A stretch of 64,000 nucleotides of DNA from a virus, in IMG/VR virus record IMGVR_UViG_3300044646_000478, positions 1-64,000 of that record. One strand, 5' to 3'. Made by a program: the position numbers and the translations under genes. Below, piece after piece: positions 1-64,000 of this stretch (positions within the stretch are counted from its first letter, which is position 1; every line of letters starts with the position of its first letter). The notes under the pieces were generated by a model. That model was not told where the DNA came from and ran no database searches. It saw only the letters and a program-made list of their open reading frames with translations.

Positions 1-432
1 TCTACCGGCCATAGGAAGGACTCTTGATGCAAGCATTCCTCCCGCAGCAAGAAGTGGAGCAATGGCGGTTTTATTCTCTCCCATCCTAAAACTGCTAATT
101 CCATTTGTTTTGGGAGAGCCTAGAAGAGAAATAATTTCATGAGTTCCGGGAAGATCTTCTTCTCCTAATTCAGAATCTGAACAAGTGTGCAAAAAATCCA
201 TAAAGCATGAGTTAAAGTGGTCTAATTCAGAACAATCTTCGCCATTTTCTTCTTTGGCTCTTTTTTCGTGATTGTAATCTTGTAAATATTGTTGAATAAA
301 CGCCTCTGGGCGCTCTAGAGGATCCGGATATTCGTATGCCTCTGGGTCATAACCACTATCTGCGGGACTAACCATCTCTCCAATGGCTAGTTTTCTATCC
401 AAACTGGACATTCTAAATGCGAAATCAGACAC
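1..432 (-). CDS. Hypothetical protein, 3' end outside window
   Basis: An open frame of 144 codons runs to the window edge without a stop, so the C-terminus is missing. I chose a GTG start because AAGGAG sits a few bases upstream; the protein begins MSDFAFRMSSLDRKLAIGEM. An acidic middle part (rich in E and D) is followed by a Gly/Ala-rich hydrophobic stretch (LLAAGGMLASRVLPMAG) that could be a membrane segment or a buried helix. It follows the repeat fibre gene on the same strand by 43 bp and is probably co-transcribed with it. I do not recognise the family and assign no function. Confidence 0.7.
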   Translation of the reverse strand, partial: MSDFAFRMSSLDRKLAIGEMVSPADSGYDPEAYEYPDPLERPEAFIQQYLQDYNHEKRAKEENGEDCSELDHFNSCFMDFLHTCSDSELGEEDLPGTHEIISLLGSPKTNGISSFRMGENKTAIAPLLAAGGMLASRVLPMAGR

Positions 433-475
433 TTTAACTCCTTGTTATGAAGATCTACCCTTTATTATCAGGAAA

Positions 476-1903
476 CTACAACAATACAGGTTCTGTACCA
501 CCTACAGAAATGCTAATTATGTCTCCCGTCGCGGTTCCATGTACGGTTGAGTTATCATTAATATTCAATACGAGGGGGGCGGCTTTACCAATACCTGTTT
601 TTTCTTTAAATGTAATCAATTGGAGGCCATTCAGGGCTATAGCACTAGTCAATTCACTAACAAAGAATTGATCGTCATCCTCTTTAAGAATAGAAGCACT
701 TGTAATTTCAGAAATTAAGAATAGATGATCTAATCTTGCATAATCAGCATCATAATATGGTATTTCTGTCAATATTCCTCTTTGAAGACCAATGAGAGAT
801 ATTCTATTATCCGATTCTGTTAGATTTGCAGAATCTTTACTAGTAGCGTTTGCATTTATCCTTACAAAATCTGAAAGAATTGACACATCAGAAGCGATTG
901 CTCCAATAATTTTGTTTTCTATTAAATTAATTGAATCTAAACTATTCAAAGAGTTTTGAACAATTTCTGTTAAGTGGCCTGAATCGGCTACCGACACTGT
1001 GATAGTAATACTCTCTCCAAGTTGAATGTTTTCTACTCCAATTGGACTTGCTTCTAGCGTGCGGTTATCTTCAAAACTTAAAGAATCTAAAGCGCTATGA
1101 TCTGTTGCAAGATTAAATGCTTCTTGATAAATAAATTGATCAGTAGATGATGCTGAAATCCCAAGAGAAGAAAGTGTATCGGTAATAAATAGACTATCTT
1201 CCGCAATCAACGCAAGAGATATAAATTCTGATATGTCACCAGAGTCAACAACTGGGATAGATATATCAGGAGTATCTTCTGAGAGGATGGGATCATCTAA
1301 AGATGAAAGTGTAGTTTGAATAAATTGATAATCAAACTCATCGTTCCAATGCATGTGATCAAGACCGGGGCCATCTGCTATTATGAATCCACTAAATTCT
1401 ATAAAAGTCTGATCAAGATCAATTGATTGTACAAAAGTAGAAATGCTTTGCACAAGATCAGTTGCTGCAACTTCATCAGATTGTCTAAGTGCTATTGAAT
1501 TTACAAAATCAGAAAGTGTTAATGAGTCTTCAATAAATATCTCAATTGTAGCAACATCTGCAAAAGAACTTGAGTCTTCAGAGACAAGAGATATACTTAT
1601 TTTGTCTGTAAAGTGAATAGTTTCATCAGGTACGGTAATAATAAATGTACCTATGAAATCCTGTATTGTGGCAGAATCAACACTATCAAAAGTAATAGAA
1701 AGGACCGTATCTGATGCTAAAGCAGAATCAGATAGGTCTAAGTTTACATCAAGCGTTACTTTTTCTGCAAAAGAGGCGGAATCAAAGGGCGGCTCAATTA
1801 TAAATGAAGCAATTGATTCTGAAAAAGTTACAGAATCTGAAGACTGAACACTCTTGTAAGGAATAGTAATTGCATCATCAATAAATGTAAAATTAGTTGA
1901 CAT
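476..1903 (-). CDS. Repeat-rich tail fibre or adhesin-like protein
   Basis: This 475-residue protein consists largely of degenerate units of about 35 to 40 residues built around a DS-x-x-L/F-S/T-D/E-x-(V/I) pattern, for example DSVTFSESIASFI and DSLTLSDFVNSIAL, with alternating polar and beta-branched residues. It is strongly acidic and Ser/Asp-rich, with very few Cys, and has no signal peptide. Such a pattern suggests an elongated beta-structured fibre shaft. Its position after a series of fibre and collar genes supports a virion surface role. The receptor is unknown. A C-terminal non-repeat part (about residues 370 to 475) could be the tip. The function is inferred from repeat architecture and context. 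Confidence 0.6.
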   Translation of the reverse strand: MSTNFTFIDDAITIPYKSVQSSDSVTFSESIASFIIEPPFDSASFAEKVTLDVNLDLSDSALASDTVLSITFDSVDSATIQDFIGTFIITVPDETIHFTDKISISLVSEDSSSFADVATIEIFIEDSLTLSDFVNSIALRQSDEVAATDLVQSISTFVQSIDLDQTFIEFSGFIIADGPGLDHMHWNDEFDYQFIQTTLSSLDDPILSEDTPDISIPVVDSGDISEFISLALIAEDSLFITDTLSSLGISASSTDQFIYQEAFNLATDHSALDSLSFEDNRTLEASPIGVENIQLGESITITVSVADSGHLTEIVQNSLNSLDSINLIENKIIGAIASDVSILSDFVRINANATSKDSANLTESDNRISLIGLQRGILTEIPYYDADYARLDHLFLISEITSASILKEDDDQFFVSELTSAIALNGLQLITFKEKTGIGKAAPLVLNINDNSTVHGTATGDIISISVGGTEPVLL

Positions 1904-1938
1904 TAGATCACCTATCTATTATGTGCCGTATAAACACA

Positions 1939-1960
1939 GAAACCCGCCGAAGCGGGTAAC
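1939..1960 (-). terminator. Rho-independent terminator
   Basis: Read on the minus strand, a CCCGC/GCGGG stem (with one extra T-A pair) closes a TTCG tetraloop at 1942-1957 and is followed by TTTCTGTGTTT. It lies between the 1985-2557 gene and the 476-1903 gene, so it would limit read-through into the fibre gene. The T-run is interrupted, which weakens it. Confidence 0.65.
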
Positions 1961-1984
1961 TGATTTGTTTTAGGCTAATTTGCA

Positions 1985-2557
1985 TTAGGCTAATGAAAGT
2001 GATACAGAAAAAGTCCACGTTGAAGCAGAAGTCTTTGATCCAAGATCTTCTTGCTTACGGTTAAGCATTCTTCCGCCAGATGAGCCATTAAATACACCCC
2101 ACTCATACCAGTGAAAGTTGGCATCTGCGGTTCCGTATGTTGAACGGAAGGTAATTGTACCGGCTCCTGCACCAGTCCCGTCTGAGTGTTGTGGATAAGT
2201 TGAATCCATAGCCTTACGGATTTGGTTTGCAGTACCACCAGAAGCCTGCAAATCGTTTTGAGTTGCAGCAGCGGCAACAGTTCCATTGCCTACTCCAATG
2301 TGAGCGTTAGCATTGTTAAAGTAAGTAAGAGTTTGACCGCTTGATGCATTACCATTTCCGATAAGAGTTTCCCAAATACAAGAAGCCCCACCATGCATGA
2401 GAAGGTTGCCCTCTTTTTCAAATACTTCATAAGGTTGGCTTAGATCTTCGCCATGATATTTTTCAACTCTCCAACGGGCTTTCCACTGGATTGGTTGGTG
2501 AGTTTCATAATTAGCGCCAATTACGCTAGCCTCACCCATTCTTGCTGATTCTTTCAT
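1985..2557 (-). CDS. Phage structural protein, unknown
   Basis: 190 residues beginning MKESARMGEASVIGANYETH, with a purine-rich ribosome binding site (AAAGGAAA) upstream. The middle part (about residues 45 to 125) has Gly/Ala/Thr-rich segments such as HIGVGNGTVAAAATQNDL, and the C-terminus (WYEWGVFNG to the end) is predicted beta-rich. This composition is usual for virion surface or tail-associated proteins in tailed phages. The gene is isolated by an 82 bp leader containing TATAAG (a candidate late promoter) and is followed by a terminator, so it may be a single-gene transcript. No catalytic motif was seen. Confidence 0.6.
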   Translation of the reverse strand: MKESARMGEASVIGANYETHQPIQWKARWRVEKYHGEDLSQPYEVFEKEGNLLMHGGASCIWETLIGNGNASSGQTLTYFNNANAHIGVGNGTVAAAATQNDLQASGGTANQIRKAMDSTYPQHSDGTGAGAGTITFRSTYGTADANFHWYEWGVFNGSSGGRMLNRKQEDLGSKTSASTWTFSVSLSLA

Positions 2558-2639
2558 TTTAAGTATTTCCTTTCTTTTACGCGCATAAAAGATATTTTCT
2601 TCTTATATTAAAGCAAAGTGTGTGGTTAGAAAGAAGGAT
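2558..2639 (-). promoter_or_regulatory. Leader with candidate late promoter
   Basis: The AT-rich gap upstream of the 1985-2557 gene contains, on the minus strand, TTTAATATAAG (the TATAAG core is at 2602-2607), about 45 bases before the start codon. The same TATAAG core recurs in several other gaps of the minus-strand late genes. No convincing -35 box was seen. Promoter status is inference. Confidence 0.35.
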
Positions 2640-4277
2640 TTAAGATATTTCTGCTGATGCTGTGTAAGAAAATCCATAAGTATACCCGCTACTGGGTATT
2701 CCACTAGTATTTCCCACAGTATAAAAACCATCATGGGTAATGTTTCCAGCAGTCATTGCATACCCTGAATTTGTATTTGATACATAAACACTTCCAGCAC
2801 TACCACCAAGATATGTACTATTATATAAAACAATTACTGGATCTGTTCTCATTCTCGTTGGAAAAATTGCTCCAGTTCTGGCAACAGTGCCGTTACCAGA
2901 ATTACCATCGGCATAGACCATAGAATCATTTCTCAAAAAATACCTTCTACATAAAGATAGTTCTTGTTTAAACGTTCTTTGTTGAAAAGGAGTTGCTGTT
3001 GGACCTAACTCTAATTGTACCCCGGATAATTGCCAAGTAGCCGCAGCGGTTGCCATAAGGTTTGTTGATCCAGACGGTTGATTATAATTAGCGCTTTCCC
3101 ATGTGTTTATGTTTGAAGTTGTAAATGAAGATCCGTGGCCTAGTGACCAATTAATTATCAATCCACCTGTTGTCGTCTTTTCCCACGTTCCAGTATTGTC
3201 TGCTGTGAAAGTTATAATCTTTCTTTCCCAAGTATTTGCAGCATTAATTGTATAAGAAAAGGTATAGGATCTATTCAATGCGTCATTTTTAAATGAGCCA
3301 CCAAATGTTCCTGTAACGCTGGATTTTACATAGAAAGATAAAGTTACAATTTTATTTGCTGAAGTTCCAAAGCCTAAATCTTGAACATCATATCCTTCAA
3401 TATTCTGCCTTAAAAGATAATAATCGCCTGATGCTAGCGAAGTGTCTTGAGTTGCAACTGTTATTTTGGCTGAGTTTGTAGATATTCCAGCAGGTCCATC
3501 GTTAGTCACACATTGAACATTAGCGTTACCACCGCCGTTTGCATAAAATCTAAATCTGTCGGCAACAAAAACATCTGTTTGAGAATTAGCCGCAGAATTT
3601 CTTCTTCTTTCATCAACAAGCATGGCTCCATTAATAATTTTATTTCTATCGTTCTCAAACCCAGAAATAGGTTCCCATCTATTAGCAGAAGCCCTCCATC
3701 TTAGATTCCACATTGTTCCACTAGTATCATCAATAAGATATCTTACTTCTTGACCATCTATGTTGCCTGTGCTTGGCAATGATGTTACTAATGGGGTTGA
3801 TGCTAATGGAACTATGAATTGAGAGGCTTGGATTATTTTAGATACGCGGAGGAAGGCGGGGGCATAGGCGGGGGAACCTGCCCCACCTGAACCTGCGCGT
3901 ATTTGCTGCGTTGATGAAAGCGACGATACTGCTTTTACCTGATAAGTATGCGAACCAGCAGACGGTGTAAGCCGGTATTGCAAGTGAACTGGAGCGGCGG
4001 TCAGGTCGGATTGCGCTAGGCTTTCTCCCCACGGACTCGCTTTTTGTGTTCCGTCTTCGAACAGGGAAATTGTCAAGTTGTCGCCGCCCAACCAACATCG
4101 GCCTGACGGCGCAAAAAACTCAACAAGAATTGGAGAGCCGTCGCAAACAACCGTAAGCACGCTACTGACGTTAGTAACCGACGTTCCAACGGTTACGCTG
4201 CTCGTAATCTGCGAGTACCCCAACTCCACCAATCCACCACTAGTAGTAACTACTGTATTTTCTGATAATGAAGTCAT
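2640..4277 (-). CDS. Tail fibre protein, paralogue 1 of 3
   Basis: 545 residues. The N-terminal 185 residues share an architecture with the next two genes: MTS-(I/L)-S-(E/D) start, GGLVELGY, a CDGSPILVEF strand, then FLRVSKIIQASQ and a (V/I)TSLPS...GQEVRYL block preceding a W-rich link. The C-terminal ~330 residues differ and resemble a carbohydrate-binding type beta-sandwich, with DRFRFYANGGG, LSFYVKSSVTGTFGGSF and FQQRTFKQELSLCRRYF; this last segment is typical of phage fibre/appendage modules. This suggests a conserved attachment module with an exchangeable receptor-binding domain. The region encoding residues ~15 to 145 is markedly GC-rich compared with the rest. Confidence 0.7.
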   Translation of the reverse strand: MTSLSENTVVTTSGGLVELGYSQITSSVTVGTSVTNVSSVLTVVCDGSPILVEFFAPSGRCWLGGDNLTISLFEDGTQKASPWGESLAQSDLTAAPVHLQYRLTPSAGSHTYQVKAVSSLSSTQQIRAGSGGAGSPAYAPAFLRVSKIIQASQFIVPLASTPLVTSLPSTGNIDGQEVRYLIDDTSGTMWNLRWRASANRWEPISGFENDRNKIINGAMLVDERRRNSAANSQTDVFVADRFRFYANGGGNANVQCVTNDGPAGISTNSAKITVATQDTSLASGDYYLLRQNIEGYDVQDLGFGTSANKIVTLSFYVKSSVTGTFGGSFKNDALNRSYTFSYTINAANTWERKIITFTADNTGTWEKTTTGGLIINWSLGHGSSFTTSNINTWESANYNQPSGSTNLMATAAATWQLSGVQLELGPTATPFQQRTFKQELSLCRRYFLRNDSMVYADGNSGNGTVARTGAIFPTRMRTDPVIVLYNSTYLGGSAGSVYVSNTNSGYAMTAGNITHDGFYTVGNTSGIPSSGYTYGFSYTASAEIS

Positions 4278-4279
4278 AT

Positions 4280-5272
4280 TTATGCGCTCACTCTTATTGG
4301 GGTTATTACAAGATTTGCATTTCCAACTGTTGAGCCGCTCCCTTGAGCAACGTGGTAATCGGAAAGAGCAACAGTTGTGTTTGCAGCCAACCCGCTAAGT
4401 ACAATAGTTCTATTTCCATTTTCATATTGAGATGCGGCGTTTGACATTCTTGCCACATAATAATTAATATTTCTAGAAGTAGTTGTATTAATACAAATAA
4501 TTGCATCATTACCGGAAGTAGTTGTAAGCAAACACGCTCCATTTATTAAGTAATCTCCCGCAAGGGGAACGGCTTTTGTAAGAACATCAGAGTAAGAGCC
4601 AGCCGCGTGAGTTAATGTATATTGAGTTCCATTATCGTGTTGTGTTGATATTGGTGCCCCACCTATAAATTCCCACTTATTGGCAGAAGAAGATCCAGCC
4701 CTATATCTAAAATTCCATATGATGCCATTTGTATTATCGGCCAAGTATCTCACTTCTTGTCCATCTATTGCATCAGATGGAAGAGATGTTACTAGGGGTG
4801 CATTTGGTGTTTGTACTATTAGTTGAGAGGCTTGGATAACTTTAGAAATGCGAAGAAAAGCGGGGGTCCAGTTGGCAGAGGCGCAAGTAATAGTTGCATT
4901 AGCCCCAATCGAAACTGCTTTAATAGTTACTGTGTGAACGCCAGCCGAGGGCGCAATTCGCATATGAGCGCTGGCGGGATTGTTCCACGCGCTAGTAGGA
5001 GTCCAGTTCCAAATTCGTCCTTGTCCGACAGTAGGTGAGACTCCATCAACTTCAATTAAGAAATATATATCAGTTGAAGCCCCCGAATCAATGCGGGGAA
5101 CGTAAACATCAACAATGCAAGGGCTTCCATCGGAAACAAAGGAAAGTGGACCAAGGACTATTGCAGCAGCCGCGCCATTTGTGATTGTCTGGTTCGATAT
5201 TTTTTCAACATAAGCCAACTCAACTAAACCACCCGGAGCATTAACAACATTAGTATCTGATATAGAAGTCAT
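4280..5272 (-). CDS. Tail fibre protein, paralogue 2 of 3
   Basis: 330 residues with the same N-terminal module as its two neighbours (MTSISDTNVVNAPGGLVELA, later FLRISKVIQASQ and TSLPSDAIDGQEVRYL). After the linker comes a shorter, different C-terminal beta domain of about 125 residues, starting near HDNGTQYTLTHAAGSY and ending VITPIRVSA. Start and stop overlap the neighbouring gene as ATGA, indicating translational coupling. It is probably an alternative or accessory fibre/head-fibre tip. Function is inferred from paralogy and position only. Confidence 0.68.
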   Translation of the reverse strand: MTSISDTNVVNAPGGLVELAYVEKISNQTITNGAAAAIVLGPLSFVSDGSPCIVDVYVPRIDSGASTDIYFLIEVDGVSPTVGQGRIWNWTPTSAWNNPASAHMRIAPSAGVHTVTIKAVSIGANATITCASANWTPAFLRISKVIQASQLIVQTPNAPLVTSLPSDAIDGQEVRYLADNTNGIIWNFRYRAGSSSANKWEFIGGAPISTQHDNGTQYTLTHAAGSYSDVLTKAVPLAGDYLINGACLLTTTSGNDAIICINTTTSRNINYYVARMSNAASQYENGNRTIVLSGLAANTTVALSDYHVAQGSGSTVGNANLVITPIRVSA

Positions 5273-6270
5273 GATGAAATCCTTACGATATTAAATCTTT
5301 GAGCAAGAAAAGAAATTGTTAAATCTCTACTTGCCCCAGACCCGGTATTAATGCCCCACAAACAATATGATTGCCCTCCTGTTAATCTTATTAAACCATC
5401 AACCGGAGTTCTCATATACGCCCACGAATTTACGGTTGGGCCAGAAATGGTCGTTCCATTATTATTACCCGATTCTGCAAAAGTTAATATTCTTGCTCCA
5501 GAGCCGTTTGCATCCCATTGACATTGACCTGATATATGATACAGTCCTCCTAAATTAGAAGGGATTGTAATTGTACCATTAGATACTGTAAACCCAAAGT
5601 TGTTTGTCACAGTCGCGCTTGGAAAGGTTAATTTAGTCCAAGTTTCTAATGCAAAGCCAGTTTGAGCAGCGCCTGCAACAATTTCTACGCTGGGTTGTTC
5701 ATTTATATTAACCCAAGATGCCCCATTATATTTTTTATTAAAATAAGAATTGTTAATCAAATGATGCACTTCTTGATTAACAACAGGATTAGAAGGCAAA
5801 TCTGTAACAATTGGCGCATTAGATTGAGTTACTAACAATTGAGAGGCTTGGATGATCTTGGATACGCGGAGGACCGCATTACCGGTCAGGGATGTCTGGA
5901 GGGTTGATCCAGTCCATCTCCACCATCTAACCGAAATAGTGCGAGAGCCCGCAGCGGGGGTAATCCTTCGGCTTTGAGCGTACGCAAGGCGAAGAACCTG
6001 ATTGTTTGTATTTGCCTCAAAGTTAGAGTTGTAAACACCATCAACCCACACACCGATCTGCACACCCTCACCTGTGGCGCAGGCAATACAGCACTCAAAC
6101 TCAATAAGGATTGGGCTGCCGTCGCATATGACTGTGGTTGAGACAAGTTCAGTCGCGTTTGCCTGAGTTGTCTGAGAAACGGCGACGTTCGTGCGATCCG
6201 TGGACTGGTACCCCAACTCCACCAATCCACCGGGCGCATTAACTACTTCTGTATCTGATATAGAGGTCAT
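5269..6270 (-). CDS. Tail fibre protein, paralogue 3 of 3
   Basis: 333 residues, again starting MTSISDTEVVNAPGGLVELG, with ICDGSPILIEFECC, LRVSKIIQASQ and the IVTDLPSNPVVNQEVHHL block that ends the shared module near residue 180. The C-terminal ~140 residues form a C1q/TNF-like beta pattern (FALETWTKLTFPSATVTNNFGF, then YHISGQCQWDANGSG), a fold common in phage fibre tips. ATGA overlaps occur at both ends. Two adjacent Cys in the N-terminal module (ECCIAC) are unusual for this family. Confidence 0.68.
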   Translation of the reverse strand: MTSISDTEVVNAPGGLVELGYQSTDRTNVAVSQTTQANATELVSTTVICDGSPILIEFECCIACATGEGVQIGVWVDGVYNSNFEANTNNQVLRLAYAQSRRITPAAGSRTISVRWWRWTGSTLQTSLTGNAVLRVSKIIQASQLLVTQSNAPIVTDLPSNPVVNQEVHHLINNSYFNKKYNGASWVNINEQPSVEIVAGAAQTGFALETWTKLTFPSATVTNNFGFTVSNGTITIPSNLGGLYHISGQCQWDANGSGARILTFAESGNNNGTTISGPTVNSWAYMRTPVDGLIRLTGGQSYCLWGINTGSGASRDLTISFLAQRFNIVRISS

Positions 6271-6572
6271 GGCTTAGGATACCTATCCTTAACTTCTTTG
6301 ATTACTTTTTTCCATTTATCGTAACCTTCATGATATAAAATATCTAATTGATCTATAATAGATGGATATGCAATGGCTCGTTTTTGCTGATATTGAGCAT
6401 TTTCTTTTTCTTTTTTTAAACGTTCAATTTCTTCTTCAACCTCTTTTAAAGTTGGGATTTTGTCTGGGCCAAACCATTCCACAGTTTCATACTGGTTATC
6501 AAAAACAGCAAAAGCGTTGTTTGGTCGCAGAGAGGCGAGTGCTTCACTAATCCCAATTGATTTATCTATCAT
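6267..6572 (-). CDS. Probable tail fibre assembly/chaperone-like protein
   Basis: 101 residues from the ATG that overlaps the previous stop (ATGA), a better start than one five codons upstream. After an N-terminal beta part (FAVFDNQYETVEWFG) comes a Lys/Glu-rich coiled coil (EEEIERLKKEKENAQYQ) and then AYPSIIDQLDILYHEGYDKWK, a motif I associate with small phage proteins encoded beside fibre genes. It sits between the collar-domain genes and the fibre paralogues. A structural accessory or fibre chaperone role fits; it could also be a minor virion protein. Confidence 0.6.
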   Translation of the reverse strand: MIDKSIGISEALASLRPNNAFAVFDNQYETVEWFGPDKIPTLKEVEEEIERLKKEKENAQYQQKRAIAYPSIIDQLDILYHEGYDKWKKVIKEVKDRYPKP

Positions 6573-7732
6573 CCCTTTATCTCCCAAACAGTGTAGTAAG
6601 AAGCCCAGTTTGCGCTTTGGTTTAGACGACCATTAGTAGTTGCAAGATAAACAGCAATCTGCGTTGTGATTGCGGTCGGGTTAGTTGTGTTTGCAGTAAA
6701 TGAGATTGACTTGACAGTACGGCTGTAAAGGTCAGCGTTAGACCCCGTTGCAACGTAAACCTCATGCGTCTGCCCTTGTACCGTCACGACGCTTCCGCCC
6801 CAAAGCCCACGGCAGGACATACCTGCATAGGTCTGACCGGGGTGGTAAGGGGCCATTGCCCACTCAAACTGAATTAAAATAGTTGAATTAGAAAATTGTG
6901 GAGTGAATGTATATGAAGAATTTGTTGCACTTACCCAACCTGCACCAGAGCCGTTTACGCTAGTCTCGTTTGTCCAGCCGTATCTTCCAACTTGCACAAC
7001 TGATCCTGCGGGTAAACTAGAAGTGTTGATTGAAAACTCATCCCAACTTGATCCATTATATCTTTTTTGAATATATTTACCTGAAATTAGATGATAAACT
7101 TGTTCTCCAATTTGAGGATTAGAAGGAAGTTGAGTAACAACAGGAGGTTGATTTTGATAAAACCACCCGCCCCTCGGTAAATCAGCAACGGCCTTAATAA
7201 TATAATTTGTTACCAAATAAGGGGGAGAATCCGTAGGAGATGTTGAAGAAGATGCTCCTTCTGGGTTAACTTTAATATTAATTCCAGTTGTTGCAGATCT
7301 TGTCGCGGTATATGATGTACCTGTATTAGCAAGAGCAGGATTTGATTGATTAGATCCCGCAACTCCCGCAACATTATAGTCGCCAGCGTGTTGGTGGCCG
7401 GGGTCGGAAAAGTATACCGTATGTTGGTGCTTGGGTCTACGATTAGCAAGAGAAGCGCCTTCATTATTTCCCAATGTAGCCACATCAGTATGGGTGCCTT
7501 TTCCTACTGGAATGCGTCCTCTCATATCAGGAATATTAAATGTTGTTGACCCATCTCCTGACCCATATGTTGTGCTTAAAGCAGAAAACAATTCAGGATA
7601 TTGAATTCTAGATATAGCAGAGCCATCGCAGAACAACCAACCCGCAGGGGCATTTACTCCTGCAAAGGCTTCTATGACACCCACAGGAGTTGTTTGGACT
7701 ACGTTGTTTGCTAATGCTGATAAATTACCCAT
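6569..7732 (-). CDS. Tail collar-domain fibre protein, paralogue 1
   Basis: 387 residues. The N-terminal ~180 residues are a Phage Tail Collar domain: PVGVIEAFAGVNAPAGWLFC, DGSAISR, YPELFSALSTTYGSGDGSTT, FNIPDMRGRIPVGKG, with a His-rich stretch (HQHTVYFSDPGHQH) that in related short fibres binds metal along the shaft. A linker with PRGGWF...PPVVTQLPSNPQIGEQVYHL then leads to a distinct C-terminal beta domain (about residues 240 to 387). The adjacent paralogues share the first part and differ in the last. The likely role is a virion tip or short tail fibre recognising a host surface sugar; the specificity is unknown. Confidence 0.8.
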   Translation of the reverse strand: MGNLSALANNVVQTTPVGVIEAFAGVNAPAGWLFCDGSAISRIQYPELFSALSTTYGSGDGSTTFNIPDMRGRIPVGKGTHTDVATLGNNEGASLANRRPKHQHTVYFSDPGHQHAGDYNVAGVAGSNQSNPALANTGTSYTATRSATTGINIKVNPEGASSSTSPTDSPPYLVTNYIIKAVADLPRGGWFYQNQPPVVTQLPSNPQIGEQVYHLISGKYIQKRYNGSSWDEFSINTSSLPAGSVVQVGRYGWTNETSVNGSGAGWVSATNSSYTFTPQFSNSTILIQFEWAMAPYHPGQTYAGMSCRGLWGGSVVTVQGQTHEVYVATGSNADLYSRTVKSISFTANTTNPTAITTQIAVYLATTNGRLNQSANWASYYTVWEIKG

Positions 7733-7734
7733 TA

Positions 7735-8850
7735 TTAAACCTCTGCATAAAAACTAACACCATCTAATCCAACCCAAGTGTTTCCAGTTCTATAGGCATA
7801 AACATTGCCACTAGTATCAACATCAATTCTTGAGACTGTCCAAGGTTCTCCGGAGGTTGCTGGAAAAAGTTTTCTTGCTGAAGGTCGAAAACCTGTTGGT
7901 AAAACAAAAGCAATATCTGATGTTTTACTTGAACCACTTAACAGTCCTTTAAGCATAACAATTCCATCTGGAGTTTTTAAATAACCAGCAGTGTCAAAAC
8001 CTGCTCCATGATTTGCCCAACCATTTATTAATGTGGGCGCAACCCATGAAGGTTTAGAAACCGCTCCAGTATTGTACCAAGTTCCAGCACTATATCTTTT
8101 TGCTGTTTGGTAAGTTGTCCCGGCTACTGTTTCTTGCAAATATACTTCTTGACCCTCATATGGATTAGTTGGCAAGGAAGTAATAACTTCTGGTGTAGAA
8201 CTATTATACCATCCACCCCGAGGAAGTTCACTAACTGCTTTAATAATATAGTTTAATATAATTGTTGGCTGAGTATTGTTGTGGGCATTACCGCCACCAG
8301 TATTTTGATTAGTAGCAGTAACCCCCATAGCAGTAAGATTTTGACCTCCATAAACTCCTGCAAAAACTCCAGATGGAGAGAAAGTAAAGGTTGCGCCACC
8401 TGAAAGACCACCAAAATTTGCTCCCCAACTGTGTCCACCGGGGGATTCAACAGAGTGTGAGTGAGCATTTTGAGTGTGAGTGTGAGATGGCATTTCGTTA
8501 GAAGTTAAGGTATTACTTTGAGAACCCCCACTATTCCCCAATGCAGTTCCAGAAGCACCAAAAAAAGTAGAAGTAAGTCTATTGGTGGGACCATTATTCA
8601 TATTATTGACACCATCTCTACCAGCAATAGTGCGGCCTCTTAAGTCGGGCAATGTAAAAGTAGCAAACCCATCCCCCGAACCGTAGGTAGTTCCAATAAC
8701 GTTAAAGAGTTCGGGATATAATGCTCTAGATATTTGAGAGCCGTCGCAAATAAGCCAACCGTTGGGCGCATTAGTTCCTGCAAAAGCCTCTACGACTCCT
8801 ACTGGTTGTGGTTGAACTGCAATGTTTGCGACTTTAGATAATACGGCCAT
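7735..8850 (-). CDS. Tail collar-domain fibre protein, paralogue 2
   Basis: 371 residues with a collar domain (PVGVVEAFAGTNAPNGWLIC, YPELFNVIGTTYGSGDGFAT, FTLPDLRGRTIAGRDG). A His/Asn region (MPSHTHTQNAHSHSVESPGG, then GGGNAHNNTQPTIILNYIIK) is likely metal-binding or part of an intertwined shaft. The C-terminal ~125 residues, from WVAPTLINGWANHGAGFDTA, form a beta domain seen at the tips of many fibres (LKTPDGIVMLKGLLSGSS). Two bases separate it from the previous collar gene, so the set is translated together. Confidence 0.8.
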   Translation of the reverse strand: MAVLSKVANIAVQPQPVGVVEAFAGTNAPNGWLICDGSQISRALYPELFNVIGTTYGSGDGFATFTLPDLRGRTIAGRDGVNNMNNGPTNRLTSTFFGASGTALGNSGGSQSNTLTSNEMPSHTHTQNAHSHSVESPGGHSWGANFGGLSGGATFTFSPSGVFAGVYGGQNLTAMGVTATNQNTGGGNAHNNTQPTIILNYIIKAVSELPRGGWYNSSTPEVITSLPTNPYEGQEVYLQETVAGTTYQTAKRYSAGTWYNTGAVSKPSWVAPTLINGWANHGAGFDTAGYLKTPDGIVMLKGLLSGSSKTSDIAFVLPTGFRPSARKLFPATSGEPWTVSRIDVDTSGNVYAYRTGNTWVGLDGVSFYAEV

Positions 8851-10023
8851 TTACGCACATCCCCACAATTCTGCTGAAGACTCAGCAGTTAAATTTGTTC
8901 CCGCATCATCAAGGAGGGTTATAGAAGTAATTGCAGCAACATCATTAGAACATACCGACGTATTTACAGCAGAAAGTGCAGAATATCCATCCCATCCTGC
9001 CGAAGTTGAGTGTGCCGTTTTAACCATATATGATTGGGAATATTGCGGGAAATCAATAATGCCTCTAGTAATACAATTTATAGTCTGACGAGAACCTGAC
9101 GGAATTTGACCTAGATATGCGCTAGTGTCCGTTGCATTTGTTGCCCCATTTGTCACCGTTGTACTGACACTAATTCTATATCCAAGAGAATAACCAGACG
9201 TAATACCATTCCATCTAAATCTTCCTCCAGTATTTTGGAAACCACTTCTTGAACTGGCCATTACAAATCTTACTTGAAGATGAGTATACGTTTGAGGAAT
9301 AGAAGAGTAGGACAGTGTTGTTCCGCTTAAAGTAAAATCTCCTATTTTTTGCCATCCACTACTTACCGATTGCCAACGAGTACCATCCCATCTTTTATTC
9401 AATACCCCACCAGTTGAAGCATATAAATAAACTTCTTCACCAATTGCAGGGTTGGTTGGTAATTGAGTAACAACAGGAGGACTAGATTGAGTATACCAAC
9501 CACCCCTTGCTATATCTGCTACTGCTTTGATGATGTAGTTGGTGACGAGGAAGGGGGGCATGTTCTCGCCGGAACCTGAACCCGTGCCCTTTGTCTTTAG
9601 GTAGCCAGCCCCCGCTTTGTCAACGACGTTGCCCCCGCTTACGGCCCAGATAATGTCGCCGCCAGCGTTAACGGCCCCGCCAGAGGTAGTGACCTCTCCG
9701 TAGTTGTGGATGTGGCTTTGCAGCCGGGTGTCTCCACCCTTGTCACCACGAGTGCGCGATGCGTTATTTGCAGCAGTTCCATCATTTCCAGCACCTACTG
9801 GCATTCTCCCGCGAAGATCTGGAAGATTAAAAGTTGTGCTTCCATCTCCAGAACCATAGGTTGTTCCTATTGTATTAAACAAATCCGGATAATCTTGACG
9901 ACGGACAGCGCTGGCATCACATATTAGCCAGCCAGTTGGGGCGTTCGCTCCTGCAAATGCTTGTATAGAACCTACCGGAAGTCCGGGAGTCGCAATGCTA
10001 GCAGAAGTGGAGAGGATTGCCAA
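8851..10023 (-). CDS. Tail collar-domain fibre protein, paralogue 3
   Basis: 390 residues, the first translated of the three collar genes (starts MAILSTSASIATPGLPVGSI). The collar core is intact (ANAPTGWLICDASAVRRQDY, FNTIGTTYGSGDGSTTFNL, PDLRGRMPVGAGN). A GC-rich patch encodes the SHIHNYGEVTTSGGAVNAGG to PPFLVTNYI part. The C-terminal ~180 residues begin with WQKIGDFTLSGTTLSYSSIP, a beta-sandwich-like module with SSRSGFQNTGGRFRWNG, seen at the tips of unrelated phage fibres. The role is virion adsorption by inference. Confidence 0.8.
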   Translation of the reverse strand: MAILSTSASIATPGLPVGSIQAFAGANAPTGWLICDASAVRRQDYPDLFNTIGTTYGSGDGSTTFNLPDLRGRMPVGAGNDGTAANNASRTRGDKGGDTRLQSHIHNYGEVTTSGGAVNAGGDIIWAVSGGNVVDKAGAGYLKTKGTGSGSGENMPPFLVTNYIIKAVADIARGGWYTQSSPPVVTQLPTNPAIGEEVYLYASTGGVLNKRWDGTRWQSVSSGWQKIGDFTLSGTTLSYSSIPQTYTHLQVRFVMASSRSGFQNTGGRFRWNGITSGYSLGYRISVSTTVTNGATNATDTSAYLGQIPSGSRQTINCITRGIIDFPQYSQSYMVKTAHSTSAGWDGYSALSAVNTSVCSNDVAAITSITLLDDAGTNLTAESSAELWGCA

Positions 10024-10025
10024 TT

Positions 10026-10802
10026 TTAATCACTCTCCGTGAAGAAGGCAACGCTTTGAGTGCCACTTTGAGCAACGCCATGAATAGCGGCTTGTGGAGC
10101 GCGGTCAATAACAGCAGTCTGTCCGGGGGCTAGTCTTAAACCTGATCCAGTTGCTACACCAGAGGCTCCTAGCCATATATAATCTGTGCCCAAGTTGGTT
10201 AATACGGCAGTTCTTCTTGTTCCTGATGCTGCAAGAATCTGTGCTGAAGTAGAAACCGCAGCAGAACCATGAGCAACAGCAGAACCACGCTCAATAGTAT
10301 TTGCCGTTCCAGCAACGCTTACGGTTCCTTGAGTATAAATTGCCCCGGCTGCGGCATTAGTTACTGTAGTAGTGCCCGAAACAAATGCGGGAGCAGAGGC
10401 GGGAATTGTTACTGTTCCAGCAATATATCCGGGGGCTGATTGAGGAATAGTTGCTGTTGTTGTTCCTTGAACAAACAAAGCGCCACCGGCTGCATTAGTT
10501 GCAGTAGTAGTCCCTTGCACAAACAAGGCTCCTGCCGCAGCATTGGTAGCAGTTACAGTTCCGCCGACAAACCAATTGCCAGATTGAATAGCAGTAACGG
10601 GCCAAGTTCCAGAACCGACGTTTGCAGTTACTGTCCAAGAACCACCTTGATTAACAGTTCCGCCAATATTCCAGTTGCCGGATTGAATGGCATTTACGTT
10701 CCATGTTGCATTCTGAGAAACAGTACCGACGATTGGAGTTGTGCCGCTCGCAGTAACTGTTCCTTGGACCTTAACGGTATTTACTACAATTGGAGCGCCC
10801 AT
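10026..10802 (-). CDS. Repeat-rich structural protein (beta-solenoid-like)
   Basis: 258 residues, dominated up to about residue 175 by short repeats of 10 to 18 residues such as GALFVQGTTTATNAAGG and QSGNWNIGGTVNQGGSW, with GT(V/T) at nearly every turn. The regular spacing suggests a beta-solenoid or fibrous shaft. The last ~80 residues (GSAVAHGSAAVSTSAQILAA to FFTESD) look like a small globular beta domain. The start codon overlaps the upstream stop (TAATG). It is probably a virion fibre or decoration protein. DNA repeats follow the protein repeats (for example around 10441-10560), favouring copy-number change by recombination. Confidence 0.62.
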   Translation of the reverse strand: MGAPIVVNTVKVQGTVTASGTTPIVGTVSQNATWNVNAIQSGNWNIGGTVNQGGSWTVTANVGSGTWPVTAIQSGNWFVGGTVTATNAAAGALFVQGTTTATNAAGGALFVQGTTTATIPQSAPGYIAGTVTIPASAPAFVSGTTTVTNAAAGAIYTQGTVSVAGTANTIERGSAVAHGSAAVSTSAQILAASGTRRTAVLTNLGTDYIWLGASGVATGSGLRLAPGQTAVIDRAPQAAIHGVAQSGTQSVAFFTESD

Positions 10803-11155
10803 TATGCCGTAATCCTATTCACGAATCCGCCAACGTTTATAACAGATCCTACGCTGGCATATGCTTTAACAACAAGTCCATTTTGAAGAAGAAACGATGG
10901 AATGATTTCAATCAAACCGACATTGGCTGGCAATACAAAACTTACTTCATTATTTGCGCCAGTTCCGCCGTATTCTAAAGTAAGAGTAGCATCGGTGCTG
11001 TGATAGTTTGTTGCAAAAATGTGAAGTTCATCAATATTTGCGGTTCCAGAAACAGCAGTATGAATAGTATTTGCAGCAGCGGTTGAAGTTCCAGTAATCT
11101 GAATAAATCTTCCGTTTGTAGAACCAGATAGTAAGAGTTTGCTAATAGATGCCAT
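10802..11155 (-). CDS. Small structural protein, unknown
   Basis: 117 residues with an all-beta profile (FIQITGTSTAAANTIHTAVS, LTLEYGGTGANNEVSFVLPA), no Cys and no charged active-site-like clusters. It sits between the repeat protein and the next small virion-like gene with start/stop overlaps on both sides. The composition resembles phage head or tail decoration domains. The exact role cannot be given. Confidence 0.6.
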   Translation of the reverse strand: MASISKLLLSGSTNGRFIQITGTSTAAANTIHTAVSGTANIDELHIFATNYHSTDATLTLEYGGTGANNEVSFVLPANVGLIEIIPSFLLQNGLVVKAYASVGSVINVGGFVNRITA

Positions 11156-11697
11156 TATCCAAATACCTCTTTGTTAAGTTTGACTAAGAGCGCCAAATCG
11201 TCCCCTCCTACATTAAGGTTCGTACCAACGATAAAGGCTCCGTCTGTCTTAAGTTGGGCAGAACCGGCGCGGTATAAGTTTGTATCCTCAGCAACTGAAC
11301 CCGAACCCCACTCAACAGTACCTCCAGCATCAATACTTAAGCGAGGTTCAACATCTCCATCATCTCTTATCTGAAAGTTTTCATCGTCGGGGCTATCACC
11401 TTGAAGCAATGATTGTTGTGGGTGATTTACATAATAACGAGAAGTGGCAGATCCATATTGTGAAGAAATAGTTATGTCATATAAACCAATTTCAAGCCAG
11501 CCAGTAAATGATCCATCAGCATTTGAGATAAGTGGTTGAGAAACCGTACCTGCGCCAGTCTCTCCTGAGTAGATCATCGCAGTGACCGATCCGGGCACTG
11601 TTATAATTGATGCTGTCGCGCCTGAAATAGCATTACCATTAAGATCTTGCACTTTTCTCGTTATGGGCGTTCTTAGAATAAGAGGATTAGTAGACAT
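11155..11697 (-). CDS. Structural protein, probable fibre/upper collar component
   Basis: 180 residues. The first half (LRTPITRKVQDLNGNAISGA, SLNADGSFTGW-like NADGSFTGWLEIGLYDIT) resembles the Ig-like or carboxypeptidase-regulatory-like beta modules often placed at the base of phage fibres. The C-terminal half has a DDGDVEPRLSIDAGGTVEWG segment and ends LVKLNKEVFG. It is coupled to its downstream neighbour through an overlap at 11155. The function is inferred from composition and context. Confidence 0.58.
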   Translation of the reverse strand: MSTNPLILRTPITRKVQDLNGNAISGATASIITVPGSVTAMIYSGETGAGTVSQPLISNADGSFTGWLEIGLYDITISSQYGSATSRYYVNHPQQSLLQGDSPDDENFQIRDDGDVEPRLSIDAGGTVEWGSGSVAEDTNLYRAGSAQLKTDGAFIVGTNLNVGGDDLALLVKLNKEVFG

Positions 11698-11702
11698 TTA
11701 TA

Positions 11703-12098
11703 TTACCTTCTATAAAAAGCATAGATAGCGTCATTGGCTCCGGGGGCAACAGACATTGTAATTGTATTGGTAGATAGTGTATAATCCCCAGCAGACCCCG
11801 GAGACATTAAAAGCCCGCCGACGTAAAGTTGAAGACTGGCAGATGGTGTTGGGGTTCCTGCTAACGTAAAAGTGGTGTTAGTGCTATTCTTGGTGCCAAC
11901 TGGAACCTCTGAATCAACAAAAGTCGTAAATGAGGGAATAGAGGTAGGAACGTAAGCAGTTCCATTAAATATTAATGCTTGACCACTTGTTGCAGATCCT
12001 GCTGAGATAACAGAAGCGGGAAGCCCAGCGGTTCCAATATCGGCACTTCCAATATTTAGCGGGCCTAGCCTACTCTTAGGTACTTTAGATAAACTCAT
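11703..12098 (-). CDS. Small phage structural protein
   Basis: 131 residues: MSLSKVPKSRLGPLNIGSAD, then SGQALIFNGTAYVP and a C-terminal half (DSEVPVGTKNSTNTTFTLAG, LYVGGLLMSPGSAGDYTLST, APGANDAIYAFYRR) common at the ends of phage fibre and head-fibre proteins. That C-terminal module is probably a small beta-sandwich. It overlaps the stop of the upstream 467-residue gene by 4 bp (ATGA). It is a virion component by inference. Confidence 0.6.
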   Translation of the reverse strand: MSLSKVPKSRLGPLNIGSADIGTAGLPASVISAGSATSGQALIFNGTAYVPTSIPSFTTFVDSEVPVGTKNSTNTTFTLAGTPTPSASLQLYVGGLLMSPGSAGDYTLSTNTITMSVAPGANDAIYAFYRR

Positions 12099-13498
12099 TT
12101 ATTTCTCCATTTTTTGGAAATAGTCATTTGATTTTCTGGGGCTTCAATAGATTTTGGAGGCTTAGGCTTCTTAACTCTTTTTTCCCATTTGGTTTCCCAA
12201 TATGGTTTAAAGTCAATTGGTTTAAGAGAGTCGTGCAATTGGTGAGTACCCGGACCTGTTCTTACGTTATCCCAAACTCCCCACTGAAATGCTCCAAGCG
12301 GCATGTTGTGATATTCAGGATATTGACCTTTAATTTCTTTTAGTTGACTTTCGTATGCGTCATACTGAGAATCGGTACTAGGAACAAAATCAGGCCTTCC
12401 TAAGAAATTCATCATGTGACGATCTACAGTTGCCAGTTCAGAACTCTTTGGTGCTAGAAGAAGCCACGCAAAAGAAGCCACTTTATTATTTACACCTTTA
12501 ATATCAAAGTTTCTTAAGCCCTCGCGCCACAATTCTCCAGTTCCACCAGTCTGTTCAAAATCTTCTCTTGCTAAATCTGTTAGGGCATCTGCCGCCTGTC
12601 CAAGTTGAGCAATAGAATTAACATGATCGTGAATGTATCCGGGGTACTTTTGCCAATACATTTCTTCTCGTTCTGGGCGTTCATATTCTTGATCACCGAA
12701 AAGCATCCCTTGCTCTTCTTTCATTCCAAATGGGTGTTTTCTGTGGAATAAATCACGGTCACGATTCCATTGCTCTCTTAAGGTTTGCATTTCTTCCAAA
12801 TACACTTCGGGATCGCTCTCATCAGGCGGAACGTCTTTAATGTCCTGATAATGAATAGCATTATGAGATAAATCTTTCATGGGAGAAAGTATTCCAACTC
12901 TCAGCGCGTTAATTACAGCCTTTTTCTGGTCCTCTGGTGATAGTCTTAAGAACTGTATGTCTTGCGCTTCAAGAAGTTGAGCATGTGGACCAGCCCCACC
13001 TTCCCAATCAAGAGGATCGTTTGGGTTTTCACCACGGAGTTGCATTGGTTCTGCAACCTTCAACCACTTACTTAAAAATTTCTTAACCGGACTAACATCA
13101 ACAATCTCACCCATAATCTCTTTTTCGGGTTCTTCTAGTGGTTTTTGTGGATTTTTAAGATTTCTGGGCTTTAATTGTATAAAAGGATGCTTTTCTGGGT
13201 CTCTAACAACTCTTTGAAAATCTTTAGTAAACCCTTGTGCTTTTACTAGATGGGGTTCCAATCTTCCTGTTTCGTGAATTGGAAACATCACAATAGTATC
13301 TATTTCATCAGAGTACAAGACTTCTCCGACTTTCCCTTTGGGAACTCGTACAGGTTCGTTTATCTCTGATCCGGGAGGACCACTCTTACCGGGGTTTTTT
13401 GTTGGTTCTGTGGGATGCCTTGATGGATCATATTCCATCACTCTGCCAAAAACATCCGTGCGTGTTTTGACAATATCCCCGTTTTTAAATGCACTCAT
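12095..13498 (-). CDS. Unknown protein with HhH-GPD-like glycosylase segment
   Basis: 467 residues. An N-terminal small beta domain (FKNGDIVKTRTDVFGRVMEY, GKVGEVLYSDEIDTIVMFPI) is followed by a helical region. At roughly residues 335 to 375, NNKVASFAWLLLAP is followed by ELATVDRHMMNFLGR. This spacing resembles the end of the helix-hairpin-helix and catalytic Asp region (VDxHVxR) of HhH-GPD DNA glycosylases, although the Gly-rich hairpin itself is not obvious. The C-terminus is Lys/Pro-rich. The gene lies between the lysis cassette and the fibre genes, after a terminator. It could be a DNA base-repair or anti-restriction enzyme or an unrelated helical protein. Confidence 0.45.
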   Translation of the reverse strand: MSAFKNGDIVKTRTDVFGRVMEYDPSRHPTEPTKNPGKSGPPGSEINEPVRVPKGKVGEVLYSDEIDTIVMFPIHETGRLEPHLVKAQGFTKDFQRVVRDPEKHPFIQLKPRNLKNPQKPLEEPEKEIMGEIVDVSPVKKFLSKWLKVAEPMQLRGENPNDPLDWEGGAGPHAQLLEAQDIQFLRLSPEDQKKAVINALRVGILSPMKDLSHNAIHYQDIKDVPPDESDPEVYLEEMQTLREQWNRDRDLFHRKHPFGMKEEQGMLFGDQEYERPEREEMYWQKYPGYIHDHVNSIAQLGQAADALTDLAREDFEQTGGTGELWREGLRNFDIKGVNNKVASFAWLLLAPKSSELATVDRHMMNFLGRPDFVPSTDSQYDAYESQLKEIKGQYPEYHNMPLGAFQWGVWDNVRTGPGTHQLHDSLKPIDFKPYWETKWEKRVKKPKPPKSIEAPENQMTISKKWRNK

Positions 13499-13525
13499 CT
13501 CTTATATTAAGTCAAAGTCCTCCAA

Positions 13526-13558
13526 TAAAAATGAGGCCCCCGAAGAGACCTCATTCTT
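13526..13558 (-). terminator. Rho-independent terminator after lysis cassette
   Basis: On the minus strand AATGAGG (13549-13555) pairs with CCTCATT (13530-13536), with two more inner pairs and an 8-base loop containing TTCG, then a TTTTT run. It lies downstream of the holin-like gene and upstream of the 467-residue gene, separating lysis genes from fibre genes. Confidence 0.75.
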
Positions 13559-13579
13559 AAAACTATATTTAATTTTTAT

Positions 13580-13948
13580 TTAATTATTGGGAGTGAGTGG
13601 AGGAGTGATGTTTGTGTCAGAAATGACAGGATCATCCTCAAATGTAGCAATACTGTCTCCCACATCAGCAGTCACTGCTGCTGGGTTGGCATAAGCAATG
13701 TTAGTTACAAGATTAACCTTCTGCTTTGCGAAGAACACGCGAGAAGCACCAACAATTGCCTGAGCAACAGCAGAAACAATACCTGCGGCTGTCGCTAGCC
13801 AAAAACCGTACTTGTCTGAGACTGAAGCAGGAAGACTACCCGTTAGAGTGGTCAAAAATGCTGCAATAGCAAACAATCCAGAAGTTACGGCAGTCACGAT
13901 ACCAGTAATAGTTACTGGACCCCAACCAACATTTACATCTGTGTTCAT
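13580..13948 (-). CDS. Holin-like membrane protein
   Basis: 122 residues with two hydrophobic stretches: about residues 14 to 36 (ITGIVTAVTSGLFAIAAFLT) and about 46 to 67 (YGFWLATAAGIVSAVAQAIV), separated by a short turn. The C-terminal tail of about 45 residues is polar and acidic. Two membrane spans and a position directly downstream of a predicted endolysin match a holin that opens the cytoplasmic membrane at lysis. No family-specific motif was recognised, so another small membrane protein is possible. It ends just before a terminator. Confidence 0.65.
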   Translation of the reverse strand: MNTDVNVGWGPVTITGIVTAVTSGLFAIAAFLTTLTGSLPASVSDKYGFWLATAAGIVSAVAQAIVGASRVFFAKQKVNLVTNIAYANPAAVTADVGDSIATFEDDPVISDTNITPPLTPNN

Positions 13949-13966
13949 TAAATCTCCTAGTTAATA

Positions 13967-14725
13967 TTAACTTGCCTTCTTGCGGAAACGGCGTAAACCG
14001 TGTCCAAGTCTCTTTTCAAGAGACTTTTGTGCTGCGTTTCTAATCTCAACTGTACCAAATGGACCATAATATCTCAAGTTACCAATTAAGATAAAGTATC
14101 GCTTATTCTTTCCCTCGCCGCGACTTACTGGACGAGGACGAAGTTGACGATACTCTGGATTGTTCTTTAGCAACTCTAGAGTCTTATCTCTAGCAGCCTT
14201 AGACTTCCAGCGGGCAACCTTACCATTAACAGTTAGAAGTTGAGGACGAGCCTGAGTGTCTTCAAGCCAATATTCCCACTTAACTGGATTGGGAACATCT
14301 TCCTTAATTGCAGGAGGAATAATAATTGTTGCTCCCGCAATTGGACGACGACCAGTGGCTACCATATTGAATTTATTACCCTCAATTGTAGAAACTGTTC
14401 CATCATCGTTGTGCTTAGTAATAATGGCAACATGAATGCCACAATTTACCCAAAGCGAACCGGGAGGAATCGTACTACTACCATCCCATTTATACTTTTT
14501 ACCATTTACACAAATTTGGGAAGTTGCTGGGTGATTAATACCAGCGTCGTCTACCCCCGCCTCTGCATACATTGCATCTGAGTACATCCCACACCAAGGT
14601 TGTCCAGACATTCCCCACCGGGCTTCCCAGCGATCAATATCGGGACCACGATTTGAGCCTAACGGTTGCTCTTTTACCCCAAGGTACTCAAAAGCCTTCT
14701 TTACTACCTTTTCACCTTTTGTCAT
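13967..14725 (-). CDS. Endolysin, CHAP-type amidase/endopeptidase
   Basis: 252 residues. The N-terminal domain (about residues 5 to 135) has the hallmarks of a CHAP (Cys, His-dependent) peptidoglycan hydrolase: QPWCGMYSDAMYAEAGVD supplies the nucleophile Cys, LWVNCGIHVAIITKHNDDGT supplies the His, and TIEGNKF is the usual third motif. The C-terminal ~100 residues are basic (KVARWKSKAARDKTLELLKN, RRFRKKAS), suggesting a wall-binding part. No signal peptide is seen, consistent with holin-dependent release. It lies next to the holin-like gene and a coiled-coil membrane protein, forming a lysis cassette. Confidence 0.8.
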   Translation of the reverse strand: MTKGEKVVKKAFEYLGVKEQPLGSNRGPDIDRWEARWGMSGQPWCGMYSDAMYAEAGVDDAGINHPATSQICVNGKKYKWDGSSTIPPGSLWVNCGIHVAIITKHNDDGTVSTIEGNKFNMVATGRRPIAGATIIIPPAIKEDVPNPVKWEYWLEDTQARPQLLTVNGKVARWKSKAARDKTLELLKNNPEYRQLRPRPVSRGEGKNKRYFILIGNLRYYGPFGTVEIRNAAQKSLEKRLGHGLRRFRKKAS

Positions 14726-14737
14726 ATACCTTTTCCT

Positions 14738-15097
14738 TTACAATATATTGGGCAACATAGCCCCAATAAATGCACCTACTAATGGTCCTATAATAGCAGC
14801 AGTAATTGCAATTGTCAAACTGCGCGTATGCCGCCTATCTTCTTTACTCTCAACCAGTTCCCGATCCATACTCTTTTCTGTTTGAGACAGTTGGAACTTT
14901 AATTGATCAATTTGTAACGCTTGAATTTCATTTTTCAAACTCTCCACTTGGACTCCCAACTGACTAAACTTCTCGTCTATAGATTTAGATAGATCACCAA
15001 ACGCATCCCTACTTTCCTGTCTAAAGTCTTCAAATTCTCTATAATTAACAAAATTTGAATCTTCAGGAGAGAGTGTTATGGGGAAACTGCTTGACAT
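14738..15097 (-). CDS. Coiled-coil protein with C-terminal membrane anchor
   Basis: 119 residues: a long amphipathic coiled coil (about residues 20 to 90, with LGVQVESLKNEIQALQIDQL) and a C-terminal membrane segment (TIAITAAIIGPLVGAFIGAM). A cytoplasmic coiled coil with one tail anchor resembles the XhlA-type haemolysin/lysis proteins that accompany holins. The location directly upstream of the endolysin in the same transcription unit fits a lysis-accessory role. The start ATG follows the upstream SWIM gene by one base. A spanin role is less likely because no outer-membrane lipoprotein signal is present. Confidence 0.6.
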   Translation of the reverse strand: MSSSFPITLSPEDSNFVNYREFEDFRQESRDAFGDLSKSIDEKFSQLGVQVESLKNEIQALQIDQLKFQLSQTEKSMDRELVESKEDRRHTRSLTIAITAAIIGPLVGAFIGAMLPNIL

Positions 15098-15098
15098 T

Positions 15099-15656
15099 TT
15101 AAATCCTTTTCCATTTTGTTGTTCTTATTCCGGGTTGTGGAGTATTGTACGTTTCCATTCCCGGAAGTGTAAGTTGTGTTCCCGGATCTTGCGGAACGCC
15201 AACTTCAGGGGCTTGCTGTTGCATAACTTCATAATTAGGCATAGGTGCTGGAGGCAATTGCTTTCTCTGTTTAAAAAGAGTCATTTGTGGATCTGAAGTA
15301 AAAGGCTCACTCCATGATTGCCACATAGCAGCCATAATGTGAGAACAAGGACGACCTTCAAGTTTTTTCCATTGCCTTGTTCTTTGCCAAGCATACTTAC
15401 CCCAATCACAACCGCATTCCCAACCACTTTTTCTAATGTTATTTATACCATCTCTGTAGATGATAATGTCATAAGTACCATTATCACCCTCAACTTGACC
15501 CTGCACAACATTCACTTCATTGACTGTTAGAAGAACACGCCCTTCGTCTTTCAGTCTTTTTGCTTTCGTAACAATATCAGCCCAAGCGGCTTCCTTAACT
15601 AAGGATAAAGCCTCTTTAACTGTTTTTGCTTGCTTGACAATTTCTAATTCAGACAT
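15099..15656 (-). CDS. SWIM zinc-finger protein
   Basis: 185 residues. Around residues 80 to 110 the pattern ECGCDWGKYAWQRTR...RPCSHIMAAMW gives CxC-x(n)-CxH, the zinc-binding signature of the SWIM domain, a module thought to bind DNA or proteins. The N-terminal ~70 residues are helical and include IVKQAKTVKEALSLVKEAAW. The C-terminus is Pro/Gln-rich and probably disordered. Genes with this domain occur in phages of actinobacteria, but their role is unknown. It sits between the lysis genes and the nucleotidyltransferase genes, with 1 bp between it and the upstream gene. Confidence 0.65.
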   Translation of the reverse strand: MSELEIVKQAKTVKEALSLVKEAAWADIVTKAKRLKDEGRVLLTVNEVNVVQGQVEGDNGTYDIIIYRDGINNIRKSGWECGCDWGKYAWQRTRQWKKLEGRPCSHIMAAMWQSWSEPFTSDPQMTLFKQRKQLPPAPMPNYEVMQQQAPEVGVPQDPGTQLTLPGMETYNTPQPGIRTTKWKRI

Positions 15657-15657
15657 A

Positions 15658-17568
15658 TTAGTATTTCATTGCGTTAACATCATAATTTTCCTGCAAATGC
15701 TCAGGATTTGGATCATCTTCATCACGATCTATTGGATATTCATGAGCAATATCCGGTTGTGTATTAATTACCCTGCCGGAACCAAAGTCATAAAAGGCTA
15801 TTTGCTGCTCATTCTGAGCGAGCCTTAAAGCATCCATTTCGTTTGGAACAATTCTTACCAAGTCTAGGTACACTAAACCTTTACCATTTTTGGTGTCATT
15901 CCATGATCCGATCTTCACATCTGGATTCTTAGATAAAAATTTTGCATGTTCATTTTTAAATCTTTTCACATCATCTTCATCAAAATGTCTAATATCAATA
16001 GCAGTCCCGTGATCATTCAGTCCGACGCCAAAATCTTCCCCATCGAATCCTGAAAAATCAGAGTTCCAAGTGAAGCCTTGACCCTCTTTAAAAGTCTTAC
16101 TCATTCCAGTATGAAAATCTGGATGCAGCGCGGCAAACTTATTTTTTGATGATATTTTATTTGCATATAGAGTATTCACGATATTCAACAATTCTTGGCG
16201 ATTATTTAAGGAAGGATGTTCAATGACTAAATCCATCAACTTTTTAATTACTTCTCCAACTTGTGGGCCAGCCGATATACCCAATACCTTGATAATATCA
16301 TTTCCATTTATTGCAAGATCTTTTGGAGAAAAAACTGTTTGCGATGCTGTTTCGTTATCAACAAGATTTCTCATTTTGTCAACCATCATTCGTGTTGCTT
16401 GTTCATTTCCCTTACCCATATGATCTGCCTCTCTAAGATTGAGCAGATCGTTAGCAACTTCTGAGGAACCCGAATTATTAAGAAATTTTCTAGCGCCCTT
16501 TGGAGAATTAAAAGTAGGAAACATATGGTTGTTAATTAAATGTTTAACTCTAGAAATTCTATTTGCTGGATATCGCAGTTTTGACAAAATTCCTTCTGCC
16601 ATTTCTGCACCAACTTCATCATGATTAGCACCCTGTCCTTGCTCTCCCTTATAAAAATGTCCGACTCCGTTTTCATCTTCCCACATAGAAGATGGCTTGC
16701 CAATATCGTGCAGCAAAGCCGCCATACGAACATCTGTATCGTTAGTCAAGCCTGAAACGTTTTTCAATACATTCATAAGGTGAGTGCCAAGATCATGTTT
16801 ATGGTAAGGATTTTTCTGATCAAAGCCAAACGTAGTATGCACTTCTGGCAAGAAATGCTTTAGCACACCAGTTTCTTGTCCAAGTTTAATTGCTTCTGAT
16901 GGATAGTTACCTGAAAGTATTTTCTCTAATTCCTGTCCAATAGTTTCCATTGGAGTATTTTTTAAATATGGGCCATGTAGCCTCATTTGCTCTCTTGTCT
17001 CTTCATCAGGCTGAAGACCATGCTTGCTCAATGCAGTTAACGCTCTCATTGTGCGAGAAGAATCATCTCGGAAAGAATTGGGGTGAACAGTTTTTAAAAC
17101 GCCATTTTCAATATCTTTTAGACCGTCAAAGGGGTCAACAACTTTTCCAGTTTTTGCATTAACTGCAATTGCGTTAGCAGTAAAATCTCTTCTCTCTAAA
17201 TCTTTCTCTACTGGAATAGATGAATCTGATTTTATTTGCCAATCTTTGTTACCTTCTCCAGTTTTTACTTCAATTCTAGGCAAAGCAATCTCTACTTCAC
17301 TGCCTCCGTAATTAAATCTATAAACGGGAAATTGTTTGCCTGTTAGGGATAATTTTGCTTTTGGAACGCCTTTCAATACAGATTCTATGGTATCGCCGTT
17401 TACCTTAGCCATTAAATCAATATCTTTAGGCCTTTTACCGAGAACCACATCTCTTGGCGCTCCTCCAACTACATAAACTTCCCCAAAAGGAGAGAGACTG
17501 TCAACCGCCATCTTTGCAGCAGGATCATCATTTACTAATCTTAAAATATTTTCTGATAAATTCATCAA
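15658..17568 (-). CDS. cca: CCA-adding enzyme/poly(A) polymerase-family protein with HD and extra C-terminal domain
   Basis: 636 residues, much longer than the ~400-450 of bacterial CCA enzymes. Residues ~28 to 160 hold the head domain: VYVVGGAPRDVVLGKRPKDI followed by DLMAKV (GGxxRD and DxD), then ERRDFTANAIAVN and DPFDGLKDIENG. The neck follows with RDDSSRTMRALTAL, and an HD phosphohydrolase motif (MAALLHDIGKPS) lies near residue 285. The last ~190 residues (from about KEGQGFTWNSDFSGFDGEDF to the end) form an unrecognised domain. The expected activity is addition of CCA to tRNA 3' ends. None of the window's tRNAs or its tmRNA encodes CCA, so the enzyme has local substrates. ATGA overlap with the upstream nucleotidyltransferase gene suggests joint expression. 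Confidence 0.75.
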   Translation of the reverse strand: MMNLSENILRLVNDDPAAKMAVDSLSPFGEVYVVGGAPRDVVLGKRPKDIDLMAKVNGDTIESVLKGVPKAKLSLTGKQFPVYRFNYGGSEVEIALPRIEVKTGEGNKDWQIKSDSSIPVEKDLERRDFTANAIAVNAKTGKVVDPFDGLKDIENGVLKTVHPNSFRDDSSRTMRALTALSKHGLQPDEETREQMRLHGPYLKNTPMETIGQELEKILSGNYPSEAIKLGQETGVLKHFLPEVHTTFGFDQKNPYHKHDLGTHLMNVLKNVSGLTNDTDVRMAALLHDIGKPSSMWEDENGVGHFYKGEQGQGANHDEVGAEMAEGILSKLRYPANRISRVKHLINNHMFPTFNSPKGARKFLNNSGSSEVANDLLNLREADHMGKGNEQATRMMVDKMRNLVDNETASQTVFSPKDLAINGNDIIKVLGISAGPQVGEVIKKLMDLVIEHPSLNNRQELLNIVNTLYANKISSKNKFAALHPDFHTGMSKTFKEGQGFTWNSDFSGFDGEDFGVGLNDHGTAIDIRHFDEDDVKRFKNEHAKFLSKNPDVKIGSWNDTKNGKGLVYLDLVRIVPNEMDALRLAQNEQQIAFYDFGSGRVINTQPDIAHEYPIDRDEDDPNPEHLQENYDVNAMKY

Positions 17569-18257
17569 GCAATCCTCTGGCCAATGTTTCTTAATCTGTC
17601 AAAAGTTCCATTATTGTCAAGAAATTTATAGATTATATTACCTTCACTGTAATCGCCATAAATTACTTGATCTTCTTTTCTTCTTTGATGAGCAACTTTA
17701 TACATTGCTTTTGCATCATCGTACTTATTAGCATCTATTAGTGAATTTATTTTATCTGAGAATTGAATTCCCGTTGCAATCCAGTCGGGCTTCTCTTCAC
17801 TAACGTCAACAGCCTTTGAACGGTCTGGTTTGACAACCCAATCATCTTTTTGAAAGTCCCATGCTGCTCTCATGCCGAGAGAGAACAAGTCATAAATATC
17901 TATCCCGTAAGGCTGAACAAAATGTTGATAGCGATGAAGAGTTCTTGGGAAAAATGTTCCATCTAGGGAGTTAACGACAACAGAAATAAGATCTGCGCGA
18001 TCCTCTTCGTTGAAATCTTCAAGATTACAAACAATAGATATATCAACATCTGATGTTTCAGAATACTGATATGTGCATAAAGAACCTGTTAAATAATAAT
18101 CAAACGCATGTTTATTAAATCCATGTTGACGAAAGACTTCTCCAACGTGATCTAAGTGATAGTCAAAGAAATCTTTTTTAGGATTGATTCCGTTAAAAAC
18201 ATCTTGGTCAAGAGTTGGACGAATAGGATCTAATATGTTCGATTCTTTAACCTTCAT
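17565..18257 (-). CDS. Nucleotidyltransferase-fold protein
   Basis: 230 residues with a Pol-beta-superfamily signature near residue 55: YYLTGSLCTYQYSETSDVDI matches GS-x(9)-DxD with the metal-binding Asp pair. The rest is helical (VSEEKPDWIATGIQFSDKIN, YKVAHQRRKEDQVIYGDYSE). Relatives in phages are uncharacterised; possible activities are tRNA or protein nucleotidylation (AMPylation). The stop overlaps the start of the CCA-enzyme gene as ATGA, so they are made together. The polarity and adjacency hint at a shared RNA substrate, but that is inference. Confidence 0.6.
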   Translation of the reverse strand: MKVKESNILDPIRPTLDQDVFNGINPKKDFFDYHLDHVGEVFRQHGFNKHAFDYYLTGSLCTYQYSETSDVDISIVCNLEDFNEEDRADLISVVVNSLDGTFFPRTLHRYQHFVQPYGIDIYDLFSLGMRAAWDFQKDDWVVKPDRSKAVDVSEEKPDWIATGIQFSDKINSLIDANKYDDAKAMYKVAHQRRKEDQVIYGDYSEGNIIYKFLDNNGTFDRLRNIGQRIA

Positions 18258-19193
18258 TTAAAAAATATCTTCCGGGTTTGGTGATTCTTTATATTTTTGT
18301 TGCCAGTCTACTCCATGTACCCGACGCTCCGGGGCGCGAGATAAGTGGTATGGATCTGGGTGAAATCCATTAAAGTCAAAAGGTAAGTTTTCTACAAGAG
18401 GAACGGCTCCTTCAGTTGAGCGACTAAAACTACCAATTTGATGAGGCAACATATAAACATCTGCTTTATTATCATCATACCTTAGAGTAATTCCAATCAT
18501 AGATGGAGAATATTTACTCCATAATTTCTGATCAGAAAGTTTATCAATAGCGGATTGCTTAGAAGATTTCGCTCCATAGCCAGTTAGGCTATAGCGGAAC
18601 GGTCTTGCATTGTGAGAAGAAGCCGCTTTGATTTCTGCTCCAAATGGCTGTGGACCATTCCCAACATCATAACTAAATAACATATCTATTGGATGTTTTG
18701 GATGATCAACATCATGATCATCATCGTGAATTCTTGTCAACCCCGGAATCTTAGCATTCTTAACAATTAGTTCTCCAAGGTCTCCAACTAGATCTTTACG
18801 TTTTTTCATCATATCTGGATCTTCTTCAGGATGAATATGACCGGGAGAATTCATATATTGACCAAATATAGGATACTGATCAAAGTCTAATCTTTCTATA
18901 TGTTTTTTAGGAATAACAAGTCTGCTAGCAGCAGTTACCATTTTATCTGCAATATAAACATCGGCAGCAGTGATGGTCTTGTCGGGGTAAGTGGAGTTCC
19001 ATAGTCTTGTAAAATAATCAATATTTGCGGGGGCTGTAAGATTATCTTGATGCAAGACTACTCTCCATCCACCATCGGTTTGATGGATTTCTCCAGAGAT
19101 ATATTCATCTTCTGGCCCTGCGATATCGTAGTTATCTGTAATCAAGATAAGATCGTTTTTTATGTCCCACAATAACGGCTTCATGGCTTTCAT
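18258..19193 (-). CDS. Unknown protein with PD-(D/E)XK-like core
   Basis: 311 residues. Around residues 165 to 195, HPIDMLFSYDV is followed ten to fifteen residues on by FGAEIKAAS, giving the D...ExK spacing of restriction-endonuclease-fold nucleases. A preceding helix (DLVGDLGELIVKNAKIPG) is compatible with that fold. The N-terminal half (about 1 to 130) has mixed alpha/beta content (IHQTDGGWRVVLHQDNLTAP). The last 60 residues are Pro/His-rich. It follows directly on the small 19190-19432 gene (4 bp overlap) and precedes the nucleotidyltransferases. A nuclease acting on host DNA or in packaging is plausible, but the assignment rests on one short motif. Confidence 0.45.
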   Translation of the reverse strand: MKAMKPLLWDIKNDLILITDNYDIAGPEDEYISGEIHQTDGGWRVVLHQDNLTAPANIDYFTRLWNSTYPDKTITAADVYIADKMVTAASRLVIPKKHIERLDFDQYPIFGQYMNSPGHIHPEEDPDMMKKRKDLVGDLGELIVKNAKIPGLTRIHDDDHDVDHPKHPIDMLFSYDVGNGPQPFGAEIKAASSHNARPFRYSLTGYGAKSSKQSAIDKLSDQKLWSKYSPSMIGITLRYDDNKADVYMLPHQIGSFSRSTEGAVPLVENLPFDFNGFHPDPYHLSRAPERRVHGVDWQQKYKESPNPEDIF

Positions 19194-19432
19194 TTTTCTA
19201 TCTCTAACAAACTTTCATAATATCCGGTAAAAAATGAAGATGCAAAGTAATACATCTCTTTTTGTTCAATCTTGTTTTCAATTGCTGAATCCCAAAACTT
19301 TTCCATTGCATCTCCGAAAGAGCGATCAATTTTTTGTATATAATCTCTCTTTTTCTTATGCCCTAGTCCGTCAATTACTCTATCAACTGACCTAAGCCAT
19401 GCCGCTCCGATTATGGTGTCCATATTGTACAT
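19190..19432 (-). CDS. Small hypothetical protein
   Basis: 80 residues from the ATG at 19432 (MYNMDTIIGAAWLRSVDRVI), preferred over a TTG seven codons upstream because GGGGGTGG lies just before it. It is mostly alpha-helical with no membrane span. Its stop overlaps the start of the PD-(D/E)XK-like gene. It is the first gene of the leftward minus-strand unit and is transcribed divergently from dUTPase. No family was recognised. Confidence 0.55.
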   Translation of the reverse strand: MYNMDTIIGAAWLRSVDRVIDGLGHKKKRDYIQKIDRSFGDAMEKFWDSAIENKIEQKEMYYFASSFFTGYYESLLEIEK

Positions 19433-19526
19433 GGAACCACCCCCAGAAGGCAAAATAAGTGCTACACTACAGATTAAGGAGTAGTAATTAAGAGTTACTT
19501 AGTAGATATAGAAAGGACACATACTG
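19433..19526. promoter_or_regulatory. Divergent intergenic region
   Basis: About 94 bases separate the leftward small gene from the rightward dUTPase gene. On the plus strand TACACT at 19463-19468 could be a -10 box, without a clear -35 box. AAAGGA at 19512-19517 is the ribosome binding site for the dUTPase TTG start. It must contain promoters for both directions if the units are independent, but I cannot define the leftward one. Confidence 0.35.
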
Positions 19527-19961
19527 TTGGTAGAGTTACCTATAGAACTTACAAAAGATGTAAGTCTAATGTTAGAAAAAGCACATAATGGAGATGCTGG
19601 GTTTGATCTTTTGGCAACAGAAGAAATTGATCTAATTCCGGGCGAAGTATGCGTAGTTTCTACAGGAATGGCAATGGCTATACCCGAGGGATATTGTGGA
19701 TTGGTATTGCCAAGATCATCTATGGGAAAAAGTGGAATCATTATTCCAAATGCGCCGGGTCTTATTGATTCCGGTTATCGTGGAGAAGTAAAAGTTCTAC
19801 TCTTGAATCTGGCGAAAGAAAACTATAGAGTCTATATAGACAACAAGATCGCCCAACTCGTTATCGTAAAGTACGAAAACGTAAATGCAATAGAAGTTCC
19901 GAAATTGCCGGAATCTCATGACGGCAGAGGTGTCGGCGGGTTCGGGTCTTCTGGAAAATAA
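19527..19961 (+). CDS. dut: dUTPase (trimeric family)
   Basis: 144 residues, full length for trimeric dUTPase. All five motifs are visible: DAGFDLLA (1), PRSSMGKSG (2), GLIDSGYRGEVKV (3, with the catalytic Asp), NKIAQLVI (4) and GRGVGGFGSSG (5). It hydrolyses dUTP to dUMP and pyrophosphate, keeping uracil out of phage DNA and feeding dTMP synthesis. It starts at TTG (MVELPIELTK), nine bases after AAAGGA. It sits 67 bp upstream of the ribonucleotide reductase gene, forming a nucleotide-supply pair. This is the first rightward gene of the accessory island. Confidence 0.93.
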   Translation: MVELPIELTKDVSLMLEKAHNGDAGFDLLATEEIDLIPGEVCVVSTGMAMAIPEGYCGLVLPRSSMGKSGIIIPNAPGLIDSGYRGEVKVLLLNLAKENYRVYIDNKIAQLVIVKYENVNAIEVPKLPESHDGRGVGGFGSSGK

Positions 19962-20028
19962 GATCTTAAAACAAACGAATTACAAGACATTAAAGATTAC
20001 TTTCGTCTGATTTGTAAAAGGAGTTAGA

Positions 20029-21840
20029 ATGGTAGAGATGCAGAGTGAAGAAAAGTTTGAGCCGTCAGGATTGGGAGCAATTATCTTTAGAGAAAGATAT
20101 GCTCGTAATGAAGAAGAGAGTTGGGAAGAGGCCTGCGAAAGAGTTGCGCGTCATATTGCAGACGCAGAGACTAATGGAAAGGTCAACAAGTATGCCGAGA
20201 AGTTCTATCAAGAACTTGTTTCAAATAGATTTATGCCCGGTGGTCGTATCTGGTATGGTGCCGGTCGCCCCAAGGGACAGTTGCTTAATTGTTTTGTTAT
20301 CCCAGTAGATGATTCCCGCGAGGGTTGGGGAAAGATGCTTTATGACACCACAGTTATTTCTGGTCTCGGTGGAGGCATTGGTGCAAATTATTCAAAGCCC
20401 CGCCCCCGTGGTTTTGCAATCAAGGGTACTGGTGGAGTTTCAACTGGTGCAGTTTCTGCTATGAAGATGCAGGATGGAATCGCTAATGAACTTCGTCAGG
20501 GTGGTGGTCGTCGTGCTGCACTAATGCAGTGTCTTAATATTAATCACCCCGACCTTGAAGAATTTCTCCACGTTAAGTTGGATCGTAAAGAACTTGAGAA
20601 TGCAAATATTTCTGTTGTTATAAATATGCCAACTGACGAATTCGTAAGACTTGTCAAAGAAGATGGGGATATTATTCTAGAGTTTAACGGACTGCCTACA
20701 GGCGAAACGCTTAAGGCAAAAGAAGTTTGGGAGACTCTAGTAACCAATGCTTGGAATTCAGGTGAGCCGGGAGTTCTTAATGGACACCTAGCCAACAAGA
20801 TGAACAACATTTATTATTACGAAGAACTTATTTCTACAAACCCTTGTGGAGAAATTTGGCTCGGAGCATATGATTGCTGCGATCTTGGTTCGCTAGTTCT
20901 TCCACGCTTTGTAAAGGATGGAGAGTTTGATTGGGATGGGTTTGATGAATCAATTCGCCTTGCTGTTCGTTTCCTTGACAATGTTCTTGATGTAAATCAT
21001 TTTCCACTTCCTGAGATTCAAGAGAAGTGCCACATGAACCGTCGCCTAGGTGCTGGTGTCATGGGCCTTCACACAATGCTTCTAAAGTTGGGTCTTCGTT
21101 ATGATTCTGAAGAGGGTTTTGCTTTTGTAGATAAATTGCTTGAGTTTTACAAGAATACTGCTTATGATGCTTCGGCAACTCTTGCCGCAGAGAAGGGGCC
21201 TTTCCCCGGTTTTGATCGGGATAAGTATCTTCAGGGTGGGTTTGCCAAGACGCTTAAGCGTGGTATTCGTAATAAGATCAGGGCAAATGGTCTTCGCAAT
21301 TGCGCTCTTATGACAATTGCTCCAACAGGAACAACTTCTATGGTATCTGGAGTAACCAGCGGTATTGAGCCTCTATTTGCTCCTGTATATTGGCGTCGTT
21401 ATCGTGTTAGCGATGAAAAGGGTCGTGACCAGAAGAAGCAGGAACTTGTTATTACAGACGAATACAAAGAGTTTGGTGACATTGCTGTTGGTGCCTATGA
21501 CATTCCTGTAGAAGCACATTTTGAAATGCAAAAAACTGTACAAACGCATATTGACAACGCTGTGTCTAAGACTATTAATCTTCCAAAGGAGTATCCGCTA
21601 GATAATCTCAGTGATCTTTGGTTAAAGTACCTTGATTCATGCAAGGGAAGCACCATCTATCGTCAAGGTTCTCGCGGAGAAGAACCTCTGGAACACATTC
21701 CTGTTGCTGAGGCTAAGAAGATTATTGAAGAGCAAGGTATTGTTATTGAAGGATCTAACTTTGCCGAACTCAATTCTCTTGAATGTGTTGGTGGAGTCTG
21801 TGATATTCCAACTTCTGAGGAAATTTTAGCCAAAGCATAG
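20029..21840 (+). CDS. nrdJ: Adenosylcobalamin-dependent ribonucleotide reductase (class II)
   Basis: 603 residues with a class II catalytic core. NCFVIPVDDS and the Gly-rich loop SGLGGGIGANYS come first. STNPCGEIWL carries the active-site Asn, Cys and Glu, TIAPTGTTSMVSGVTSGIEP is the conserved phosphate-binding loop, and ECVGGVC near the C-terminus supplies a Cys pair for re-reduction. It reduces ribonucleotides to deoxyribonucleotides using B12, independent of oxygen. The compact single-chain length fits the monomeric/dimeric class II enzymes of actinobacteria and their phages. AAAGGAG precedes the ATG start. dUTPase lies upstream. The gene ends exactly where a promoter for the tRNA cluster begins. 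Confidence 0.9.
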   Translation: MVEMQSEEKFEPSGLGAIIFRERYARNEEESWEEACERVARHIADAETNGKVNKYAEKFYQELVSNRFMPGGRIWYGAGRPKGQLLNCFVIPVDDSREGWGKMLYDTTVISGLGGGIGANYSKPRPRGFAIKGTGGVSTGAVSAMKMQDGIANELRQGGGRRAALMQCLNINHPDLEEFLHVKLDRKELENANISVVINMPTDEFVRLVKEDGDIILEFNGLPTGETLKAKEVWETLVTNAWNSGEPGVLNGHLANKMNNIYYYEELISTNPCGEIWLGAYDCCDLGSLVLPRFVKDGEFDWDGFDESIRLAVRFLDNVLDVNHFPLPEIQEKCHMNRRLGAGVMGLHTMLLKLGLRYDSEEGFAFVDKLLEFYKNTAYDASATLAAEKGPFPGFDRDKYLQGGFAKTLKRGIRNKIRANGLRNCALMTIAPTGTTSMVSGVTSGIEPLFAPVYWRRYRVSDEKGRDQKKQELVITDEYKEFGDIAVGAYDIPVEAHFEMQKTVQTHIDNAVSKTINLPKEYPLDNLSDLWLKYLDSCKGSTIYRQGSRGEEPLEHIPVAEAKKIIEEQGIVIEGSNFAELNSLECVGGVCDIPTSEEILAKA

Positions 21841-21869
21841 TTGACAATTCTATCCGCTGTTGATAGATT
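21841..21869 (+). promoter_or_regulatory. Sigma70-type promoter for tRNA cluster
   Basis: TTGACA at 21841-21846, a 17-base spacer and TAGATT at 21864-21869 give a near-consensus host-type promoter directly after the reductase stop codon. Expected transcription would start near 21876, upstream of tRNA-Asn. Confidence 0.75.
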
Positions 21870-21875
21870 GAAAGT

Positions 21876-21917
21876 ATGGGGCCGGGGGTTTGCTTGTCTC
21901 CTTTACCTCGGCCCCAT
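21876..21917 (+). other. Hairpin at the expected 5' end of the tRNA transcript
   Basis: ATGGGGCCG at 21876-21884 and CGGCCCCAT at 21909-21917 are perfectly complementary (9 bp), with a 24-base loop, followed by TTTCTTTC. It lies between the promoter and tRNA-Asn, so it would cap the 5' end of the transcript. It could protect or guide processing, or act as an attenuator because a short T-rich run follows. Confidence 0.5.
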
Positions 21918-21922
21918 TTCTT

Positions 21923-21994
21923 TCGGGAGTAGTTCAGCGGTAGAACGAACGGCTGTTAACCGTTATGTCGCAGGTTCGATCCCTGCCTCCCGAG
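21923..21994 (+). tRNA. tRNA-Asn (GTT)
   Basis: Cloverleaf folds with acceptor TCGGGAG/CTCCCGA, anticodon stem AACGG/CCGTT, loop CTGTTAA and T-arm GCAGG-TTCGATC-CCTGC. CCA is not encoded. It is the first RNA gene after the promoter. Confidence 0.93.
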
Positions 21995-21997
21995 TAG

Positions 21998-22068
21998 GCG
22001 GCTATAGTTTAGAGGTAGAACACTGGCCTTCCAAGCCATTAGCGCGGGTTCGATTCCCGCTAGCCGCT
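21998..22068 (+). tRNA. tRNA-Gly (TCC)
   Basis: Acceptor GCGGCTA/TAGCCGC, anticodon loop CTTCCAA (reads GGA), T-arm GCGGG-TTCGATT-CCCGC. The uppermost anticodon-stem pair is mismatched. CCA is not encoded. Confidence 0.9.
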
Positions 22069-22098
22069 TGTAATAAAAACAAAAACAGGAGGTACACT

Positions 22099-22278
22099 TT
22101 GATTAATGAGCGTAAGAAGAACACCAGTCTTGCTAAGGGGCACGCAGAGGTGCTTCACCCTAACAAGTCTGAGCAAGATCGTATGCCTTCGGCAGATCGT
22201 CCCCGAGTTAAGAAAGCCCAGCAGTGGCTTGATTATATGCAGAAGGAGAGACCAAGCGGCATTGGCCTAAACGGTTAA
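22099..22278 (+). CDS. Small basic protein, unknown
   Basis: 59 residues starting at TTG (MINERKKNTSLAKGHAEVLH), six bases after a perfect AGGAGG. A longer frame upstream exists but runs through two tRNA genes and is rejected. The protein is Lys/Arg/Gln-rich (RPRVKKAQQWLDYMQKERPS) with a predicted helix. It lies inside the tRNA cluster between tRNA-Gly and tRNA-Arg. The strong ribosome binding site supports translation. No function can be assigned. Confidence 0.7.
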   Translation: MINERKKNTSLAKGHAEVLHPNKSEQDRMPSADRPRVKKAQQWLDYMQKERPSGIGLNG

Positions 22279-22285
22279 ACTGCTT

Positions 22286-22358
<73 letters not shown>

Positions 22359-22362
22359 TACA

Positions 22363-22437
22363 TGGGCGAGTAACTCAGCGGTTAGAGTGCCTGCTTTACA
22401 CGCAGGAGGTCGGGGGTTCAAATCCCTCCTTGCCCAT
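22363..22437 (+). tRNA. tRNA-Val (TAC)
   Basis: Acceptor TGGGCGA/TTGCCCA, anticodon stem CCTGC/GCAGG with loop TTTACAC (reads GTA). It lies four bases after tRNA-Arg and encodes no CCA. Confidence 0.92.
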
Positions 22438-22450
22438 TAGAGGAAAACTT

Positions 22451-22600
22451 ATGACTAGAAAACAAAAAAAACCAGAAGGTCCATACGAAATAGAAGAGTT
22501 TATAGAACTGTTAGACAATATAGATTCATATTGTGAATGCGAAGCAGAGCATATAGATTTTTGTATATGTAAAAATGGCGAATTTGATGATGAGGAATGA
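22451..22600 (+). CDS. 49-residue acidic Cys-rich peptide
   Basis: MTRKQKKPEGPYEIEEFIEL is followed by a segment with two CxC pairs (YCECEAEHIDFCIC). Four Cys and a His within about 15 residues could bind zinc or another metal. It starts at ATG after GAGGAAAA and is below usual ORF cut-offs. It lies between tRNA-Val and a further tiny frame. The Cys spacing (CxC-x8-CxC) gives some support for a real gene. Confidence 0.5.
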   Translation: MTRKQKKPEGPYEIEEFIELLDNIDSYCECEAEHIDFCICKNGEFDDEE

Positions 22601-22601
22601 T

Positions 22602-22673
22602 ATGAGCGGGCACCCTGAAGAACTTGTAGAACTTTCAGAGGATCTTCCGGGCGGATATTTAGGAGACAAATAG
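22602..22673 (+). CDS. Possible 23-residue peptide
   Basis: MSGHPEELVELSEDLPGGYL and three more residues. The ATG lies one base after the stop of the Cys-rich frame, so it could be translated by re-initiation; GAGGAA lies eight bases upstream. It is short enough to arise by chance, and only coupling supports it. Confidence 0.3.
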   Translation: MSGHPEELVELSEDLPGGYLGDK

Positions 22674-22678
22674 TTTAA

Positions 22679-22762
22679 CGGAGTGTGGTGGAATTGGTAG
22701 ACACAGCAGACTCAAAATCTGCCGGGGGAAACTCCGTGGGGGTTCAAGTCCCTCCACTCCGA
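22679..22762 (+). tRNA. tRNA-Leu (CAA)
   Basis: Class II tRNA with a long variable arm. Acceptor CGGAGTG/CACTCCG, D-arm with GGAATTGGTAGAC, anticodon loop CTCAAAA (reads TTG). CCA is not encoded. Confidence 0.92.
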
Positions 22763-22765
22763 TGC

Positions 22766-22837
22766 TGGCCCATCGTTCAATGGTAAGGACACGACTCTTA
22801 TAAAGTCGCAATCTGGGTTCGATTCCCAGTGGGCCGA
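22766..22837 (+). tRNA. tRNA-Ile (TAT)
   Basis: Acceptor TGGCCCA/TGGGCCG (first pair T-G), anticodon stem CGACT/AGTCG with loop CTTATAA, T-arm CTGGG-TTCGATT-CCCAG. The anticodon reads ATA, a codon that high-GC hosts use rarely. Identity is from the anticodon only. Confidence 0.85.
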
Positions 22838-22838
22838 T

Positions 22839-22954
22839 TCTCATATCATAGATGGTTAGAAAGGGAAGACACAAGCAGTAAAAATAAGCAGTATTCAGAT
22901 ATGAGAGCGTAACCACTCATCTGAGAGTTTGAGATGAGCAGATAAGTTCTAACC
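22839..22954 (+). ncRNA. Candidate pseudoknotted leader upstream of Rpf-like gene
   Basis: Three perfect complementary pairs occupy the 139-base gap between tRNA-Ile and the Rpf-like gene. They are TCTCATATC (22839-22847) with GATATGAGA (22898-22906), GGTTAGAA (22854-22861) with TTCTAACC (22947-22954), and CTCATCT (22916-22922) with AGATGAG (22932-22938). The first and second cross each other, so together they would form an H-type pseudoknot enclosing the third hairpin. I do not match it to a known riboswitch class, including ydaO. It could be a cis-regulatory leader for the secreted enzyme or an independent small RNA. Confidence 0.5.
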
Positions 22955-22976
22955 TAATCCACAACAAAAGGTAAGT

Positions 22977-23498
22977 ATGTTTAAACATATCACAATTGCA
23001 GCGGTGGCAATCGCTTCCGCTATCGGAGTTTCTGGTTCGCTTCAGGCAGCAGATAAAGTAACCAGTGGAGCGGGCGTGCAGATAAAGCATGAAAAAATCT
23101 CTTATGATAAGCGAGTTCCTTGTTATCGTCATGAAGGAAACAATAAGAAGAAGTGTCTTACAGAGTACAAGCAGCAACGTAAGCGCGACTCTCTTAAGTA
23201 TCCTCCCAACCCAACTCGCGCAGATGTTGCAAAGCGAGTCCCCGATTGGCAAGGATTTGTACGCTTAGGGAGATGTGAACAGCCGGGTTATTCTAAGTAT
23301 GGTGACGGTGTAAATTGGTCACATTCTGGACCCACATGGGGTGGTGGTTTAGGCATTTACAGATCCACATGGTTTATGGCTAATTCACCCTACGAACTCT
23401 GGTCTGGAGATAAGTGGGAAACGATTCTTGTGGCTGACTCAATTCGTGATCAAGTAGGTATCACGGCTTGGGGCGCACATGCTTGTTTCTATGGCTAG
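22977..23498 (+). CDS. Secreted Rpf-like transglycosylase
   Basis: 173 residues. The N-terminus MFKHITIAAVAIASAIGVSG continues SLQAADK, a typical signal peptide with a cleavage site after QA (A-x-A-like). The mature C-terminal domain (about residues 88 to 173) resembles the lysozyme-like fold of resuscitation-promoting factors: WQGFVRLGRCEQPG places Glu at the catalytic position, then NWSHSGPTWGGGLGIYRSTW, with two Cys able to pair. The expected activity is cleavage of the glycan of peptidoglycan outside the membrane. The middle part (30 to 85) is basic. A phage could use it to remodel or awaken the wall of its host or to aid release. An unusual leader precedes it. Confidence 0.75.
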   Translation: MFKHITIAAVAIASAIGVSGSLQAADKVTSGAGVQIKHEKISYDKRVPCYRHEGNNKKKCLTEYKQQRKRDSLKYPPNPTRADVAKRVPDWQGFVRLGRCEQPGYSKYGDGVNWSHSGPTWGGGLGIYRSTWFMANSPYELWSGDKWETILVADSIRDQVGITAWGAHACFYG

Positions 23499-23519
23499 GA
23501 AAAGTTAGCATGGTCTAAG

Positions 23520-23547
23520 GCTGTCTTTGCTATACTATAAAGACAGC
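23520..23547 (+). promoter_or_regulatory. Palindrome around a -10-like box before tRNA-Leu(TAA)
   Basis: GCTGTCTTT (23520-23528) and AAAGACAGC (23539-23547) are perfect inverted repeats around a 10-base centre containing TATACT. It abuts the first base of tRNA-Leu. It may be an operator overlapping a promoter or an RNA hairpin that terminates or processes the transcript of the Rpf-like gene. Confidence 0.45.
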
Positions 23548-23629
23548 GGGGATGTGGCGGAATTGGCAGACGCAGAGGACTTAAAATCCTTGGCCTTCGG
23601 GCTTGTGGGTTCGACTCCCACCTTCCCTA
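23548..23629 (+). tRNA. tRNA-Leu (TAA)
   Basis: Class II tRNA; acceptor GGGGATG/CTTCCCT (one T-T mismatch), anticodon loop CTTAAAA (reads TTA), variable arm GGCCTTCGGGCTT, T-arm GTGGG-TTCGACT-CCCAC. CCA is not encoded. Confidence 0.9.
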
Positions 23630-23693
23630 TGAGGTAAAAAATAGTGCAATTTTATTCTTATTTGCGGCAAATAATTACCAAGGATTGGACAAA

Positions 23694-23900
23694 ATGGTTG
23701 AAAATACCGTGAGTGAAGATCAATATCAAAGTCAGTTCGATAACCCAATGGACGAATACGAACGGGCAAAATCAGATTATCTATACATTAGTAGGCATTA
23801 TCCAAATTACTATGCTGTGAGTGGATATATTGAGGCCGAAAACCGCGCTTGGGAAAGATTTGAAAGAGCATATCGCGCTCTACAAGAACTTGACGATTAG
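23694..23900 (+). CDS. Small hypothetical protein
   Basis: 68 residues from ATG at 23694 (MVENTVSEDQYQSQFDNPMD), preferred to a TTG three codons upstream because AAGGA then stands at a normal distance. It is acidic and aromatic (RAKSDYLYISRHYPNYYAVS, EAENRAWERFERAYRALQEL) and predicted helical, with no membrane span. It lies between tRNA-Leu(TAA) and tRNA-Glu. No family was recognised. Confidence 0.6.
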   Translation: MVENTVSEDQYQSQFDNPMDEYERAKSDYLYISRHYPNYYAVSGYIEAENRAWERFERAYRALQELDD

Positions 23901-23934
23901 CCTTACTACTGATAGTCTACAAATATAAGCGCTC

Positions 23935-24006
23935 GGGGCGTTCGTTTAGTGGTTAGGACACCGGGCTTTCATCCCGGCAACGCGGGTTCGATTCCCGCAC
24001 GCCCTA
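23935..24006 (+). tRNA. tRNA-Glu (TTC)
   Basis: Acceptor GGGGCGT/ACGCCCT (first pair G-T), anticodon stem CCGGG/CCCGG with loop CTTTCAT (reads GAA), T-arm GCGGG-TTCGATT-CCCGC. CCA is not encoded. Confidence 0.92.
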
Positions 24007-24025
24007 CTTAATATAAGGAGTAAGA

Positions 24026-24187
24026 ATGGCACGCGCAAAGCATCGTTGGAAGCACGCTCAAAATCAGATGGTTGCTCTTGTTAATAGAGTAGAGAGACAG
24101 CGTAAGCATCAAGAAATGCTTGAAGAGCATCGTAATATTAAGAAGTCAGGTCTTCGGGCTAAGACTCAATCTGAAACAGAAGATTAA
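24026..24187 (+). CDS. 53-residue basic helical protein
   Basis: MARAKHRWKHAQNQMVALVN and RVERQRKHQEMLEEHRNIKK give a highly charged, Lys/Arg/His-rich helix with a short polar tail. AAGGAG lies seven bases before the ATG. It could bind nucleic acid. It lies between tRNA-Glu and tRNA-Gln, with no gap longer than about 20 bases either side. The ribosome binding site and dense packing make it likely to be real. Confidence 0.6.
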   Translation: MARAKHRWKHAQNQMVALVNRVERQRKHQEMLEEHRNIKKSGLRAKTQSETED

Positions 24188-24194
24188 GTTTTAT

Positions 24195-24265
24195 TCCGGG
24201 ATCGTCTAATGGTAGGACAAAGGGCTTTGAACCCTTGAATCTAGGTTCGAATCCTAGTCCCGGAT
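24195..24265 (+). tRNA. tRNA-Gln (TTG)
   Basis: Acceptor TCCGGGA/TCCCGGA, anticodon stem AAGGG/CCCTT with loop CTTTGAA (reads CAA), T-arm CTAGG-TTCGAAT-CCTAG. CCA is not encoded. Confidence 0.92.
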
Positions 24266-24304
24266 TTTATCTTCTTTGCTCCGCATTAAAGAGTGGAGAA
24301 GATA

Positions 24305-24523
24305 ATGAATATATTTTGGGCTTCATGGGTGCTTGCATCTCTCAGCATATTCGGAATGTGGTTTGTTGGCTCATTTAAGATATGGGCTTGGATCTATATG
24401 TGTTGTCTAGAAGTGTGTTGGGCAACCTATGGTATACTTACCAAACAATACGGTTTTATCTTAGGAGCAGTTGGATATATGACTGTCTACCTGATAAACT
24501 TCAATAGATGGAAAAATAAATAA
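24305..24523 (+). CDS. Small membrane protein, three spans
   Basis: 72 residues from ATG at 24305; an upstream GTG is less likely because GGAGA serves the ATG. Three hydrophobic segments are seen: about residues 2 to 20 (IFWASWVLASLSIFGMWFVG), 24 to 44 and 47 to 64, ending FNRWKNK on the positive side. WAWIYMCCLEVCWATYGILT resembles the helix pattern of PnuC-like or SWEET/SemiSWEET-like small transporters, too weakly for assignment. The stop codon abuts the first base of tRNA-Lys. Confidence 0.65.
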   Translation: MNIFWASWVLASLSIFGMWFVGSFKIWAWIYMCCLEVCWATYGILTKQYGFILGAVGYMTVYLINFNRWKNK

Positions 24524-24595
24524 GGCTCTATGGCGTAACGGCAGCGTAGGGGACTTTTAATCCTTCAGGTCTAGGTTCGAATCCTAGTGGAGCCA
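24524..24595 (+). tRNA. tRNA-Lys (TTT)
   Basis: Acceptor GGCTCTA/TGGAGCC, anticodon loop CTTTTAA (reads AAA), T-arm CTAGG-TTCGAAT-CCTAG (identical to tRNA-Gln). CCA is not encoded. It begins right after the stop codon of the membrane protein gene. Confidence 0.9.
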
Positions 24596-24597
24596 CT

Positions 24598-24762
24598 ATG
24601 GATAATCAGCAAATACTATACGCAATAGAAAAATATCCCGGAAGTCTTTTAGAATCTATTAATGTAATATGTGATATTTATTCAATAGACGAAAGTAGGG
24701 CTTATGCTATAGTTCAGAATGAACATGGCCCGCTTTATGATAATGTTCCATTATTAAAATAA
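24598..24762 (+). CDS. 54-residue hypothetical protein
   Basis: MDNQQILYAIEKYPGSLLES, then INVICDIYSIDESRAYAIVQ and NEHGPLYDNVPLLK. The ATG lies two bases after tRNA-Lys, with only a weak TGGAG match inside the tRNA as ribosome binding site. It is acidic and predicted helix-turn-helix-like in length. It stops 21 bases before the methyltransferase gene. Confidence 0.45.
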   Translation: MDNQQILYAIEKYPGSLLESINVICDIYSIDESRAYAIVQNEHGPLYDNVPLLK

Positions 24763-24783
24763 AAATAAAAAGGAGGCTGTACT

Positions 24784-25311
24784 TTGAATGCGGCTCTTGA
24801 TAATCGTAATGTAATTGATCATTACAAGTATTGGAATGAAGATGCAATCCGTGCATCGCTTGATATTAAGCGCTTCCCCCTTATTGTGGTGTGTGAGAAT
24901 TTTGATAAGGACTTCAATATTTCAACTGTGGTGCGTAACTGTAATGCTTTTACGGGCAAAGAAATCTGGATCGTAGGAAATAAGCGATGGGACCGACGCG
25001 GCGCTGTGGGCACTCATAACTATGAGCATGTAAAGCACGCAGCAAATGTTGCTGAGGTTGTCCTTCAGTATCCTGATTATCGGGTCGTGGTGTGTGAGGC
25101 TTACCCAGAGGCTAAGGATATCCGCACTTATGACTGGCAGGAAAAGAGTATTCTAGTTCTTGGTCAGGAAAGCATTCGTGTAACCGACGAGACTCTTGCA
25201 ATTGCGAATGATGTTGTGTATATTCCTCAGTATGGAAGCACGCGCTCTCTTAATGTTGGTTGCGCTTCTGCTATTGCAATGTATTCTTATATTCAGAAGT
25301 TTGGAGGTTAA
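24784..25311 (+). CDS. TrmH/SpoU-family RNA 2'-O-methyltransferase
   Basis: 175 residues with all three SPOUT-family motifs: motif 1 FNISTVVRNCNAF, motif 2 SILVLGQES, and motif 3 VYIPQYGSTRSLNVGCASAI followed by AMYSYI, forming the trefoil knot that binds S-adenosylmethionine. It likely methylates ribose 2'-OH on tRNA or rRNA. TTG start eight bases after AAGGAGG. It sits directly downstream of the tRNA array, so phage tRNAs or host rRNA are candidate substrates. It is shorter than host TrmH enzymes and lacks an N-terminal RNA-binding extension. This family is usually dimeric. Confidence 0.85.
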   Translation: MNAALDNRNVIDHYKYWNEDAIRASLDIKRFPLIVVCENFDKDFNISTVVRNCNAFTGKEIWIVGNKRWDRRGAVGTHNYEHVKHAANVAEVVLQYPDYRVVVCEAYPEAKDIRTYDWQEKSILVLGQESIRVTDETLAIANDVVYIPQYGSTRSLNVGCASAIAMYSYIQKFGG

Positions 25312-25313
25312 TT

Positions 25314-25742
25314 ATGGCTAATAAAATTGAAGAATTTCTTGCTGTAACTGAAACTATGGCAGAGCGATCCACCCTTAAGCGTTTTCAGGTTGGTGCCCTC
25401 ATCCACAAGGATGGAGAGATTAGTACCGGCTGGGCACATATGTCCGATCTTAAGTTGAAGAATTATATTTCTATTCATGCTGAAATGCACGCACTTTGGC
25501 GGGCGAATCCCAAGGCTCTAGAAAACGCTGATTGTTTTATTGTTACACTCTCTGCCAAGAGTAAGAATCGCACTAGCGGAAAGCCTTGCGAGACTTGTAT
25601 GGCTCACCTTTACGATGCTGGAATTCGTAAGGTATACTATTCAGAGAGTAATGATGAGTATGGCGTTATTGATTTTCGTGATGGGTTTCCTAAGATTGAA
25701 ATGATTAAAACCCGAACTTTAAATGACTGGACAAATAACTAA
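25314..25742 (+). CDS. Cytidine/deoxycytidylate deaminase-family protein
   Basis: 142 residues from ATG at 25314; an upstream extension in frame overlaps the methyltransferase and is rejected. The zinc site is visible: HAEMHAL (His plus catalytic Glu) and PCETC (two Cys ligands), preceded by STLKRFQVGALIHKDGEIST. It is expected to deaminate a cytosine nucleoside or nucleotide (dCMP to dUMP fits with the dUTPase in the same island), though other purine/guanine-type or RNA substrates cannot be excluded. Its stop overlaps the next start (TAATG). Confidence 0.75.
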   Translation: MANKIEEFLAVTETMAERSTLKRFQVGALIHKDGEISTGWAHMSDLKLKNYISIHAEMHALWRANPKALENADCFIVTLSAKSKNRTSGKPCETCMAHLYDAGIRKVYYSESNDEYGVIDFRDGFPKIEMIKTRTLNDWTNN

Positions 25743-26830
25743 TGTATGATTATCTTGTTGTTGGAGCAGGTTTATTTGGCGCAACGTTTTCTCGTTTAAT
25801 GACGGACGTTGGAAAACGTTGTATGGTTATTGATAAAAGAAAGCATATTGGTGGAAATGTTTATACTGAAAATATTAACGGCATTGATGTTCATAAGTAT
25901 GGTCCTCATATCTTTCATACGTCCAACGATGAAATTTGGGACTTCGTAAATAAATTTACTAAATTTAATTCTTACACTCATAGAGTTAAGGCGTTTAATA
26001 ATGGAAAGTTTTACACGCTTCCTTTTAATTTAAAAACTTTTAATGAGATTTCAAACATTAGAAGTGTAGAACAGTTAAGAGGAATGATAGATTTTTGGAA
26101 TAAAGAACCAAGTTCTAAAGATAATCTAGAGTCTTGGGCAAAGTCTCAAGTCGGCAAAGAAGTATATAACATTTTAATTAAGGGTTACACAGAGAAACAG
26201 TGGGGAAAGTCTGCGGCAGAACTCCCCTCGTCTATCATCAAGAGGCTACCAATTAGATTTAATTTTGAAGATAATTATTTTAACGATAAGTACCAAGGTA
26301 TACCAATTAATGGTTATACTCAAATGATAAGAAATCTTCTAGATGGAATCCCAGTTCTCTTAAATACTTCTTATGATCATGAATTGTCTAAGCAAGCAAA
26401 AAAAGTTGTTTACACTGGTCCAATAGACGAATTCTTTTTTCATGAGTTTGGTAAATTAGAATATCGTTCTTTAGATTTTCTTGAAGAAGAATATCCAACA
26501 AATATATATCAGGGATGCGCTCAAATTAATTACACAAATTCAGCAGTTCCTTATACTAGAATTATTGAACATAAACATTTCAATCCCGAAAGAAGAGACA
26601 AGCAAGAGTTTACAGTAATCACCCGAGAATATCCCGTAAAAACTGGCGATCCCTACTACCCAATTAATGATGATGTAAATAATTCTCTATATAAAAAATA
26701 TAGAGAAAAGGCAAAAGAGCAAAGGCCAGATGTGATCTTTGCCGGTCGCCTTGGTAATTATCAATATTACGATATGCATCAAGTAATTGGACAAGCAATG
26801 AAAGTCGCCAAAGATGAGCAAAGAATATAA
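25742..26830 (+). CDS. glf: UDP-galactopyranose mutase
   Basis: 362 residues, normal length. The N-terminal FAD-binding Rossmann motif is YDYLVVGAGLFGATFSRLMT, followed by VIDKRKHIGGNVYTENINGI and DVHKYGPHIFHT, hallmark residues of the family. YTEKQWGKSAAELPSSIIKR and RIIEHKHFNPERR match conserved UGM substrate-binding segments. It converts UDP-galactopyranose to UDP-galactofuranose using reduced FAD. This sugar donor is needed for arabinogalactan in mycobacteria and for galactofuranose decorations elsewhere. The next gene (a glycosyltransferase) overlaps it by 17 bp, suggesting one pathway. Confidence 0.92.
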   Translation: MYDYLVVGAGLFGATFSRLMTDVGKRCMVIDKRKHIGGNVYTENINGIDVHKYGPHIFHTSNDEIWDFVNKFTKFNSYTHRVKAFNNGKFYTLPFNLKTFNEISNIRSVEQLRGMIDFWNKEPSSKDNLESWAKSQVGKEVYNILIKGYTEKQWGKSAAELPSSIIKRLPIRFNFEDNYFNDKYQGIPINGYTQMIRNLLDGIPVLLNTSYDHELSKQAKKVVYTGPIDEFFFHEFGKLEYRSLDFLEEEYPTNIYQGCAQINYTNSAVPYTRIIEHKHFNPERRDKQEFTVITREYPVKTGDPYYPINDDVNNSLYKKYREKAKEQRPDVIFAGRLGNYQYYDMHQVIGQAMKVAKDEQRI

Positions 26831-27761
26831 ATTAGTTGTTGTTACTCCAGCAGGGCGTAAAAGATATATGGAAGTTCTTCTACCTTATATTTTAAGAGAG
26901 AAAGATTTTATTGATGAATATAGGATTTGGGTTAATACAAAAGATCCTGAAGATATAAAATATTTTGAAGAATTAGAAAATAAATATCCGGGTTTCGTTA
27001 CTCTTGACAGGAGTGCGGATAATGAAAGACGCAAGGGTAACAGTGAAGCAATACACCGTTTCTTTAAAAACACAATAGATGTAGATACTATCTACATAAG
27101 ACTAGATGATGACATTATCTGGTTAGACAATAATTTCTTTAAAAAAATATATAAGTTTAGGGTAGAGAATCCAGAACCTTTTCTAATATTTGGAAATATT
27201 ATTAATAATGCAATTTGCGATCATATACATCAGAAAGAAGGAATATACGAACAAACTCCGCTTTTTGGCTATGATTGTCTAGACGAAAACGGATGGAAAA
27301 ATCCACAACTAGCAGAAATGAAGCATCGAACTTTTCTAACAAACTATGCTAACAATGACATAGATAAATACAAGTTTAATAGGTGGATTGCAAATGACTA
27401 TGAAAGAATTTCAATAAATGCAATTTGTTGGTTTGGAAAAGAACTAAAAAAAATTAATGGAAATGTTGCAATTGCTGAAGAAGAGTTTTTATCTAAAGAT
27501 TATCCAAGACAAATTTCTGCTCCAAACTGTATTTATGGAGATGCATTGTGTGTTCATTTTTCTTTTTATACCCAGCGAGAACATCTAGATCAAACCGATA
27601 TACTAGAGTTGTATCAACAATTATTTGATAAAAAAGATAATTATTTAAAAACTGATGAAGATAATTATTTTTTAGACATTGAAAGTATTACAAAAAAAAC
27701 ACAATCACCGATTATTATTATTGTTAATGGAACAGTAAAAATTATTAATTCGAACAATTAA
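26814..27761 (+). CDS. Glycosyltransferase, GT-A-like
   Basis: 315 residues. The N-terminal strand/helix (KLVVVTPAGRKRYMEVLLPY) and an acidic DxD region (YIRLDDDIIWLDNNF, near residue 100) fit a nucleotide-sugar-dependent GT-A fold. NGNVAIAEEEFLSKDYPRQI may hold the catalytic base. The last ~60 residues are Lys/Asn/Ile-rich, with a clearly higher AT content than neighbours. Its 17 bp overlap with the mutase gene suggests it transfers galactofuranose, perhaps to phage surface or host envelope. The acceptor is unknown. Confidence 0.72.
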   Translation: MSKEYKLVVVTPAGRKRYMEVLLPYILREKDFIDEYRIWVNTKDPEDIKYFEELENKYPGFVTLDRSADNERRKGNSEAIHRFFKNTIDVDTIYIRLDDDIIWLDNNFFKKIYKFRVENPEPFLIFGNIINNAICDHIHQKEGIYEQTPLFGYDCLDENGWKNPQLAEMKHRTFLTNYANNDIDKYKFNRWIANDYERISINAICWFGKELKKINGNVAIAEEEFLSKDYPRQISAPNCIYGDALCVHFSFYTQREHLDQTDILELYQQLFDKKDNYLKTDEDNYFLDIESITKKTQSPIIIIVNGTVKIINSNN

Positions 27762-27774
27762 ATAATGGTTACTT

Positions 27775-28052
27775 GGGGATGAACTAGTTTCGACCTATAG
27801 AAAAGCCAAACTAATCAGCGGTTAGTCACCTATAACTCCTGCTTGGATAAGTAAATAAAATATAAATGGCAACGTAGAAGAAGTCATTGTTCCAGACACC
27901 TTCCCCGCTGAATGGGTGGAGATGGCTGGAGTAGTCGCCTAGTCTACCACTACTAGGTAACTTGTAGTAACAAACAAAATGTAGTACAATAGGCTGTATA
28001 AGTTAGTTTGAGGGATCTATATGGGACTGCGGGGCAGTACCGCACATCTCCA
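27775..28052 (+). ncRNA. ssrA: tmRNA (divergent T-loop)
   Basis: The 5' end GGGGATGAACTAGTTTCGAC matches the tmRNA start consensus. GGGGATG pairs with CATCTCC at 28045-28051 over seven pairs including G3-U70, the alanine identity element. CCTATAGA (27794-27801) pairs with TCTATATGG (28016-28024) with one bulge, as helix 2. The T-stem TGCGG/CCGCA (28028-28044) is perfect, but its loop is GGCAGTA rather than TTCRANY. The tag frame starts at GGC (27868) after AAATATAAAT, as in Bacillus tmRNA. It encodes 24 residues beginning GNVEEVIVPD and ending VEMAGVVA, then TAG at 27940-27942. CCTAGT/ACTAGG forms a hairpin round the stop. CCA is not encoded. It rescues stalled ribosomes by tagging proteins. 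Length is 278 bases, shorter than bacterial tmRNAs. Confidence 0.85.
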
Positions 28053-28057
28053 TACAT

Positions 28058-28131
28058 CGCGGAGTAGAGAAGTGGCCCATCTCGTCGGCTTCATGCGTCG
28101 AAAATCGCAGGTTCGAATCCTGCCTCCGCTA
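28058..28131 (+). tRNA. tRNA-Met (CAT), initiator-like
   Basis: Acceptor CGCGGAG/CTCCGCT has a C-T mismatch at the 1-72 position, an initiator feature. The anticodon stem TCGGC/GTCGA holds the loop TTCATGC and the T-arm is GCAGG-TTCGAAT-CCTGC. It lacks the three G-C pairs usual in initiators, so the initiator role is uncertain. It starts five bases after the tmRNA; CCA is not encoded. Confidence 0.82.
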
Positions 28132-28164
28132 TTATGTTACATATCAACTCACATATTGAAATTA

Positions 28165-28197
28165 AGAAGGCCCGCCAAAAGCGGGCCTTTCTTTTTG
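28165..28197 (+). terminator. Rho-independent terminator
   Basis: GGCCCGC (28169-28175), loop CAAAA, GCGGGCC (28181-28187), then TTTCTTTTTG. It closes the tRNA/tmRNA transcription unit. It is the strongest terminator in the window. Confidence 0.92.
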
Positions 28198-28277
28198 AGT
28201 TAGTAACGCTAGTTGCAAAGGGGGTGACTATATAAACATGATTGGTCAATTTGTAATTATCTATAGTGCGGCATTGC

Positions 28278-28308
28278 TTGACTTACTGTATGGTGCTATT
28301 GCTATAAT
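28278..28308 (+). promoter_or_regulatory. Promoter upstream of the last rightward gene
   Basis: TTGACT (28278-28283), a 19-base spacer and TGCTATAAT (extended -10; TATAAT at 28303-28308) lie just after the terminator and 23 bases before an ATG. The spacer is slightly long. Confidence 0.65.
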
Positions 28309-28330
28309 AGATAGAGATAAGGAGAGATAA

Positions 28331-28579
28331 ATGGAAATTTGGATTAGAGACAGTGAAAGTTGTGCGTTATTGTATCGCGTACACGAAGAAGAGCGTACAA
28401 TGTTTAAAGAATTTGCGTTTGATTTTTATCAACACTCACCGTTAGGGTGGGTTAAGGTCGGAAAGACATATACTTCTTCCAATAAGAAGATTGCAATAGA
28501 GAAACTATCTAGGATGAATTATCGAAAGGATCCAAATCAGAAGGATCTATATCCAGTTGGGGATCTTCTTTCGCTGTAA
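28331..28579 (+). CDS. Small hypothetical protein, last rightward gene
   Basis: 82 residues (MEIWIRDSESCALLYRVHEE, FAFDFYQHSPLGWVKVGKTY), mixed alpha/beta with a basic C-terminal half. AAGGAGAG precedes the ATG and a promoter lies 23 bases upstream. Its last 71 bases overlap, in antiparallel, the end of the leftward 28509-28979 gene, with no terminator between them. No family was recognised. Confidence 0.6.
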   Translation: MEIWIRDSESCALLYRVHEEERTMFKEFAFDFYQHSPLGWVKVGKTYTSSNKKIAIEKLSRMNYRKDPNQKDLYPVGDLLSL

Positions 28580-28979
28580 GTAGTTCTAATATACTCTCGG
28601 CTTCATCATCTACCTCTCTCATTATGGCTAGGATATTCTCCAAGCAATAATCTACTTGATCGTATGATGGATTGCCAATAGATAAGTGCATTATTTTTTC
28701 GCACCACTCTAAGGACTCTTTTACATGATATCTATCAGAGAGTTCTTTTTTTATGCAATGTGGAGGACGTACCCCAATAAAGAATGCGTGCGTTATTTCT
28801 TGAGATGCAAGATAGTCATCAAGGCTATCAGTTTGCATCTCTTGTGATTTTTCTGTTGCAAAAGAAGAAACGAGTACTTTTCCTTTGCCCTTTGGCTCAA
28901 TAAGAAAAATACCCGTTTTATCTTCTATATTTAATATATGTTCTTGTATTTCTTGAAAAGAACCGTATTGTATGATCAC
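28509..28979 (-). CDS. Hypothetical protein at the end of the late unit
   Basis: 156 residues starting at GTG (MIIQYGSFQEIQEHILNIED). No ribosome binding site is visible; instead GATATAATATAATA precedes the start, so the start is unsure or the gene is leaderless. The protein is acidic with a helical C-terminal third (VDYCLENILAIMREVDDEAE). It is the last gene of the leftward late block, after the fibre-propeller genes, and overlaps the opposite-strand gene by 71 bp. No function can be assigned. Confidence 0.55.
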   Translation of the reverse strand: MIIQYGSFQEIQEHILNIEDKTGIFLIEPKGKGKVLVSSFATEKSQEMQTDSLDDYLASQEITHAFFIGVRPPHCIKKELSDRYHVKESLEWCEKIMHLSIGNPSYDQVDYCLENILAIMREVDDEAESILELLTAKEDPQLDIDPSDLDPFDNSS

Positions 28980-28996
28980 TATTATATTATATCAAA

Positions 28997-29911
28997 TTAT
29001 GAACTTACATAGTTTGAAGTATATATTTGACCTGTCTGTGGAGAGGAGACAGCCCTTGATCCTGCTACTAATTTACCCCCATCTGCTGATGAGGCTACTC
29101 CATACCATTGCCTAATAGATTCTCTAACAGTCCACGTTACTCCTGAGTCTGTTGAAGTGTAGATTCGACCTCCATTTACACCTGCTACAAGTTTTGTTCC
29201 ATCTGAGGATGAGGCAACTGATTGCCAATTTCTAACAGAATCTCTAGGAATCCACGTTACTCCTGAGTCTGTTGAAGTGTAGATTTGACCCCCAAACACA
29301 ACTGCTACAAGTTTTGTTCCATCTGAGGATGAGGCAACTGCCCACCAACCCCTAGCAGAGTCTCTAGCAGTCCACGAAACTCCTGAGTTTGTTGAAGTGT
29401 AGATTTGACCCTCATACACAACTGCTACAAGTTTTGTTCCATCCGAGGATGAGGCAACTGATTGCCAATCCCTACCAGAGTCTCTAGCAGTCCACGAAAG
29501 TCCTGAGTTTGTTGAAGTGTAGATTTGACCTCCTATTACACCTGCAACAAGTTTTGTTCCATCTGCTGAAGAGGCTACTCCCCGCCAATCCCTAATAGAT
29601 TCTCTAGCGGTCCAGTTAACCCCTGAATCTGTTGAGGTGTAGATTTGACCGCTTTCAACAACTGCTACTAATTTTGTTCCATCTGAGGAAGAGGCTACTG
29701 ACGACCAATTTCTATTTGAATCTCTAGCAGTCCACGTTACTCCAGAATCTGTAGAAGTATATATAAAACCACTCTGTACTACTGCTACTAATTTTGTTCC
29801 ATCTGAGGAAGAGGCTACTGACGACCAATTTCTATTTGAATCTCTAGCAGTCCAAGTCAATCCAATTCTTTTCATTTTATTAGCATTAGAGATGTTACCA
29901 ATATTAAGCAT
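28997..29911 (-). CDS. Seven-bladed beta-propeller tail-fibre tip protein
   Basis: 304 residues from the ATG in a TAATG overlap (MLNIGNISNANKMKRIGLTW). Seven near-identical 40-residue repeats follow: WTARDSNRNW, then SVASSSDGTKLVAVV, then GQIYTSTDSGV. The repeat count and the DGTKLVA/IYTSTDSG signature match BNR/Ycf48-like propeller blades, so one full seven-bladed ring is expected. Only a short N-terminal segment precedes the ring. It is probably a receptor-binding or carbohydrate-binding tip. It follows a gene carrying an analogous inserted propeller. Near-identical DNA repeats (120 bases each) make it prone to recombination. Confidence 0.75.
   Translation of the reverse strand: MLNIGNISNANKMKRIGLTWTARDSNRNWSSVASSSDGTKLVAVVQSGFIYTSTDSGVTWTARDSNRNWSSVASSSDGTKLVAVVESGQIYTSTDSGVNWTARESIRDWRGVASSADGTKLVAGVIGGQIYTSTNSGLSWTARDSGRDWQSVASSSDGTKLVAVVYEGQIYTSTNSGVSWTARDSARGWWAVASSSDGTKLVAVVFGGQIYTSTDSGVTWIPRDSVRNWQSVASSSDGTKLVAGVNGGRIYTSTDSGVTWTVRESIRQWYGVASSADGGKLVAGSRAVSSPQTGQIYTSNYVSS
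29000..29870 (-). repeat. Seven tandem 120-base repeats (propeller 2)
   Basis: The + strand shows a 120-base period seven times, with units such as TACAAGTTTTGTTCCATCTG recurring in step, encoding the blades of the fibre-tip protein. Units differ mainly at the codons for the two or three variable residues before VASS and before the G-x-IYTS strand. Confidence 0.85.
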
Positions 29912-30435
29912 TAAGCCAAGTCTCCTGTTAATAACCATTCATTATTATCTAATTTAATAATTGTTGCAACTGAATATTGAGTTCTTAAAGACGCGCTAGG
30001 AGTTGAATTTAAAGTAACCGTTCCATTAACAATGGCAGATGACATTCCACTTATGGTAATTTGACCAATGCCAAGTTGAGCAATATGAACAGATTCTCCA
30101 ATTGCAAAAGTCCCTCCAGTAGTTACTGGATCGGCAGGAATAATAACAGTTCCCGCTGTTCCTCCATTGATAAGCAAAAAACTTTTAGCATCTGAATATG
30201 AAATTTTATAGGTTGTGCCAGCGACAGAAGTGCCCAAATTATTTATTGGAGTAAGAGTTAGATCTTCTATAGTAGAATTAACCGTATTGAATGAAGATGT
30301 TACACTGTTAAAGGAAGCATCAGCCACAGTTCCTTGAGTGTAAATGTGAGTAGTATTATCTCTAACGTTAATATTCCAGAATTCTGGAGTCATCTTGGTT
30401 CCAGTTACTGCTGTTGCTGGTGTTGTGTAAGCCAT
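29911..30435 (-). CDS. Tail fibre connector protein
   Basis: 174 residues from the ATG overlapping the upstream stop (MAYTTPATAVTGTKMTPEFW). The first ~35 residues (TPATAVTG...WNINVRDN) are shared with the two preceding genes and probably attach the fibre to the baseplate. The C-terminal part (IAQLGIGQITISG to LLTGDLA) is the same short beta module that ends its siblings. It separates two propeller-bearing proteins. Function is inferred from paralogy. Confidence 0.65.
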   Translation of the reverse strand: MAYTTPATAVTGTKMTPEFWNINVRDNTTHIYTQGTVADASFNSVTSSFNTVNSTIEDLTLTPINNLGTSVAGTTYKISYSDAKSFLLINGGTAGTVIIPADPVTTGGTFAIGESVHIAQLGIGQITISGMSSAIVNGTVTLNSTPSASLRTQYSVATIIKLDNNEWLLTGDLA

Positions 30436-31766
30436 TATGCTAAGTCTCCAAATAGTAGCCAATTCTCATTATCTATTTTCAATACTGATGCCGCTGAATA
30501 TTGAGTTCTTAATTTATTAGAGGGGGTAGTAAATAATGAATCTGTAAAGGTATAAATTTGACCGTTATTGACAACTGCTACAAGTTTAGTTCCGTCAGAG
30601 GAGGAGGCTACTGACCTCCAGTTTCTATTAGATTCTCTTGCAATCCAGTTCACCCCTGAGTCTGTTGAAGTGTAGATTTGACTTCCAAAGCCACCTGCTA
30701 CCAATTTAGTTCCATCTGAGGAGGAGGCTACTGAAATCCAACTCCGATTAGAATCTCTAGCGGTCCAGTTAACCCCTGAATCTGTTGAGGTGTAGATTCG
30801 ACCCCCAAGCACAACTGCAACCAATTTAGTTCCATCTGCTGAGGAGGCTACTCCATACCAATCCCGATTAGAATCTCTAGCGGTCCAGTTAACCCCTGAA
30901 TCTGTTGAGGTGTAGATTTGACCGGTTTCAACAACTGCTACAAGTTTTGTTCCGTCTGAGGAGGAGGCTACTGACAACCAATCCCGATTAGAATTTCTTG
31001 CAGTCCAACTAACTCCTGAGTTTGTTGAAGTGTAGATTTGACCCCCATACACAACTGCAACCAATTTAGTTCCATCTGCTGAGGAGGCAACTGCCCACCA
31101 ATTCCTATTAGAATCCCTTGCAGTCCAATTCACTCCTGAATCTGTTGAAGTGTATATATGACCTCCATTATCAACCGCTACAAGTTTGGTTCCATCTGAT
31201 GATGAGGCAACTGACAACCAATTTCTACTAGATTCTCTAGGGGTCCAATTAACTCCTGAATCTGTTGAGGTGTATATTTGATCTACAACAAGACCGCTAG
31301 GGCCAGCCGAAGGCCCACCACCAACCGCAACAAGTTTTGTTCCGTCTGATGAAGAGGCTACCGAATACCAATCTCTACCAGATTCTCTAGGAGTCCAGTT
31401 ATTATAATTACTAGAAAATAAAACTGTTCCCGATCCTGTTTGAACAAAATCTACTTTTGTTCCTATAGGAACTGCTGTTCCTACGCTTATTAACACAGTC
31501 CCACTATTCGGGTTTACTTGATATATTTTATTTAAATCAGAACTAATAACAGTATAGTTAGATGTAATTGTTCCAATAGGTGAATAAATTATATTATTAA
31601 TATAATTTTGAGAAGTAGAAATAGAGCCAGATAGGGCACTACTTGACGCGATGCGAGCCGTTCTTTGAGAATCTAAGTAAGACAAGTTATCTCTTACATT
31701 GCTGTTCCATAGTGCAGAAGTAATAACCGAACCCTCTACGGCAGTTGATGGAGTTATAAAAGGCAT
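30435..31766 (-). CDS. Tail fibre protein with inserted seven-repeat propeller
   Basis: 443 residues from the ATG in a TAATG overlap (MPFITPSTAVEGSVITSALW). The N-terminal ~135 residues and the C-terminal ~35 (LRTQYSAASVLKIDNENWLL) align with the 157-residue neighbour encoded at 31766-32239. Between GTVLFSS and LRTQ, seven 40-residue BNR/Ycf48-like blades are inserted, the first carrying a small extra loop (GGPSAGPSGLVV). It is a receptor-binding tip by inference. The shared ends show that the propeller was inserted into, or lost from, a common module. Confidence 0.75.
   Translation of the reverse strand: MPFITPSTAVEGSVITSALWNSNVRDNLSYLDSQRTARIASSSALSGSISTSQNYINNIIYSPIGTITSNYTVISSDLNKIYQVNPNSGTVLISVGTAVPIGTKVDFVQTGSGTVLFSSNYNNWTPRESGRDWYSVASSSDGTKLVAVGGGPSAGPSGLVVDQIYTSTDSGVNWTPRESSRNWLSVASSSDGTKLVAVDNGGHIYTSTDSGVNWTARDSNRNWWAVASSADGTKLVAVVYGGQIYTSTNSGVSWTARNSNRDWLSVASSSDGTKLVAVVETGQIYTSTDSGVNWTARDSNRDWYGVASSADGTKLVAVVLGGRIYTSTDSGVNWTARDSNRSWISVASSSDGTKLVAGGFGSQIYTSTDSGVNWIARESNRNWRSVASSSDGTKLVAVVNNGQIYTFTDSLFTTPSNKLRTQYSAASVLKIDNENWLLFGDLA
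30540..31400 (-). repeat. Seven tandem ~120-base repeats (propeller 1)
   Basis: The same blade unit as in the downstream gene is repeated seven times inside the fibre gene, with one unit lengthened by about 30 bases near 31290-31320. Blocks of identity are shared with the second array. Confidence 0.85.
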
Positions 31767-32239
31767 TATGCTAAGTCTCCTGTAAGTAGCCAATCTGTAT
31801 TACTTAATTTAATAATAGACGCAGCAGAATGTTGAGTTCTTAATTGAGCAGAAGGAGTTGAATTTAAATTAGCCACTCCATCATCACTAAATAAAACAGT
31901 TCCAGATCCGGTTTGAACAAAATCTACTTTCGCTCCTATGGGGAATGCGGTTCCAACACTTACCGTTATTGTTCCACCGCTAGGATTTACTTTATAAAAT
32001 TTATGCATATCAGCAGTTCCAATCGTATGGTTAGCAACAATAGTACCCATAGTTTGTGGATAGACGATACTTACACTACCAGAAAGAGTTGCAATGGGAC
32101 CAGAAAAACTTGATATGCTTGATTGATAGTTAATTAATTGAGTATTTAAGTAAGAAATATTATCTCTGACTTGAGAGTTCCATTGGCTTGGAGGCAAGAC
32201 GCTTCCAGACAAAACTGTTGATGGTGTAGTAAAACTCAT
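31766..32239 (-). CDS. Tail fibre base protein (parent module)
   Basis: 157 residues (MSFTTPSTVLSGSVLPPSQW). N-terminal TPSTVLSG...WNSQVRDNISYL marks the family attachment segment. A central strand region (DMHKFYKVNPSGGTITVSVG, then AKVDFVQTGSGTVLF) and a C-terminal module (LRTQHSAASIIKLSNTDWLL) follow directly without a propeller. It overlaps the upstream 1027-residue gene by one base (TAATG). It looks like the ancestral version of the next protein. It probably forms or caps a fibre. Confidence 0.68.
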   Translation of the reverse strand: MSFTTPSTVLSGSVLPPSQWNSQVRDNISYLNTQLINYQSSISSFSGPIATLSGSVSIVYPQTMGTIVANHTIGTADMHKFYKVNPSGGTITVSVGTAFPIGAKVDFVQTGSGTVLFSDDGVANLNSTPSAQLRTQHSAASIIKLSNTDWLLTGDLA

Positions 32240-35200
32240 TATCCTGCTCCAAATCTGCTTAGTTCACTAAATGTAGATTCATCAAAAACAATCCCCGGTG
32301 TCTCAAATTTGATGACTCTACCAATATTTGCATATTTAGGAATCAATTCATACCCAGAAATCCAAGCGTTTTTTGTATAGGCTTTTGCTCTGACTTTAAG
32401 ATTGTTGTATTCAGAGATTGCAGCATTGTAGTGTTGTTTAATTGTGGCATCGTCAATAACTTTATTATATGCTATAATAGCATTAATCCAAGTAAATGGA
32501 GATTCAACGTCTAATTTCTTCACTTGACTAGATAGATCTGGGACTTGAGTAGGGGTAAGAGAGGTTGGCCCACTTACTCTAAATGGCCCCTCAATTGTCG
32601 GCAAGACACCTACAGCGGAAGATGCTGTTCCTCCAAGCAATTCCCCATCATAATAAAGTTTTATATTATTTGTGTCATATGTAAAACCTACATAGTGCCA
32701 TTGTTTATCCTGAGTCCAGTCCGGGATATCAAACTCAAACGTAGAGGCACCAATGGTTACTCCAAGAGCAGTATTTCCACTATTAGAGTAAAGGGTGCCT
32801 AGGGCGTCAAAAGACCAGTCTGGGGATGCTGGAAGAGTAGTTCCATGCGCTCCCAAGTTGCAGTTTTCTTCCTTTTGATTAGAATAGAACCATGTAAAAT
32901 AACTTATTGTTGTATTATTAAAGCCCGTAATTGTTGGTATTTCAATATACCCAGAATTATATAGAACAACAAAATAATCTCTATTTAAACTTTGAATACA
33001 TTTTGGAATTTGATACTGTACTCCAGTTTGATAAGTGTCAATAGTTTGAGGCATAGAAACTGGATATGCGAATTTTGCTTCCGTTGTTCCCGAACCTTTT
33101 AATGAGGCTGGATTCTCTCCGTATGGAAATTGATTAGTTAAAAATGCTTCTGTATTTGTTGTTCCATTTAATTCATACTGAATGTCAATTAAATCGTCAA
33201 AGTTATATAAAATTTTAGGTTCTTCTTTAACAACTAAAGAATAAAAGTTGTCGGATGGAAAGTTTACACTCTTATATGGACTAGAAAGTGCAGTTAAGAA
33301 TGGTAAGTAAGTTCTTCCATCATTGTTAGAAACTTCCCACTCAACAGATTCAGTAGTCAAACTGGGATCTTCAATCCAATAACTGGCAGAATTTTCAATA
33401 TCTCCAAAATGACCAAACTCAAATAACAATTCATCGTTATATAAAATATTAGAAATTAAAGGAATCTCTATTTCGTTCCATTTATTCGGTACAATTCCTT
33501 TTATATCTTGAATAAACGCCAACCTTCTTCTGCTTTTATCCCAAAATGCTACTTTGAAATTACCACTCATCATTTCTTCTTCAAATCTAAGTTTAACTTT
33601 GAAGATACATTTTGAAAAATTAGGAATAGTAATTACATCACGATATTGCAAAGATGCGATTGTGGCGTTTGGACTTTTTGTAACTTTAATAGATTCATTT
33701 TCATAGATAGTTCTAGTATCTGTTACTACAGTAACATCTGTATTTAGATTTCCTGTTTCTTTAATACCTATTCTAAAGTTATCTGTATTGGATACTTTTT
33801 CAAATCCCTGCTGTCCAACAAATAATAATTCTGTATCTGATATCGCTGTGGGAAATAGAGTTGCTGCCTCAACGGGAAGGTTAGATTGAAAAGTTTCTGA
33901 CTCGTATTCGGCTAAAACAACGTCTTGAGAATAAACATAATCTAAATAAAATTGACCAGACGTAGGCTTAAATTCATATCCTGCATAACCCTCTCCAGCA
34001 ATATATCCAGCCGTGTCTATTTGGCCTTTAAGCCAAGTGTCGGAAATTTCAATTTTTCCAGTTTCTATTACAATATCTTCAATGAAGTGTTCTTCTCCGT
34101 TGTATAACTTCGCTTCATAAAACTGGTCTTTGCAGTCAACGATAATATAAAAATCTTTTTCTAATGTAACGTCTGTAGAAACAGAACTGATAAGAGAGGT
34201 CCCTTCATAAAAAGAAAGAATCGTTTTATCATTATCAAACACAAGTTTTGTTCTTAAATACTTATTTGTGTAAGACGTTCTATCAGGATGGACTCTGGTG
34301 TATAGGGAAAACTCATGAGGAGTTGCAGTTCCGGGCAAAGCAGTTCCTGCGTTAAGTTTTGCTATGTATTTAAAATCTTTAACAAAAAGACCATCCTGAA
34401 CAATCGCAGGCAATGCTGCTTGTACTGTCCCCGGCCAACGCTCCATTGCAAGATACCCTCTTTTTGTATCTACATTTGCGGAATAGTGATCATAAGAATT
34501 AGTCACGACTTTCATTGGGCCGGTTTTGAATATATATTCAGTTCCAGAAAGGGGACCACTTAAGTCAATTTTAATTGCCCTAATATTAGAAAGATCTACA
34601 GTTCCGGGACCAACCGAACCATTTGTTAAAATATTTCTATTGATTTTCCAAACAACGTCGCCAGCAGAAGAGAGACTATTCATCAAAACCGCAGTGCCTG
34701 CGTTAAATGGAATCGAAACAGTATTGCTGTTTTCATAACTAAGAGAAGAAGAGAAAGATACAGTTCCAGCAACGACCGCAGTTCCGGGCCAATTCCATAT
34801 TGGCATTTGTATATAATAATTCTCTGCTCCATTCATAAAATCTGATGTAAGATCATCTGTAAATGTAGATCTTAGACTATATGCTGGAGTATTTGCGGGA
34901 GCAGAAGTTCCGGGAGAATCGGCAGTACCAACGGTCATATAAATGCCATTATTATAATATCCATCTGCATTTTCTGAGATTGGGCTACCAACACTTTGTA
35001 ATTTACCAATCTTGATTTGATTAAGCGGATCTAACTCGTCTTGCGAATATGCATCAGGGTAAGGAGTGACCGGCTCTAACGCTGGATTACTTGTTCCAGA
35101 AAGAAATGCTTGAGTAACCCCCGGCGCTCCTACCCAGCCTTCACTCACTGTTGTATTTACAAATCCAGTTCCACCCAAGCCCAGATTTGCAGTATAGGCT

Positions 35201-35322
35201 GTTCCGTGATACAATAAGTCACGTTGGTTGATTATTTCTGGCTCTGTTTCTGGCGCAAAGCATCTTAAAGTATAGGATGGGTCTGTGAAAGCGCTTCCAT
35301 TAGATAGGTAGATATAAGCCAT
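32239..35322 (-). CDS. Large baseplate/fibre protein with LamG-like domain
   Basis: 1027 residues. Near residues 795 to 920 a concanavalin/LamG-like domain is visible (TISYFTWFYSNQKEENCNLG, YVGFTYDTNNIKLYYDGELL), which usually binds carbohydrate. The rest is all-beta, with several GTA/GTV turns in the first 400 residues (NWPGTAVVAGTVSF, NAGTALPGTATPHEF). No enzymatic motif was seen. It lies between the 918-residue baseplate protein and the fibre set; all three stops and starts are coupled. It is a likely baseplate periphery or receptor-contact protein. Confidence 0.62.
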   Translation of the reverse strand: MAYIYLSNGSAFTDPSYTLRCFAPETEPEIINQRDLLYHGTAYTANLGLGGTGFVNTTVSEGWVGAPGVTQAFLSGTSNPALEPVTPYPDAYSQDELDPLNQIKIGKLQSVGSPISENADGYYNNGIYMTVGTADSPGTSAPANTPAYSLRSTFTDDLTSDFMNGAENYYIQMPIWNWPGTAVVAGTVSFSSSLSYENSNTVSIPFNAGTAVLMNSLSSAGDVVWKINRNILTNGSVGPGTVDLSNIRAIKIDLSGPLSGTEYIFKTGPMKVVTNSYDHYSANVDTKRGYLAMERWPGTVQAALPAIVQDGLFVKDFKYIAKLNAGTALPGTATPHEFSLYTRVHPDRTSYTNKYLRTKLVFDNDKTILSFYEGTSLISSVSTDVTLEKDFYIIVDCKDQFYEAKLYNGEEHFIEDIVIETGKIEISDTWLKGQIDTAGYIAGEGYAGYEFKPTSGQFYLDYVYSQDVVLAEYESETFQSNLPVEAATLFPTAISDTELLFVGQQGFEKVSNTDNFRIGIKETGNLNTDVTVVTDTRTIYENESIKVTKSPNATIASLQYRDVITIPNFSKCIFKVKLRFEEEMMSGNFKVAFWDKSRRRLAFIQDIKGIVPNKWNEIEIPLISNILYNDELLFEFGHFGDIENSASYWIEDPSLTTESVEWEVSNNDGRTYLPFLTALSSPYKSVNFPSDNFYSLVVKEEPKILYNFDDLIDIQYELNGTTNTEAFLTNQFPYGENPASLKGSGTTEAKFAYPVSMPQTIDTYQTGVQYQIPKCIQSLNRDYFVVLYNSGYIEIPTITGFNNTTISYFTWFYSNQKEENCNLGAHGTTLPASPDWSFDALGTLYSNSGNTALGVTIGASTFEFDIPDWTQDKQWHYVGFTYDTNNIKLYYDGELLGGTASSAVGVLPTIEGPFRVSGPTSLTPTQVPDLSSQVKKLDVESPFTWINAIIAYNKVIDDATIKQHYNAAISEYNNLKVRAKAYTKNAWISGYELIPKYANIGRVIKFETPGIVFDESTFSELSRFGAG

Positions 35323-38078
35323 TAGAACGCTACCCCATTAAAACTTTCTGAGCCATATTCAACAATATTTCTTGACCCGAGGACAAATTGCTTTTCTGGA
35401 TCAATCGTCCATCTCCAGTCTTTTTGATAAAAAGTATTTATAGATATTGTAGAGTCATCAACAAGATTCTCTCTATAATTATATGCGTCGTTACGAGCGG
35501 TTTTGTCTTTTTTATAAAATTTAATTTCTCGGATTGCTACATAGTATCCAACATTTGCAGAACGTGGGGCTTGAATAACTTTATACCCATGACGACACTT
35601 TCTCATAAACCACATATCGGGCCAATTTTTTTCTTCAACGATTGGAGTTCTATCTAATCTTGTAGCGGCGGTAACAAGTGGTTTAGATGTAATTGGATTT
35701 TCTGGAATCCAATTTGCAGAATCTTCAACAGTAACAGAAAGACGATACCTATTATCAATTAATTTTGGTTTAACTGTATTTAAAAGATTTTGTTGATAGA
35801 GATTAGAGAAAGCATTTGGATACAAAATAATCTGTCTGTCCAAGACAGGTTCGCTTGTCTTTTCAGTTTCTGGATTTTTCCAAACTTGGTATTCGGATAG
35901 AACAGAACTTTTTCTATTAGTTTGAATAAAATCAAGAACACTCTTTGGATTCTCATCTTTTAACTTGTCCACTCTTGGTGGAAGCAAGCCCATATTTTGT
36001 GCTGTCGCTGAAACTCTTGTATAAAGTGCTGGATTTTCCAAAGGATCGTTTGATTTTCCAGAAGGGTTTGCATATATATAACTTTCTACCCAACTTGGGA
36101 AAGTTCGATATGTTACATCTAATTTGATAGGCAAACTTAAGGTATTGTATGGAGTAACTGACAATTTTGTAAATTCTAATTTAATATATTTAGCATATAT
36201 TGTTTCAATAAGTTTGAAATTGCCCCTCTTCAATAGATAATGACGAGGAACTGGAGTCCACAATTTATTATCCCAATTGTCTTCATTAGAATCATCATCG
36301 CTATAATAAACATGCATAAGACATTCAGGAGTTAGTGGATCAATATAAACTTCATCAACAAAAGACGCATCTAATCCTGTTCTTATGTCGAAATATAAAG
36401 ATTCAACTGCAAATTTAGATGGATTGATTTGACTTTGCCAATAAGTACTTTCTTGTTCATCAAATGCCTTTGAAGGACCATAAGTTTTTGCTTCGGTCAC
36501 ATATGCATTGCCGAGGATATCCAATCCGCTGTTTGGAACAAATTCCTCAATGGAGGCAACCACTTGAGCAAGTTTTAGATTTCTTACTTCAATTGACCAT
36601 TCAAATTGTTCCGAATTAAAGAACGGAAAGGGATCGGTTCTTCTAGAAAATACAATTTTGATATCTTTAGCATTTACTGTATTGAAATATAAGACAACAT
36701 TTTGCCAACTGTAGTCTCCGGTTCCGTTATAAAAAATTCTTGTTTCGTTATTTAAATCAGATTTATATTCAACTAGTTCCCAATCCTGAAGATCTTCGTC
36801 ATAGTAAAATACACTTATATCAATTGGTTTTTGACACATTTCAAATTGCAACATATTGACTGGTCTATTTTTACCCAGATCAATAGTAAGAATTTCTTCA
36901 GCATCTGGCAGCCTTTCCTCAGATGCCCAAAAAAGTTTACTTGGCTTATCTAAATTAAAGTTGTTATCAGCAAGATAACCAACTGGATAATGCTCATTAA
37001 TGATAAAAGAATCTTTCCCGGCATTTTTAATAAGCCACGGTGAGTTAAACTTGTAAATGTCTGGGGTATCCGACAATGCTTGGCTTGCTTCGTAAGGGTA
37101 TGTATTTGCTCCCCTTTGAAGGTGGGTGAATAAATCTTGCTGTTCGCTAGAAAAATTACCCAGATGAAAACTGCTGGCTTGGATAGAATCTACTGTTAGA
37201 TAAATTATAGATTCCGACCTGTCGCCAAAGGCTTGAGTAGGTGCCTCAACAGATTCCCCAGTTTTGATCCAGTTATTCTTTTTGGTGTATGAATAATCTA
37301 TGAGGTTATTGCCTGTTACATATCTCTGAATATAGAAATTATAACTAGATGCAGTCCCGCTATTAATGGGAACTTCAGTTAAAGCATTAGAAGCAACATT
37401 CACACTATACAAAGAATTTGATGGCTTTAGTCGTCGGATGACTTCTGTAATTCTTCTTTGCTCTTGAGGTGTGATTGATGCAACTTGAGGTCTTATAACA
37501 AATTCTTCTGAAGCATTGGTAACGCCATAATCTGGAATTCCGATTGGTTGATCAGAATTAATATCATCTAGATATCTCCACCGTTCAAAAATTTCACACT
37601 CGTATCCAGTTGCTGCTCTTCCTAAAAGTTTCAATCCTTCAGCCGTGTTACCAAGATTTGACCCACGCATAAAATCTTGCGCTCTTGCCTTAAACCAAGC
37701 ATCTTTTCTTTTTATTTCTGCCCACTGATCTTGAGTAAGCATTTGGTTATAAGGATCATATTCATAAATCTCATCATTCAATCTTGTCAACTGAACAACG
37801 TTTGAGAATAGGGTATCAAGATCATTAAAACTTGTAGAAGATAAAGACTCGTACAATTTAGGTGCTAGAGTTGCTTTTTTAATTCCATTGACTCCAGCAT
37901 CTCCTAAAATTGCATACAAAAATTTATAAATAAGACTATCTGAATTTAAATTATAAACTTCTTCAGGAAAGAAGTCTTTAATCCTATCCATAAAATCAAC
38001 AGGAGGGTTGAGTCCTTCTACTATTTCTCTTTTTTCTATTAATTGACCGTTGTTGAGTAATGTAAAAATATCGGCCAT
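35322..38078 (-). CDS. Large baseplate protein with discoidin-like segment
   Basis: 918 residues. The N-terminal ~200 (ADIFTLLNNGQLIEKREIVE, LYAILGDAGVNGIKKATLAP) resemble the tail protein next to baseplate J in myoviruses. Around residues 500 to 620, AKTYGPSKAFDEQESTYWQS is followed by a beta sandwich like F5/8-type C (discoidin) modules that bind sugar. Aromatic-rich C-terminal part (PDMWFMRKCRHGYKVIQAPR). It overlaps the baseplate J-like gene by one base. It is probably a wedge/periphery component of the baseplate. Confidence 0.65.
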   Translation of the reverse strand: MADIFTLLNNGQLIEKREIVEGLNPPVDFMDRIKDFFPEEVYNLNSDSLIYKFLYAILGDAGVNGIKKATLAPKLYESLSSTSFNDLDTLFSNVVQLTRLNDEIYEYDPYNQMLTQDQWAEIKRKDAWFKARAQDFMRGSNLGNTAEGLKLLGRAATGYECEIFERWRYLDDINSDQPIGIPDYGVTNASEEFVIRPQVASITPQEQRRITEVIRRLKPSNSLYSVNVASNALTEVPINSGTASSYNFYIQRYVTGNNLIDYSYTKKNNWIKTGESVEAPTQAFGDRSESIIYLTVDSIQASSFHLGNFSSEQQDLFTHLQRGANTYPYEASQALSDTPDIYKFNSPWLIKNAGKDSFIINEHYPVGYLADNNFNLDKPSKLFWASEERLPDAEEILTIDLGKNRPVNMLQFEMCQKPIDISVFYYDEDLQDWELVEYKSDLNNETRIFYNGTGDYSWQNVVLYFNTVNAKDIKIVFSRRTDPFPFFNSEQFEWSIEVRNLKLAQVVASIEEFVPNSGLDILGNAYVTEAKTYGPSKAFDEQESTYWQSQINPSKFAVESLYFDIRTGLDASFVDEVYIDPLTPECLMHVYYSDDDSNEDNWDNKLWTPVPRHYLLKRGNFKLIETIYAKYIKLEFTKLSVTPYNTLSLPIKLDVTYRTFPSWVESYIYANPSGKSNDPLENPALYTRVSATAQNMGLLPPRVDKLKDENPKSVLDFIQTNRKSSVLSEYQVWKNPETEKTSEPVLDRQIILYPNAFSNLYQQNLLNTVKPKLIDNRYRLSVTVEDSANWIPENPITSKPLVTAATRLDRTPIVEEKNWPDMWFMRKCRHGYKVIQAPRSANVGYYVAIREIKFYKKDKTARNDAYNYRENLVDDSTISINTFYQKDWRWTIDPEKQFVLGSRNIVEYGSESFNGVAF

Positions 38079-40495
38079 TAAACTATCCAGTTATTTTGAG
38101 TTTTCTGAATTGGCGCAACAGGTTCACTTGTGCCATTTGTGTCTGGACCTAGAGAATAGAATACTGGAAGATCAATATCTTCTAATAAGAAGTCCTCTTC
38201 GTAAATAGTAATATTTGTTCCATTTGCTGTAACTTCTTCCAATCCATAGTGAACAGCATCATCTGCGCTAGTAGCAAAACGAACATTATCAACTCCGGGA
38301 GTTTGATAGACAATCTGAAGAATATCGTTGAGTTGTATTACTGCTCCAAACAATTGATTATTAAAGAAAGTTTCAATGTTATTTGAAATGTCTAGATTTA
38401 CAGAATTTACAACAAAACCATTTGTGTATATAACAACAAGATTAGCAATGAAATGACGGAACTTAGCAGTATGAGCGAGAACATCTTGTCCAATCTGACG
38501 ATGGCTATCAATAATTCTGTTTGTTAAGAAAGGCAATTTATCAAAAGTATATTCTATAGAAAACACACTTTGATTAATAGCATTAGCCATTGCGGTAGTT
38601 ATTTCAATACCATCTCTACAACGGTAACTATCTCTCAAATCTGTAATATCTTTTAGCAACCAGTAATCGCTACCGAGTTCATAATCAATACCATTTATAT
38701 TTAAAATCTCCGGGACGGAACGAACTGGAGTCCATATTAGATTTATAAAATAATTTGCAGTTCCGGGATGAGTTGTTGTGTTACTTCTATAGAAATTTTC
38801 ATAATGATATTTATCAGTTACATCATCTTTAATAAGATTGCCGGGGCCAGCAGTAACGTCTTCTGCTGTCTCAGTATTTTGTCCTGAGATATAAATATCA
38901 ACCTTATTCATGCTTGAATAATTATTATTTAAATCAATAACATTACGGCTCCACTTTGAAAGATATTCATGCTCTAAGAAAACGATGGAATCTTCAGTTA
39001 AATCATCGGTTGGCGGTTCTCCAACCGCAACAGAACTGTTATCATAAAAAGCAGTTATATCTACTCTTGCAGTCCCAGATGCGCTTGCACTCCCAATTGC
39101 GGTGGTGCCAGAAGAGAGTGAATTTATATATGTAAGAGAAGATGAGCCAATTGAATGCACCGTCCCGGAATATGAAGCAACTGTAGTAGTTCCGATAGTT
39201 ACAGTTCCTACAGATATTGTTCCTCCAGTTTCAATTCCGATTAGATTTGCAGATCCAGATTCTAAGTAAAGTGTTGTTGTTCCACTAGCACCGGCAGTTC
39301 TTGCAAAAGAGGTTACTGTAAACGTTCCGTGAGTTGCTATCTCTCCAACTTTTTCCCAAATTGGGTTGGCTACTCCGAGGTCTTTTCTATAAATATTTTT
39401 AGAGGTTACAGTTCCCCCAGCGAGTGAAGTGCCTGAACTATTGTAAAGATGAGTCACCGTTCCGACTTCGTTTGAGAAAGTAACTTCATTACTAGAAGAA
39501 CTTATACCACTCTGGCCTCCGGGAGTGTAAGTGTAAGTATAAGCATATTGATAATTTCCAATTAAGAAATCTTCATCAAGTGAAGTGCCAGCAACAGGAG
39601 TGCCGCTAGGAGCAGGATTTCTCATGTTTTCTGCGTAAATTTGTGCAGTTGGTACTCCAGTTGTGCTGACACTAAAAGTGTAATCAATATCTGGAGTATA
39701 AAACCGAGAAACATCATTGCCTTGCGTACTTAAATAATAATTAAAATCATACACATGCTTTGAATTTGGGTTAAAACTAGACGCACTTCCCGAGGCATCT
39801 AATGTCATATATTCTTGGAATTTACTTATAGGTCCGACAATCGTTGCTCTATTTGTATATTGGTTTGCAATTGCTAATGCTAGAAACTGCTCATCTGTTC
39901 CAGCGATATTACGGAAGATATTATTCTTAAATCTAACCTTAAGTTCATCATCAGTTTCTTGGTTTGTTCCACCTGTGGTAGATGTGTAATTATTTACCGT
40001 CGCAACATCAGAAACTTTTGTAATGATTCTATTGATCTGGTTTGCTGTTACGTTACCGACTTCACCGGGGATAGTTGCTTCGACGGGAACTTCTGCGTAT
40101 GTACCGTTTTCTGGAATGACACCATCGGCCACAGTTATGAATAGAATTTGAGAAGAAACGGCAGAGGCGGTAGTGCTAATCTGAGTACCGCTTGGGATAA
40201 AAATTGCAGTGGGAGATGGAGTTTTTCTACTAAAGGTGACAAATCCTGAAGCACGACGAGCCGTTTGACGCGCAAAACCGAATAATTGAATAAAATCATC
40301 AAGGTCTTGCCCAAACTTAGTAGTAATATCTAATTGATATCTTTGTACAAATTGATCAAATTGTATATCAGCGAGAGATTGAGCAACAACATCAATAATT
40401 TTTCTTTCCGGGGTGCCTACCTCTAGAGAGATTTCTGGATCTAAAATATAAAGTTGATCCCTCATTCTTTTACTAAGTTCTTCTTGCGTAAACAT
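38078..40495 (-). CDS. Baseplate J-like wedge protein
   Basis: 805 residues, longer than T4 gp6-type relatives. The N-terminal ~210 residues carry baseplate J features: VVAQSLADIQFDQFVQRYQL, FGFARQTARRASGFVTFSRK, IFIPSGTQISTTAS, EVPVEATIPGEVGNVTANQI, TDDELKVRFKNNIFRNIAGT. A central insertion of about 270 residues is rich in Gly-Thr turns (13 GT pairs) and looks like added beta domains. The C-terminal ~200 residues resume the conserved core. It assembles baseplate wedges with the gp25-like protein encoded just upstream. Confidence 0.78.
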   Translation of the reverse strand: MFTQEELSKRMRDQLYILDPEISLEVGTPERKIIDVVAQSLADIQFDQFVQRYQLDITTKFGQDLDDFIQLFGFARQTARRASGFVTFSRKTPSPTAIFIPSGTQISTTASAVSSQILFITVADGVIPENGTYAEVPVEATIPGEVGNVTANQINRIITKVSDVATVNNYTSTTGGTNQETDDELKVRFKNNIFRNIAGTDEQFLALAIANQYTNRATIVGPISKFQEYMTLDASGSASSFNPNSKHVYDFNYYLSTQGNDVSRFYTPDIDYTFSVSTTGVPTAQIYAENMRNPAPSGTPVAGTSLDEDFLIGNYQYAYTYTYTPGGQSGISSSSNEVTFSNEVGTVTHLYNSSGTSLAGGTVTSKNIYRKDLGVANPIWEKVGEIATHGTFTVTSFARTAGASGTTTLYLESGSANLIGIETGGTISVGTVTIGTTTVASYSGTVHSIGSSSLTYINSLSSGTTAIGSASASGTARVDITAFYDNSSVAVGEPPTDDLTEDSIVFLEHEYLSKWSRNVIDLNNNYSSMNKVDIYISGQNTETAEDVTAGPGNLIKDDVTDKYHYENFYRSNTTTHPGTANYFINLIWTPVRSVPEILNINGIDYELGSDYWLLKDITDLRDSYRCRDGIEITTAMANAINQSVFSIEYTFDKLPFLTNRIIDSHRQIGQDVLAHTAKFRHFIANLVVIYTNGFVVNSVNLDISNNIETFFNNQLFGAVIQLNDILQIVYQTPGVDNVRFATSADDAVHYGLEEVTANGTNITIYEEDFLLEDIDLPVFYSLGPDTNGTSEPVAPIQKTQNNWIV

Positions 40496-40517
40496 ATATT
40501 AATTATCTCCCGTAATT

Positions 40518-40994
40518 TTAAGCAGTAGATGATGTTTGAACGGGAATGTCAAATTCAAAAACATCTCCACTAACCATTTCTAAATCAACTCTTACATATA
40601 ATGTGTCGTAATCGCGCTGATAGTAAATATTAAAATTTTCTATTATTTCATTATCTGAGAATGTATACAGACCATTATATTTTTGAAGTTCTATTCTCAG
40701 ACGAGACATTTGTTTTACTTGATATTCGTTAATTATTCTAGAAACTTCAGAAACAACCATTTGAGAATAATCATCATCAAAAATATTTAAACGACCATTT
40801 GCATATATGGAAGTGCCTTCTTCTCCAATATCAATAAATGATCCCAATTCTGGGTTCAGGGGATCGGTACCATATGGCTCTCTTATCCAACATATAAGAT
40901 CTTGGACCGTTTTTGATGGGCCTTGAACTGTTTCTATGCTATTTCCGGGGCCTTTAACGATATCCCCATTAAAAAGCCTTAAACTCCAAGTCAT
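40518..40994 (-). CDS. gp25-like baseplate wedge protein
   Basis: 158 residues. WSLRLFNGDIVKGPGN, VQDLICWIREPYGTDPLNPE, LGSFIDIGEEG and the NEYQVKQMSRLRIELQKYNG segment fit the gp25/GPW family, a lysozyme-like small wedge protein that links the baseplate to the sheath. The length is somewhat greater than T4 gp25 (132). It precedes the baseplate J-like gene as usual in myoviruses. A 53-base gap containing a weak hairpin separates it from the upstream gene. Confidence 0.75.
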   Translation of the reverse strand: MTWSLRLFNGDIVKGPGNSIETVQGPSKTVQDLICWIREPYGTDPLNPELGSFIDIGEEGTSIYANGRLNIFDDDYSQMVVSEVSRIINEYQVKQMSRLRIELQKYNGLYTFSDNEIIENFNIYYQRDYDTLYVRVDLEMVSGDVFEFDIPVQTSSTA

Positions 40995-41047
40995 TTAAGT
41001 TAAATCCTCTCTAATTAGGTGACGCTATCATCAACATTATTGCCTCG

Positions 41048-42145
41048 TTAGGCACCTTCATATGTTACAATTTCTTCTGGTTCAGGGTCTTCTAATGGAT
41101 CTGCTTCCACTCTAAGTGGAATTATTTGCATCCAACGATTTAAAAAGTGTAAAGTAGCATTAGACGGGCTACCCAGATGGGCTGGATCTTTTCTATACAC
41201 CTCAGTCAATTCATCATCTTTATTTAACGTTATTCGGTATGTTGTATTAACACTTTGTCTAGTATTTGCAGCAGCAAGGAAACCACTAAGCGTAGATGTT
41301 GGCAAAGATCCATTAATTGATAATCCTAATTGGAAACCAATATTATTATTTCCGCAGTACGCTTCGGCTCCACCGGAAAGAACATATTCTCCATCGTAAG
41401 GAACTCTTAAAACGGGGCTGCCACCATAATCAAAAATACTTGTTCCAGAAGTATTTGTATTTCCATTAAACCATGCTGTACCAATTGTTGTCACTTCTTC
41501 TGAAACAAAATTAATATAGGGAGCGCCCCCAATAAAAAGCCATTTATATTCAGAAATAGTTGCAGCGTGATATTTGAAAGACCATCCGATATCTCTTTCG
41601 TCTTGCGTTGCAAAAAGATAATAACAATGTTGACCATCTACTACATTGCGAGATGGAATAAAATCATCAAAAGGAGTTATCAACTTTTGCGATACAACGA
41701 CAGTTCCGGCATTTAATTGATCTAGAGTTGCAGACCCATATAAGGCACTTCCGGGAAAAGTTGCAGTTCCCAACTCTGCAAAACTATTTCTTGCCTTATT
41801 AAAATCACATATAATTTCTTGTTCTGCATTAATAAACAAACGTGACGGGGCATTGAGCCTTACATCTCCTCCAATAAGTTCTCCAACTGGTAGAGTTTCA
41901 TTATCTTCTTCAAAGCGAGAATGAATTACCCAATTATTATCCAACTTTGTAACAAGCCAATGTTCCCCGACTTTGGGGACTTGCACATAAGGAGATTGAA
42001 AAAATGCAAATGTCAATTGAATTTGTTGATTAGCAGAATCTCTTCCTTCAAGATATCCAACTGATGGATCACATTGGGTTATTCTAATTTTTTTATATGA
42101 ATATGCTTGATTTAACAAACGATATTGAGGAGTGTTTCCCATCAT
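41048..42145 (-). CDS. Baseplate protein, unknown
   Basis: 365 residues. The N-terminal ~110 residues (SYKKIRITQCDPSVGYLEGR, WLVTKLDNNWVIHSRF) resemble OB-fold-like domains of baseplate spike/hub proteins. The remainder is beta-rich with the FKYHAATISEYKWLFIGGAP segment and ends DPEPEEIVTYEGA. The ATG overlaps the previous stop (ATGA). It sits between the CHAP enzyme gene and gp25. A central spike or hub component is possible. No catalytic motif was seen. Confidence 0.55.
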   Translation of the reverse strand: MMGNTPQYRLLNQAYSYKKIRITQCDPSVGYLEGRDSANQQIQLTFAFFQSPYVQVPKVGEHWLVTKLDNNWVIHSRFEEDNETLPVGELIGGDVRLNAPSRLFINAEQEIICDFNKARNSFAELGTATFPGSALYGSATLDQLNAGTVVVSQKLITPFDDFIPSRNVVDGQHCYYLFATQDERDIGWSFKYHAATISEYKWLFIGGAPYINFVSEEVTTIGTAWFNGNTNTSGTSIFDYGGSPVLRVPYDGEYVLSGGAEAYCGNNNIGFQLGLSINGSLPTSTLSGFLAAANTRQSVNTTYRITLNKDDELTEVYRKDPAHLGSPSNATLHFLNRWMQIIPLRVEADPLEDPEPEEIVTYEGA

Positions 42146-42984
42146 TCTGCAAATATCCTTCCAAAAGTTACTGTCTTATTTAAGACCCTATCTGTTGTAT
42201 CTCTTAAATCATAAGTATGTTTTTTACCATAAACACCACGACCACCTAAACCTTGAGTTCCAAGAGAAATATCTCCAGTGGCGCTTACCTTAACTTGACG
42301 GTCTGGGCCAGTATTTCCTTCAATAGTTGTAAAAAGTCCAATCTTTCCGCGATTTTCCCACGGTTTAATTCTCCATTTAGAGAAAAAACCAACATGGTCA
42401 TTTTGATAATCATCTGTTTCTAACCCGAAGACGACAAGATCGCCAGCCTCAACCTGCTTGGGTGAAATTTCTCTTAATTTTCTTTCTCCAATAAGACCAG
42501 ACTCTCCCCAAGTTTTTGCTAAAGCAAGGCCATCGGTATCTTTAATATCTCTGAATCCTGCTTGGTAATAACACCAAGCGGTAAAAGAAGCACACCACGC
42601 GGCATTGTAAGCCCCTGTTATTTCTTGGTAAGGTGGAACTCCTAGCCTCGGACTTTGACTAATGTGAGGACCAGCACTATTGCCTTGCGTTGCTCGGATT
42701 TCTCTTTTGAATTCGCAATATGCAAATTCATAAGCCCTTCTTCTTATAAGCATATTTGATTTATATTTATTTGTATCATAAAAAGTTTTTCTTTTACTTT
42801 TTTTAGCAAATTCAAAAGGATTGTTCTTTAATTCAAAAGAAAAAACTTCAAATATATCTATACTCTTTGGAGTGCTACAAACTGCTGGAAAATCAGTAAA
42901 TTGTTTTAAAGTTTCTGGGGGTACTCTTCCATAAAAGGGATCAAATAATTGATTATTATTTAAAGGAGTAATTATGCTTGCCAT
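42142..42984 (-). CDS. Baseplate-associated CHAP-type peptidoglycan hydrolase
   Basis: 280 residues. Around residue 130, YNAAWCASFTAWCYYQAGFR supplies the Cys, and QNDHVGFFSKWRIKP the His, followed by LFTTIEGNTG, the CHAP/NlpC-type pattern. The N-terminal ~100 residues are Lys/Arg-rich and helical and probably anchor it. Position between the hub and baseplate genes indicates a virion-bound enzyme that clears the wall during injection. It is distinct from the lysis endolysin at 13967-14725. Confidence 0.75.
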   Translation of the reverse strand: MASIITPLNNNQLFDPFYGRVPPETLKQFTDFPAVCSTPKSIDIFEVFSFELKNNPFEFAKKSKRKTFYDTNKYKSNMLIRRRAYEFAYCEFKREIRATQGNSAGPHISQSPRLGVPPYQEITGAYNAAWCASFTAWCYYQAGFRDIKDTDGLALAKTWGESGLIGERKLREISPKQVEAGDLVVFGLETDDYQNDHVGFFSKWRIKPWENRGKIGLFTTIEGNTGPDRQVKVSATGDISLGTQGLGGRGVYGKKHTYDLRDTTDRVLNKTVTFGRIFAE

Positions 42985-42989
42985 ATTTA

Positions 42990-45900
42990 TTAATTCCCAT
43001 CCTGAGTCGTGATCGGATCAATTGAATTCTCTCCCTGACCCGGATTATTACCCGGCCTTGTCCCAGTTCTACTTCCGCCAGTTCTGGAAGGCGGTTTTGT
43101 TTTTGTTTTTGGCTTGGCTTTGGGCTTCGTAGTAATCCTAAGTCTTTTAGGTTTATTTTCCGCAACGTCTGGTGGATATACGAGAGTCATCGCCCAATCA
43201 TTTCCTTTATTAGTTGTTCCCGGAGCCATTAGTAATGCTTCTGTATAAAAACCATTTTGATAACTAAATGAATGAGTCACTTCTTTAACATAGAAAGTTA
43301 CTGAATTTTTTGAGTAATCCTTAACTGGAGAATTAAGTTCTAGTTCCACAATCATTCCGGGGAAAAGTTCTGGCATGAAGGTCAATTCAACTCTTGTAAT
43401 AAACTGTTCCGCCCATTTTTGTATAAAAGTATGATATGCATAGAAAAATTCAAAAACAGGATGACGGATTGTAGGAATTTTTTCTAAGTATGGTCTTGCT
43501 CCATACCTTTCTAAGAATTTATAAGCAGCACCTTGACCTTCAAGAATTTCTCTAGGTCGTTTTTTGGCAGTCGCAATCTGATCGGCAGTTAATTTACTAG
43601 CATCTTCTAAAGTGTCTAAATCTGTTTTTGTAATATTGTCGTCTTCAAAAGGTCTTAAAAATGAATCAAGAATAAAAGGTCTCTCAATTGTTACAACTCC
43701 AGAGCCGAGCAATTTTTCATACCATTCAACGTTAATTCTTCCAGCGTCGGCTTCATTAAAACCAAACGGGTTTCCTAACACATAAACGTGAGTGACAAGT
43801 TGACGGTCAGAAAGACTAATAGTACAACTTTTAATTTCAGTCGGGCTAACTCGTAGCCACGGATTTCTTCCAGTTAAGTTAAAATAGTCAGGATACCACG
43901 CCATGAAATCTCCACTAGGGAGAGATGCAAAAGTTCTCATTGATGCTTTACAAATTTCTCCAACAGATTCAAAAAGTTTTACATCATTTTCAAGAGCGCG
44001 GTCTCCCGTAAGTAACACAGACTCAAGGAGGCTTCCGGGGAAGTTGAATGCAACATTAAATGCTACAGTTTTTGCTTGAAGGAAGGCATCTGTAGAACCA
44101 GTTCCCCCCTCTCCACTAACGTCTGATCCAAAAGAAGATGGTGGATTTTCCGTATCTCCAATAAGATTATGTCTCCATAGATTGTATCCACCATCATTAA
44201 TAAAATCTTGCGCGGTTCTTTTAAATTGAGGACCGCGATTAGGGCCTTTATTCGCACTTTGATCTGGACGAGTACATTCTGCACATTTTCCATCAGCACC
44301 AACCACCATAGCAACGTGACCAGCGCCTCCTTCTCCAGTTCTAATAAAAAGATGACCGGGTTTGAATTTTGTTTTATCTTGAATTTGAACAGAATCTGCC
44401 TCAAGCGTTCCTGTCGTATCTGCATATTTATTTTTAGGAATCAATTTTGCGCTCTTCATACATGCAGCAATAAAACTAGAACAATCTAAGTTGCCCTTTT
44501 TACGAAGAACTTCTTCCACATCAGCATAAGGACTTCTATCATCCATGCTATATCCAATATCCCAATTTGCTTCATTGTGATTAACTATTTTTAATGCTGC
44601 TTTAATAACTTTAGAGGCTGGGCTATCATCCCCAGTATTAATCGTTCCTTCGCCAATCGCTTCAGTTCCTGCGCTAATATTTTCTTGTTTACCTTTTTCT
44701 TTATATAATTTTTGATAGTCTAACAAGGCTTTAATAAAAATTCCGGCAAGTTTATCTCTATCATATTTTAATTCCCCAGTCGTAGAAGGAAGTTCTACAA
44801 TTGCGGCAGCAGAAGAGTTCGTATAATAAAAACCATAATAATTTTGCATTCTATTCCAAGTATTGCCAGATACTGTTGTTAAATCATTTATAAAATTATC
44901 TCCTGCTGTCAAACCTCTTACTTTAGATCCGATAAATGAAATGAGTTGTGCGGAATTTTTATGAAGTCCTTTGTCATCATGAATGGAGTCTCTACCACCT
45001 TCTCCATCTGAGGGTTTGACAAAACCTGCTCCTCCGATTAAATTGCCATTATTATCTTTATAATAACGGTTCGGTCCCGGTTCTCCGGGTTTTCCCGGAG
45101 GGGAAGCGCTTGTACTAGATTGAGTCCCTTGCACAGATCTTTTTGATGGCCCGGCAATCCCAATAGATGAACCCGGAAAGGCGCTAGGATCATGATGAAT
45201 TGAAAGATATACATCTCCTGCCCATCCCCTTGGGCGAGAAGTTTCTGTTGCGAATTGAATGTCTAATCTTTTTTTATCATCTTCGCTTAAGGCATTGTAT
45301 GCTCTTTTCATTGCCTTAATAAAAGCAGCATTTTGCTGAGGTTCGGTATAATCTCCCCCGACTTTTGTTGCTCCGGGTTGCATCTGATATCCCGGCTGCA
45401 TAGTTGTGTTTGGGCCGGGAGGACCGGCTCCACCAACACCAGTATGGCCTGCTTCTAAATAGACAGAAAGAATTTTATTAGATCCACCTGTTCTTGAAGA
45501 GGGATTTGTTTCATTCGGATTATTCGGCTCTGTAGCATCTAAACTGGCAGTACCAATATTTTGACCAAGGATCGAATACGGCTTATTTATATCTACCGGA
45601 GAGCCATCTGTCTCTAATGATTTCCATATATCTGTCAAAACTTTTTTCTGGTGTCCACTGCTAAGATTCCACTTAACTAGGAACCCCTCTACAGTTTGAT
45701 TATTATCTTCACCAATGTAATATTTTTTATTTCTCAAAACGTCTGCTACATAAAAAACTCCAGCGCGAAAAGATGAAAATGTCTGGTAGGTGCCGCTAGG
45801 GCCAGATACTCTTTTATACCCAAAAGCATTTTTTACATCAGCAGAAGAGTTGGGAGCGGTTCCGTATGAAGTTTCACTCGCCGCTAGTGCGGCTAAAAAT

Positions 45901-46793
45901 CTTGGATCAATGTCATTTTTCTTACCCGCATCTATAAAATCTTCAGCCTTCATCTCAGAGCCAGAGGCTCTTGATTGAATATCTGCTTGAATTTTTCCAG
46001 CAATAGTTGAAGCATTATTTAAACTAGCGCCTGCTCCACCACTTCCACCACCATCCTCTTCTGCTCCACCAGAAGTACCCCCAGAAGTCAAAAATGTTTT
46101 AAGCCATTCCTGAGCGAGTCCATATCTTTCTTCCCAGTCATTGTTTACTTGAAACAATAGTGCGGCTCTCTTCATCCACGCTTCTGGAATCGGTTCAATC
46201 CAAACATTGTCTTTATTCCAACCACCCACATCAACGAGAAGGAAATGGAGCATTGCTGCAAATCCAGTATCTTGAGGAAATTCTCCAGTAGTCGGCTGTG
46301 GCCCATTAGCACTTGGAGTCTGATTAGTTAATGCTGCTGGAGAAAAAAACGAAATTCCTCCTTCTCCCAATTGGGGAACAAATCCATATTTCTGTAATGT
46401 TTCATAGACTTTAGGTAAGCCGGGATCCCAATATGTAAACTCCAACCTCTTAAGAGTGCAACTTGCCTCAATAATGAAAGGTTCTGGCATGGCTTGGAAT
46501 ACTGGAACTAAATCTAAGTAGCCAGAAAAAATTAATATCGGTTTTGTTTTTTTAAGGTAAATAACAATACGATCCATTGGCCGCAACAACTGAGAAAGAG
46601 TTGTATTGTTATCTTTATCTTTTCTACTTTGGACAAGAAAACTTGCAGTAGAAACCGCTTCGGTTCTTCTAGTTATTGTTCCTTCAATAATATCATTTGA
46701 TATATCAATAGGTTCAGAATCCTTACCTCCGGGCAGGATATAAACTTGTACTTCTGGAGAATATACAATTCTATTAAAATTGATATTCGACAT
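42990..46793 (-). CDS. Tail hub with three peptidoglycan-degrading domains
   Basis: 1267 residues. The N-terminal ~250 are hub-like (VSTASFLVQSRKDKDNNTTL, RIVIYLKKTKPILIFSGYLD). Residues ~270 to 400 look like a glucosaminidase/lysozyme-like domain (DIDPRFLAALAASETSYGTA, SFRAGVFYVADVL). Residues ~450 to 690 carry an N-acetylmuramoyl-L-alanine amidase (Amidase_3) pattern (LSVYLEAGHTGVGG, GDVYLSIHHDPSAF, YYTNSSAAAIVELPSTTGEL). Residues ~735 to 900 carry an NlpC/P60 pattern (KKGNLDCSSFIAACMKSAKL, GGAGHVAMVVGADGKC). A hub domain follows (PSGDFMAWYPDYFNLTGRNP). The protein probably forms the hub beneath the tube and drills the wall. Three distinct cell-wall enzymes in one hub is unusual. The C-terminal Lys/Pro tail is disordered. 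Confidence 0.75.
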   Translation of the reverse strand: MSNINFNRIVYSPEVQVYILPGGKDSEPIDISNDIIEGTITRRTEAVSTASFLVQSRKDKDNNTTLSQLLRPMDRIVIYLKKTKPILIFSGYLDLVPVFQAMPEPFIIEASCTLKRLEFTYWDPGLPKVYETLQKYGFVPQLGEGGISFFSPAALTNQTPSANGPQPTTGEFPQDTGFAAMLHFLLVDVGGWNKDNVWIEPIPEAWMKRAALLFQVNNDWEERYGLAQEWLKTFLTSGGTSGGAEEDGGGSGGAGASLNNASTIAGKIQADIQSRASGSEMKAEDFIDAGKKNDIDPRFLAALAASETSYGTAPNSSADVKNAFGYKRVSGPSGTYQTFSSFRAGVFYVADVLRNKKYYIGEDNNQTVEGFLVKWNLSSGHQKKVLTDIWKSLETDGSPVDINKPYSILGQNIGTASLDATEPNNPNETNPSSRTGGSNKILSVYLEAGHTGVGGAGPPGPNTTMQPGYQMQPGATKVGGDYTEPQQNAAFIKAMKRAYNALSEDDKKRLDIQFATETSRPRGWAGDVYLSIHHDPSAFPGSSIGIAGPSKRSVQGTQSSTSASPPGKPGEPGPNRYYKDNNGNLIGGAGFVKPSDGEGGRDSIHDDKGLHKNSAQLISFIGSKVRGLTAGDNFINDLTTVSGNTWNRMQNYYGFYYTNSSAAAIVELPSTTGELKYDRDKLAGIFIKALLDYQKLYKEKGKQENISAGTEAIGEGTINTGDDSPASKVIKAALKIVNHNEANWDIGYSMDDRSPYADVEEVLRKKGNLDCSSFIAACMKSAKLIPKNKYADTTGTLEADSVQIQDKTKFKPGHLFIRTGEGGAGHVAMVVGADGKCAECTRPDQSANKGPNRGPQFKRTAQDFINDGGYNLWRHNLIGDTENPPSSFGSDVSGEGGTGSTDAFLQAKTVAFNVAFNFPGSLLESVLLTGDRALENDVKLFESVGEICKASMRTFASLPSGDFMAWYPDYFNLTGRNPWLRVSPTEIKSCTISLSDRQLVTHVYVLGNPFGFNEADAGRINVEWYEKLLGSGVVTIERPFILDSFLRPFEDDNITKTDLDTLEDASKLTADQIATAKKRPREILEGQGAAYKFLERYGARPYLEKIPTIRHPVFEFFYAYHTFIQKWAEQFITRVELTFMPELFPGMIVELELNSPVKDYSKNSVTFYVKEVTHSFSYQNGFYTEALLMAPGTTNKGNDWAMTLVYPPDVAENKPKRLRITTKPKAKPKTKTKPPSRTGGSRTGTRPGNNPGQGENSIDPITTQDGN

Positions 46794-47707
46794 TAAAACA
46801 ACCTTCCGATAGAATCTGAAACGTCTTTTTTCAAACCATCAAAACCTTTGTTAACACCTTCTGCTATGGCACCAATAGCAGAAGTAACCGTCCCTAAGCC
46901 ACGGACAGTTGATTGAACATTATTGTATAAACTTCTATTAAATCCATTCACTTCACTTTTAGGATCGCTAGTCAAAATCTTATCTGCCAAGGCTCCGACA
47001 ATATAATCATTTTTAAAATCACTAAATTTTTCTACCCAATATGCATCTGTATCAAAATTATATATAATTGTTCGTGCTGTTGTCCCAAATTTTTGAACAT
47101 TATCATTTAAATCTTTAAAGATAGTAAAATCAAATTCAAATTCAGGAGCAACGGGGACTCCTTTATTATTTGCATCAAAACCACCACGGAAAACCTCAAT
47201 AACTCCCAGATAGTCTATTTTTGCTCCGGGAATATACAGCCTAAAAAGATTTTCTGGATTCTGGCTTACTTTAATTTGTCCTTCACGAATAAAATCCGCA
47301 AGATCATCATATTCATTTTCATCACGACAGCGGCCCTTAATGTTTGCTGGTGTCAACTTAAACGAATGAGTATAGGTTCTGGTATAATATTTTGAGACAG
47401 CGGTTGGCCCTGCAACAGAATAACCATATGTTGCTTCTGTTATCCAAAGATCAAATCTGCTTACTGAAGTTTTACGTTTTTTAACATTTAAACCTTCATT
47501 ATTATAATATCCACGGCTCGCGCTGTCTGTTAAGGTTTTTTTATATTTATCTATATCTTTATAGGCATCTTCAAGAATCTCCAAAGGAATATTAACTCTA
47601 GCGAGAAAAGCATGAATAGTGTTTCCTTTTTGAATTAGGTCTTCATTTTTTGGAGGGGTTTTTATTCTATGTCTTGTTGGGTTGAATGTTTCTCTTTGAT
47701 AAGCCAT
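46793..47707 (-). CDS. Tail/baseplate hub-associated protein
   Basis: 304 residues from the ATG at 47707; the in-frame upstream extension overlaps the previous gene. The sequence (AYQRETFNPTRHRIKTPPKN, YTRTYTHSFKLTPANIKGRC, YLGVIEVFRGGFDANNKGVP) shows beta-rich structure with a helical C-terminus (VNKGFDGLKKDVSDSIGRLF). It lies between the second tail protein gene and the hub and shares its position with proteins that initiate the tube in myoviruses. Precise family not recognised. Confidence 0.55.
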   Translation of the reverse strand: MAYQRETFNPTRHRIKTPPKNEDLIQKGNTIHAFLARVNIPLEILEDAYKDIDKYKKTLTDSASRGYYNNEGLNVKKRKTSVSRFDLWITEATYGYSVAGPTAVSKYYTRTYTHSFKLTPANIKGRCRDENEYDDLADFIREGQIKVSQNPENLFRLYIPGAKIDYLGVIEVFRGGFDANNKGVPVAPEFEFDFTIFKDLNDNVQKFGTTARTIIYNFDTDAYWVEKFSDFKNDYIVGALADKILTSDPKSEVNGFNRSLYNNVQSTVRGLGTVTSAIGAIAEGVNKGFDGLKKDVSDSIGRLF

Positions 47708-47708
47708 T

Positions 47709-48845
47709 TTATTCCGTTTCGTCGGTGTTTGGTGGTGTTCTATCTCCATTACCCTCAGTTGGCGGAACTCTAGAACCGTTTGGACCAGAATATGGAGTTA
47801 GACTTCCGACTTGATAACTAAAGCCCCTAGTTATGAGAGTTTCTAATTCTTTTTCACTAAAATCTCCACCGATAAAGTCTGAGTATTTAACTGCAATATC
47901 TCTGGCTGCTTGTTTTCTAGTTTCTTGACTAGTATAAACTGGTTCAGACCATTCAATAAATTCAGAAAACCCAACCCCGTCTTTAAACCCACCTAATGCT
48001 TTTTTAGCAATATTAGTCACTTCTTGTTGAAAGGTATTTTGAATATCTTCAATAAAATCACATTTCAATTCCCACTGAGGCATCAGTTCGTCATTTGCAA
48101 ATCTAATTTTTGGGAAATCTAATGGTCGAATATTCCAGTACCAGTTAAGATGAGGGTATTCAAAAACCATATTGTTTTTATCAAAATTACCGGCTTGCGT
48201 TATGTAATAAAAATAACTTTTGAACCATTCCGCAAATTGGACCATTCCGCTTCTCATTGGTCCATCTACCCAATTTTTATACCCCTGAGTTTCTTTTAAA
48301 CTATATGATATTTCGCTATTTTCAGGACTGTATCCTTCGGGAAAATCTTCATAACGAGAGTTGCCAAATTCATTATTATCACGATTACTTGCCTTATTAA
48401 AACCCCACATTCCTTCAGATCCAAAAAAGCCACGAATGGTAAGATTTTCAATAGAAACTCCAAGAATTTGAATTACTTGGCCTCCATAAGTGTCTATCAC
48501 ATTAGTTCTTAAAGTATATTCCCAACTAACGTCATTTGGAGATAGATATAAATTTATTTTTTCAGGAAACGTATATCCCGAAATTGCACCTAGGTTGGGC
48601 GCTCTAAAAGAACAAATATTTTTTAAACTTCTAACTCCACCTCTAAAATAAGAAACTTTACCGCCAACAGAATTGGGTTCTCCTGTTTTTGAATTAACAT
48701 CATCTTCGGCTTGAAGTAAGTAATCGTTTGTATTCGACGCTTCTGGAAAAGTGGATCTTAAGCGATCATATTTTTCAATAAATCTTTGTTTCTGTTCGTT
48801 GGCATTACTTTTCCCAGTATATAGAGGTCTTGGTGCCGCTGCCAT
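47709..48845 (-). CDS. Tail/baseplate protein
   Basis: 378 residues. VSYFRGGVRSLKNICSFRAP and KINLYLSPNDVSWEYTLRTN are followed by DTYGGQVIQILGVSIENLTI, a pattern I recognise from proteins encoded between the tape measure and hub in actinophages. The C-terminus is Gly/Pro-rich (YSGPNGSRVPPTEGNGDRTP). It likely belongs to the distal tail or hub. The start overlaps the tape measure stop by one base (TAATG). Confidence 0.58.
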   Translation of the reverse strand: MAAAPRPLYTGKSNANEQKQRFIEKYDRLRSTFPEASNTNDYLLQAEDDVNSKTGEPNSVGGKVSYFRGGVRSLKNICSFRAPNLGAISGYTFPEKINLYLSPNDVSWEYTLRTNVIDTYGGQVIQILGVSIENLTIRGFFGSEGMWGFNKASNRDNNEFGNSRYEDFPEGYSPENSEISYSLKETQGYKNWVDGPMRSGMVQFAEWFKSYFYYITQAGNFDKNNMVFEYPHLNWYWNIRPLDFPKIRFANDELMPQWELKCDFIEDIQNTFQQEVTNIAKKALGGFKDGVGFSEFIEWSEPVYTSQETRKQAARDIAVKYSDFIGGDFSEKELETLITRGFSYQVGSLTPYSGPNGSRVPPTEGNGDRTPPNTDETE

Positions 48846-51136
48846 TATGGACCTCCCGGATTAGGATTTGCTCTATTTTCCGTTCCCGGAGGATTAACAA
48901 CAACAAACTTACCTTGAGAAGAATTGGCTGCTTTATTAAATACATTAAACCATTTTCTAGCATCATCACTGAGACTAATTTGAACTTCATTTTGTTTAAG
49001 AGCCTCTTTAGACATTGCCTCTTGAACTCTTTCTTGAAATGCTTCTGGACTAGAAATATCACCGCTTGTAATTTCTTTTTGAATTCTTTTCTTTTGAGAT
49101 TCTTCAATAGCCCCACTTTTAACTGCTTTAGTCAAAAGTTCTGTACTTCTCTTCTTCCACTCTTTTTGGAAGTTTGCGCTAGGCTCATCAGAAACCCAAT
49201 CCCCAATTTTAAGACCGTATTCAGTGTTAAGAGTCTGCCATTTCTTTTTGTCTCCACGCCCTGCTTGCATCAGAAGGCTGGCGGCTCTTTCAGCGTCAGT
49301 TCCCTCTGCGGCAGCAATCGCTGCATCTAAATCTTCTTGGCTACCCTTACCTTGTTGTAAGCGCATTCTAGCAGTGTAAATGGCTTCTACTTTTTCTTCA
49401 AAATCGGGGTCTCTTCCTCCAATATCAATTTTGCCAAAATCTATTCCAGTATGGCTTCTAACAGTAGGCACTCCGGGGATACCCGGAGGAAGAAAACTAC
49501 TGTTTTCTCCCCATCCGGTAATTCCAACATCGCTGACCTTTCCACCGGAAAGTTTTTGAAGTTCTCCAAAAGCGGCCATACCTTTTTCACCAACCGCCGC
49601 TGCTCCTCTTTTGGAATTTACTGACGCCCTGAAGCCTTCAGCAAATCCACCCAATTCACTACTTATTTTACTTCTTGCAATGACCTTTGGACCCTCTTCA
49701 TAAATTTGTTGAATCATGTAAGGATCTTGACCAGTCATCTTAGCGACCATAAACATTGCCATATCTTTGTCACCACCACTTTGAGCAGCAACCCTATCAA
49801 CAAGCCCTCTCATTGATTCTATTTGAGCAATAGCCGCTTCATCGGCTCCTTGACCATCTCCCATTCCGGGATAAAAACCCATAGCAAGTTTCATCATATC
49901 TTGTGGGTTTCTGAATTGACCACCAACTCCTCCACCCATAATCCCTGCGGCCAATATTCCCGTCATGCCCTGACCACCAAGAAAAGATTCAACAGCACCA
50001 CCTTCTAATCCTGTAAATCCAGAATAGATTGAACCTGCCTGTAGAGCAGATGGGCCTCTTGCTCCCAAAGCATTCATTCGGCTAGCAACTTGAGTAGTTT
50101 CTCCTGTATATTCAGAAATGCTTTTTCCAGCGGCTTTAGCCATAGGACCAAATTGTTTAATCATTTCTGCGGCATCTTTTGCATCCATTCTAAGCCTCTT
50201 GACTGAAAGACTTAACACATCAATTGCTTCACTAACATCAATAGAAGTCGTCATGATAATATCTCTTACAGCGTCTTCTACATTAACTGTTTCTCCAAGA
50301 TTTCTAAAGCCAGCCTGAGCAACCCCTTGATTTATTTGCAATGATCTTTCGTATGAAAGCATATCAAAAGGATTTAAAGATCTAGTAAAAGCACGATATT
50401 GACTTTGCCATCCTTGAGATTGCGCTGGACTCATTCCGGCCCCAAAAGCGCCTCCCACAAGATTTGGATTAGTTCCACCTGAAAATAGTAGAGATGGAGC
50501 GGCGAACATTCCAGAGAAATAAGAACCAAAAGGAGAGCCTGCCATACCAGCAACACCTTCATACCCCGGACCTTGATAACCTGCCATCATTCCTAGTTCT
50601 GTTGGGTTTGTTACTCTTCTATCTACAGAACTTTGAATTGCATACGAAGTCGCGTTATAAAGATTTCTTCCACCAGTTGGAGATAAAATTCCCGCTACTT
50701 GTCCTAAAGCACCCTCACGACCAGTCATTCTTCCAAGATAGTATGGGAGTGCCCTATCTAAAAATGGATGACCTTGTGCAAAAGAGCCCAGTCTTTGATA
50801 CATTCTCCCAAGTCCAGAACTGCTTTCTTGAGGTGCTGAAGGCTGTGCGGCTGCTCCTATTTGTCCGGGCTGTGGAGTTTGTGCATTAAAATTAGAGGCT
50901 GGTCCTCCTCCACCACCACCAATACCTCCACTCAAGTTTTGAATTGCTTGAGTTAAATTTTGTATCTTTTCAGTATTTTCAACTAAGGCTGCTTTATGCT
51001 GCTCTAAAATAGATGTAAAGTTTGTTTGACCAATAGAATTTTCATCTTTAGAATCTCTAAATACTTTAGTAAAAGTATCTCTAAGAGTTGATTCCATATC
51101 TTGCCAATTAACTACTCTTACATCTTGTGAAGCCAT
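48845..51136 (-). CDS. Tape measure protein candidate
   Basis: 763 residues, directly after the frameshifted chaperones, the usual site of the tape measure gene. A predicted coiled N-terminus (SILEQHKAALVENTEKIQNL) is followed by a Gly-rich linker and long Ala/Gly/Met-rich helices (MDAKDAAEMIKQFGPMAKAA, QAGSIYSGFTGLEGGAVESF). The Lys/Glu-rich C-terminal part (SQKKRIQKEITSGDISSPEA) is helical. It has no wall-hydrolase domain. At about 0.15 nm per residue it would give a tail of roughly 110 nm, modest for this genome. Confidence 0.68.
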   Translation of the reverse strand: MASQDVRVVNWQDMESTLRDTFTKVFRDSKDENSIGQTNFTSILEQHKAALVENTEKIQNLTQAIQNLSGGIGGGGGGPASNFNAQTPQPGQIGAAAQPSAPQESSSGLGRMYQRLGSFAQGHPFLDRALPYYLGRMTGREGALGQVAGILSPTGGRNLYNATSYAIQSSVDRRVTNPTELGMMAGYQGPGYEGVAGMAGSPFGSYFSGMFAAPSLLFSGGTNPNLVGGAFGAGMSPAQSQGWQSQYRAFTRSLNPFDMLSYERSLQINQGVAQAGFRNLGETVNVEDAVRDIIMTTSIDVSEAIDVLSLSVKRLRMDAKDAAEMIKQFGPMAKAAGKSISEYTGETTQVASRMNALGARGPSALQAGSIYSGFTGLEGGAVESFLGGQGMTGILAAGIMGGGVGGQFRNPQDMMKLAMGFYPGMGDGQGADEAAIAQIESMRGLVDRVAAQSGGDKDMAMFMVAKMTGQDPYMIQQIYEEGPKVIARSKISSELGGFAEGFRASVNSKRGAAAVGEKGMAAFGELQKLSGGKVSDVGITGWGENSSFLPPGIPGVPTVRSHTGIDFGKIDIGGRDPDFEEKVEAIYTARMRLQQGKGSQEDLDAAIAAAEGTDAERAASLLMQAGRGDKKKWQTLNTEYGLKIGDWVSDEPSANFQKEWKKRSTELLTKAVKSGAIEESQKKRIQKEITSGDISSPEAFQERVQEAMSKEALKQNEVQISLSDDARKWFNVFNKAANSSQGKFVVVNPPGTENRANPNPGGP

Positions 51137-51137
51137 T

Positions 51138-51476
51138 TTAGTTTTCCAATTCTTGAGTAGACATTATATGCAAGCCATTGAGAAAATCAGTAATTGACTG
51201 AAATTCTTCAGGGGAGGTCGGGACTACTTGTTCGTAGCCATCAAGAGAATCATCTTTATTTAGATCATAAATTTCTTGATATAAAGAGGGGAACGCTTGA
51301 ACCATTGACTGCTTGAATTGCTCATTCTTGTTTTCATATTCATCTTCAGTTTCCCAAATAAGAAGAGCGGAGTTCATTTGATATATGAGTTGGTTTAAGT
51401 GTTTTGAATTTCTGATAAGTCCTGCTCTATCAAGGGATCTGAGGAAGAATTTGAATTCCTCAGATCCGTTACTGAT
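51138..51476 (-). CDS. Tail chaperone frameshift extension (T-like part of GT)
   Basis: This frame has no stop from the slippery site at 51476 to 51138. The part from ATG 51377 alone gives 79 residues (MNSALLIWETEDEYENKNEQ), but no ribosome binding site precedes it. With a -1 shift at 51476 the G-like protein continues as ISNGSEEFKFFLRSLDRAGL for 112 residues, giving a 248-residue fusion, the gpGT arrangement of tail assembly chaperones. The extension is acidic and helical. It lies just before the tape measure gene, as expected. Confidence 0.78.
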   Translation of the reverse strand: MSNGSEEFKFFLRSLDRAGLIRNSKHLNQLIYQMNSALLIWETEDEYENKNEQFKQSMVQAFPSLYQEIYDLNKDDSLDGYEQVVPTSPEEFQSITDFLNGLHIMSTQELEN

Positions 51477-51883
51477 AAATTTTGACTTTCCTCTATCGTC
51501 AAGTAGACTTCATTTAATAGATCTAGATATTGTGCGTTAATTATTTCAATTACTGGCCAGTGCCAGTTCTTTCTAATATAATTAAACCTATCTCTAATTG
51601 ATTGAAGAACAGCATCATCGTCAAATCTTGGCATAAAAGGTTTTTCATTAATAGATACAATTGAAGCGGCTGCAATGGCTACGGCAACCGCTTTCTCTTC
51701 TGTAATGGTATCTTTATACTCTTTTACCAATTGACCAACTGCCAACTCTTCATCAATTCTTAGAGTTCTTATTTCAAACTGATGCCCTGACCATGAAAAA
51801 ACTTTATTTAAATAACCAATATGAACAATTTGAACAAATCTATCCAAACTATCCTTTGACAAAAAATCCTGACTTGATTCCAA
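51395..51883 (-). CDS. Tail assembly chaperone (G-like product)
   Basis: 162 residues (SLDRFVQIVHIGYLNKVFSW, RTLRIDEELAVGQLVKEYKD, AVAVAIAAASIVSINEKPFM), mostly helical, of the size and position of gpG-type chaperones between the tail tube and tape measure genes. It ends shortly after a canonical -1 frameshift signal in its last 30 codons, so most ribosomes make this short form and some make the longer GT fusion. It is expected to coat the tape measure during tail assembly and be absent from the mature virion. Confidence 0.8.
   Translation of the reverse strand: MESSQDFLSKDSLDRFVQIVHIGYLNKVFSWSGHQFEIRTLRIDEELAVGQLVKEYKDTITEEKAVAVAIAAASIVSINEKPFMPRFDDDAVLQSIRDRFNYIRKNWHWPVIEIINAQYLDLLNEVYLTIEESQNLSVTDLRNSNSSSDPLIEQDLSEIQNT
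51435..51482 (-). promoter_or_regulatory. Programmed -1 ribosomal frameshift signal
   Basis: On the minus strand the heptamer AAATTTA (51482 to 51476) lies in the X-XXY-YYZ phase of the chaperone frame (CAA AAT TTA). After an 8-base spacer, GGATCTGAGGAA (51467-51456) pairs perfectly with TTCCTCAGATCC (51446-51435) around a 9-base loop, a 12 bp stem. The -1 frame is open to the end of the T-like extension. Heptamer, spacer and stem all match the textbook layout. Confidence 0.85.
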
Positions 51884-51901
51884 TTTATTCTCCTATATTA
51901 A

Positions 51902-52507
51902 TTATAGACCCCACGGAGCATCCTTAATTGATCCTGCGCTATCAAACCTATCTGGATCATCTGCCGAAGTCACTGGCGCAGAACCTGAATCAACAAGTTT
52001 TGTATACCAAACTGTGACTTGTAGGGGGTTAATTGTTGAATCAACGCGAGTAGTTTCATCTTCTCTCACATCAACAATTCTTGCTCCTAAAAATTCTTTT
52101 GTTCTATATCCACTTGTGGGATTTGGATCACGAATAACTCTTACGAGTTTCATCTTACTTCCATCATCTCCAGTCGCGGTTGGATTAGTCATCATCCAGT
52201 TAAATAAATCTGCAAGGTCATTGATTGTAGTTGACCCAAACTTTAGACTCAACTGTTGATAAATTGACTTATCAAAACTTTCCATGATTGTAAGTGTAAT
52301 TTCTCCGTGGGAAATCGCTCTTGGAACAATAATTTCAGTTGGTCTTAAATAATTTAAAGGATGTACTTCAACAGCAGGCGCAATTGGCTGTGGTGATCTG
52401 TGAGAAACTTCTTGACACAAAATGAATGTACTTTGTTCACTAGCATCTCCAATAAATGCCCAAGCCGTAAACGCGGAACCTGTCTGTCTTACTCTGTTAA
52501 TAGCCAT
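51902..52507 (-). CDS. Tail tube protein
   Basis: 201 residues. NRVRQTGSAFTAWAFIGDAS, then PRAISHGEITLTIMESFDKS and LADLFNWMMTNPTATG resemble myoviral tube proteins. It follows the sheath gene by 16 bp and precedes the chaperones, the canonical order. It is expected to stack as hexamers inside the sheath. A long loop with DPNPTSGYRTKEF and DSTINPLQVTVWYTKL fits the tube beta barrel. It should be among the most abundant proteins. Confidence 0.75.
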   Translation of the reverse strand: MAINRVRQTGSAFTAWAFIGDASEQSTFILCQEVSHRSPQPIAPAVEVHPLNYLRPTEIIVPRAISHGEITLTIMESFDKSIYQQLSLKFGSTTINDLADLFNWMMTNPTATGDDGSKMKLVRVIRDPNPTSGYRTKEFLGARIVDVREDETTRVDSTINPLQVTVWYTKLVDSGSAPVTSADDPDRFDSAGSIKDAPWGL

Positions 52508-52523
52508 TTTATATTCTTACTCC

Positions 52524-54359
52524 TTATAAGATTAGATTAATTCCGCCACCAGAAGCGGTGTTAGTAGCGCCAGTAAGACTAATACCGAAAGTAATCTGGA
52601 CATAATGCACTGTGTATACGGGCTTATATTGCCAACGTACTTCCACAATAGTTGGATCGCTAGCAGAAACTCTTGCTGCTAATCCGTTGTATGCAGTAAG
52701 TTGTCCAAGATTTACTAAACTTCTCAGAGATTGATCAACAATTGAAGCGACTTTGCCGGGAGCAGCAGAATCTGCAAAAATTTGTCCAATTACAGAATTA
52801 TCTAGAGCAGAAACAACTCTTCTGATCATATTGTTTCTTTGCAATGCGACTGTAAATTCTCTCTTATTAATATCACTTGGAACGGTTGTGATTTCGTGAC
52901 GAACACGAATTGAACCTGTGCTAGAAATCTGTTCAACAACTAACAATCCTGATGCAGCATCAGTATTTTTATCTAGAGTGGTTCTCTCATCTTTCACTGC
53001 GGATAATCCCGCAATTTGTTTTCTTGTAAGAGAAGTAGCAACACTACGACCAGCGTGCATACCTGCAAGCGCTGCTGCGGCATACTGACCACCAATATTT
53101 GTATTAACACTTAAGAAACTGTTAAAATAAGAAAATGTTGCTGGAGATACTAAACAGATATCACCCGCAGTATCAGAATCTCCACCCAAAGTCAATGCTT
53201 GGGATCTAAGACTTTCTTTTGAAATTGCTGTAGATGAACCATCCATTCCTAAGATAGTTGTCTTAAAAATATTTCTTAGTTTCATTTTAGCGATATGTGC
53301 CTGAACTAGAGAAAATACATTTGTATCTCCAGTAAGCGGAATTAATAACTGCCCATCCTCGTCATCTTCAAGTTTTAACAATGCGTCTTCGTAATCAGAA
53401 GTAGTTGCACTTGGAGGTACGGCTACAGCAACAAGAGAAGATGCTCCATTTAATATAGACAATTTAGCAGCAAACGAAAGTTCTGAATTTATATTTCCAG
53501 TTTCGTCAAATGCATCTCCATACTTATCTACAACGTCATTAAAATCAGAAAAGATTGTTGGCTTCCAATAATTAACATCTGCATAATTATATTGAATGAC
53601 AATAGTATCGCCATCGTCTATTCCCGGAACGGGACTACCATTTCCTGTAGGATCAATAGCAGTGTCGGTATAGGTAGTTGCAGTACCATTATTTATTGTT
53701 GGGATTCCAGCAGCGGTGCCGGGTAATTTATAAAATGGTCCCCAACTTGGATTTAAGTTTGTTCCCAAGTTTTCTGAACGATAAACGTTTCTACCAATTA
53801 CCGTTACTGAGGCATCAGCAGTTCCAATTGAAGAAACTGTAATAGTATCAACTGGGTCGTCTAGAGTTACAGTTCCAGTAATACTTCCAATGCCTGTCTC
53901 ATATGAAGTGGTTCCTGCACCACTTTGAATATCAAGGACATAAGAAACCGCATATCTATATTGTCCGGTCGGAATAACGGTTCCTACGGCAGTTGCGGGC
54001 GTAATTGTTGGCGCATTGGGATAAGAAACAGCACGCACTGTGGTAGTTTCATCGCCAGTTGCAGTTCCTGCGGTTTGAGAAATAATAAAGTTACCCGGCC
54101 CAATTACTTCGTATGATACCGGCTTAGTAACAGTAAAAGAAAGATTGGGAGTGGTAGCAGTCCCGATAACAATGCCTTTCTTGGCTAAAGTTACCGTTCC
54201 TGTGCCATCTAAAACAATACTTTCGCTATAAGTTTGATAACCTCTTGATTCGCCAATTAAAACCGGAACAACTTGAGATGTAACATTGCCCGGAGTTAAT
54301 GGTGAGGGCTGAAGTTCTCTTACCGGAAGAACTCCGGGTGGTACATATGCCATTGCCAT
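52524..54359 (-). CDS. Tail sheath protein
   Basis: 611 residues. The C-terminal region (AAPGKVASIVDQSLRSLVNL, RVSASDPTIVEVRWQYKPVY, VHYVQITFGISLTGATN) matches contractile-sheath proteins that mesh neighbouring subunits by donated strands. N-terminal AMAYVPPGVLPVRELQP is typical of sheath start segments. Residues ~45 to 230 are a beta insertion with about eleven Gly-Thr pairs. A two-gene order with the tube gene follows. This is the strongest evidence that the phage is a myovirus. The leader contains TATAAG. Confidence 0.85.
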   Translation of the reverse strand: MAMAYVPPGVLPVRELQPSPLTPGNVTSQVVPVLIGESRGYQTYSESIVLDGTGTVTLAKKGIVIGTATTPNLSFTVTKPVSYEVIGPGNFIISQTAGTATGDETTTVRAVSYPNAPTITPATAVGTVIPTGQYRYAVSYVLDIQSGAGTTSYETGIGSITGTVTLDDPVDTITVSSIGTADASVTVIGRNVYRSENLGTNLNPSWGPFYKLPGTAAGIPTINNGTATTYTDTAIDPTGNGSPVPGIDDGDTIVIQYNYADVNYWKPTIFSDFNDVVDKYGDAFDETGNINSELSFAAKLSILNGASSLVAVAVPPSATTSDYEDALLKLEDDEDGQLLIPLTGDTNVFSLVQAHIAKMKLRNIFKTTILGMDGSSTAISKESLRSQALTLGGDSDTAGDICLVSPATFSYFNSFLSVNTNIGGQYAAAALAGMHAGRSVATSLTRKQIAGLSAVKDERTTLDKNTDAASGLLVVEQISSTGSIRVRHEITTVPSDINKREFTVALQRNNMIRRVVSALDNSVIGQIFADSAAPGKVASIVDQSLRSLVNLGQLTAYNGLAARVSASDPTIVEVRWQYKPVYTVHYVQITFGISLTGATNTASGGGINLIL

Positions 54360-54436
54360 TAGAAAACCATCCTTTTCGCTTGCTGCTTATAAATGTCTAC
54401 TTATTAGATTAGCGAGAACTAACACTTTATAGGAAA
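54360..54436 (-). promoter_or_regulatory. Leader of sheath gene with candidate late promoter
   Basis: On the minus strand the 77-base gap contains ATTTATAAGCAGC (TATAAG core at 54386-54391) about 26 bases before the sheath ATG, and a second CTATAAAG further upstream. No -35 box was identified. A high-expression gene would be expected to have its own promoter. Confidence 0.4.
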
Positions 54437-55096
54437 TTATTCTTCTTTACCTATATTTAGAGAAATGTCTTGGAAAGGACCGCCTACATATGTAGTATCA
54501 ATCTGAATACCTTCAACAAATTGTTGATAAATAGAACCAGAGTCAAACGTTCCAATACAACCAAAATTATATCCTACCGTATAGATTCTTTGGTCAGTAA
54601 GACCCCACGAAACTCCACTCATTGTTTGTTCTGCAATTGGATCTAAACTACCTAAAGATAATTGAAGATCTACTCTCGCTTCGCTCTCAATGAGACTTCT
54701 GAAAGGTACGTTCATAACACGACCAAAAGAAAGCATATTGACGGCACTATCTGAAATAAAATCACGGTCCATTGAAGTCAATGCAAAAATTTCTAAAGTA
54801 ATTAGGCCTTCAAAATACCATTTTTGTGCAATATTGTTTTCATCGTAATAATCAATGTGTGCAATACCAGCACTTTTTAAACTTCTCTCTTGAAAACCAA
54901 CGATCAAAGATGGATATTGCTCAGGTCTTTGGGGATATTCAATAGTTATGTGACTATTTGTTAATAACTCAGAAGATTTGTAACCGGGGAAATAGGTTTC
55001 TTGATTATTAAATACGGCTTGAAAGGCAGTAACTACAGATCTTTTTACTTCCATTTTATAGTTTATGGGTGCCCTTAAAATGCTGGTATTAGACAT
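54437..55096 (-). CDS. Neck/tail completion protein candidate
   Basis: 219 residues from the ATG at 55096, which overlaps the previous stop by 8 bases. VVTAFQAVFNNQETYFPGYK and IEYPQRPEQYPSLIVGFQE fit a small alpha/beta protein, and KWYFEGLITLEIFALTSMDR a middle strand pair. The position between the 55089-55760 gene and the sheath is where neck or tail-terminator proteins lie in myoviruses. Exact identity unknown. Confidence 0.5.
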   Translation of the reverse strand: MSNTSILRAPINYKMEVKRSVVTAFQAVFNNQETYFPGYKSSELLTNSHITIEYPQRPEQYPSLIVGFQERSLKSAGIAHIDYYDENNIAQKWYFEGLITLEIFALTSMDRDFISDSAVNMLSFGRVMNVPFRSLIESEARVDLQLSLGSLDPIAEQTMSGVSWGLTDQRIYTVGYNFGCIGTFDSGSIYQQFVEGIQIDTTYVGGPFQDISLNIGKEE

Positions 55097-55760
55097 AATT
55101 CCAACCATCCCCGCCAGTATATTCGGCCAAAGTAGTCCCGCTATTTATTTCAATATCATATAAAGGATCTGATCTTGGAATTCTTACTGCTTCAAAATTT
55201 TGTGATACAATTATGTCAGGGTTTTCAACATAATTAGTTTCTGAATTCATATATCCACGATTGAGTTCTGCTCTTAGCGGTACTAAAAATACTTTTTGAA
55301 TTCTAAATCTATCTCCAGTGCCGGTGATTGTTATTGCATTGTTTTGATTTAATTCAATTCTTGTTGTAATAATTAAGTCACCGTCCTGAATAGTAGGTGC
55401 CCAAGGAGCAACTCCAGAAGTTACAAACAGTTTAAAAGAACCAGTTCTATTTGGACTGTCATCATCAATCATCATATTTCCATCACCGAGAGTCATGTAT
55501 GTAAAATAGCCATCACTCCATCCAGCGCTGAATCCTAGATTTGGTCCCACCGTTGAACTTTGCTCGTATACATCATCAAAAGTAGAATCCCACTCAGTTC
55601 TACCTTTTGCAACATCATCGGTATTGTAGATACGCTTGATTACAACGGGATTGCCATATCTAAACATATAATCAAATACAGATTGGCGAACATTTCTCAC
55701 TTCGGCTGGAGTTGAGCCGTCATCATATCCATATTTAAACATCATATTTTCAATAGGCAT
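55089..55760 (-). CDS. Head-tail connector/neck protein candidate
   Basis: 223 residues starting at ATG 55760 (MPIENMMFKYGYDDGSTPAE); a much longer frame upstream is rejected because it runs through the end of the previous gene. ENMMFKYGYDDGSTPAE leads into a beta-rich body with a PLRAELNRGYMNSETNYVEN strand pair and a DPLYDIEINSGTTLAEYTGG tail. It lies between the connector-like 199-residue gene and the neck candidate. No known family. Confidence 0.52.
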   Translation of the reverse strand: MPIENMMFKYGYDDGSTPAEVRNVRQSVFDYMFRYGNPVVIKRIYNTDDVAKGRTEWDSTFDDVYEQSSTVGPNLGFSAGWSDGYFTYMTLGDGNMMIDDDSPNRTGSFKLFVTSGVAPWAPTIQDGDLIITTRIELNQNNAITITGTGDRFRIQKVFLVPLRAELNRGYMNSETNYVENPDIIVSQNFEAVRIPRSDPLYDIEINSGTTLAEYTGGDGWNYV

Positions 55761-55770
55761 GTAATTAATC

Positions 55771-56370
55771 CTATCTGTAACCCATAAAGCGTGGGTAACG
55801 TACACGCATTGGGATTGGGACCAGACGACCCTGCTTGCTGTCCACAAGACCGCGAGCCTTCCCGAGTTGCAGATAACCGCGCTTAAATACACGAAGAGCA
55901 TTTTTAAATTGCTCTTCTTCTGCGCCATAGATTTCCCTCCACCTGTTTTGATAAGTAGTTCTATCAAGATAGGTGATATTTCCCGATCCGGTCGGCATTG
56001 GAATTTCAACATAAGAACGGATCAAGTGATGAATAATTTCTAAAGTCATTGCCTGACCCATTAGAGTATGATGGTCTCTCCACGGGAAGTCGTTGAGATT
56101 AAAATGTGGTGATGGTGGGTTAGGAAAGGTGTAATTAACTCTTTCTAGTGCAAATGGAAAAAGCAAAGAAGCCTTTTCTTGGCTAAAATTCTTACGAGAA
56201 ATATCATAAAGATATGGGCCACCGGGGATGGAATCAAATCCATCTTCTACTTTTAACCACGCCAAATCTAGAGCAAATTGTTGCTCCGGTGTCAACTGTC
56301 CACTGGGGATAGTTGGATAACTTGACTGCAAACTTGGTGCTGTTGAGGCGGTTGGTATGGTTAATGCCAT
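55771..56370 (-). CDS. Head-tail connector-type protein candidate
   Basis: 199 residues (ALTIPTASTAPSLQSSYPTI, SYVEIPMPTGSGNITYLDRT). The central helix MGQAMTLEIIHHLIRSY and the C-terminal basic segment (RVFKRGYLQLGKARGLVDSK) suit a ring-forming adaptor between portal and tail. It starts after a terminator and a leader rich in TTAATATAA, so it may head a new transcription unit. Function is inferred from order. Confidence 0.5.
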   Translation of the reverse strand: MALTIPTASTAPSLQSSYPTIPSGQLTPEQQFALDLAWLKVEDGFDSIPGGPYLYDISRKNFSQEKASLLFPFALERVNYTFPNPPSPHFNLNDFPWRDHHTLMGQAMTLEIIHHLIRSYVEIPMPTGSGNITYLDRTTYQNRWREIYGAEEEQFKNALRVFKRGYLQLGKARGLVDSKQGRLVPIPMRVRYPRFMGYR

Positions 56371-56410
56371 ATTTTTTCCTTTCCATAAATTATATTAAAG
56401 AAAAAGAGCA

Positions 56411-56445
56411 TAAAAAAGGCCCAGCCGCATGGACTGGACCCCTTT
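56411..56445 (-). terminator. Rho-independent terminator
   Basis: On the minus strand GGTCCAG (56440-56434) pairs with CTGGGCC (56424-56418) via a 9-base loop, followed by TTTTTTA. It ends the unit of the 181-residue head protein and precedes the connector genes. Confidence 0.8.
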
Positions 56446-56467
56446 TATATAATATTTAATTTTTAAA

Positions 56468-57013
56468 CTAAATCTGGTCAGATCTGATAATAATGGAAGC
56501 GTTAGTTGCAGTTCCGGCGACGGCTGCGACTTCTACTCTCAGATATCCACCCTTTGCCCAAGTGGTGTTAGTTACACCATTGCTTGAGTCGGCAAACGAA
56601 CCAGTTCCGATTGTTGGTCTGTCGGCTGTTACGGTACCGAAAATTGAAGTACCAGCAGCGTTTGGACCTTGAGCGGCTGTACAATACTTAACATCAAATT
56701 GTACTGTACCGCCGTTTGTTCCTACCGCAGCATCAACTCCCTTAATAACAAGATCGCGTGGTGCGCGAACAACAACTCCAGAGGCAGTGCCTGAAGTTGC
56801 AATTGTTCCGGGGATTGCTAATTCAAAATAATTATCAGATGCGGTGATGTAACGTCCCTCACCTGAATTTCTTAGATGACGAAGAGTTTGCATATCGTCA
56901 ATGTCAACGGTTTCAATCGAACCGTAACTAATCTTTACATCAGATGAAGAACTTGAATTGCTTACGCGGAAAGGCCTTCTAGACAATCCTCTTAGTCTTA
57001 CATAGGTAGCCAT
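56468..57013 (-). CDS. Head decoration-like protein, paralogue 2
   Basis: 181 residues. The N-terminal strand (YVRLRGLSRRPFRVSNSSSS) and the beta body with APRDLVIKGVDAAVGTNGGT, YCTAAQGPNAAGTSIFGTVT and DRPTIGTGSFADSSNGVTNT match its upstream neighbour, and both end in a LRIEVEQV-type strand. It is probably a jelly-roll/beta-sandwich head or collar decoration protein. It is the last gene before a terminator. The pair seems to have arisen by duplication. The segment after DRPTIGTG is more polar than in its sibling. Confidence 0.62.
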   Translation of the reverse strand: MATYVRLRGLSRRPFRVSNSSSSSDVKISYGSIETVDIDDMQTLRHLRNSGEGRYITASDNYFELAIPGTIATSGTASGVVVRAPRDLVIKGVDAAVGTNGGTVQFDVKYCTAAQGPNAAGTSIFGTVTADRPTIGTGSFADSSNGVTNTTWAKGGYLRVEVAAVAGTATNASIIIRSDQI

Positions 57014-57022
57014 GATAGCCTC

Positions 57023-57571
57023 CTAGTATCCGAAGAGTTGTACAGTTAGATTTCCACCAGCAACAGATGAACCTACTTGCTCTACTTCAATTCTTAAGTA
57101 ATCTCCAGCAGCAAAGTCTTGATTATTTGGGACTCCTGCTGTACCATTAAGAGTAGAGGCAAAAGCACTTGTACCGATAGTTGGCTTACGGCCAGCAACG
57201 GTGAAAACAGATGTTCCAGCAGCGGTTGGGGCTGAACCAGCGCCTACACGCTTAACATCTAAGATAAGAGTGGCACCAGTTGGTGCAGTTCCTACCTGTG
57301 CAACAACGCCAGTTAATTTACCGGCGCGAGGGGCACGCCATACAAGACCTGAAGCAGTTCCTGAAGTTGCAACGGCTCCTGATACTTGAAGAACTGGGTA
57401 AAGATCTGGAAGAACAACAAATCTTGCTCTTTCATTTTGTAGCGTTCTACGAGTTTGACCATTATCTAGGTCAAGAGTAGCAACTGCGCTACCTGATACT
57501 GTAGTGGTTGAGGCTGAACCGGCACCAAATGGTACACGGGCAATTCCTCTTACATTTACTTCTTGTGCCAT
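57023..57571 (-). CDS. Head decoration-like protein, paralogue 1
   Basis: 182 residues. VNVRGIARVPFGAGSASTTT opens a beta domain; APRAGKLTGVVAQVGTAPTG, DVKRVGAGSAPTAAGTSVFT and KPTIGTSAFASTLNGTAGVP align with the next gene. The module resembles those placed at the surfaces of phage heads or fibres. A 101-base leader contains TATAAG and an AAAGGAG ribosome binding site. The 58361-59611 and 57673-58368 glycosyltransferase genes precede it. Confidence 0.62.
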   Translation of the reverse strand: MAQEVNVRGIARVPFGAGSASTTTVSGSAVATLDLDNGQTRRTLQNERARFVVLPDLYPVLQVSGAVATSGTASGLVWRAPRAGKLTGVVAQVGTAPTGATLILDVKRVGAGSAPTAAGTSVFTVAGRKPTIGTSAFASTLNGTAGVPNNQDFAAGDYLRIEVEQVGSSVAGGNLTVQLFGY

Positions 57572-57672
57572 TCTGGGTCACTCCTTTTCTGAATGTACAA
57601 AGGGGACGCAGACCTTATAGGCCCCAATCTATCCTTGCTTATGGGGGAAGGTAAATCGTCTATCTTTTAAAT
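57572..57672 (-). promoter_or_regulatory. Leader with candidate late promoter
   Basis: The 101-base gap upstream of the decoration-like gene holds, on the minus strand, GGGGCCTATAAGGTC (TATAAG core at 57614-57619) and AAAGGAG before the ATG. No -35 box was identified. A surrounding GGGG/CCCC pair could form a weak stem. Confidence 0.4.
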
Positions 57673-58368
57673 CTAAGAAAGAATACCTTTTACAGTCTCA
57701 ATTTGTGCAGGTACTTTGTACTTTTCTGCGGCTTGTTTCATTAAATTAAGACGATAATCAACATCGTGATGGCTTCCATGACCATGAAAAGCCATAATTA
57801 CAGGATCGGGAGAATCATTTACTTGCAAAGTGGAATTAAACTTATCATCTGCAATTTGAAACATATTCATCCATTTAAAGTCTCTAAGCAGGCCATTTAC
57901 AACATCTTGTTCATACCACGGAGGTCCAGAGAATCTACGATTCCAAACTTCGTGCATAAATTCTGTCATTCTCTCTGTGCAACGAACAAGCATGACACCC
58001 ATGTTAAAATGAGCGCCCAATTGTGGATGGCCGGGGACGCCGGGATGAAGAACTAGACCGAAATCCTTTCCCTCATCCAACCCATCTCTCAGATCTGTAT
58101 CAAAATCAACGATTACACAATCATGATCAATCCAAAAAATGTAATCATACTTACCTTCATCAAGAAGATCCATCATAAGTTTGATACGATCCCATGCAGG
58201 ATTATATTCAGGATCGTCTGTTTCAATGACGATATCACGATTTGCCCAATAATCCATACCCCACTTTTCAGCATATGCTGAGTGAATAGGCTCTAGCCAA
58301 TCTAGAGCCTTCACCATCTCTGCTTTCCAGTTTATACAGGACTGAAGAATCAAAGCATTATTAGCCAT
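57673..58368 (-). CDS. GT34-like galactosyl/mannosyltransferase
   Basis: 231 residues from ATG 58368 (MANNALILQSCINWKAEMVK), eight bases inside the previous gene's end. YIFWIDHDCVIVDF contains the DxD-like metal site, and HFNMGVMLVRCTERM, PPWYEQDVVNGLL and IMAFHGHGSHH match conserved segments of GMA12/MNN10-type transferases. It is expected to add galactose or mannose from a nucleotide sugar. Coupled to a GT4 gene, it lies among head genes, so capsid or decoration proteins are candidate acceptors. A host-surface target is also possible. Confidence 0.75.
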   Translation of the reverse strand: MANNALILQSCINWKAEMVKALDWLEPIHSAYAEKWGMDYWANRDIVIETDDPEYNPAWDRIKLMMDLLDEGKYDYIFWIDHDCVIVDFDTDLRDGLDEGKDFGLVLHPGVPGHPQLGAHFNMGVMLVRCTERMTEFMHEVWNRRFSGPPWYEQDVVNGLLRDFKWMNMFQIADDKFNSTLQVNDSPDPVIMAFHGHGSHHDVDYRLNLMKQAAEKYKVPAQIETVKGILS

Positions 58369-59611
58369 TTTTCTTAGACTGCCTTTCTTGACGACGCCTT
58401 TGTGCGCGATTTGAAGTGACACCCTTAGAAATAGGAGTTGTGTTTCTGTTTTGTTCTTTTTTTAATACTTCTAATTTATCTTCAATTACCTTTAAGGTAG
58501 GAGCCCAATATTTATTTGTAACTAAATCAGCATCATATTGGAGCGCTCCCTCGCGGGCTGTTTCCCGTAACTTCATACGATCTTCATTCGCCATATCGTA
58601 TGCTTGTTCTAATCTATCCAGAATAGCCTCTGGATCTGGGATATATTGCGTGGCAGCAAGTTGTGTAATGTAAGGCACAGCCTCGTCCCTAGTCACTTCC
58701 CAACCTGCAAACAAAAGTTCTTCCATCGCGGTCCATCCACCAATAATGACAGGAGTTCCACATGCTTGAGCCTCCATAATTGGAATGCCAAAACCTTCAC
58801 CCATCGTCGCTGACATAAGAACATCAGACGCATTATAGATATCTGCAACAAATTCTGGAGGATACCCTGCAATATACTGAAATTGCTCAGGAACAATAAC
58901 AGCATCTTCTAGTTTTAGCATCTTTACTAGATCCCAAAGATTATAACCACCCACTTCTGGAGTCATTAGTGTGTGAAGATATAGTTTTGAATCTGGATGC
59001 TTTTTATGAAACTCACTAAACGCCTGCAATTGTTGTGGCCAAGCCTTGCGCGGCGGAATTCCCTTATTCATCGCTACAATAGACGCAATAAAACAGTCCT
59101 GTGGAAGACCGATCTGCTTACGAGCAACTTCTCTCATCTTGGGCTTAAATAGTTCAGTATCTACTCCGTGTGGAACATACTCAACTTCTAAGTCTCGCTC
59201 TTTAGCAGCCTCAACACCCGATTTGGAATAAGCAATAGCAACCATCGCACGCTTAAGACGCTCATAAACACCATCAGGCATAGGTTCGTGATCTACGGGG
59301 AACCACGGGACAAAAGGGACGCCTTCCATGTGTGGACCATCAAGATTCATAACCCAAGTATCATAAAGGGTCAATAGAATATCAGCCTTCCACGCCTTGG
59401 CGTAAAAACCCATAATATCCTGACCATGTGCATCAAATGCACCAGAAAAAACGGGGACTCCCTGCCAATCAAGTCGGCCACCTTGGAGTCCCCAAAAAGC
59501 AGTTATAGACATTTCATGCCCAAGTTCCTTAATGCGAGGGACAAATAGGGCCGTTTGATTAGAATAGCCTGACGGACCCCAAGGGGCATTACTAAACCAA
59601 TTGATTCTCAT
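58361..59611 (-). CDS. GT4-family glycosyltransferase
   Basis: 416 residues with a GT-B fold. RINWFSNAPWGPSGYSNQTA is the N-terminal Rossmann start, VEYVPHGVDTELF is typical of GT4, and ASDVLMSATMGEGFGIPIME followed by AQACGTPVI is the donor-binding EX7E motif. The C-terminal tail is basic (NRAQRRRQERQSKKNG). It uses a nucleotide sugar; donor and acceptor are unknown. It is embedded between minor head genes and overlaps the next transferase. Candidate late promoter TATAAG lies at 59628-59633. Confidence 0.8.
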   Translation of the reverse strand: MRINWFSNAPWGPSGYSNQTALFVPRIKELGHEMSITAFWGLQGGRLDWQGVPVFSGAFDAHGQDIMGFYAKAWKADILLTLYDTWVMNLDGPHMEGVPFVPWFPVDHEPMPDGVYERLKRAMVAIAYSKSGVEAAKERDLEVEYVPHGVDTELFKPKMREVARKQIGLPQDCFIASIVAMNKGIPPRKAWPQQLQAFSEFHKKHPDSKLYLHTLMTPEVGGYNLWDLVKMLKLEDAVIVPEQFQYIAGYPPEFVADIYNASDVLMSATMGEGFGIPIMEAQACGTPVIIGGWTAMEELLFAGWEVTRDEAVPYITQLAATQYIPDPEAILDRLEQAYDMANEDRMKLRETAREGALQYDADLVTNKYWAPTLKVIEDKLEVLKKEQNRNTTPISKGVTSNRAQRRRQERQSKKNG

Positions 59612-59637
59612 TTTTCTCCTGACTTAACTTATATAAA

Positions 59638-59925
59638 TTAAATAATTAATTCGCCAACTACATATGGTGAACTGCCGGTTGCTGTCTTAACGAATAGTGG
59701 GCCAGTATAACCCTCAACTTCAACCATGACTGTACCAGCAGCAACATAAAGGGCACTTCCAGCCGCGACTTGTGCTGATGAAAACCCGTAGTAAAGACCA
59801 GCAGTACCTGTTTGAATGTATAGGCGCTGCCGATCCTTCTCAGCATCTACCGCTTGGGTAGCCGCTGTACCTGCTGTTCCTAATGTAATTGTACCAGACC
59901 TAGTTCTATTAATTTTTGAACTCAT
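59638..59925 (-). CDS. Small head protein
   Basis: 95 residues (SKINRTRSGTITLGTAGTAA, RLYIQTGTAGLYYGFSSAQV, VEVEGYTGPLFVKTATGSSP). All-beta, with GTA turns, no Cys and no acidic cluster. It resembles short capsid decoration or fibre-knob modules. It lies two bases after the preceding 150-residue gene and before the glycosyltransferases. Assignment rests on size, composition and context. Confidence 0.55.
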   Translation of the reverse strand: MSSKINRTRSGTITLGTAGTAATQAVDAEKDRQRLYIQTGTAGLYYGFSSAQVAAGSALYVAAGTVMVEVEGYTGPLFVKTATGSSPYVVGELII

Positions 59926-59926
59926 A

Positions 59927-60379
59927 TTAAATTCCTAGTTCGGCGCTGACTTCTGAATCGTCAGAGTTTCCTTCAATGCGAAGTTCTGAAAGAGTCTTGC
60001 CATCTCCATCATCTGGGCGGCTTCCCATAACTCTTTCTGAACCAGCAAAGCCTGCTGTGTCAACAGGAATGCGAAGAGCATCTTGCTCAATTTCCATTTC
60101 AACGGGGAGTTTCTTTTCCTCACCCTTGCTGTCAACATGAAAAATTTCTTGTTGCTTCGCTTGCTTAATAGGCTCATGCCACTTAGCATTGATTCTTTCT
60201 TGATACTGTACTTTTGTAATTTCTTCAACCAATAGCCCAACTGAAGGAGCAAATTTCGCACTTTGAAATTGCTCGTCTGAAACCTCAGCAACATCTCTGT
60301 CCCCACGGGGGCCTAGATTAATGTCTGCAATTCTTACTGAATTCGGTGTGAGATTTCTAATGTATCTTACCTTAGCCAT
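59927..60379 (-). CDS. Small head-associated protein
   Basis: 150 residues. The N-terminal ~50 (VRYIRNLTPNSVRIADINLG, VAEVSDEQFQSAKFAPSVGL) form a small beta domain resembling phage proteins next to capsid genes. The C-terminal ~80 are acidic and disordered (EGNSDDSEVSAELGI). It follows the major capsid gene after a terminator. Role unknown; possibly a head-completion or decoration protein. Confidence 0.55.
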   Translation of the reverse strand: MAKVRYIRNLTPNSVRIADINLGPRGDRDVAEVSDEQFQSAKFAPSVGLLVEEITKVQYQERINAKWHEPIKQAKQQEIFHVDSKGEEKKLPVEMEIEQDALRIPVDTAGFAGSERVMGSRPDDGDGKTLSELRIEGNSDDSEVSAELGI

Positions 60380-60410
60380 AATTTTTCTTTCTCCTTAGCC
60401 TTACTTTAAA

Positions 60411-60446
60411 ATAAAATAGGGGGGATGATAATTTACCATCCCCCCT
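60411..60446 (-). terminator. Rho-independent terminator after capsid gene
   Basis: On the minus strand AGGGGGGATG (60446-60437) pairs perfectly with CATCCCCCCT (60427-60418) around a 9-base loop, then ATTTTATTTT. A 10 bp stem with six G-C pairs in a row is strong. It would cap the capsid transcript and lower expression of the following genes. Confidence 0.88.
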
Positions 60447-60489
60447 ACTGTATCAAACATTTAAAATATAATCAAGCAAATTACTACTA

Positions 60490-61455
60490 TTAAGCCTTGA
60501 CAATCTTGGCAAGACCTCTGGGGTTGAGGATAAGCATTCCGATCAACTCATCCATTACCCAACCACGGTAGAATTGCTCAACTTGGTTGTTCTCTTCAAC
60601 GTCAAGTGAGTACATGACGGGCATGACACCCAAGAAGTTGGGGTCTGGGACTAGGTATACGTTACCGGGTGAAATCATGATTGACTTCTGAATGGTGAAC
60701 TCACCAAACTCAGTAATCATGCCACCACCGAATACGGTGTCCTTGAACTGCCAACCAGTTACGTTAATGTCCCATGAGTAGAGGTCACGAACGTCAGCGG
60801 GATTCATAAGAATGCGCTTGGTTTCGATTTGACGCTGCTCTAGGTTAGCAACTAGGTCGTAGAAGTCAACAACTTCAAGAGGATTACCTGCACCAATTGA
60901 CTTGGTGGTTGAACCAGTTCCACCTGCACCAGCATAGCGGTTTGGTTCCTTAGCAGCCCAGTCAGTTACGGCGGTGTCAAGTAGAGTCAGGAGGCGTGAG
61001 TCCTCTTGACGCTGAATGGCTTGACGACACTCATCTTGGGCGTACTCAATAGCGTTTACACGAAGGTAGTATAGGTCTTCCTTGCGTACACGGGGGAACG
61101 CAGCGACACGGAAGAGTCTTGGGTAGACCTGCTTACCCTCAAATGGGGTGATCTTGATTTCTGAGTCAGTCTGGTTAAGAACATAAGCCTGTCCAAAGTC
61201 ATCAAGAACGTCGTAAGGCAAGAGTGGACCCTTTTCCAAGGTGTCTTCTACAAGCACGTTACGAACGATACCTTCATAACGAAGACGAATCTGAATTGGA
61301 CCAATCATTGCGACACCCAGACGCTTCATAGCGTTTGACTTGTCTGAAAGAATGGTCTGTAGTTTTGCCTTCTTTTGTTCGTTTGTTAGTTTTGGCATAC
61401 CAGCAAGTTTTTGAACGTAGTCATTGCTGTTAATTGCCTGTCTTGCTTCATCCAT
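60490..61455 (-). CDS. Major capsid protein (HK97-like)
   Basis: 321 residues from the second ATG (MDEARQAINSNDYVQKLAGM), which stands at proper distance from AGGAGAG; the first ATG is two codons earlier. Features: LRYEGIVRNVLVEDTLEKGP (N-arm), RVAAFPRVRKEDLYYLRVNA, a spine region with QAIQRQEDSRLLTLLDTAVT, and LMNPADVRDLYSW followed by GGGMITEFGEFTIQKSIMIS. These match phage major capsid proteins of the HK97 fold. It is surrounded by minor head genes and followed by a strong terminator, consistent with high expression. No decoration or maturation motif was seen in this gene. Confidence 0.82.
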   Translation of the reverse strand: MDEARQAINSNDYVQKLAGMPKLTNEQKKAKLQTILSDKSNAMKRLGVAMIGPIQIRLRYEGIVRNVLVEDTLEKGPLLPYDVLDDFGQAYVLNQTDSEIKITPFEGKQVYPRLFRVAAFPRVRKEDLYYLRVNAIEYAQDECRQAIQRQEDSRLLTLLDTAVTDWAAKEPNRYAGAGGTGSTTKSIGAGNPLEVVDFYDLVANLEQRQIETKRILMNPADVRDLYSWDINVTGWQFKDTVFGGGMITEFGEFTIQKSIMISPGNVYLVPDPNFLGVMPVMYSLDVEENNQVEQFYRGWVMDELIGMLILNPRGLAKIVKA

Positions 61456-61467
61456 TATCATACTCTC

Positions 61468-62016
61468 CTAGGCACTCAGTAGTTCGATTACGATCTTGCT
61501 AGCACTTACATAGTCAATAAGTCTTGCAACTGCCACGTTGCTGTCTACTTGTGCATTATTAAGAAGACCGTTAGCGTCGGCGTATAGTTTACGGTCAGCG
61601 TCTGTGTCTTCGTCAGAAGCGGTAATATTTGAGTTAAAAGCGGGTGCTAGAACTTCAAAGACGGCTGCTGGTCCACGCCATACACCGACTTCAGTAAAGT
61701 CACCAACTTCATCAAAATCTCCACCGATAAAATTACCAAACAACCCGAATGGGGAAAGGACAGTTCCACCAGTTGCTACACACACAACCTCACCAGCGGG
61801 GGCGAGAGCGGCGACCATACCGGGGAAAATAGGTCCATTTCCAGCAGTACCGGGTGCGGTTCCTGAACCCTTTGAAAAGGATCCAGTGCTAGTACCAGCA
61901 GTACCATAAGTGTTTGCAGACAGAACGGCGGCGTAGGGATACGCTTGAGTCTGAGCATACAAAGCACGGAGGGTACGTTGCTGATTTGCTGCTGAAATAT
62001 TTTGAATTCGAAGCAT
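61468..62016 (-). CDS. Minor head/decoration protein
   Basis: 182 residues. MLRIQNISAANQQRTLRALY leads into a Gly/Thr-rich segment (SANTYGTAGTSTGSFSKGSG, TAPGTAGNGPIFPG) and then an acidic helix-strand part (GGDFDEVGDFTEVGVWRG, DEDTDADRKLYADANGLL). It lies immediately upstream of the capsid gene with an AGGAGGA ribosome binding site. Position suggests a minor capsid, decoration or scaffold-associated protein. The GTA-rich middle could be a surface loop. Confidence 0.6.
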   Translation of the reverse strand: MLRIQNISAANQQRTLRALYAQTQAYPYAAVLSANTYGTAGTSTGSFSKGSGTAPGTAGNGPIFPGMVAALAPAGEVVCVATGGTVLSPFGLFGNFIGGDFDEVGDFTEVGVWRGPAAVFEVLAPAFNSNITASDEDTDADRKLYADANGLLNNAQVDSNVAVARLIDYVSASKIVIELLSA

Positions 62017-62050
62017 TTAAATCTTCCTCCTAAAAACCTTTTGAATTAAT

Positions 62051-62071
62051 AATTCTCACAAATTGAGAATT
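62051..62071 (-). terminator. AT-rich hairpin between head genes
   Basis: AATTCTCA (62051-62058) and TGAGAATT (62064-62071) form a perfect 8 bp stem around a 5-base loop, followed on the minus strand by ATTAATT. With few G-C pairs it is a weak terminator or an mRNA processing/stabilising hairpin, between the scaffold-like gene and the 182-residue head protein. Confidence 0.4.
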
Positions 62072-62087
62072 GGATGCTACTTAAAAA

Positions 62088-64000
62088 TTAGTTAAAGATC
62101 GCGTCGTCTGGAACGCTACCACTTGTTGAAGCAACTGATGACTCCTTAACACCCTTGAAGGATGGGAAACCAGCCAACTTCTTAGCAGGAGCCTCTTTCT
62201 TTCCAAGTCCAGCCTCTTTAATCTTTACTAAGGTTTCGTACTTGGCCTCAACGATTGAGGGTTCTTCATTTTCTAACTCAGCGACTCTTGCATACTTCAT
62301 TTCCGCCTCGTTAAGACCTAATTCAACTTCTAGGTCTGCGAGTTTAATTGCAGAAAGTACCGTAGATTCACGGCCCTTACCCGGCAATTGTGCGTGATGT
62401 TCTGAAATACCCTTAGTACCACCCTCATCTGCATACTGAGGCTTTTCAACCTCTTTCTTGACTGGAGCATACTGCTCTGGCATGGTGTCTGGGTTGTGAT
62501 TCTTAATATCTTTTGTATTACCCTCGTCGGCATACTGTGGTTGCTCAACTTCCTTCTTTACACTCTGATATTGTTCAGCCATTTCAGAAGGCTGGTGTTC
62601 AGAGATACCTGAAGATTCGTTGTTTTTGTCACCCTTAAATTGTGGGGTGCTTTCGCCACCATTTGGCTGATTAAGTCCGGGTAATTCACCAAGAGCAACT
62701 TTGGTAGTGCTTTCAACTGGCTTAGTCTGGTCAGAAATGACTTTTTCGCCTCTTGGGCGATCTGACGCAGGCTTTCCATCTTCTACCAGCGGAGTTGCAC
62801 TTGAAGAGGCGCTTGCTTCCTTTTCAGGAACTGTCCACCCGAGTTCGGCTAGATATTCATCGCCGGGGACTTCTTCAACGTCTGCCGCAAGTGTTATATT
62901 TGCTTTTTTAGTATTCATCGTACTATTAACACTCCGTATTTCATTCTTTGATAGTGTTTTTTTCAATCTATCAATAAGGCTCTTGGTATCAGACCTGAAC
63001 TCTTCTTTGTTCTGTTCTTTCTTACGATCAAACGCCTTAGCCTTTGACAAATCTGGATCTGCTAATGGTGCTGGAGGTTCTTGATAACCACATTTTTCAC
63101 ACCTACCAGACTCATCATCTAAACCACATTCCCCGGCAAGTCCAATTGGACAAGGTTTGTCACTTTTAAGTGTGTCAATCCTGCTAGGTGCAGTTATAGA
63201 TTCCCCATACTTTTCTGTATTCATGTTTGAAACTCTTTCATATGGAGATGTATCAATATTATCCTCTAAACTTTGTGTTTCGGTATTCGCTGCTTTTAAG
63301 TTATAGTTCCCATTAACTGCCGATTCGATGCCATCTTCATATGCTTTCATATATTGATGCATATTTGAATCGTGAGGTTCTACTCCTAAATATTCTGCCA
63401 TTTTAACAGAATCAAACTCAGGCACTTCTACGGGGCTATAGTGGTATGACTCTCCAGCATGAAATGCTTTCTTTGTTAAGTCATTTTCTGCATATCCAAC
63501 TTTGGCAGTCTTAGCGTGGATACCGACTTCATTTAACCAACTTTTATCCTCATTAGTCATATCTACGGCTGGAATTAAAGAAGTGGCTTCAACTTCTGTT
63601 TGGCCACCATCATCCCATTGCACTTTATATGTCTTGAAAGAATCTCCATATTCATCGGAGTTCATTTCTTCAACATAATTCACAACACCCTCTTTACCAG
63701 ATTCAGAATCTTTTACTTTGTCTCCTGCGGAAAAATTACTATCCATAGAAGCGTTTTTTATAATCGGTTCTGTAAACAATGCGGTAACGTCTGCGGGATC
63801 AAAAACAGCAGAAATCTCAAAAAAGTTAACATTATAACAGTCTTCATAAGCCAACTTATCAATACTTCCAGTTTTAAACGTTGTACCTTTTCTCTTGATG
63901 TGGCTACAATAATCTTCTACCGTAGCCGCTTTGTGGTTACAGATAGAACAAAGAGTGTGTTCAACGTTACAACCCATAGAAACTGCATTAACTTTACCAT
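62088..64000 (-). CDS. Head assembly (scaffold/core-like) protein, 5' end outside window
   Basis: At least 637 codons; the frame stays open past 64000, so the N-terminus is missing. Two Cys-rich segments are visible: HTLCSICNHKAATVEDYCSH and CPIGLAGECGLDDESG followed by RCEKCGYQ, both plausible zinc sites. FFEISAVFDPADVTALF is a segment I associate with prohead protease/core proteins. Around residues 470 to 545, a 33-residue unit containing KKEVEQPQYADEG is repeated (second copy KKEVEKPQYADEG). The acidic, helical C-terminus is scaffold-like. Upstream of the capsid gene, it is expected to guide prohead assembly; whether it has protease activity is not shown. Confidence 0.6.
   Translation of the reverse strand, partial: GKVNAVSMGCNVEHTLCSICNHKAATVEDYCSHIKRKGTTFKTGSIDKLAYEDCYNVNFFEISAVFDPADVTALFTEPIIKNASMDSNFSAGDKVKDSESGKEGVVNYVEEMNSDEYGDSFKTYKVQWDDGGQTEVEATSLIPAVDMTNEDKSWLNEVGIHAKTAKVGYAENDLTKKAFHAGESYHYSPVEVPEFDSVKMAEYLGVEPHDSNMHQYMKAYEDGIESAVNGNYNLKAANTETQSLEDNIDTSPYERVSNMNTEKYGESITAPSRIDTLKSDKPCPIGLAGECGLDDESGRCEKCGYQEPPAPLADPDLSKAKAFDRKKEQNKEEFRSDTKSLIDRLKKTLSKNEIRSVNSTMNTKKANITLAADVEEVPGDEYLAELGWTVPEKEASASSSATPLVEDGKPASDRPRGEKVISDQTKPVESTTKVALGELPGLNQPNGGESTPQFKGDKNNESSGISEHQPSEMAEQYQSVKKEVEQPQYADEGNTKDIKNHNPDTMPEQYAPVKKEVEKPQYADEGGTKGISEHHAQLPGKGRESTVLSAIKLADLEVELGLNEAEMKYARVAELENEEPSIVEAKYETLVKIKEAGLGKKEAPAKKLAGFPSFKGVKESSVASTSGSVPDDAIFN

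Follow-up and report, generated by a model that had tools for sequence, protein, structure and literature searches.

A one-piece phage tmRNA with a GGCAGTA T-loop, a probable alternative elbow and a long acidic tag

tmRNA frees ribosomes that have become stuck and tags their unfinished proteins. In the window analysed here, a 64,000-nucleotide stretch of an 89,606-base virus record, a preliminary description had proposed a complete tmRNA of 278 bases with a T-loop that departs from TTCRANY and was thought to lack the bases for docking with the D-loop. The locus thus raises the question of whether an RNA with such a loop is a working tmRNA and, if so, what has become of its elbow.

The elements read from the sequence are collected in Table 1. 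They comprise an acceptor stem with G3-U70, a T-arm, helix 2, an A-rich block, a resume codon, a tag frame and a stop codon within a hairpin, and the D-loop segment closes with TTTCGAC, the UUCGAC end being expected of a tmRNA. The acceptor stem has 7 bp (GGGGATG/CATCTCC), and its G3-U70 is the alanine identity pair. From its pairing (27775-27781 with 28045-28051) and the discriminator A at 28052, the mature RNA would span 278 nt without CCA, which is absent from the encoded 3' end, where TAC comes next. The T-stem has 5 bp (28028-32/28040-44) and encloses the 7-nt loop GGCAGTA (28033-39), so the reported departure from TTCRANY is real. The gene order is that of a one-piece tmRNA, not of the circularly permuted RF01849 type. 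When the whole RNA was folded thermodynamically, the inner structures differed between the window tmRNA and its relative in contig G002, and the folding was left out of the structural case.

Table 1. Features of the tmRNA locus and its surroundings (window coordinates).
Feature	Position	Strand	Evidence or remark
One-piece phage tmRNA gene, mature RNA without CCA	27775..28052	+	Sequence, RF00023 alignment, relatives, compensatory changes
Acceptor stem, 5' strand GGGGATG; G3 at 27777	27775..27781	+	
Acceptor stem, 3' strand CATCTCC (28045-28051) and discriminator A (28052); U70 at 28049	28045..28052	+	
D-loop segment AACTAGTTTCGAC; position 18 equivalent A (27786), position 19 G (27787)	27782..27794	+	Sequence; co-switch with T-loop
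T-arm TGCGG-GGCAGTA-CCGCA	28028..28044	+	Sequence; two stem pairs double-changed in relatives
Helix 2, 5' side	27796..27819	+	Two pairs double-changed in relatives
Helix 2, 3' side	27993..28021	+	Pairing with 5' side, relatives compared
Conserved block AAAATATAAAT ahead of resume codon	27857..27867	+	Sequence, RF00023 alignment, relatives
Tag reading frame GNVEEVIVPDTFPAEWVEMAGVVA and TAG	27868..27942	+	Conserved as protein in relatives
Hairpin around tag stop codon	27938..27957	+	Two pairs double-changed in relatives
tRNA-Met(CAU), 4-5 nt 3' of tmRNA	28057..28132	+	ARAGORN; also follows tmRNA in G002 and L412
Intrinsic terminator-like hairpin closing the tmRNA/tRNA-Met unit	28166..28190	+	Two found, one per strand at same palindrome; 0.6 expected
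Cluster of ten tRNA genes upstream of tmRNA	21922..24596	+	Same order in G002
tRNA nucleotidyltransferase (CCA-adding) protein	15658..17568	-	phrog_2244, E 3.7e-65

Recognition by RF00023 and ARAGORN, which had been proposed as a check, was obtained only in part. In a 501-nt scan RF00023 aligned positions 27775-28055 over model positions 1-374, i.e. over the full length, with 37.7 bits (E 1.2e-13), but this is below the gathering score of 47 bits, which is a detection limit rather than a structural definition; the gene is therefore absent from the default Rfam scan of the window. The alignment has large deletions at the pseudoknot region. Four pseudoknots are a common trait, and pseudoknots are reduced in several tmRNA lineages. 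The low score probably results from the short gene and its reduced pseudoknots. When the whole record was scanned with RF00023, the matches listed were all tRNAs or pieces of tRNA size, with 14-19.5 bits. ARAGORN did not call the tmRNA in the window and reported here only the tRNA-Met at 28057-28132. The short length, the score under the cut-off and the unusual T-loop could be taken as signs of a decaying copy or pseudogene acquired from a host, a reading on which the comparison with related phages bears directly.

A search with the tail-sheath protein led to three related contigs, and a scan with the tag peptide to six more, one identical tmRNA being present in all six. In contig G002 (129,640 bases; locus L247), one of the three obtained with the tail sheath, the tmRNA and tRNA-Met are 82% identical to those of the window, and the close group comprises three distinct tmRNA sequences, those of the window, G002 and L412. 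Megablast with the region gave no match among named phages, nor were relatives found through the flanking glycosyltransferase-like gene. A weak match in G003 was rejected as a relative, being a different sequence without tmRNA features; that record had no match to the neighbouring reductase, and hence is uninformative on the presence of a tmRNA there. Over 36 named pairs in the three distinct tmRNAs, 98.1% of cells were paired and six pairs showed double-sided changes, two each in the T-stem, helix 2 and the stop hairpin, while slid controls were 25.9-39% paired with 0 double-sided pairs. In the relatives one helix-2 pair, 27 with 242, no longer forms; the change of the stop from TAG to TAA between relatives is compensated in the stop hairpin. 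The covariation that the preliminary description had looked to as evidence is thus present, and the tmRNA is not a chance resemblance. Together with the full-length alignment, this bears out its proposal of a complete 278-base tmRNA with the 5' end, G3-U70 acceptor stem, helix 2, stop hairpin and block ahead of the resume codon.

The tag of the window tmRNA has 24 codons, with GGC rather than GCA as resume codon (27868-70) and TAG as stop (27940-42), and contains 5 acidic and 0 basic residues. The tags of G002 (GNLNEVIVPDTFPASWIEEFAGVAA) and L412 (GNLNEVIVPDTFPASWVEEFAGVAA) are of the same kind, with 4-5 acidic and 0 basic residues across the three, and an in-frame indel separates members of the group. 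Between G002 and L412, 5 of the 6 changed codons are synonymous (24% expected for random changes, p 0.0035); when the window is compared with either relative, the bias is weaker (5 synonymous and 6 replacing changes in one case, 6 and 5 in the other). Judged from these codons, the in-frame indel and the stop change matched in the hairpin, the tag is conserved as protein among relatives. Such conservation and the compensatory changes argue against a pseudogene, as does the fact that this T-loop type is the norm in Alphaproteobacteria, and we regard decay as extremely improbable. The long, acidic tag with a Gly start and a VVA end was described correctly, although VVA is a local variant: in the close relatives the tag ends in VAA. 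The tag of L100 (GNVLDKMATIGLIRENASVVA) likewise has the Gly start and the VVA end.

A second alternative is that the RNA is a decoy: by tying up SmpB or AlaRS of the host it would inhibit the host's own trans-translation, as reported for phage DS6A, whose tag-less form consists of little beyond the tRNA-like domain and has no tag frame, unlike the window tmRNA with its conserved 24-codon tag. The DS6A tmRNA, restricted to that domain, has been reported to inhibit the endogenous tmRNA (PMC11915505, PMC4131195), and SmpB had no match in the five phage records searched, which are possibly fragments, while most control genomes were positive; a decoy would fit with this, and by the same token host SmpB is presumed to serve the phage tmRNA. 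However, a decoy needs no intact tag frame, yet here the protein sequence of the tag is maintained: its indel leaves the frame intact, a stop codon closes the frame, and changes in the hairpin around that stop are compensated. This conservation disfavours a pure decoy, which we consider quite improbable.

The interval is therefore best explained, with high probability on the sequence evidence, as encoding a working tmRNA, in one piece, of a phage with a contractile tail; its role would most likely be ordinary trans-translation, with SmpB supplied by the host and a tag specific to the phage. The tmRNA would be transcribed together with tRNA-Met, receive its CCA end from a host or phage enzyme and be charged with alanine through G3-U70. 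Host SmpB and EF-Tu would then carry the charged tmRNA to stalled ribosomes, where the acidic 24-residue tag would be added and the ribosome freed, with the elbow working in an alternative form that most likely keeps docking. Charging, the use of SmpB and proteolysis of the tagged proteins are what such a tmRNA would be expected to entail. As a refinement of the functional tmRNA rather than a competing explanation, its tag might redirect proteins to another protease or spare them. The tag sequence is conserved, and acidic tags of 24-28 residues recur in the window phage and in Bxz1-type and Phrappuccino-type mycobacteriophages, but the residues at the VVA or VAA ends are small and hydrophobic, as in ordinary degrons, and other phage tmRNAs with the same T-loop bear ordinary tags such as ANDSSYSSYALAA; this refinement is possible, though doubtful.

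The gene neighbourhood is in line with the proposed processing. The downstream tRNA-Met had been placed in the same transcript, and the spacing of 4-5 nt, the terminator-like hairpin that follows and the conservation of this arrangement in relatives agree with that. The tRNA-Met itself has a C1/U72 mismatch, kept in G002 and L412. The CCA-adding enzyme encoded by the phage fits with the missing CCA and could, in principle, complete the 3' end. A SpoU-family RNA methylase gene lies near the tRNA cluster (24784-25311, plus strand). On the other side of the tmRNA, at 28997-31793 on the minus strand, three neighbouring ORFs overlap by 27-28 bases, two of them with weak matches to Asp-box-like repeats, and similar direct repeats are found at 2740-3364 of the G002 locus; the three ORFs are possibly one repetitive tail gene split up. 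The gene content of the phage includes a contractile tail, ribonucleotide reductase, the CCA-adding enzyme and the tRNA cluster. By tail sheath, the named phages closest to it are actinobacteriophages such as Phrappuccino, Rhodococcus E3 and Bxz1-types (approximately 31-37% identity over part of the protein), and this kinship points to a likely actinobacterial host.

The idea that the T-loop is unique to this phage had to be rejected. With a pattern in which stem positions were left free (GAC N5 GGCAGTA N5 CANCTCCA), 238 loci were found among the matches listed. They come from contigs of viruses, L006 being one, and from genome contigs; in each the T-stem is completely paired if G-U counts as a pair. 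The loci belong to SAR11 and other Alphaproteobacteria, Saccharibacteria and phages. The T-loop of the Rfam alpha_tmRNA consensus (RF01849) reads GGCgGUA, with GGCRGNN as class consensus, and in a sample of Alphaproteobacteria, where 35 of the 37 loci fetched could be parsed, all 35 had GGCRG loops and the swapped elbow described below. A 2005 modelling paper (PMC1168896) mentions a mitochondrial tmRNA with two Gs at this place in the T-loop and, for Caulobacter, one G. GGCAGTA is a widespread natural variant.

What this variant means for the elbow is indicated by the D-loop. Position 18 was left free in a search that required G at position 19, the constancy of G19 being there by construction, and among the matches listed A18-G19 was found in 196 of 196 GGCAGTA tmRNAs (82 distinct) and G18-G19 in 26 of 26 TTCRANT tmRNAs (19 distinct), as raw counts that ignore kinship and in a tRNA-position numbering of our own assignment. 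A sample of Patescibacteria was drawn through RF00023 regardless of loop, 26 loci being missed by regex parsing. It contained three elbow types (TTC/TTT with GG, TGCRA with AG, and GGCRG with AG), and the association between D- and T-loops gave a Fisher p of 2.9e-16 on raw machine labels, with kinship ignored and 'none' rows left out. In a few TTC rows the label AG or none is an artefact of parsing, the D-loops reading GG on inspection (L423, L432, L488, L491). In these sequences the TGC type separates two couplings, of 55 with 18 and of 54 with 58, and C56 is constant across the main elbow types. In four loci (L503, L517, L536, L539), T-loops TTCAC, TTCAT or CTCAC accompany a D-loop UG or CG, possibly a fourth elbow type or else a parsing error.

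The two elbows also occur in homologous phage tmRNAs. Those of Bxz1-type phages and Phrappuccino are homologous by DNA (Phrappuccino versus Nappy, 67.6% over 94%), and they differ in the elbow, G18 with TTCGAGT in Ava3 versus A18 with GGCAGTG in Phrappuccino, which implies at least one co-switch within the phage lineage. Loss of D-loop docking, as claimed in the preliminary description, was thus rejected: C56 is kept, and the change of U55 to G goes with that of G18 to A in essentially every tmRNA of the class. Most likely, to judge from this covariation, the elbow is swapped, with A18 and G55 in place of G18 and U55, G54/G58 in place of U54/A58 and G19-C56 kept, so that docking would be preserved in altered chemistry. 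It is established knowledge of the tRNA elbow that leads us to read 18/55 as a probable physical contact. Lacking U54 and U55, the loop should be unable to carry the usual m5U and pseudouridine. No statement of the 18/55 co-switch was found in the literature searched, the scope of which left aside the primary papers on two-piece tmRNA, and priority is not claimed; phage tmRNAs, loops other than TTC and long tags had each been described before.

Among known tmRNAs, those of Bxz1-type mycobacteriophages of the genus Bixzunavirus, such as Ava3 (JQ911768; tail sheath with partial homology to that of the window phage, 31.4% identity over 64% of the protein), are likewise one-piece, lie in a tRNA-rich region and have a long acidic tag (ATDTDATVTDAEIEAFFAEEAAALV), but they have a canonical elbow (TTCGAGT with D-loop GG) and 435 nt and are found and annotated by ARAGORN. 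The tmRNA of Phrappuccino (NC_054727, 8127-8534) shares with that of the window the one-piece form, the D-loop AG (CTAG), an acidic tag (28 residues) and the failure of ARAGORN to detect it, its T-loop being GGCAGTG; it differs in its 408 nt, RF00023 score of 66.8 bits and resume codon GCC, and in a DNA search of named phages the window tmRNA did not match it, the matches shown there being to tRNA-Met. GenBank leaves this Phrappuccino tmRNA unannotated, hypothetical genes 9 and 10 overlapping it. This tmRNA (L271, 1501-1908) is identical in Settecandela (MT114163), and its tag is ADNNDALVSDADFAEIEAFANDSALVSA. The permuted alphaproteobacterial tmRNAs (RF01849) have the T-loop GGCRGUA and the D-loop AG, as in the window, but are two-piece and circularly permuted, the acceptor piece preceding the coding piece, and their tags are short with an Ala start (ANDNRVALAAVA, ANNKFALAA), in contrast to the long, Gly-start tag of the window. 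Saccharibacteria tmRNAs are one-piece with GGCAGTA and D-loop AG, but chromosomal and longer (376-398 nt in the three extracted), with tags that start with AN and end in AA or FA.

In the genomes tried, ARAGORN found the permuted GGCAGTA tmRNAs (L128, L185) and missed the one-piece ones of Saccharibacteria (L155, L194, L234), and one-piece tmRNAs with a swapped elbow were missed in all cases tried. ARAGORN is also the program behind a published survey of phage tmRNAs (PMC9004378), so phage and Saccharibacteria tmRNAs have probably been under-counted.

The elbow rule is the point of interest here, the window gene itself joining the known phage tmRNAs. With the co-switch of 18 and 55, a loop that looks broken becomes evidence for a preserved elbow contact, and the rule predicts which elbow double mutants should work. 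A broader and improbable proposal would be that tmRNA elbow chemistries (G18/U55 and A18/G55; U54/A58 and G54/G58) are interchangeable under strict co-variation, and that phages bring the swapped form into hosts with a presumably canonical tmRNA, which would spare the phage RNA modification to m5U54 and pseudouridine-55 and perhaps also recognition by enzymes or defences of the host that depend on the canonical T-loop. An isolated mycobacteriophage, Phrappuccino, holds a swapped-elbow tmRNA that GenBank does not annotate, and the long acidic tags of these phages constitute a testable set of natural degrons.
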